Assembly (NCBI GenBank): GCA_027603945.1
Contig: JADIIU010000147.1
Span: 1 to 29,673, forward strand
From: Terramyces sp. JEL0728
Lineage: Eukaryota > Chytridiomycota > Chytridiomycetes > Rhizophydiales > Terramycetaceae
Direction: 5' to 3'
Length of the DNA: 29,673 nt
Below, piece after piece: positions 1 through 29,673 of this stretch. A model generated the notes under the pieces. It saw only the letters and a list, made by a program, of their open reading frames with translations. It searched no databases and was not told the DNA's origin. Within the stretch, counting starts at the first letter, position 1, and every line of letters begins with the position of its first letter. Both the position numbers and the translations under genes were made by a program.

Positions 1-68
1 AGCCTTTGTGCTTTTATAAATGTTCAAATTTGAAATCTACAACTGGATTTTAATAACTGCAAGTAAAT
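1..68. repeat. 68-bp duplicated segment, inverted copy 1
   Basis: These bases match the reverse complement of 11245-11312 with a single mismatch (position 56 is A where the other copy has G). The match ends abruptly at 68, eight bases before the stop codon of the Crinkler-like gene, and may continue left of the window. Read on + it could encode a 16-residue tail ending at a TAA at 51-53, also present in the other copy. No longer coding context is visible. It could be the end of a duplicated gene or a duplicated intergenic segment. Confidence 0.8.
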
Positions 69-75
69 TTCAGCA

Positions 76-1227
76 TTAGCCAGACGTGCTGGACTCAACC
101 TCCTCGCAATAGATGTTTTTAGCAGGCTGGGGTGGTGGAAGTTGCTCAACCGCTTTTTGTAGCTTGTGGAATGTATAAGGTGCCTGGATTTGGTCTGGAT
201 CTTGTTCAAATTGATTGACTATCGGTCTATTTGACGTATCATGTTGGTTCTTTGTTTGAGCAGGTTCGGCTTGCTGCAGGCTTTGTGCTGAAGGCGGAGG
301 TGCAGCTGGGTTTAATGTTTTTTGGCTGTTGTTTTCTGGTGCTGGTGCTCCTTTGGGAAACGATGCGGCTCTTTCACTTAATTTCGCCTGTTTCTTTGCA
401 CCTAGAACTTCAAAATTATGGAACTCTTCCAGATCTCTATCACTTACTGTTCCAACCATCATTGGGCTGCCTAATATCAAATTAGTCATACTAGAGAATG
501 TTTTTGTTTGATTCATTGATTCGACAACCTTGACTGATTTGATATCATTAAACTTGTATCCTCTGATATACGGCTTATTTTCTTGTTAGAAAAGAATACC
601 TTCATCCAAGTCTCCTGTAGAATCCGATGCGTAGTAGTAGTTGCCATTAATTAATATATTGTTACCATCATTTGCTAGATATCTTACAGGCTCTTTCTTT
701 TGAATTGGCTCTTCCTTGTCTTCAATACTGCTAATATTTTGTAATGACGAGCGATTCGATTTCACAGAATACAGACTACTTGTATCTCCGTGTCTTATTG
801 AGGATTCAGAGACAAATTCCGCTTGCGTTAAGTTGTTGCTACCTCTTACTGAAGCCATAGACGTGATTGATTTCCTTCCAAATTCTATTCGTTAGTGCCA
901 TGTACTAGAAATATGAACTCTTTTATTTGTATTTTCAGCAGGTATTTGAACAACCATTGGGATATTTGGATCCTTTCCATAATCAAAAAGTGGGGTATTC
1001 GACCCTAAAGAGTCATCGTTGAGAAACGCTTCAATATCCCTGAACACTTTTAGCTGATTCGGTGCAAATCCAGACAAAGTTTCTTTGGTTTCAGCTTTTA
1101 TGGCTTTTCTAAAGTGAATGCACAGCGAGTTGTCTGGAACGTCCACAAAGTCTGACTCTGTATCTCCAAAAATATCTCCATTTAAATCCACAAGCACATA
1201 CCAAAAACTAGATTTTTTATTTGCCAT
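76..1227 (-). CDS. Crinkler-like N-terminal domain protein, 3 exons
   Basis: Exons 1227-906, 884-600 and 581-76 give 370 residues. The introns are 21 nt (885-905) and 18 nt (582-599), both GTA...AG with CTAAC just before the acceptor, and both restore frame. Residues about 7-98 resemble the ubiquitin-like N-terminal domain of Crinkler (CRN) proteins: an FWYVLVDLNGDIF strand, an HFRKAIKAE helix, then FAPNQLKVF and a terminal MVVQIP strand. The rest is Ser-rich and then Pro/Ala/Gln-rich, apparently disordered. I see no signal peptide and none of the usual CRN C-terminal nuclease, kinase or NTPase motifs. Crinklers are known as secreted or host-directed proteins in oomycetes and some chytrids and Cryptomycota; with no such C-terminus here, function is open. 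The start ATG at 1227 is the first in frame and sits directly before the domain. Divergent from the next gene. Confidence 0.6.
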
Positions 1228-1729
1228 TTCAAAGTGTGAATGGAATGGGTGTCAAATGAAATTTTCTCACAATGGGGAATAGGCTTCCAATCATATATAT
1301 CCACACCTATATTTGTTTACCCACCAATATGTAATATAACTGCAGAATACGCAAATTACGGGGCTGTGAAAAAACTGGGAAGGTTGCAATAAGTGGAGAT
1401 ATGAGTATTCGTATTACTATCGTCTGTTGCACGGTGGAACAGTTCTCGTTAACTTATATGTTTGGATTGGACTGGAAATAATGGACATAGAAGGAAACTG
1501 AGCGCAGTTATTGGTACGCCAAAACTAGTAATTTTGAATGGCGGTTAGATGAGGTTGGGCTATCCGAACTGGTGTGTTTTTGCACGTGGCAATGCATGAA
1601 TTCAATCGTAGTGGAAATACTCCTTGAAACCACTCTCTTTGATACTTTCTGACACCTCTCAAATCAAAATGAAACCTCAGCCATGTTTTGTATGGGATGT
1701 GGCTCTTGAAGTTTTTTTCCAAAAATAAC
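1228..1729. promoter_or_regulatory. Divergent intergenic region, about 500 bp
   Basis: Lies between two genes transcribed away from each other, so it should hold both promoters. It contains a 68-codon minus-strand ORF (1525-1731) without recognisable homology or splice context, which I do not call. No clear TATA box or repeat stood out. Confidence 0.4.
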
Positions 1730-4551
1730 ATGGACCAGGAAAAAGTCAGTAAAAAGAAACTATCGAAGCGGATTAAAAAGTTCTTTGGATTAAAAGTACA
1801 TTTTGGTTTAATGCTAGAAAAAAGTTACTGTCGAACTGAATAACCTGGTGGAATATGAAGAAACGGAAACGTTAGAATCCGTTTATGAACTGGAATTCTC
1901 GGATGATGATGAGCAAATAGGAACAATTGATTTCCCGCAGAAAAATATTGATTTTGATAAGCTGGAAGAAGTGTCAAACCAGTTAGTGAGAAGATTGTCG
2001 CTTGAATCAGTGAGGACAGTTACGCTGGTTAGAATCCCAGAAAAGAAGGAGAAGGAAGTGAAAGATTTACCAAGCAAAATTAAAGAAATCTTTGGAGAAG
2101 ATGATAACACACCAGCCTCTAATCCTTTCCAATATAACGGATTTGAAACAGTACACGGACATGGGAAATTCTATGAACAAACAATAATGAATAATCAGTT
2201 GAAGAGGAGCCACACTGAACTAGGAAAAAGTAAAAGCGTCCCGCAGTTTTCCACTCAAATGCGACGCAATTCTTTTGCAAAGGTAGACGATACTGCGATA
2301 TTGTCCATCAATAATATTTTGAATGATGTCGAGCTGCTAATTGCTAATTTGAACAAGAAAGACAAATCTGTAAATAAAGAAACGAACAGCGAACCAGATC
2401 CTAGGAAATCGCAATCTCTTCCTCGTCCAGGTACTTTTAATTGTTTACCTAGAAACTGAAAAATCAAAATGGAGTATAGTACAGCAATATGTATCTCAAC
2501 AAATCACAACTCCTGTAGAAGAACCAGTTGCCAAAGAGTTGCAAATGTCTGGAAATAGATTGCAAAACAGATTGAAGGCAATTGCTCATGAAAGAGTTCA
2601 AGGAATTAAAAACCCAACTTTGAAATCTGCATTTTCCGAAGAAACCATCAGAACAAAGCATACTTTGAAATCTATTGAAAGTATTCCAAGACCAACAAGC
2701 AATGTTATTCCCTCAGTACTTGAAGCTGCAGCCCCTCCTATGCCTAGCGATACCGTTACAAAGGAATATTTAAAGAGTATAGATAGAAAAATACCGTTTC
2801 AGCCCGAGATTCCTGTAAAGTCTCAGAGGAGAGCTTCTGTTGCAGAAGTAAACATTTACGAGTCTTTTGAACAACAATTGGCCGAACTTTCCAAGGCGAT
2901 TGCCTCTATCAATGAAGTAGAGCCTTCGCCTGTGATATCTGGCGCTGAAATTGTTGAAGGTTTGCTTGACAAATCCAAAGATCCAGCTGGCGATTCTAAA
3001 GTAGAAAATAAAGAGTCAGCGATGCAAGAGCCTAAAGTTCAAATGAAAATGGCACAGAACGACTCGGAAGAATCAGTGGTATCTTTTGAAGACAAGGCAG
3101 TATCCGATTCTATTGCGCCTGAAGACGCTCAATCCATGAACACATCGCTGGATAGACCGTCTACTGTAGTCTCCGTGGCAGAATCTCCTATTTCACGTAC
3201 CACAACTCCAGTTATCACAATTGCACACAAAAGAGATGGGAAAATAATCGAAAATTACGAATCTCCAATGGACAAACCTCTTCCAGAATCTCCCAGAGAT
3301 TTTGAAAGGGATATCAAAACCGAAACTTTCGAGTACGAAATTCAAGACTTTTCCCCGCCAACAAGCAGAAGAAACTCTATCAATTCAGTCAGCACTGTCG
3401 ACTCGTCGCACGTAAAGTCTGATAGTGTTAATTTGGAACAAAGTGACTCTATCAATTCGGATGATATCCCACTTTTACAACGAAAGATTTCCAAAATGGT
3501 TAGAGATGTACAAGAGCAAGAATCAAAGAAGCTGACTTTAAAAACTCTTCAGACTGATTCACAAAAATCGCTTTCCGCACCAGAATTGATCTTTCAAGGT
3601 CCTGGTTCGCCAACTAGCTTACAATACAACCGCAACTCTAGAACCATCTCTGATCCAAGATTGGTTGCCGCAGGTGTTGAAGCATTGCCTGTTGGTGTTA
3701 CTTCTACTTTGGTAACCCAGCCTGACGGGAAAGAGCAAATCGTACTAAACTTTGGCGACGAAGCTGTCAGTTTAGCAGAACGCAAATTTTCTGTAGAGCC
3801 TCGTAGAATCAGTTTGCACGAAACAGGAAGTATCAGATCGCACAGAGTGCAGTCTGGAGAAAGCGACTCTTCTGTAAAATTCTTTGATAAATTTTCATTT
3901 GATCGCAAACGCAACAGAGACTCCAAATCCATTGACAGAAATTCAAAGTCATTTGATAGGCAATCAAAGTCATTCGATAAAGAAAATGGAATTGTTGGTG
4001 CAATTGGTTCCGTTATGGAGACACTAAATCGAATGAAACAAAAGCGGCCAAACACTCCAGAACGACAAGCAATTGAAACGCAATTAGATCCATTGTATGA
4101 ACAAATCAACAAACTGGACAAGTCCCAATTTAGCGAAACAGATATAAATGCTTTACTCAAAGCAATGGATGTTCTGAAGCTCAACAAAAGTGCAGCAGGA
4201 AATCTTTCCCCAGTAATCGAATCTCCAAATAGATATGATGATCCTTCAACAATAAGCTTGCTCTCCAGTAGCTACTCTAGTAATAATCGGAGGAGCACAC
4301 CAATACCATTTAATGCCGACACTTTGTATCCAAACGAAAACAAAAAGGAATCAAAACCGTTCTTGAAAAGAATGGGTAATAAATTATCCAAAGGCGTGCT
4401 GAAAATGAGCAGCATGAACAATATCCTCCGCAAAGATACTGTAGGAAAAGTTGATATGAAAAAACAATCCAGTACTGATACAATTGACAGAATTATGGCC
4501 TCTAATAACAGCAGGATATTTGACAATCAACGATACGTCAAGAAACAATAA
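1730..4551 (+). CDS. Long Ser-rich disordered protein, 3 exons
   Basis: Exons 1730-1795, 1818-2430 and 2453-4551 give 925 residues. Both introns are 22 nt (1796-1817, 2431-2452), GTAC...CTAG. I do not recognise a family. The N-terminus is basic (KKKLSKRIKKFFG), followed by an acidic FSDDDEQ stretch and a short motif, RRLSLESVRTVTLVRIPEKK...VKDLPSKI, also present in the paralogue at 4599-5016. Most of the remainder is low-complexity, rich in Ser, Glu, Lys and Asn with many RR/KxxS sites, consistent with a phosphorylated scaffold. A small internal repeat reads KSIDRNSKSFDRQSKSFDKE (near 3924-3983), and the tail is basic. No transmembrane segment or catalytic motif is visible. The AATAAA at 4550-4555 overlaps the stop codon. 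The spliced reading frame is well supported; the function is unknown. Confidence 0.8.
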
Positions 4552-4600
4552 TAAACCATTCTAATTGCGCATATTGTTCCAAGCAAATTAACAATTTATT
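4550..4600. terminator. Paired poly(A) signals overlapping two stop codons
   Basis: On +, AATAAA at 4550-4555 starts with the last two bases of the TAA stop at 4549-4551. On -, AATAAA (plus-strand TTTATT at 4595-4600) likewise uses the last two bases of the TAA stop at 4599-4601. The two convergent genes are separated by only 47 bp. Confidence 0.6.
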
Positions 4601-5016
4601 ACCATCTTTTCAGAGTTAGCTCAGTGTACTGTCCGTTCCTTTTGCTGATTTGCACCCCACTTTTAGCATACGAAGCAAACGTTTCCAGCTCCATATTCTC
4701 ATCAATATCTCGACCAAACAAATCGGTTAATTTCCCCGACAGATCTTTAACTGGGTTTCTACGTTCTGGTATCCTTGCAAGGGAAACAATCCCAGCTGAC
4801 TCTAATGACGGCCTTCTTTCTGGCTCAGCAGATGATTCATCCCATAGCTTGAATGTTGGTCTGCGGATTACCAAATCGCATTGTCCTTCGTCATCAGAGA
4901 AATAACATGAATCTTCTTTTTCGTCTTGCAGCAAGTTACGTTCCATTGATTTGACAATGATGCTTTCTTTTTTCTATTGTTATCTTGCTTTTACTTTGAG
5001 TAGTCGTTTGATCCAT
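4599..5016 (-). CDS. Short paralogue of the 1730-4551 gene
   Basis: The ORF from the ATG at 4946 gives 115 residues sharing FSDDEG, the RRPSLESAGIVSLARIPERR motif and VKDLSGKL...LFG with the N-terminal third of the convergent large gene. A better start may be the ATG at 5016: it begins MDQ like the paralogue. A 28-nt intron (4967-4994, GTAAAA...AAAAAAG with an internal GATAAC) would join it in frame to KSIIVKSMERNLL, giving 129 residues. That intron is the longest and least certain single intron inferred here. The protein stops where the large paralogue continues for some 800 residues, so it looks like a truncated or partial duplication. Function unknown. Confidence 0.6.
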
Positions 5017-5233
5017 TTGGCGCTAAACGCTCGTCTGAATAAAAGTAGAAGCTTATTGCTCATGGATGGAACAACAATTTTTCCAGTTTATATCACCATA
5101 AATATGGCTCAGCTCAAACTGTAACTGCACTGTAAAATGGTAATAATCTGTGATCTTCGGCTCCACCGACTTTCACTGAAATAATGGCTAATCTTGCTCG
5201 CGTATCATTTAGCAAGCACCAAAACATCTCTAA

Positions 5234-6016
5234 TTACTTTTTATTCCCCTTCTTGAAAACAAATCTCTTTAAAGCAAATTGAACAAACAGGCACAAGTAC
5301 GAGCAGTACATCAATCCGCCATAGACCATGTTGTTATAGTCATTATGACAGGATTGATTAGTGTAATAGTAGTACCAAGACATCCCGCATACAAAAGTAC
5401 CCACCACCATTTGTAATATTTGTCCAGCGGTAATCAAATATGCAGGAAAGTTCTTTGGGCAAATACCAACGGCCTGCATGAAATAGTAAAAGTACATTAC
5501 AGCATGAACTCCATAGTTCATTGCGACAAAGTACAGTCCAATGCCGACATTGTTGGCATAAGAGTGCCAGCAGTATAGCAATACCGTAGCATGGTGATAC
5601 CAATGCAAGAATATCAATGGCTTCTTTCGAAGGACAATGAAAACCGTATCTACCAGTTCGGGTACTTTGGAATAAATAAACAAACAAACCCATAATCCAG
5701 TTGTGCCTTTAGCCCAGCCTTGCTTTGGATCCAAGCAAATTGAATTTTTAAAACCTAAAGATTGAATTGACATTAAGAGTGCAGGAAATGTAAATATAAA
5801 TCCTGCGAAACTGAATACTGAGAGTAGCAAGTTCCATAAAGCTAATGGGAATTTCAAGTTGAACGGTTTGGCTATCATCGAAGAACCGAAAAAACAGAAT
5901 GCCAGATAAGTTGCTGTCAAAGTAAGAGGAATTTGCCAGTTTTCGTTGGCATACTTCATTGCTATTGTTGGGTCAAAGGACTCCATTTGAGAAAGCAGCT
6001 CCAGTGCTTTTTCCAT
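5234..6016 (-). CDS. ELO-family very-long-chain fatty acid elongase
   Basis: Single exon, 260 residues, typical for ELO enzymes. These membrane condensing enzymes of the endoplasmic reticulum add two carbons from malonyl-CoA to acyl-CoA. Hallmarks are visible: KVPELVDT (about 117-124), the histidine box HWYHH (about 138-142), MNYGVHAVMY (about 166-175) and several hydrophobic spans. The tail is basic (KKGNKK). I chose the ATG at 6016; upstream in frame only a TTG is available. Animal-type ELOVL6-like and yeast Elo-type enzymes share these motifs, so chain-length specificity cannot be read off. No intron was needed. Confidence 0.95.
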   Translation of the reverse strand: MEKALELLSQMESFDPTIAMKYANENWQIPLTLTATYLAFCFFGSSMIAKPFNLKFPLALWNLLLSVFSFAGFIFTFPALLMSIQSLGFKNSICLDPKQGWAKGTTGLWVCLFIYSKVPELVDTVFIVLRKKPLIFLHWYHHATVLLYCWHSYANNVGIGLYFVAMNYGVHAVMYFYYFMQAVGICPKNFPAYLITAGQILQMVVGTFVCGMSWYYYYTNQSCHNDYNNMVYGGLMYCSYLCLFVQFALKRFVFKKGNKK

Positions 6017-6511
6017 TTGAAAAAAAATTGACAGGTTCCTATTCAACCAAAATTTATAGTCAAAAATGCGGGCGGAAGTTTAATGAAGTGGAATCTTTAT
6101 GGACTGCTGCAAACGAAAAAAGGAGAATTAGAAGCCAACGTTTGTTTTGCCGCCTAATTTCATTTCCCGACTGTAGATTTTCTCTTGTTTTTCAAAGTCT
6201 AATCTTCTATATCTGGTCAAAAGCTGATTGGTGACAATCAGTGTAGATGGTTGGCACACTTTCCGCACACGCGGATATTTGTTGGGTCAACTGGCGGAAT
6301 TCTCCCACCAGAACAGCAGAAGAACAGCAGAAGAACAGCAGAAATCCCCGACTTGAGAAACTGGTCTTTACCCCAAGAGTATCGATTCTGGAATTCTGAT
6401 TTCAAAGCTATTGTAATATTACAACCATCTTTATTATTCGTCAAGATATTTTTTAATGTAACGGTTCCGTAACCCAAGCTGCATCAACAAGAGAGACGCA
6501 GCAACCTAAAT
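6017..6511. other. Intergenic region with an 11-bp triple repeat
   Basis: About 495 bp between two minus-strand genes, expected to hold the elongase promoter. It contains three perfect tandem copies of GAACAGCAGAA at 6311-6343. A minus-strand ORF (6238-6477) crosses the repeat but lacks an ATG start, splice support or recognisable homology, so no gene is called. Confidence 0.5.
6311..6343. repeat. 3 x 11-bp tandem repeat
   Basis: Three exact head-to-tail copies of GAACAGCAGAA. Eleven is not a multiple of three, which argues against a coding role. Confidence 0.9.
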
Positions 6512-8453
6512 TTAACGAGAAATTACATCTTTCTTATCATTGGGACAATCATGCACCATTTCTTCTACTATTCGATTATTAGTTTCAGCATCCCCATCGC
6601 TGTATCCATCAAGTTCATTAATATTAGTATTGATTGGTTTGAATTCTTTGAATTTTTCACTTAATGGCGAAAGTAATGTAAATTTTTTGGTTTTGTTTAT
6701 AAATTCAAGCTGTATCTTTGGTTCTGACAAGTAAATGGTTTTCTGTTGTGTGTAATGTGCAATAGTTTGTTCATCGTTAAGTACAACGACATTTGTGTAG
6801 GTTTTAGTTGGCTTTTGTTTGTTTTCAATTTTTACAATGGATTCAACTGAAGCCTCAATCTTTTCTTTCGATCTGGTAACTGGTGATGACTTTGGCGAAC
6901 AAACTTGCTTTGGAGATTGTATTGGTGTGTTTGCGGCCATTTCGACTGTCTGTCTTGACTTTCTTGCATCTGCTTTTACAATCTCCTCTGTTTTCACTGA
7001 CTTTTGCTCTTTTGTGTTTTTTTGTACATTTTTTCTATTATACTTTTTCTTTTGAATTACGAGATCTTTGCGCTGCCTCTTTGGATACCTTTCTTCAGTT
7101 TCCTTTTTGTAGTGGAGGATAAACAACGGTCTCTTGATTTTAGAATTGGGTTCGGCGCTTTCAGGGGGTGTCACAGATCTTTGTTCTTGCGTAACATGTC
7201 CTTCTTGGGCAAGACCAACAATGTTTGAATCGGTTGATAGCGTATCTTCCAGCAACTCTACAGTATCGTCGCTATCTAGATTCATTTCATTAGTGCCGTC
7301 TATCTGGCATATTAAGTCTGTATGTAGGGGGCATTTCCATTTTTCACGAATATCCAACACCTTGTACTCGCTGGGGACGTCAGCAATCATTTTCAAATCA
7401 CTGGTATGCTGCTTGTCAAATATTTGATTCCAAAGGGTTTCTTTCAACTGCTGTGCCTGCACGAGATCAAATTGTTTCCATTGAGTTTTTTGGTGCGGGA
7501 TGGAAGCCAGCGGGGGCGATAGACAATCCAAATGCCAATAATGAAAGCAGTAATCGCATTGTACCATTTCGGATCTTTGTGCTTGTAAATTGGAGAAGAC
7601 CGGGTATGAAAAGGAATGAGAGTTGATGAATGAAGTCTGATGAATCTTTAAATCTGACTTTGAACATTTGTAGCAAAGTCCGACCTTTTTTTCCTTTTGA
7701 TGGGTATCTAGAGTGCATGATTGAGTATTTTGGCTGGAAGAGGGGACGAGTTTTGTTGAACCATTTTCCAATTGCGGACCATTTTTCTGATCAGTGGAAG
7801 CAGTTTGATCGTCGTTATATGGGCCGGTTATATTGGAGCTAGATTGAGCAAGCTGATCCGGAGATTTTACGGAAAAATCTAAAAGATCATTCACTTCAAC
7901 ATCTAGCTGGTCGCTATCCAGTTTGTTTTTCCTCTTCTTTTTTTTGAGCGAAATCAATACATCTCTGGAATCTACATAGTCCCCAGTAAGAGGGTGCGTA
8001 AACACATATTCACTCACATCTCGTAACTCTTTTGGCAGAGAAAAACTTTTAGGATTCATTCCATCCATCCTATAAATCAATTCATCAAACAGTCCGGTCC
8101 CATACTTTTTCTTTTGGTGTCTACATTGTTTGCATTGCCAAAAAGCGCTTTCTGTGTAAGAATTCAGACATTCAATATGGAATACTCGTGGGCACGAATC
8201 GCAACAAATGAGCTTGCCTGTTCCTAAACAGGCCGAACAGTTGTCATGGTTGTCTGAATGCTATATTAGCTACACTTACAATTCGTTTTGGTTTCTGTTT
8301 TTTTGAAATTGAAAGTGAAAGTGCCAGCAGATCTTCCTCTATGCTCAAATCTTTTTGTATGAATGGATTTATTGGTGGCTCGTCTAATTCTGTGTCCGAT
8401 AGTGGATCATCGAAAAGATCTTTTATTATCCTGTCAATTTCTTGTTGGTCCAT
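6512..8453 (-). CDS. Rco1/PHF12-like double PHD-finger protein
   Basis: Exons 8453-8280 and 8260-6512 give 640 residues. The 19-nt intron (8261-8279) is GTAAGTGTAGCTAATATAG and falls just before the first zinc finger. PHD1 (about 66-108) shows CSAC, CCDSC, FHIEC and WQCKQC. It is followed by LFDELIYRMDGMNPKSFSLP, which resembles the region after PHD1 in Rco1 and PHF12. PHD2 (about 254-370) shows CYKC, CDYCFHYWHLDC and WKCPLH. Between and after the fingers the protein is basic and Ser/Thr/Lys-rich. Rco1 is a subunit of the Rpd3S histone deacetylase complex that recognises chromatin over transcribed genes; the same role is inferred here. The start ATG at 8453 follows an AT-rich leader; ATGs further upstream in the frame look like untranslated leader. 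Confidence 0.8.
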
Positions 8454-8944
8454 TTTAGATTGAACAATGAAAAAATTGATGATTTTTCTCATAGAATAAA
8501 CACAGCGCGATGGTATATTCCAGCTCATAGAGACCATTAATCGATATGGAGTCTATGCCAGAATACACCAATCTGGCGTTGATCTGCATTAACGTAATTT
8601 GGTCATTGATGGATATGATTTACTGTTCTAATAGGAATAGTTTGCTCGAGATGCAATGTCCCTGATAGCAGCAGCATTTGCAGACAGCATTACCAATGAA
8701 CCGCCTGATCCCTCACTAAATTCCACAATAAGTCAGCACCTGATGTTGAGACTGCAGTTTCTCATACAATAGTCCAAATGAACTAATAAATGCGATTGGC
8801 AACCTTTTCCAATGAAATGAGGTGCCAATCCTCTATATTTTTGAATAAATCGCCTTGTGCTGTGATCGCAAGTGTCTCTGCAAACAAGTAAATTACAATG
8901 GAATTAATTCGATATTGGGTTCTGTGCCGAAAAATATTCTTTTA
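8454..8944. other. Intergenic region, possible small plus-strand gene
   Basis: About 490 bp between the PHD gene start and the eIF3e stop. A plus-strand ATG at 8546 opens a short frame (MESMPEYTNLALICIN...), and another frame from about 8641 reads FARDAMSLIAAAFADSIT...ISQHLMLRLQFLIQ. They could be joined only by an unusually long 47-nt intron, so I leave this as a candidate. Confidence 0.25.
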
Positions 8945-8946
8945 TT
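8941..8946 (-). terminator. Poly(A) signal overlapping the eIF3e stop
   Basis: Minus-strand AATAAA shares two bases with the TAA stop at 8945-8947. Confidence 0.5.
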
Positions 8947-9938
8947 AATCCTGATCCATCATCAACTCATCTCTCTTTTTATCCAAGATACCCTGAATAG
9001 TTTTTTCAATAACGGCAGACTTGGCCAAATATTGACGAGACTTTTCTTTGATTTGTTCAAATTTATTCTACATTAAAATCACTTACCAAATTCATTGGAG
9101 ATTGGTAAATTTTTTCTGATTGATAGGCAATAAAGTCTGAATAATCTTGGTTTTGGATAAAATAATCTTGCAAGTCAAATTGAAAGTTGAATTCTTGGAT
9201 TTGTTTGAATTGATCTAAAACTGGATTTGTTTCGGTGGAAATCAATTTTAAAAATTCTTGCAAATGGTGCCTCTTTTTAGGTGAAATTAATATAATATAG
9301 CCGATATATTTCAAGATCCATGGGCAAACCTAAATTAACGGTAATTACTGCAGAGATGGTAGATTGGTAAGATTGAGTAAACAACAAATCATAAATTACT
9401 TCCTTTTTTTCGTGATTGAGGAAAAATAAGGAATAATGGACAATCCAGCTCTTGTAAATCAAATCACCGTCAAAGTCTTTCAATTCCAAGAATATCTCAA
9501 AGGCAGTGTCCAGTTTTTCCAATAAAATCAAGCAATTCAATCTTCCCCAAAGCGCTTTTTGGTTTCTGTTATACTTCAAGTATACTGTCAATAACGAATC
9601 GCACTGCTTGTAGTCGCCAATCTCATAGTTAAAAAGAGCCTATAATCAATATTGAATACATAATCCAAGAGTGATTTCAAGTGCTTTTGATCCAGCTGTT
9701 GATTCTTGTTTATAATATTCATGCATTCCTTGAATTTCTCTTTTTCTTGTTCCACTTGCTTTAAAATAGCTGTTTTTTTCTCTTTTAACTCTTTGGTTTC
9801 TCCTGCTAGTAGGATTTCCTCCTTTACCATCTTTGTCTTTGATAAAATCATTAATCTTGAATCTTTACAGTCATCTGCTTCCATTATTGCGAGTAGCAGG
9901 TGCTTGTCTAAAAATTGAGAGATTTCATTGTAATTCAT
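8945..9938 (-). CDS. Translation initiation factor eIF3e (INT6), shortened
   Basis: Exons 9938-9660, 9639-9349, 9329-9087 and 9067-8945 give 311 residues. Introns are 20 nt (9640-9659), 19 nt (9330-9348) and 19 nt (9068-9086). Removing the second joins ISA to VCPWILKY, matching the conserved CPxILRY segment of eIF3e. The N-terminus (ISQFLDKHLLLAIME) and the KSWIVHYSLFFLNH block are also diagnostic. eIF3e is a PCI-domain subunit of the eIF3 scaffold on the 40S ribosome. Human eIF3e is 445 residues; here the region with the winged-helix half of the PCI domain appears to be missing, and the protein passes from the helical repeat to a short tail containing AVIEKT. The start is the ATG at 9938, directly before the conserved N-terminus. 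Confidence 0.9.
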
Positions 9939-10426
9939 TTTTGCCAAGTTTTTTTTTGGTTCTTGAAATAATTCAAAGGAAATTGGTACGGCAATGCTCA
10001 ATTGATTTATAATAAATTGCACTGCCAGTTAAAGGCGGCCATGGCTTGATTCCTAGTTTCCAGAGATTTCAAAAAGTAGGAACGAAATACCAGTAGCGGT
10101 ACAACAATCATGTTGATTTTGGTTCCATCCTAACACCCCAAGCTCAAGTTGGTTTCTATCTTTTCGCAATCCTATTTCAACATGAAATTGATTGGCCAGA
10201 TATTTTCGGAATTTTTTTTTATTTCAACCCTAACCCTACAAAAAATCAAAAAAACAAATGAAACAAGCGGTTCTTCCCTTTTAAAAAACAAAGGTAGGTA
10301 GATTACAGTTCAACAGGATGATACACTATATTCTGACACCTCTTGTTTGATACAACCTTCACACGTTGTAGATGCACGCAACCTCGTATCTGATTGAAAT
10401 TCATTATTTGCAGACTAATTATAGAA
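9939..10426. promoter_or_regulatory. Divergent promoter region, eIF3e and eL6
   Basis: About 490 bp between two divergent translation genes. It holds a run of T and then the telomere-like box at 10226-10239. A CTAATTATAG immediately before the eL6 ATG resembles an intron 3' end and could mark a 5'-UTR intron, but the nearest upstream GTA lies 40 nt away. Confidence 0.55.
10226..10239. promoter_or_regulatory. Telomere-type box upstream of eL6
   Basis: AACCCTAACCCTAC contains two CCCTAA/TTAGGG units about 190 bp before the eL6 start. TTAGGG-binding Myb-type factors (Tbf1 family) are known ribosomal-protein gene regulators in several fungi, and related teloboxes occur in plant ribosomal-protein promoters. 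A similar role is inferred. Confidence 0.5.
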
Positions 10427-11152
10427 ATGCCAGTCAATTCATTCCTTGTTCCTGGAATCACCCGTTTCTCTCGTTCACAAGTATATGCTAAAAAGGCACT
10501 TTACAAGAAACAAAAGGCTGCAGCCAAACCAGTTGAACAATCATCCACCACCAAGACCGTCAAAGTTGGAGGTGCAAAGAACGGAAAGACCCGTGTAGTT
10601 GGACCAAAAGGAAGCAAGTTCTACACTGCTGATGATATTCGTGCCCCAAAGGTCACCCGCAAAACCCACAAACCAGCTGCTTTGCGTGCGTCAATTACTC
10701 CTGGAACTGTATTGATCCTTTTGTCCGGAAGATTCAGAGGAAAGAGAGTTGTTTTCCTTAAACAACTTGAATCTGGCTTATTATTGGTTAGTGGTCCACA
10801 TAAACTCAATGGTGTCCCATTGAGAAGAGTTAACCAAGCTTACGTTATCGCCACTTCCACTAAATTAGATTTGTCTGCTGTCAAAATTGAAGAAAAATTG
10901 AACGACACCTACTTTAAGGTTTCCAAACAAGACAAAGTTAAACCAACTGCTGAAGCACTTTTCGGAGAAGGCAAAGAAGTAATTGGATTTTAATGATAGG
11001 GAAAAACTGTTGATGAAGGCCGTGTTGCAGACCAAAAGAAGGTTGATACTCAACTTTTAGCTATTGTCAAAAAGACCCCAACTTTGAAGCAATACCTTTC
11101 ATCCTCTTTCTCTCTCTCTAAAGGCCAATATCCACACAATCTTTCATTCTAA
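10427..11152 (+). CDS. RPL6: 60S ribosomal protein eL6 (L6)
   Basis: Exons 10427-10978 and 11000-11152 give 234 residues. The 21-nt intron (10979-10999) begins GTAATTGG and ends TTTAATGATAG; without splicing the ORF stops early and loses the conserved tail. N-terminal [20 protein letters not shown], central [19 protein letters not shown] and C-terminal [10 protein letters not shown]...[10 protein letters not shown] are characteristic of eL6, a protein of the large ribosomal subunit. The start ATG at 10427 matches the usual beginning of the family; an in-frame ATG at 10394 would add an atypical hydrophobic leader. AATAAA lies about 12 nt after the stop. Confidence 0.95.
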
Positions 11153-11244
11153 GTGGTTTTTTGAATAAATGTATTTCAAAAGTTGGACTTGTTATTCACA
11201 GATAGGATTATCCAGTTTTCAATAGTGCAAAGGTAACCTGTCAA

Positions 11245-11312
11245 TTTACTTGCAGCTATTAAAATCCAGTTGTAGATTTCAAATTTGAACATTTATAAAA
11301 GCACAAAGGCTG
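11245..11312. repeat. 68-bp duplicated segment, inverted copy 2
   Basis: Matches window positions 1-68 in inverted orientation with one mismatch. It lies in the 284-bp gap between eL6 and the ceramidase gene. On + it carries TATAAAAG near its right end (11298-11305). A GTAACC...TTTACTTGCAG stretch immediately to its left looks like a 23-nt intron but has no coding context. Confidence 0.8.
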
Positions 11313-11436
11313 GTATATCGACACCTTGTTTGTAAATTCCATGGCCGTTGATTTATATCGGAAATAATTGGATCCATATTTGAATATTTCAGCTGGAAAT
11401 ACACAAATTTGCAGTTTACCTTTTTCATAAAACCGA

Positions 11437-12351
11437 ATGCTCCCAGAACGATTCACCAACCAAACTTTCTTGTTTTGTGAGAGTGTTTTGACAGGACCGC
11501 CGGAATATTATAGTGTCGTTACATCTTGCTTCATAATGTCAGTTGGTACGCTAATTTAACCTCAGGACTATTTGCCTCACTAATATCTTCTCGTTACCAC
11601 CAAAACTTTCAGGTCCAACAGCTTTATTGCCTGATTATAATGAATGGAATCGGATCTTTTGGATATCACTTTACTGGCGAATACGGCTGGAGTAAAATCG
11701 ATCAATGGTCAGAATTTTTATTAGCAATTCTTGCCATTCCATTAGCATTCAATGAATTGTGGTACAAGCTATTCAAAGGGACGAATAATGCGGTTTTCAA
11801 CTATGGTAACATGTCATTCTTGTCTACCTCTGGAGTGACATTTTTCTATTTGTTTGGGATGGTGCTGGATTCAACTGTTGATAAACCAATTGCAGATGAT
11901 TTTATCGGAGTTGGATTTGCATTTGCTTTGATAATACTCATTGCAAGCACAAAGACGACACATAAAAAGTTTCTGCAAGAACATCCGCAAGGAGATTTGA
12001 TAGTCAAGTAATTATTGCTAAATCAGATACATTTACTCTTCAATCGCAATGATTATTTGTTCAGTTGGGGTTTGGACTTTGGAAGAACGAGTGCTGTGCT
12101 CAACCAACCCGCAGTTGTGGTCCCGTATTCCATTGCATGCGTTATGGCACTTTAGCAGTTCATACTGTCTTTACATTATCTTTCAAATTCTGGTAATATA
12201 CAGCGCTCCAAGGCATGGCAAGCTTGGTGTTTTTATCGTATCCAACGATCCTCTTGTCAACGATCATGTCCGAGTTGATTCCATATTAAACTACTTTTTC
12301 GCGCTAGTAGTCTGGATCGACAGTCCAGAGCAAGTGCCTCTCCTTGAATAA
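11437..12351 (+). CDS. Alkaline-ceramidase-family membrane protein
   Basis: Exons 11437-11545, 11566-12007 and 12027-12351 give 291 residues. Introns are 20 nt (GTACGCTAATTTAACCTCAG) and 19 nt (GTAATTATTGCTAAATCAG), both frame-restoring. An N-terminal FCE (residues 13-15), then GIGSFGYHFTGEYGWSKID and a late HALWHFSSSY fit the ceramidase/CREST fold, in which acidic and His residues bind catalytic zinc and calcium. Multiple hydrophobic spans suggest seven membrane helices. The family hydrolyses ceramide to sphingosine and fatty acid in ER or Golgi membranes. The canonical FHxTL motif is replaced by GYHFTGEY, so the exact substrate is uncertain. The ATG at 11437 was chosen because it includes the conserved Cys-Glu; a later ATG at 11536 would lose it. 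Confidence 0.8.
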
Positions 12352-12360
12352 TCGTTGCGC

Positions 12361-12384
12361 AATAAAAGAAATTAAACTTTTATT
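12361..12384. terminator. Symmetrical bidirectional poly(A) signal
   Basis: AATAAAAG at 12361-12368 and its inverted copy CTTTTATT at 12377-12384 form an 8-bp inverted repeat with an 8-nt centre between convergent genes. The minus copy overlaps the TAA stop (12383-12385) of the phosphatase gene; the plus copy lies nine bases after the ceramidase stop. Confidence 0.65.
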
Positions 12385-13079
12385 AATATGCAGGAAGACC
12401 AAATTCCTCTGGTTTAAAGTGCTCTAATGAGGTAATGACTTTGGCACACTTTTGTCTCTGCTCATCTGTGATTTCAAATCGTTCATCAGGCACCCAAACT
12501 ACTTGCATGCCTGCATTCAGTCCGGCATTAACACCTGGCTCACTATCTTCAAATACCAAACAGCTGCCGTGGTCTGTAGCACGCAATTCGTCTGCTGCTA
12601 CCAAAAAGATGTCTGGGCTTGGTTTTCCTTTGTGTACTCGTGGATCGTCGCCAACAATAATTCTTTCATCAAACAAATCAAACAACTCTTTGTTATTCTG
12701 CGATTTAATCAAGAAAGAGTCCATATGAGAAGAAGTAGCGACAATGATCGGAATTTGATGTTTTTTCAAATGCCTTACAAGTTTCAACACTCCTGGCAAT
12801 GGTTTGCAGTGTGGAAACAATTTTTCATGTCCTTTTTTTCGTTCAACTAAATATTCTTCAGGAGAGAGTGGAATTCCAGTTGTTTCGACTAGCAGTATCG
12901 CTGAATCCAGTTCTTTTCTTCCCATCATCTGAATTAATTCGAGTTACTTGTTTTTTTAGTGACCATTCGAATGTTTTTCCGTAGCGAGATAGGATTTCTG
13001 ATGTTACTTGAGTGTACACTGCTTCTGTGTCTAGTAGCAGTCCATCCATGTCAAATAGCACATGAGTTGCCTTTCCCAT
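12383..13079 (-). CDS. HAD phosphatase, pseudouridine-5'-phosphatase-like
   Basis: Exons 13079-12948 and 12928-12383 give 225 residues; the 19-nt intron (12929-12947) is GTAACTCGAATTAATTCAG. HAD motif I is VLFDMDGLLLDTE (about 7-19), motif II lies in IVATSS, the motif III lysine is in GKPSPDIFL and motif IV is VFEDSEPGV. The whole length aligns well by eye with HDHD1/PUDP, including MGRKELDSA, the GDDPRVHKGKP loop and the FGLPAY tail. PUDP removes phosphate from pseudouridine 5'-monophosphate; related HAD enzymes use other sugar phosphates, so substrate is inferred from overall similarity. Confidence 0.9.
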
Positions 13080-13273
13080 TTGTCTTTTTTCAGAAAAAAA
13101 ATACCAGTGACTCTTAGCAATAAATAAGATTCTAATAATGAGATAGCCAGTAATTTAGAAATGGTGCGAACGATCAGCAATGAATTCCAGTGATTATCAG
13201 ACAAGTTTCAAGGAAACAGTCCCTGAATGCTTTTTGAGTTCGCCCAACTGCATAGGAACTGATGTTTCATCAA

Positions 13274-13282
13274 TATATAAAA
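13274..13282 (+). promoter_or_regulatory. TATA-like element
   Basis: TATATAAAA about 27 bp before the receptor ATG at 13309. If used as a TATA box, the 5' untranslated region would be very short. Confidence 0.4.
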
Positions 13283-13308
13283 AGTAGTGACACTGAATAT
13301 CCAAAAAG

Positions 13309-14295
13309 ATGTCAAATATCAGCTATTCAAATGCAGAGTGTTTCAAGCAATATTATATCGAATACAACACCGGAGTAGCATACGATTACGGCCAACTAGT
13401 GTGCTATTTATTTACGATATTTGGGCTGTGTTCATCGCTGGTTATCATTAAAAAGTATTTCAACACCAACTCCGGATTCGGGTATCTTATACTTGCTATG
13501 GGAATCAGCGATTTCTTTGTTTCGCTATCGTGGTTTGCAGCGAATCTGATTGACAATTCGTTACAATACAACCACTGCATTTCAAATACCAGTTCAACAA
13601 GACTTGAAGGATACTTGATTACTAATGCGTACCATATTAACGATGTTTTCCTGTTGTCATCTGCGTTTCTCGGGTTAGCCGTATCTTACATTGCAGTCTC
13701 TGTTCTTTACTTGAATGCGATTACCAGCAACTTGCAGTGGAAGAGGCTTGTGTCTGTTTGCTTTGGTATCCCTGTAATTTATTGGATTTGTATCACAGCC
13801 GTGTACAGTGTAAATTTCAGTATGCGTGGCAATACAAACCAAATGGGAATTGCGTTATTGAAATCTCAATGGGACATTTTCTACAATATTTTATTGACAG
13901 TCATTGCATGTATCGTAGTTGTTCTTTACATAGTATTCTATATCCTAACTACTATTGGCATGAACTCTAAACATCTTTGCTCTTCAAAAATCGTAATGTT
14001 GAATGTTATTCAAGCCATTACTATTTCAAATATGATTTGCTGGGTTCCAATGATTGTCTTTTGTTCTACTACTGCTGCTTGGTATATGGCGGGGTTTAAT
14101 GAAAGTGACCCTGTGTACTACTTTGGGCTGTATATATACAACGCTACAGCGTCTTGTAAAGGCTTGTATCATTTGATTTCACTTTATATTTGTGAAAGAT
14201 ACAATGATTGTAAAGATAGAGCAGAAAAAGATGTTGATACCATCCAATGGTCAGATGATAAACTGAATTACAGTTTGAACGACAACACATTGTAA
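13309..14295 (+). CDS. Seven-transmembrane receptor-like protein 1
   Basis: Single exon, 328 residues, first of five paralogues. It has a short extracellular N-terminus with Cys (NAECF), seven hydrophobic spans, and the family signatures SGFGYLILAMGISD (TM2), an HCISNTSS loop with likely N-glycosylation, MLNVIQAITISNMICWVPMIV (TM6) and KGLYHLISLYICER (TM7 into the tail). The CWVP in TM6 resembles the CWxP switch of class A receptors, but there is no DRY after TM3 and no NPxxY. The tail ends TIQW...NDNTL. A lineage-specific G-protein-coupled receptor is the best guess; ligand unknown. No intron occurs where paralogues 4 and 5 have one. Confidence 0.75.
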   Translation: MSNISYSNAECFKQYYIEYNTGVAYDYGQLVCYLFTIFGLCSSLVIIKKYFNTNSGFGYLILAMGISDFFVSLSWFAANLIDNSLQYNHCISNTSSTRLEGYLITNAYHINDVFLLSSAFLGLAVSYIAVSVLYLNAITSNLQWKRLVSVCFGIPVIYWICITAVYSVNFSMRGNTNQMGIALLKSQWDIFYNILLTVIACIVVVLYIVFYILTTIGMNSKHLCSSKIVMLNVIQAITISNMICWVPMIVFCSTTAAWYMAGFNESDPVYYFGLYIYNATASCKGLYHLISLYICERYNDCKDRAEKDVDTIQWSDDKLNYSLNDNTL

Positions 14296-14373
14296 ATATA
14301 ATAAACTAATCAGAATTTTATTTACAATGTAGTAAAAAGTCACTTGTATTCCAACTTAACAGTTGATTGTTGC

Positions 14374-14382
14374 GGCTGGACC
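14374..14382 (+). promoter_or_regulatory. GGCTGGACC motif before receptor 2
   Basis: GGCTGGACC followed by GGGTACT, 48 bp before the ATG at 14430. The same 9-mer occurs before receptor 5 and between receptors 3 and 4. Confidence 0.45.
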
Positions 14383-14429
14383 GGGTACTGTTTGGACAAC
14401 TTTTTCGGAATGAAAAAACTCTGAAATAA

Positions 14430-15374
14430 ATGGAACAGAGTCAATGCTTCCAAGACGACATCCTACTATCATACGACGACTATTCAACAGTAGTAGGATA
14501 CATCCTAACCGCACTCGGAATATTTGGTTCCATAATGATTATACTTACAAAAAACAGGTATTTTAGTAAAGGCTCGGAATTTGGGTATTTGGTATTATCA
14601 ATTGGAATACTGGATTTGTTAACGTCGCTTGCACAGTTATCTGGGTCGCTAACGAGTGCTGTGCTGCAGTACGACCATTGTGTCGGCAACACCACTTCTT
14701 CAATGACTGAAAATTATTATATTTCACAAGTGTACAGACTCAGTGATGTATTTCTGTTTGCATCGGGGAATCTAGGGGTGGCAGTTTCGTTTATCGCTTA
14801 TTCTATCGCATGCAGAAATGGTATCAATCATATCTTGAATTGGAAGAAGCTGTTGATGGTGTGTATAGTATTGTCGCTTATAGTTTACCTTGGGTTCGCA
14901 ATTTACTATGACAGGATGTATGGAACAGATACAGGAGCAGACTGGACAATCTATTATTATATGTACGATGTATACGCTAGCATCCTTGTGCTTTTATTTC
15001 TATTCTTTTATCTATCGACGCACTTGAATTTGTATTCAAAGAAATCAAGCAATTCGCCAAAGCTTTTAATGCTTACTATGATTCAAGCAGTTACAATATC
15101 AAATCTGGTATGCTGGCTACCAATGATCCTCAGCTACACATTTACAATACTCTTATCACAGTCATCTATAGTTTACAACCAAAAGTTTTCTTCTACTGTT
15201 GCTTATATTGCATCCGCAACCATTTATGCCAAAGGGTTTTATCATATATGTGCTCTTTATTTTGCCGAATTATTTTGGAAACAGAAACCGGTGGATAAAC
15301 AAGAGGACACTATAAAGTGGGATTTTACTCTATCTAAAGCAGAAAGGATATCAGAATTAGAAGAAACACTATAA
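14430..15374 (+). CDS. Seven-transmembrane receptor-like protein 2
   Basis: Single exon, 314 residues, paralogue of the other four. N-terminal Cys (QSQCF), TM2 SEFGYLVLSIGILDLLTS, glycosylatable loop HCVGNTTSS, TM3 NLGVAVSFIAYSIACRNG, TM6 MLTMIQAVTISNLVCWLPMI with CWLP, TM7 AKGFYHICALYFAE, and a tail with TIKW ending LEETL. It lacks introns at both positions used by its relatives. Only 134 bp separate it from receptor 1 on the same strand, and its stop is 86 bp from the stop of the convergent receptor 3. Confidence 0.75.
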   Translation: MEQSQCFQDDILLSYDDYSTVVGYILTALGIFGSIMIILTKNRYFSKGSEFGYLVLSIGILDLLTSLAQLSGSLTSAVLQYDHCVGNTTSSMTENYYISQVYRLSDVFLFASGNLGVAVSFIAYSIACRNGINHILNWKKLLMVCIVLSLIVYLGFAIYYDRMYGTDTGADWTIYYYMYDVYASILVLLFLFFYLSTHLNLYSKKSSNSPKLLMLTMIQAVTISNLVCWLPMILSYTFTILLSQSSIVYNQKFSSTVAYIASATIYAKGFYHICALYFAELFWKQKPVDKQEDTIKWDFTLSKAERISELEETL

Positions 15375-15460
15375 ACTGTTTCTATACCTATTAATATATT
15401 TCATGTATAATCTTATTATATATCCAGTCTTGTCCCACTACAAACAGTTCAGAACAATCC

Positions 15461-16490
15461 TCATGGTTCATTTTTTGAATCTAAATTTGTAGCTGCCCAT
15501 TGAATACTCTCAATTACCTCCAATTCCTTTTCGCTCGTCTTTGTACTCGAATTAGTCTGTAAATTCCTCGTCAATCTTTCCGAGCAAAACAGTGCTAGCA
15601 CATGATAAAACCCTTTTAGATAAATAAAAACATTCGCAATATACATTATTGTGAATTGGGCAGTCATGTTCATCTGCAACGGTGTAATTACATTCTCCCA
15701 TCCATCAAACAAATTCGCATAGTTGATTATCATTGCAATCCAACAAATGAGATTCGACAGTGTAATTGCTTGTACCGTGTTCAATAAAAGTATTTCTGAA
15801 CTTGTCCACTTTGTCTTTTTAGTGTCCTTGAAAAACAGCAAACTGATGAAAAATATTCCAAACAAAAGGACTAGGATTGATGCGTATGCCATGTAAAGAC
15901 CTAGATATAATCCGTGCCTTGTTAGCAAATCGTTACCATTTGGCTAGAATCCTAGATTCCGAGTGCATCATGGCATACTGTCTGGCAAAATGAAAAATTG
16001 TCGTCAAAATAATCCAGATCATAGCTGAAACAAATAGACTTTGGCCAACGAGTTTCTTCCACTTGATTGATGATGCCGATGCATTCAAAAACACAACTGC
16101 AAACGCAATATAGCAAATTGCCAAACTAATATTCCCTGAACCAAACAGAAATATATCACAAAAGTACTGCAAATGGTAGGAAAGTTCAATCATGAAATCC
16201 GATTCATCCGAATACCCAACAACGCAGGTTTTATAAAACGTTGCACTGCTGTACAGGTTTGCGACAAGCCAAGTGATCGAAGTCAGCAAATCGCAACAAC
16301 CCAGTGCAAGCACAAGAAATCCGAATCCAGTGTCTGTTTTGTAATACAGTCGTCGAGTTGTTATTATCAGCAGTGCACCGACTATTCCAAAGAGTGTGAA
16401 AATGTAACTAACAAGAGTTCCGTAGTCATTGTCGTAATTCTCTATTGTGTATCCTTTTACGTAAGCTTCTACGAAACAGGTGCTGTTCAT
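15461..16490 (-). CDS. Seven-transmembrane receptor-like protein 3
   Basis: Exons 16490-15937 and 15917-15461 give 336 residues; the 19-nt intron GTAACGATTTGCTAACAAG (15918-15936) splits a TGG tryptophan codon. It is the only receptor of the five on the minus strand. TM2 is TGFGFLVLALGCCDLLTS, TM6 has LLNTVQAITLSNLICWIAMI (CWIA instead of CWxP) and TM7 KGFYHVLALFCSER. The tail has SIQW but ends KNEP, unlike the TL ending of the other four. It is divergent from receptor 4. Confidence 0.75.
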
Positions 16491-16528
16491 CTATTGTAGA
16501 AACTTTTTTTGTGCTTTTTCGAAATAAG

Positions 16529-16537
16529 GGCTGGACC
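16529..16537 (+). promoter_or_regulatory. GGCTGGACC motif between receptors 3 and 4
   Basis: Lies in the 242-bp divergent region, 39 bp upstream of the receptor 3 ATG and about 195 bp upstream of receptor 4. It is followed by AGGTTGAGC, so similarity to the other two copies ends after the 9-mer and its next few bases. Confidence 0.4.
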
Positions 16538-16732
16538 AGGTTGAGCATTTTACACAATATTTCAACTCTTTTTTACTACTTTTTTTTAAATTGCAGCAAA
16601 GGATTTCAAACTTTAAAGGGCACCTGCCTTCTCTCAGCATCTTCAACTATCTGAGTCTGCTGTGTTACCGCAGTTCACAGCTCGGATCCTATACTGCCCC
16701 GAATTGAGAGCGTGGCCAAATTTTATGAAAAA

Positions 16733-17754
16733 ATGAATAAATGCCTAGTAAACTCTTATTTCAAATCCATACCTTTATATGACTACGACTATGGCGTAGC
16801 GGTCAACTACTGGTTCGTCCTGCTAGGGATTATTGGCTCAGTAACAATGATAATTGTACATTTTATTAATTGTAGAGCAGGAAAAAGTACTTTAGGTCTC
16901 ATTCTGGCTTTGGATACTTGATCTTACTACTTGCGATACTAGATTTAATGACTGAAGTTAGTTTTTTTATAGGTAGCCTTGCACAGAGCTCCATTAATTA
17001 TTACCTTTGTGTGAACCCAAACACGCCGTACAATACCACTCTGACTGATAATTTTATAGGAGGGAATTTGGTCCACGTAAGCGATATTTTCTTGTTGGCC
17101 TCAGGGAATGTCGGACTGGCGGTTGCTTTCATTGCGTTTTCAGTTGTTTGCTTGAACGGACTCGCTTCCAACATGAAATGGAAGAGTGTTGGGTCCGCAT
17201 GCGTTGCAGTGTCAGTATTAGTATACAGTATCTGTGCAGTATTTTATGCAATCAATTATAAACAGCAGATTAACGATCCAGATGATTTCATTCAGCCGCA
17301 AGCTGCCTGGCAGTATATTTATTATTACACTTATGGGATTTACGCTGCTGTACTAGTAATTCTATTCATAGTGTTTTATCTGTGCACTTTTTACCAGCTG
17401 CAGATCATCAAAGTTGAATACGGACCGACAAAACATCTCATGCTGAATATGATTCAAGCTGTTACGATTTCCAATTTGGTTTCTTGGATTCCATATATAG
17501 TTGGCAATTACTTGAATATCAAACAAACAGATGAAATGCTCAATCCGGCTGGATTTTACGAGACTGATTTTACATACTATTTTACGCTGTATCTATGGAG
17601 TTCAACAGTGTATTCTAAAGGGCTCTATCATTTGATAGCCCTCTATCTTTCTGAACGGCTATACTCTCAGCCCAGCAGCACGGAATCTTCAATCAAGATG
17701 GAGACCATACTCTGGCAAACTACTGTTGATACTGTGGATGGTAATACCCTTTGA
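16733..17754 (+). CDS. Seven-transmembrane receptor-like protein 4
   Basis: Exons 16733-16855 and 16876-17754 give 333 residues; the 20-nt intron GTACATTTTATTAATTGTAG lies after TM1. Splicing creates SRKKYFRSHSGFGYLILL, matching the SGFGYLI block of the paralogues, whereas the unspliced frame ends at TGA. Loop residues LCVNPNTPYNTT carry glycosylation sites, TM6 is MLNMIQAVTISNLVSWIPYI (SWIP) and TM7 SKGLYHLIALYLSER. The tail has TILW and ends DGNTL. I chose the ATG at 16733, just before the conserved Cys-containing N-terminus; an upstream in-frame GTG is not used. Confidence 0.75.
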
Positions 17755-17917
17755 TTGTAATATATTTGCTTTACAAACATTTTTCCGGCTTTATTTTGGA
17801 GAAAAGAATTCCCGAATTTACAAGTAAGACTGTCGGAACCAGAAGAGGCAAACCTACGCTTATCCTCTTTGCTTTGTGAACTATATTTTTGTGTTCGAGG
17901 TATGGTGTCTTTTGTAT

Positions 17918-17926
17918 GGCTGGACC
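17918..17926 (+). promoter_or_regulatory. GGCTGGACC motif before receptor 5
   Basis: GGCTGGACC followed by GGTTACT, 67 bp before the ATG at 17994. It differs from the copy before receptor 2 by one base over 16 bp. Confidence 0.45.
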
Positions 17927-17993
17927 GGTTACTCAGGGAACTGTAGAGCAGAGACCTTCGCAGTTTGAAGCTTGACAACTCAAAAAAGTTACC

Positions 17994-19087
17994 ATGAACA
18001 CTACCTGCTTCAAAACCGCATTCATACAGAACGGGTTGGGGGATCAATACGACTATGTCGAACTAGTCACTTACATATTCACACTATTTGGAGTAATAGG
18101 ATCAATACTGATTATTACAGTAACAGCGAATTAACAATTAGACTAGGAAAAACTATTTTAAAACCAATTCCGGATTTGGATATATGATTTTGGCGATTGG
18201 GATTTGCGATTTATTGACTGCATCAAGCACAATCATTTCAACTTTTGCTGCTGGATGCATTGATTACACAAATTGCGTTAATGGAGCGAGTAGTAGTATA
18301 GTTGAATCAGTCAGTAAGAAACAGATGGCAAACCTTAGTGATCCATTCATTACAGCTTCTGGATTGCTTGGAATGACTGCGTCGTACATTGCTTTCACTG
18401 TGGTGCACATGAACAGCACAATCAGTAATGTAAAATGGAAGAAATTAATAACTGGATGTATTTCAGTGTCGTTCTTGGTCTGGGGGGTGACAGTAATAGT
18501 CTATTCGTTCCTGGAAGGTTCCTACATCAGCTCTTCATCAGATGACGACAAAACTGGCCTTCATCATGCATGGTAATACTCTCATTAACCTCTGGCAAAA
18601 GTTTTACAATTCCGTCTACATAATAATCGCATCTACAATAGTGATTTCCCTTTCAATCTTTCTCTTTTTCACAATGAGGGGATTAAAGAAGCCCCAAACA
18701 GAGATGAACGGCCCAAAAGCACTAATGCTGAATATGATTCAAGCGATTACTGTTGCAAATTTGGTTTGCTGGATTCCAATGATCTACGACTACAGTTTCC
18801 AACTTTACAGAATGTACCACAAGATTGGGCTCTATGATGATAATAATAACGAAACTGGCGACCCTTTGAAACTGCTGGCATATTACGCTCCACTATACCT
18901 TTTTGACGCGACTGTTGCCGCCAAAGGAATGTACCACATCATTGCATTATACCTGTCACAGCAATGTACCGTGGTCGACAATAATAAAACCGCTGCATCG
19001 ATCGAATTGGAAACTATCCATTGGTCGTCATCGAAACAAGAGAAACCAGATTCTACATTCAAAGTGGACGAAGACACGCTTAGGTAA
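17994..19087 (+). CDS. Seven-transmembrane receptor-like protein 5
   Basis: Exons 17994-18119, 18142-18572 and 18595-19087 give 349 residues. Intron 1 (22 nt) sits at the same place and phase as in receptor 4 and restores TRKNYFKTNSGFGYM. Intron 2 (22 nt, 18573-18594) splits the same TGG codon as the receptor 3 intron and joins LHHAW to QKFYNSVYIII, but its last two bases are TG instead of AG. TM6 is MLNMIQAITVANLVCWIPMI and TM7 AKGMYHIIALYLSQ; the tail has TIHW and ends DEDTLR. Either the TG acceptor is used, or there is a sequencing error, or the gene is damaged; everything else looks intact. Confidence 0.7.
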
Positions 19088-19131
19088 ACATTTAAATTGC
19101 TTGTATAATAAATTATAATTTAGAACATTAT

Positions 19132-19610
19132 TTATAGTTTTCTCAATGCTGAAAGCGCTTCCTCTGTAAACGTTTCACCGGTAATCTGTCCTAGCCCGTA
19201 TCCTGTTGGTTTTAAATTGTATTTCGTGGCTCCAACAGTTGTCATGGCTGCAATTAAACCAAGGCTACCTTCCACGTACTGGTCCATAGTAATGTAACCC
19301 CTTCCTACATGATCAAAATAACGAAACAGTCCCATCAAGTTTTCTCTCTAAAATCAGTTGAAAATACAGTAAAAACAACATAATTTTGGTTTCTTGCCTA
19401 CATTACCATCAAATTACTCTAATAGATCTCATCGTTTGTAATTGTTTTGCCATTGCAGCTTTAGGGTTTTCTTGATTAGTTGTGTGTACCAGGTCGCTCA
19501 ACGAGAATTGTTTGCATCAATGATTGGACAATTTCCGGAATTCGATGTTGATTCAAATACGCTTGTGCTTCATCCAACTTTTCACCAGAATATTTTGTTT
19601 CAGTACTCAT
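19132..19610 (-). CDS. EFCAB10-like RIIa/EF-hand protein
   Basis: Exons 19610-19490, 19470-19418, 19397-19368 and 19347-19132 give 139 residues from four small exons, one of only 30 nt. Introns are 19, 20 and 20 nt. The N-terminal AYLNQHRIPEIVQSLMQTIL followed by ERPENP is an RIIa-type dimerisation/docking segment. It is followed by LMGLFRYFDHVGRGYITMDQY, an EF-hand-like loop. This order is that of EFCAB10, a small protein linked to cilia and flagella. Several canonical calcium ligands in the loop are not acidic, so calcium binding is doubtful. The gene follows the CatSper gene on the same strand with 23 bp between. Confidence 0.75.
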
Positions 19611-19632
19611 ATAAAACGCGAAAAATTGGCAG

Positions 19633-19638
19633 TTTATT
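19633..19638 (-). terminator. Poly(A) signal containing the CatSper stop codon
   Basis: GAA-TAA-ACT on the minus strand places the TAA stop (19634-19636) inside AATAAA, 23 bp before the ATG of the next gene. Confidence 0.5.
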
Positions 19639-22600
19639 CTCGTTTTTTCTTTTCCAGATTAAATCTAAGAGTTGCCTTTTGTTTTCGAGAGTATACTAGA
19701 TAGCTTATTACCAGGAGCGATATTGCGCATGCATTTACTAGTAATAGAACTGAAATCTGGGTAATCGTGCCCGTCGGTGCCCCGATTACTTGGATAGCAA
19801 ATTCGGTTTCAAGAGTGCAATAAGAATAGTTTGGATCCAATACTGCAGCTTTGAAGATGTAAATCCCGTCGATATTGCTCGTCCAAGTGATGGAATTATA
19901 ATTTGTAGAATTTACAACTTGATATTCACTCCATAGACTGCCAGTGCCAAAAGTATTGTACCCCCCATAGCAATTCCAGTAATTCTAGATTAGCGATACT
20001 GTACCAGATTTGCACCTCCTTTGAAATTTAGCGGTGTGTCAACGCATCCGGCATTGTAGCCAGTCATGTTAAATTGATACGTGTTCCTTCCATTGATTTC
20101 TTGGATTCCAATGTCTGCATTTACTTTACGAATGAGTTTGTTGTTTTCATAAATGGCAAAATAGGGACGAAATGGCGATCCATAGTACTTTTGAGTAATT
20201 GATCCGTGGATACTGCAATTTGTAGATACGATTTTGTCATATGTCCCTGTACTACCAGTTGAATAATCAAACCAAGTTCCTGCAGATACAGTGAAATTTT
20301 GGTCTGCACATGGTCCATCAGTTAGAATAAGACCGTCTGTAGAATTATTAGTAATAATAGCAAAGTTTGATTCGTAGTCTGAAGCATAGCGATCAATATG
20401 GTACCTTGGGGTTGGAGATGGTGGGTTCACATATGGTGTTGGGTTATAATATACCAAACGCCGATTTGCGGGGCAGCCTGCCAATAAATTGCAAGTCTAA
20501 TCAAAAATATGCCTACCTTCACCTGATTTGGACACGCTAAATTTTGAAAAGATGGTTGAACCACCAAAACAGTCAGTCCAGTTTGGGAAATATTTGCCGC
20601 CGATGCTGAAATTTGTATTTCTTCGGTATACACAATATCGCTAAAATAATCAATACTGGATTTGGAAACAGTCGAATTAACTACATTTTGGTTTGTATTT
20701 TTGAATGAAAATGAAATTGGTGCTGATTTTGGAGAAATAATGGTGCCGTTAAATGATAGTACATCTCCCATATCTATTTCATAGAAAGAAGACAAATTGA
20801 GATTCAAGGAATTGTACGTACATGCCAATCCCAACGAGGCAATTTCATTTTGCAGCGCAAAGGTCCTTATGTTGTCTGGCGGTGTGATTACATGCAAGTT
20901 GGATCGCGAATCAAACAATATTGTAGCCTCTACCGTTAAAAAAGCTTACCGTCAGCAGGCAAAATACCCCCAACAATTTCATAGAAATTGGTTGAACCAA
21001 CTTGACCTACAAATACTCTATTTAAGGATGTTAAAACTGCCAGATAGTAGTTGTTAACGCTGACCGCCATATCCTTGATATACTCTAACGTCCCCAGCGT
21101 CGAATTTACATAGTATCGTGAGGTTAAAGTCATTGGATATATCGAACTACCAGAATCAGGACTGTAGTTTAGATTATCTCCAGTCAAGTATATCTCTCCA
21201 GTTTTAACCCCAACGATTTTAGGGCTCGACCCTTTTACGCCAGCATTAATTATAGAAGCTCCGGCACTAGTATATTTTGTTGTTGATGAAAAATCCAAAT
21301 TAATAGATGTGATTATATCTGCTCCAGAGGCATCCTTTATCAGCACCAATATGTGTGAATAAATATCTTGAATGTAAATGTCAGAGATATAACCACCACC
21401 GCCAACCGCTACCCCAAACGCTCTAAAACTGGAACCATAATCCTGCGAGATGTAGATACTGGTATTTGCCAAAGTTGACACTCCCGAGTCCCATAAAACA
21501 ATAACTTTGTCCAGGGTCCAGAATTTTCTATTACACATAACGGTACTACTGACTCTCTGTAGTCCTCCAGCTGGATTTGCAGTGGTAATTCTAGTTCCAT
21601 TAACAAATACGAATGTAAAATGACTTGCTCCCAAGATACCTATGCCCATATTATTTAAGATGACGGATGAAATAGGTCCAATTGAAGAGCCAGGGTTCCA
21701 AACGTGCAAACTTTCTTTAAATAAAGCATTTGTCAACACCAGATTTTCAGTGCCAAAAGCCGATCCGTGGATCATGGCTATTTCTGGCGAGCAAGGATCT
21801 CGAACAATGGTGTAGAATGTACTGCTTGCAGCGGTGCTGGAAGAATTTGACGTAAACCCGATAGTTGCAGGATAATATTTTTGGATATATATTAAAGTGG
21901 TGCAGTCTTGGACTGTGTTTCCCAAAAGCGAAACTTTCTGGCCATTAATTTTGATAAAAGTCGTTCCTAAATTGTTGTTTTTGTTGACAGATATAATCGA
22001 CTCCCAACAGCTAGAATTAGATCTAATTACAATGTGGTTGTGTTGAACGACAGAGCGGAAATGTTTAGGTAGTTGCTATCGTAATTCAATTGAGGATACT
22101 CGCCCATGAACTGCAATGACTGGGTTAGCTGCTTAGAGTACTACATTAAGAGATTTTTACACTTAAAGGAGCGCTGATTGTCCCAGTTGATTCTCCAATG
22201 TTCAAGTTGGTTGGATTTACAACCCAAATTGATAACTTGTATTTAGATGAACTGGCCAGTTCTTGCACCAGATTATTTCCGCTTGAAATGACGCTAAACC
22301 ACTGCAGCAAAGGGGATTGAACTGAAATGCTAAAACTAGTGGTATCGGCAGGTGTTCCATCTTGAGTAACTGATAAACTTATGCTCCCTGGGTTGGGGCA
22401 AGTGATGGCGACTGAATTTCCAGTTGCTGCGCTTTGAGTTATCAAACCGTTGGAATTAAAACTGCAGCTGTTTGAAGGATCGTTCCAAGTTACATTGTTA
22501 TTTGGAGAACTGTACACTAGATTGATCTAGATTAAGCCGGTATTACAGGTTGGTTGGTGTAAATATTGTTGTTTAATTGGTCAGTACTCTGGTAATAAAA

Positions 22601-22660
22601 CCGTTGATCTATTGCGGAATATTGCAGAGAAGGAGATGCCAGCAGCAGCAGTTTTAACAT
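19634..22660 (-). CDS. CatSper channel auxiliary subunit (delta/epsilon-like)
   Basis: Seven exons (22660-22547, 22526-22161, 22140-22031, 22010-20950, 20929-20517, 20496-20005, 19984-19634) give 968 residues. All six introns are exactly 20 nt. The N-terminus (MLKLLLLASPSLQYSA) is a signal peptide. A long extracellular part includes QDYGSSFRAFG and repeated beta-propeller-like strands, then CNLLAGCPANRRLVYY, and near the end WTSNIDGIYIFKAAVLDPNYSYC before FAIQVIGAP, one transmembrane helix (about 926-950) and a basic tail. This architecture and the GCPxxxR and DPNYSxC motifs are those of CatSper delta/epsilon-type subunits, which cap the flagellar calcium channel of sperm and have relatives in zoosporic fungi. 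The delta and epsilon types cannot be separated by eye. Confidence 0.85.
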
Positions 22661-23069
22661 TGAGGAATTCTAGAGTCGCGACTGGGGATATTACCGCACA
22701 CAACTCCGCAAAGTAATCCCGTCTCAGCATATTAAAGATTACTTGTTTAAAATTACTCAATTGTGCGGTTATGAATTTGCATCCGCTTTCCTTATTGAGA
22801 TTAAAGAAAGCCTAATATTACAACATCAGGCGGAAATCCTACTGCCGCAAATTTAAAACTAAAATGAAAATCAAAGGACGGTATAGAGCGGCAATACTTT
22901 TCTGCAGCATGAAACTGAATCGCACTTGGAAGCCGGAACAAGTCTAAAACTGAGGCAAGAATTTATTTTCCATTGTTGTGGTTGCCTCCCTTTTTGGTCA
23001 GGACCTGACGCCGCATTGGATTTAAGGTGAATGGAACAGTAAAATCAGCACCTTGTATCATATCATCAA
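22661..23069. promoter_or_regulatory. Divergent intergenic region
   Basis: About 410 bp between the CatSper and PH-domain gene starts. A 27-codon plus-strand ORF from about 22863 and the tail of a minus-strand ORF (22963-23163) are present, but neither has homology I recognise. No clear promoter element was identified. Confidence 0.4.
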
Positions 23070-25292
23070 ATGTCCAATCCAAATTCAGTCCTATCCAAGC
23101 TGGACCAGCAACTGCAAGAAATGGATTTGGAATTATTAGAGTTAGCAGAAGATTTGTCTTCAAAAGGTATCAGCAACGAACCAGAAAGGAGAGACTCTGT
23201 CGGTTCGAATAACTCTAGAATTTTTAGACAAACATTGCCTCCTAATTTCATAAATTCCAAAGGTACTTTTTTTAATAATTCAGATGTAAATCATAGCACC
23301 TCAACTTCTACCCCAAAACCATATCCTCAAATTTCTCCTAGAGAATCATCTAGGCCAGCTTCCTACATGGGCATCCCTGTATATCCCCACAACAACAAGA
23401 CCTCGTTATCTCCAATTTCAACCCAAAATATAAAGAATGACATGTTTAGCGAAACCTCAGACAATACAAAGATGGCCAAAGCATTTACAAGATTGGGGTT
23501 GTCTGACAATGAGATGAATGCCGAAATCCAAAATAGACGGAAAAGCAGTCAAAGATTTTCTGGGATGGATCATAAATTTAGCGGCAAAAATTCCATGCGT
23601 TCTCCTTCAAGATTAAGTCATAGCATTACTATTCCCGGTGCGAACGTAGCGATTCCTGACTTGAAGAGTCCTACTAAAACTGTGCTGCCAACTACCTCTA
23701 TAGCTGAAAATCCATACAACCCGTATGTTGCAAGACCGGTTTCACAAATCCAAAGTCCCGCGGGATCGTACTATAGCAACCGGTCATCTATGATGTCTAG
23801 TCCAAATACCTATGGCAACCGTTCTTCAATTATCCACAGCCCAGTAGTTCATAGTCCAGGAGGCACTCGTTTCATCCAAAGTCCGAATAGTAATCGGAAT
23901 TCTACCTTGGCGAGCCCACTAAGCGGTAGAAATAGCTATGGAAGTCAATTCACAAATAGAAACTCTATGCTCTCCAATTCCAGTGAACCGTTCGTCAGTA
24001 GGAGGTCATCGAAAGCATTGCAAAAACTGGGAATAGCCGAAAATGATATTGATGCGCAGAATTTAGTTATAAGTTCTGCCCCAGAATTTGAATCTAGGGC
24101 CCTAGAGTCACCTAAACGGCCTGCTAATGATGCAGACCAGGTTGTACAAAGTGGAAAGCCATCAAAAGCCCTAGCTATGCTTGGGATTTCCGAACAGCAA
24201 TTGGAAAAAGAAACTGTTTCACCTTCCGATTATATTCCCGCCAATGCCTCCAATAAAGCTCTCAAGACCCTGGGAGTCAATGAAACCAACACTTTTATTC
24301 CTGCAAATGCCTCTGCAAAAGCGTTAAAGCAACTAGGAATCAGTGAAAAGGTTGATGATTCACTGTACAATTCAAATACCACCTTGAACACTTACGACGA
24401 TAAAAGAGATTCAAAAATTACAATTGGCAGCAACAAATCTCGCCCTCATTCAATGGCTTCTTTCGCACCTAGTGAAAGTACAGTTGATGACATGATGACT
24501 GATAATCCAAATTCAAAAGCAATGAAACTTTTAGGACTAGACCATCCTGATGCACAGCCAAATCTGTAAGCTATTTTTAATCCTAGTGTAAATAAAAACC
24601 TAAAGCCAAAGTCAATGATGAACCGAGTGTCAAATCTGTTCAACAAGGGTATCTTTAAAGAAGTGCTGGTATCTGTAACAGTCCAGGATTTGTCATCAAT
24701 GAGAAGAGTGGCAGCCGGCTACCTCGCCTTTACCAAATCTGCAACCACAGCCAGTAAGTCTAGGTACTTTATCCTGACCGAAACAATGCTGTACATGTTC
24801 AAGACTCACAACAAAAAGGAAAAGATGGTGGATTCAATTTCAATCAACCAATTCTGCGCACTGACAGTTATAAACCTGGCTAGATATACGTTCCAATTAA
24901 GTGATAGCAACAGTGCCTGGGTCCTGGTATGTCAAAGCAAGAACGATTTCGACACCTGGTGTAGAGAAATCAATTCAACAATCTCTCTAGACAAGTTCAG
25001 CACTGCAAAGCTGCCACCAATCCCAAAAGTTGAAAAAGAAAAGGAACTGCCGGTAGTCCCTGATGCAGCTCCACAGTCAGATGAAGAAATGTATGATGTA
25101 GATATTGATACACTGGCAAGAGTCATTAGCTCGTTAACAATGACCTGTGAACCTAGATCTGCCGATTTTCTTGACCAAAGTTCCGATGCAGAAGGCGAAG
25201 AGAGCTACCCTGCACCAATTGAATCAGCATTGGCCATCGTCTCACTCTTGCAAAAGCAAGAACTAAAGAAAAAATCTACTGTTGTCCAATAA
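23070..25292 (+). CDS. KALxxLG-repeat protein with C-terminal PH domain
   Basis: Exons 23070-24565 and 24587-25292 give 733 residues. The 21-nt intron (24566-24586, GTAAGC...CTAATC-like...CTAG) removes a stop that would otherwise split it into two genes. The N-terminus is a short helical stretch (SKLDQQLQEMDLELLELAED); the middle is Ser/Asn/Pro-rich. Six copies of a KALxxLGISE-type motif start near residues 137, 315, 366, 396, 417 and 483; two adjacent copies share IPANAS. Residues about 525-630 form a pleckstrin-homology domain (GYLAFTK, RYFILTETMLYMF, WVLVCQSKNDFDTWCREI), suggesting membrane or phosphoinositide binding. An acidic tail follows. Probably a cortical scaffold or signalling adaptor; partner unknown. 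The AATAAA contains the stop codon. Confidence 0.85.
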
Positions 25293-25312
25293 ACTAGTAT
25301 GCAATGTTTATT
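25288..25312. terminator. Paired poly(A) signals containing two stop codons
   Basis: CAA-TAA-ACT on + (AATAAA 25288-25293) and GAA-TAA-ACA on - (plus-strand TTTATT 25307-25312) each embed the TAA stop in AATAAA. The convergent coding regions are 15 bp apart. Confidence 0.6.
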
Positions 25313-28030
25313 CCAAAAGGGGGGACATTTCGCCCTTTTTTTTCTTCCTTTCCCTTAATTTCTTCTCCTTCTTGATGACTTTCTTTACTGAAGTCTTGGT
25401 CTCACTCTTTTTTTTAGCCGGCAAAGCATTAGTCTTTTTACGAACACCGGTTTGTGCGTATTTGAGCATCATCTTTTGCTCCTTTGTCTTTGGCTTGAAC
25501 TCGTCTTCAATCATAGTGTCAGGAGTAAGTTTGGAATAAAATTCAGACAGGAGCTTGATTTGGTTTGTTGGATCCACTGGCTGCCAGCTCTCCAGCGGTG
25601 GTATCTTTACTTCAGTCTCCAAATCCGAGGCTGCTACTGGACCAGTACTACATTAAATACATTTACTTGATTAATGCTCGTTTCACCCTGGCTGTCAACG
25701 GCTTGTCCGCTTTCCTATTCCATAGTTCCATCGGAATACTGCTAACATCAAGCCCGATTTCTTTAAAGTTCAAAAAATCAATTCCTGCATCTTCAAGGAA
25801 ATTACCACTATAGAAATTCTCTTGGTGGTCTTCAAATTCTATATCATCCTGTTGGACTTGTCCAAATTCATTCCATGCGTATTCAAGTTTTCTTGATAAT
25901 TCGTGTAATTTTTTACCGTATCTAATTACATCATGGTTAATGTAAGTTTGTAAATCCATAGGGTCTTTAACGCCTAATTCGAGTAACACATGATATAATA
26001 TTTCCTGAAATTAGGTTTGGTTACTTCCTCTTGCATTATAGCACCATACTTGTCGATAAATATTCTCATTGTTCTTCCAGCGGTATATAGTAGTTGCATT
26101 AATATATCTGCAAACGTGGACAGTGCTTGATCCGTTGCAGAGTCAAACCCAATGTGAGACAAGATATATCCAAGTGATTTCCGTATTAATTGAAATGATG
26201 AGTTCAAGTTTAGCACTGGTGGAGGCAATTCCTTTTCTTCCCACAAGGGAACATAGGGTGATGATTTAGGTATATTTAATTGTTGCTCGTTAATATTTTG
26301 TTTGGCCAGTACTTTGGAATACACATCCTTTATATTCTTCATTTCTTGGATATTTTTCGTCATTGCCAAATTTAGCTTGCTATTTGCATCAAAGTTGAAA
26401 CTAGAATATTCAGATAATGTAGGCAGTGGTGGATGAGGCAGTTTGCTGTGTTAATACAGAGTACTTTTCATTAGTTTCTGCAGACAAAAAGTCTTTGATT
26501 TCAAAGTTGTACTTTGGTGCGTGCACACTCGATTGCGGGAATGAAGAAACAAAGTTGTACGTTTCTGGTAAAAAGTATGATAATTCTGGTATTTCAGGCT
26601 CTATTCCTTGCAGCAAAGTAGACCTAATTTTTGCCTTTTCATTATATTTTTGCAGATTATCGGCATATTTGGCCATATCCTGCTCTGTCCTTATTAATGC
26701 AGGCCAGTCTCTGAAGCGCAGTTGTTTGTTTAGCTCTTTTTGAGTCTGCATTAAATAATAGTACCAAAACCATTGCTCTATCACTGCTAGTAATTTGTTT
26801 CCATTTTTTTGTTATTAAATTAGGATCGTAAATGTACTCTTGTTGCAATTGATTATTGACGCCGTCTTCGTGTTCTTCCTCGTCTTCCTTTTCTTCTTTT
26901 TCCTCTTCCTCTTCTTTTTCGTCTTTTACACTTTCCATGTCAATGTCCTCCTTTTCCGACACTTTAGATTTTCCTTCGTCGTCTGAATTAATAAGATGAA
27001 CCTGTATCATCATCCGATTCCTTATTGGACTGAATAGATATTTCAGGTATTTTCTTTAACAGATCCAGTGTTTTTCTTCTCATGGCAAAAGCATGTTGTC
27101 TGTATATACTTTCTGGCATTGTATTATAGGTGAGACAGTTTGTCCAAATCAGTTCTAAATCGGCAGCAAAATCTTCCTTGCTGTTGTATTGTAAACTTTT
27201 CAGTTTCTTTGTCATTGTCGTTAAATCCATTGGATTCTTGATAATATCGAAATAATTTGGAGCTTCCCTTTTTTGGACTGGTCTTAGAAAAGGCAATGAA
27301 TGTTCCTGGATAAGTATTAAATACTGCGTGATTCTTCAGTCCTGTCAGCACTTTTTCAAATGCTTCATACAGCTGCTCCTGGCCCACTCGGTCGTCGTTG
27401 GCCCACTTTGATTTGGAAGGGATTGAATCCACAACAATCTTTTGAACTGCCTTTACATTATCAACCATTTCCAAAAGGTATTTCATTCCAGGAGGTATCA
27501 CTACTGGCTTTTCTACTTTTTCAACGACTTTGGGCTTGACTTGTTTGAAAATAGATATTTTGGGAATAAGAGATTCATCCTGTTCCAAAGTATAATACTG
27601 ATCGTCAAACGGGATCAAATTGGACAAGTCCTGCTCTTCTAATGAATTAATAGCTTGAATAGGATTCATTGACAATTCCGTAAGCATTAGTCTAATCTTT
27701 AGTGAAATATTAAAAAGTGAATGTTCCTTTTCCTGATCCAGCAAATCTAAGTAAGTTGTAATTTACCAAAGTTAATCTAAATTGTACCTAGAGTAAATGA
27801 AACGCATTACCTATGAATTAGGGCTATATCGTACCTAGGGATTAGGCAATAAACACCTAGCATTAGCATTTGTTACCAATCAATTCCTTTTTAGACTTTG
27901 GATTTTCAATAAACGCTTTGAATATCTTTTGTGTTTTTGTAATGTATTCAAATACTCTTGCTTCTTCTCCGTTTAAATACATGTTATATCCTTTACTTTT
28001 TATCAAATCCAGGGCGATCTGATAATCCAT
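25308..28030 (-). CDS. SPT7: SAGA complex subunit Spt7, 8 exons
   Basis: Exons 28030-27877, 27746-27325, 27305-27002, 26982-26765, 26745-26465, 26445-26025, 26004-25667 and 25647-25308 give 825 residues. Six introns are 19-20 nt; the first interruption is the 130-nt composite at 27747-27876. The bromodomain lies near residues 178-290 (FLRPVQKREAPNYFDIIKNPMDL, LIWTNCLTYN, HAFAMRRKTLDLLKKIPEI), an acidic Glu-run follows, and a histone fold lies near 540-595 (SLGYILSHIGFDSATDQALSTFADIL...TMRIFIDKYG). This order is that of fungal Spt7, which scaffolds the SAGA histone acetyltransferase coactivator and pairs with a TAF10-type histone fold. The tail is very Lys-rich. One donor is GTTCAT rather than GTA (intron 26983-27001). 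Confidence 0.9.
27747..27876 (-). other. Composite intron: six mini-intron units in tandem
   Basis: This 130-nt interruption of SPT7 divides on the minus strand into six abutting units: 27876-27857 (20), 27856-27835 (22), 27834-27811 (24), 27810-27788 (23), 27787-27767 (21) and 27766-27747 (20). Each begins with GT (GTAA, GTGT, GTAC, GTAA, GTAC, GTAA). Each has a branch-like CTAAT, TTTAC, TTAAC or CTTAC close to its 3' end. Five end in AG; the fifth ends in TG. Removing the whole joins KKELI to DLLDQEKE in frame. I see no exon sequence between units. Confidence 0.7.
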
Positions 28031-28256
28031 TTTTGAGATGCAATCAAAAATGGTAAAAATAAATGGTTAGTCCAAGGACGCTCAAAAGTATTTGAATAAG
28101 GATTGAGAGATGGATCAACGAAATAGTTTGAATTGGATTGCACGCAGATTAGGAGACATTTAATTCTCGCTCTCATCAAGTATGAACAGCGCTCTATAAT
28201 TGAAGTCGCTGTATTGCATCAAAATGTATAACCCGCTTGATTAAAATGATTTTATT

Positions 28257-28971
28257 TTACCAAAATTTTAATTTACTAAGCATACTCTTTGGTTCTTCGG
28301 ATTGTTGTTCTTCAGAAGTAACAACCATTATGACATCTTGTTGTTCGGTAACAATTTCCTTGACGACAGGTTCTGGTTAACAATAAATTACCTGCAAGTA
28401 AGCTCTCTCTAGATGGTGGTTTGACGAGCATGATTTCCTTTTCATCATGTAAAAACGTTTCAGTTTCGATATCTAATAATTAAAGAAAAGAACCTTTGAA
28501 AGAATCGTTGATGACTTGTTCCAGATCCTTTTGAATTGATTCAAGTTGATCCTGGGTATCTGCTATTTCCACTGCATCATGAAACTCTTCTATTTCTGGG
28601 ACAACAACGCTTGTTTCTATTACTTTTACAGCTAGGCTTTGTTGATGTTCTTTTTCGAAATCTTGGCTGATTTCCCTGGCATTTTCGTCTTCATAATCAA
28701 TTGATTCTTCAGATTCCACAACCTCTTTATCACTGGTAGATTCTTGTACATCATTTCCCGTTTCAGGCACAATCTCGACAGTTTCTTTAATTATAGTGGT
28801 GTGTGTAACTTTATGTACTTTTGATTCATTTGTGACACTGGCATTCGCAGAAACATTCAAACCTTCTGCAGTATCTTCAGATGTTTCTTCGACTACGGTT
28901 TCTGTGACTGTTTCTTCGACAACAGTTTCTTGAACAGTTTCTTCAACAACAGTTTCTTCGACAACAGATTC
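28257..28971 (-). CDS. Acidic E/V/T-rich protein, 3' part, 3 exons seen
   Basis: Exons 28971(or further)-28494, 28472-28392 and 28372-28257 share one frame. Introns are 21 nt (28473-28493, donor GTTCTT) and 19 nt (GTAATTTATTGTTAACCAG). The right part encodes near-repeats of VVEETV/VQETV, then an acidic stretch (DYEDENAREISQDFEKE) and a tail ending KSMLSKLKFW. No ATG is found; the frame meets a TAA at 28972-28974 at the border of the complex repeat, so the 5' end is missing, spliced from further right, or lost in the repeat. Function unknown; composition suggests an intrinsically disordered or coiled protein. AATAAA directly follows the stop. Confidence 0.6.
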
Positions 28972-28975
28972 TTAC

Positions 28976-29673
28976 AGTTTAACAGTTTCTTGTCTTCGGT
29001 TTCCAGTTGTTGATCTTCGCAGCTTCTTCCCAGTTGTTAGTTTTTCTTGTGTTAACTCTCTTCGGTTTCTGTTAACAACTGAACTGTCTGTTAACTCCAG
29101 TTGTTGATGTTTCTCTTCGGTTTCTGTTAACAACTGAACTGTCTGTTAACTCCAGTTGTTGATCTTCGGTTTCCAGTTGTTAGTTTTTCTTGTCTTCGCT
29201 TCTTCAACAGCAGCTTCTTGAACAGCTTCTTCGACAACAGTTGTTGATGTTAACTCCAGTTGTTGATCTTCGCAGCTTCTTCCCAGTTGTTAGTTTTTCT
29301 TGTCTTCGGTTTCTGTTAACTCTCTTCGGTTTCTGTTAACAACTGAACTGTCTGTTAACTCCAGTTGTTGATCTTCGGTTTCCAGTTGTTAGTTTTTCTT
29401 GTGTTTCTTGAACAGCTTCTTCAACAACAGCTTCTTCAACAGCAGCTTCTTGAACAGCTTCTTCGACAACAGTTGTTGATGTTAACTCCAGTTGTTGATC
29501 TTCGCAGCTTCTTCCCAGTTGTTAGTTTTTCTTGTGTTTCTCTTCGGTTAACAACTGAACTGTCTGTTAACTCCAGTTGTTGATGTTTCTCTTCGGTTTC
29601 TGTTAACAACTGAACTGTCTGTTAACTCCAGTTGTTGATCTTCGGTTTCCAGTTGTTAGTTTTTCTTGTGTTT
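28976..29673. repeat. Complex interspersed minisatellite at window edge
   Basis: About 700 bp built from a few 10-40-bp modules in changing order: AACTGAACTGTCTGTTAACT (five copies, each followed by CCAGTTGTTGAT), CAGTTGTTAGTTTTTCTTGT (six copies), and CTTCTTCGACAACAG or CTTCTTCAACAGCAG stretches that on the minus strand encode VVEEAVQEA-like runs. AACAACTG and CAGTTGTT within the first module can pair as an 8-bp stem. Open frames shift between modules, so it is not one continuous coding repeat. It may be true repeat structure or a misassembly of a repetitive exon. Confidence 0.8.

Follow-up and report, generated by a model that had tools for sequence, protein, structure and literature searches.

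Introner elements multiply introns within a genome as dispersed similar copies, and recursive splicing clears introns in segments that are kilobases in size. At the ratchet points of recursive splicing, described in Drosophila and human, acceptor and donor are juxtaposed, which corresponds to a zero-nucleotide exon, and the segments are removed consecutively (PMC8605326, parts consulted). In fungi complex interruptions named stwintrons require consecutive splicing reactions; according to the consulted parts of the source they are nested, i.e. the inner intron interrupts a splice signal of its host intron and has to be removed first (PMC9024468). For AGGT tandem duplication (Rogers model) an example comes from fission yeast, where SPOG_01682 carries a 24-bp repeat with one intron across four copies (PMC4974935, parts consulted). 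Finally, ultra-short introns are found in chlorarachniophyte nucleomorphs (18–21 nt), mikrocytids (16–17 nt) and heterotrich ciliates (15–16 nt), and in the consulted parts of this source no mention of stacked introns was found (PMC10245619).

Here, we analyze a window of 29,673 nt, a contig of Terramyces sp. JEL0728 (Chytridiomycota), a soil chytrid fungus, in which the gene of an SPT7 homologue is interrupted by 130 nt. We regard it as probable that this interruption is a tandem array of mini-introns with zero-length exons that grew by duplication, is cleared by consecutive splicing and is one of many in the genome.

The nearest described phenomena are recursive splicing, stwintrons and AGGT duplication. 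As in recursive splicing, Terramyces arrays have AG|GT inside one interruption (four of five junctions in SPT7 and 140 elsewhere), and by sequence test each array segment contains splice signals, those of SPT7 units 2–5 being weak. In contrast with recursive splicing in long introns the segments comprise about 20 nt, each is an intron of full size, and whole arrays span 39–175 nt. The earlier note on this DNA had set the array apart from nested stwintrons, rightly so: the SPT7 units abut, each with its own donor and branch-like motif, none interrupts another, any order of removal would work, and five of the six end in AG. With AGGT duplication, as covered in the consulted parts of the source, the arrays share tandem AGGT-bearing units that create GT and AG at their borders; there, however, exonic sequence becomes one intron, whereas a Terramyces unit is a complete intron with a branch motif, the copies diverge and the phenomenon extends to dozens of genes. 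Like the ultra-short systems Terramyces has a narrow range of tiny intron lengths with conserved motifs, but its introns of 18–24 nt are accompanied by arrays and 3-nt exons, a difference that again holds for the parts of the source consulted. Unlike introners, units of different arrays are dissimilar (0.2% of 1000 pairs with at least 0.8 identity) and similar copies are adjacent. The earlier note knew of no described counterpart, and none is described among the literature matches listed, as judged from titles and abstract openings. A search for Terramyces together with introns returned a classification review only, and for JEL0728 nothing was found.

The interrupted SPT7 gene

Both a Bromodomain and a Bromo_TP domain, by which this class is recognized, are found in the product of the host gene. 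The gene and its ordinary introns, the latter given by the decoder and the spliced gene model, are located as follows:

25308..28030, minus strand: SPT7 homologue (Bromodomain and Bromo_TP), 825 aa once the array and six ordinary introns are removed
27306..27324, minus strand: ordinary intron, 19 nt
26983..27001, minus strand: ordinary intron, 19 nt
26746..26764, minus strand: ordinary intron, 19 nt
26446..26464, minus strand: ordinary intron, 19 nt
26005..26024, minus strand: ordinary intron, 20 nt
25648..25666, minus strand: ordinary intron, 19 nt

The earlier note had placed the interruption correctly. Removal of the 130 nt (27876 down to 27747, minus strand, phase 1) restores the frame and a conserved protein, and the resulting 825-aa product does not differ from the SPT7 protein deposited for Terramyces (P0121). 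The division into six consecutive units of 20–24 nt, all starting with GT, was reproduced as well. In the list below the scores are those of an intron model, with percentiles relative to 310 ordinary introns of the same genome:

27747..27876, minus strand: whole array, six intron-like units, 130 nt, phase 1 (G|AT, Asp), product identical to P0121
27857..27876, minus strand: unit 1, 20 nt, GTAACA..CTAAT..CTAG, score 10.57, percentile 0.87
27835..27856, minus strand: unit 2, 22 nt, GTGTTT..CTAAT..CCTAG, TAG|GT on both sides, score 4.32, percentile 0.04
27811..27834, minus strand: unit 3, 24 nt, GTACGA..CTAAT..CATAG, TAG|GT on both sides, score 2.82, percentile 0.01
27788..27810, minus strand: unit 4, 23 nt, GTAATG..TTTAC..CTAG, TAG|GT on both sides, score 5.06, percentile 0.07
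27767..27787, minus strand: unit 5, 21 nt, GTACAA..TTAAC..TTTG, ending in TG instead of AG, score 2.89, percentile 0.01
27747..27766, minus strand: unit 6, 20 nt, GTAAAT..CTTAC..TTAG, score 8.25, percentile 0.46

Units 1 and 6 score well, whereas units 2–5 are weak (percentiles 0.01–0.07), and no pair of units exceeds a similarity of 0.62. A branch-like motif before each unit end and AG|GT at all boundaries, as read in the earlier note, are present in part. YTRAY lies close to the end of units 1, 2, 3 and 5, but units 4 (TTTAC) and 6 (CTTAC) possess only the weaker YTNAY; four of the five junctions read TAG|GT, but that between units 5 and 6, overlooked before, is TTG|GT. Because of this junction the 130 nt have no parse into units of 16–27 nt that all end in AG, and the last two units may therefore leave as a single 41-nt intron, the form into which the decoder merges them. 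A 10-nt exon within unit 5 (GTACAATTTAG removed, ATTAACTTTG kept) was rejected since it breaks the frame and results in a stop. The array had also been called the only long interruption. It is real, but one decoder run proposed further interruptions, the lengths in the window being 105, 373, 203, 131, 248 and 119 nt; the 119-nt intron is the SPT7 array itself, parsed wrongly, and the other long ones are taken, by eye, for gene-border artefacts.

The spacing of AG|GT was compared with shuffled sequence, which did not reproduce it. A pattern of three spaced TAGGT matches the window at two overlapping places but occurs in none of 100 shuffles, the stretch of units 1–4 could not be parsed in any of 20000 shuffles with the ends kept, and at least four AGGT within 130 nt occurred in 6 of 5000 shuffles. 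An accidental spacing of AG and GT within AT-rich DNA, or a broken gene, would be in line with just four of five junctions fitting, yet both the shuffles and the recurrence of arrays in conserved genes whose flanking frames are intact refute this reading, to which we assign practically no probability.

Arrays in the Terramyces genome

A genome-wide search for AG|GT-linked arrays, as proposed in the earlier note, reveals that the SPT7 array is not unique. There are 53 further zero-exon arrays with 200 units (two to eight each), 52 of them obtained via pattern scans with targeted decoding and one via an unselected sample. Their decoded junctions are AG|GT in 140 and AG|GC in seven cases, AG being required by the decoder. 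Outside the window four decoded units are longer than 24 nt; those of 48 and 34 nt can also be divided at AG|GT, and the other two have 25 nt and 37 nt (L061, a decoder proposal that stands alone). On the four C25 matches of the three-TAGGT pattern (L059) and the C60 one-junction matches (L079) the decoder found no array.

Raw pattern counts prove little, since matches read backwards are about as frequent as forward ones or more so: 43 versus 55 for the three-TAGGT pattern, 36 versus 30 and 53 versus 44 for the one-junction patterns and, with spacers of 3, 1 and 2 nt, 24 versus 23, 21 versus 5 and 32 versus 9. The exception is the stricter two-junction pattern with 42 matches forward and 8 backwards. 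The weight of the case is carried by branch motifs, spacer comparison and homology.

The host genes include those of the conserved proteins PP2A, proteasome alpha-6, UBE2G1, MsrB and TOP1. Once the array is removed, a conserved protein is restored in PP2A (alignment ungapped), in UBE2G1 and MsrB (no gap at the junction) and in proteasome alpha-6 (junction compared by eye), and in TOP1 an additional 21-nt unit appears as a 7-residue insert. The deposited MsrB protein equals the outcome of removing units 1 and 3 singly with unit 2 retained as seven residues, which are absent from Boothiomyces proteins; it thus appears to contain an entire intron unit as protein sequence, an example of how gene models of genomes with such arrays can be wrong. 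The phosphatidylinositol-synthase-like protein of L064 gave no match at 1e-5 in PDB, and a plasmid tblastn yielded no match.

Inner units have kept their signals. Of 81 distinct TAGGT-spaced units from genome-wide matches, 54 have YTRAY shortly before their end, compared with a mean of 5.5 and a maximum of 13 in interior shuffles, and the underlying pattern imposed no branch requirement. Mean branch scores are 2.25 for non-last units (n = 122) and 2.09 for middle units (n = 70), and mean donor scores 0.65 for non-first (n = 119) and 0.54 for middle units (n = 70), all somewhat inflated as the decoder chooses good parses and demands AG ends. The corresponding branch and donor means are 2.68 and 1.03 in 310 ordinary introns and −4.19 and −1.38 in 3000 random GT..AG segments. 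As the inner motifs are near ordinary strength and far above chance, the inner units are probably used in splicing.

That introns of this genome are near 20 nt, as the earlier note supposed, is borne out by the decoder: 310 of 318 ordinary introns have 18–24 nt when the permitted maximum is 400 nt, and 323 of 326 when it is 49 nt. The eight longer ones measure 29 (L013), 50 (L020), 119, 131 and 248 (window), 169 (L019), 196 (L014) and 284 nt (L022), those of 29, 169 and 284 nt being retained in a second run; most decoder introns above 24 nt are taken, by eye, for gene-border or frame artefacts. Slu7 and Prp18 are both present in the genome, therefore a length limit would not be explained by a lost second-step factor.

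These data bear on whether the SPT7 interruption is one ordinary long intron, the first GT pairing with the last AG, all 130 nt leaving at once and the inner AG|GT being relics of growth. The removed sum would be identical, the deposited SPT7 protein is the result of one 130-nt removal, unit 5 lacks AG, units 2–5 are weak and a few longer introns are among the proposals of the decoder (judged by eye). Nevertheless, donors and branches near ordinary strength inside diverged arrays, as well as branch motifs in two thirds of the TAGGT-bounded units, would not be expected if unused, and almost all decoded introns stay within 18–24 nt even where 400 nt are allowed, so that we consider a single long intron unlikely.

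Spacer lengths and probable tandem duplication

In one pattern family spacers of 0, 1, 2 and 3 nt gave 30, 5, 9 and 23 matches, of which 15, 1, 0 and 11 show YTRAY in the second unit. The 3-nt pattern, intended as negative control, revealed a second type of array with 3-nt exons. Array loci contain 178 spacers no longer than 12 nt, of which 130 have 0 nt, 37 have 3, ten have 6 and one has 4 nt. Hence in 177 of 178 cases the added exonic sequence keeps the frame, as in intron gain by tandem duplication, with the counts for 0 and 3 nt biased upward by the selection of loci with these very patterns. The decoder is unable to place a 1-nt exon following a phase-1 intron, and one match with a 1-nt spacer has a branch motif.

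At six loci near-identical unit pairs (at least 0.8 identity) occur. This level is reached by 11.8% of 127 adjacent pairs but by only 0.1% of 1000 random intron pairs. Outside the six loci the mean identity of adjacent units is 0.516 (n = 96) versus 0.501 for units of different arrays, and therefore duplication is directly evident for a minority of arrays only. Taken together, the spacers of 0, 3 and 6 nt and the near-identical units point to tandem duplication in register as the way in which arrays grow, although in most of them similar units are no longer seen; for diverged arrays, including that of SPT7, duplication would be the origin by extension. On these grounds the proposal of the earlier note that a long insertion was forced to become a stack of removable units is less likely than duplication. 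The lack of excess similarity outside the six loci would also agree with independent insertion, i.e. unrelated mini-introns placed side by side without duplication, as might happen through reverse splicing at a junction already present. But insertion into exons predicts spacers of 1, 2, 4 and 5 nt as frequent as those of 3 and 6 nt, and the former are rare or missing; nor are near-identical neighbours explained, which makes this origin quite unlikely.

Removal of the arrays and biological meaning

Each complete unit would represent one splicing substrate, mostly of 19–24 nt, with a GT or sometimes GC donor, usually a TAG end and a branch hexamer that begins mostly 10–11 nt before this end. Removal of any unit would leave its neighbours intact and therefore an array could be cleared in any order; both the stepwise removal and the order of units are deduced from sequence. 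Such consecutive splicing at AG|GT points would be recursive splicing at the smallest scale. The ratchet-point geometry claimed in the earlier note is supported in its zero-exon anatomy and broadened to the whole genome, but does not extend to SPT7 junction 5 with its TG|GT. Units 1–4 of SPT7 fit a unit-wise removal, and units 5 and 6 probably exit together as 41 nt, unless TG serves as the acceptor of unit 5. This junction, the low scores of units 2–5 and the introns of 29–284 nt proposed by the decoder speak against a strictly unit-wise form.

Alternatively, whichever donor and acceptor pair first may be used, with single units and fused blocks both leaving and the array tolerated because all paths give the same mRNA. 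All complete units are independent of order and the end of the SPT7 array requires either TG as acceptor or a step of 41 nt; fused blocks, however, are rare, with only the four decoded units above 24 nt outside the window. We see this mixed use as a tentative possibility that overlaps with the explanation preferred here, i.e. the consecutive splicing of units.

For the growth of arrays we suggest that an intron together with 0, 3 or 6 exonic nucleotides is duplicated in register with the reading frame unaffected. Such a new copy would leave no trace in the protein, being spliceable on its own, and duplicated units would afterwards diverge under selection that keeps them removable. We lean towards the view that in Terramyces and its relative Boothiomyces introns of about 20 nt act like satellite DNA, duplicating head to tail in register until an array may count eight units or more, with 0-, 3- or 6-nt exons, and that a spliceosome adapted to some 20 nt clears these arrays in successive events.

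Should the units of an array be removed one at a time, there would be no need for a minimum exon length and recursive splicing would be independent of giant introns. Plain tandem duplication would then multiply introns and leave the protein untouched, a testable route of intron gain, and the arrays would provide a natural assay of how the spliceosome measures intron length. The findings suggest that introns can proliferate in the manner of tandem repeats and that introns standing end to end may be cut out one after another.

Ordinary introns and the array in SPT7

The assembly of the chytrid Terramyces sp. JEL0728 (Rhizophydiales, Terramycetaceae) comprises 15.0 Mb in 231 contigs, one of which (C147, 29673 bases) is the complete window. 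A frame-based count over 230 kb (window plus 200 kb) gives an intron length peak at 19-22 nt. Our small gene decoder went through three rounds of training, on codon use and on the introns it had itself called, and returned 318 introns, 310 of them with 18-24 nt (mode 20); the remaining eight (29 to 284 nt) are candidate calls by the decoder only. With GC donors permitted and a maximum length of 49, 323 of 326 introns have 18-24 nt, the exceptions being introns of 29 and 36 nt and a 41-nt block in SPT7. Ordinary introns show a GTAATT-like donor, the branch motif [CT]TAA[CT], with the branch hexamer starting mostly 10-11 nt from the 3' end, and usually a terminal TAG. Slu7 and Prp18 are both found in the genome, thus a loss of second-step splicing factors is not obvious. 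Ahead of the eL6 start codon the decoder places a 131-nt intron (10294-10424), which may belong to an intron-containing 5' leader or be an artefact. Similar genes for multi-pass membrane proteins, GPCR-like by eye, lie clustered on both strands of the window (13309-19087); a Pfam scan of one member (13309-14295) gave no match. Low-complexity tandem repeats (28882-29673, periods 12-55) run up to the contig end and may explain why the sequence breaks off there.

The SPT7 model with seven interruptions yields an 825-residue product with Bromodomain and Bromo_TP that exactly matches the deposited Terramyces protein, which serves as a check of the decoder for one gene. Its long interruption is composed as follows.

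Units of the SPT7 array (27876-27747, minus strand)
u1, first unit, minus strand: GTAACAAATGCTAATGCTAG, good intron by model
u2, second unit, minus strand: GTGTTTATTGCCTAATCCCTAG, weak by model
u3, third unit, minus strand: GTACGATATAGCCCTAATTCATAG, weak by model
u4, fourth unit, minus strand: GTAATGCGTTTCATTTACTCTAG, weak by model
u5, fifth unit, minus strand: GTACAATTTAGATTAACTTTG, weak by model
u6, sixth unit, minus strand: GTAAATTACAACTTACTTAG, good intron by model

The earlier note had all unit boundaries reading AG/GT; this holds for four of the five junctions (TAG/GT) and fails at the fifth (TTG/GT). As u5 lacks its own AG at full length, SPT7 needs a working 41-nt intron or a TG acceptor. 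The low scores of u2-u5 (intron-model percentiles 0.01-0.07) are due to length, to the branch motif or its distance, or to the absence of an AG. Chance fails as an explanation of the array: none of 20000 shuffles of the u1-u4 stretch gave a zero-exon parse (units abutting without exon), and the six-unit parse with any 3' end allowed reaches 33.9, the best of 3000 shuffles (51 parsable) -13.4. A three-TAGGT pattern has two overlapping matches within the window and none in 100 shuffles.

Recurrence in conserved genes

Whole-genome pattern scans returned many similar junction ladders. Forward and backward-read patterns gave mixed raw counts in four scans (55 vs 43, 42 vs 8, 30 vs 36 and 44 vs 53), and therefore the branch motif inside TAGGT-bordered units was checked instead; it lies near the end of 54 of 81 distinct units, compared with a mean of 5.5 and a maximum of 13 for shuffled interiors (2000 rounds). 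From these scans, the first of which had no branch-motif requirement, 55 places were chosen by hand, overlapping matches being merged and matches without a branch-like second unit excluded by eye. Altogether 51 loci were fetched, including control places with 3-nt spacers, and 48 were analyzed after dropping three near-identical second copies. Three pairs of loci (L051/L052, L065/L066 and L069/L070) differ by 0.5-1.8%, share their arrays and numbers of units, and are either haplotypes kept separate in the assembly or recent duplicates.

The decoder found at least one zero-exon array in 42 of the 48 loci; in four others the introns are stacked with exons of 3 or 6 nt between them, and the last two lack an array. 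Arrays of this kind thus do exist elsewhere: besides SPT7 there are 52 arrays with 179 units for GT donors and 53 with 200 units if GC donors are permitted, both totals including the single array (L018) of an unselected 200 kb with 289 introns. Extrapolation from this one gives a rough guess of near a hundred arrays per genome. Array sizes (2 to 8 units) are lower bounds because the decoder overlooked a third TOP1 unit and some arrays continue beyond the decoded end.

Host genes are conserved, and predicted excision of whole arrays restores their proteins. The PP2A catalytic subunit (five units, 109 nt) aligns ungapped with a PP2A chain across the junction, and the alignments of UBE2G1 (two units) and MsrB (two arrays of three units each) are free of gaps at their junctions. 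In proteasome alpha-6 (contig C30, 130418 bases; four units, three identical) the junction residues match Globomyces by eye. The TOP1 product retains seven surplus residues, fitting one additional 21-nt unit in the DNA.

Spacers and duplication

In one pattern family with 0, 1, 2 or 3 nt between CTAA..TAG and GTA..TAG there were 30, 5, 9 and 23 matches, with YTRAY in the second unit of 15, 1, 0 and 11, respectively. Spacers of up to 12 nt in the fetched loci measured 0 nt (130 times), 3 nt (37), 6 nt (10) and 4 nt (once), counts that are biased at 0 and 3 by the selection of loci and affected by the decoder's inability to set a 1-nt exon behind a phase-1 intron. Multiples of three are expected if an intron is duplicated in tandem, either alone or together with complete codons, but not if introns are inserted independently. 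Duplication is seen directly at six loci (L032, L039, L040, L042, L047 and L075) where neighbouring units are near-identical: identity of at least 0.8 occurs in 11.8% of 127 adjacent pairs vs 0.1% of 1000 random intron pairs. At the remaining loci, to which SPT7 belongs, adjacent units show no excess (mean 0.516, n=96, vs 0.501 between arrays).

GT begins the exon downstream of 22 of 53 arrays, as against 5.2% of 310 ordinary introns; AG ends the exon upstream of 24 of 53, as against 28%. The GT excess partly reflects overlooked further units; in the proteasome gene it is true exon. GT..GT or AG..AG microhomology may have aided duplication. GC donors, searched as GCA, occur in seven units (six beginning GCAA), all after the first of an array (L031, L032, L042, L044, L053 and L065).

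Three poly-proline coding loci, L060 (C106:24500-26300), L061 (C106:1400-2300) and L062 (C17:67500-68300), carry many 19-23-nt introns separated by 3-nt exons, mostly 'acc'; in L060, which presumably resembles a formin FH1 region, the decoder set 38 introns and 22 such exons in 1.8 kb. L063 (C38:50700-51400) encodes an acidic, non-proline protein with 3- or 6-nt exons between introns.

Inner units and known systems

The units are stacked, recur, keep their signals and fit frame and homology. If an array left as a single intron, only its first donor and last branch would matter. Mean branch scores are 2.25 for non-last units (n=122), 2.68 for ordinary introns (n=310) and -4.19 for random GT..AG segments (n=3000), and mean donor scores 0.65 for non-first units (n=119), 1.03 and -1.38; middle units by themselves reach 2.09 and 0.54 (n=70), all these values being read with the decoder's preference for good parses. 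The deficit against ordinary introns may reflect relaxed selection. Judged from sequence, single units are probably removed consecutively at AG/GT, in any order: each would be excised singly, one after another, the order being free because every excision leaves neighbouring units complete. Longer steps may also occur.

The deposited MsrB protein, set against the DNA (L046, 300-790), lends independent support to a putative use of inner units. In the first array its sequence corresponds to excision of units 1 (22 nt) and 3 (20 nt) with unit 2 retained as IHNSKLG, absent from both Boothiomyces MsrB proteins; the second fits removal of unit 1 and read-through to a stop within unit 2. It thus seems that deposited MsrB includes an intron unit translated into seven residues and is truncated inside another. 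Boothiomyces sp. JEL0866 MsrB has seven extra residues (FILFDDR) at the same place, back-translatable to a 21-nt unit with TTGAC preceding TAG, and five extra residues (VFGTNV for I) lie precisely at the array site in SPT7 of Boothiomyces macroporosus, which suggests introns at both places in this related genus.

Nucleomorphs, mikrocytids and ciliates are already known to have tiny introns as such (PMC10245619). Recursive splicing supplies the principle for stacked units (PMC8605326), stwintrons a precedent for complex interruptions in fungi (PMC9024468) and the AGGT duplication model one for array growth (PMC4974935). The titles and abstract openings of the literature matches listed describe no stacked mini-introns. 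The Terramyces arrays therefore extend known principles, the stacked mini-introns themselves being apparently new. Other deposited gene models of this genome may carry errors like those in MsrB, and if RNA shows stepwise clearing, there would be a case for greater novelty of the arrays.
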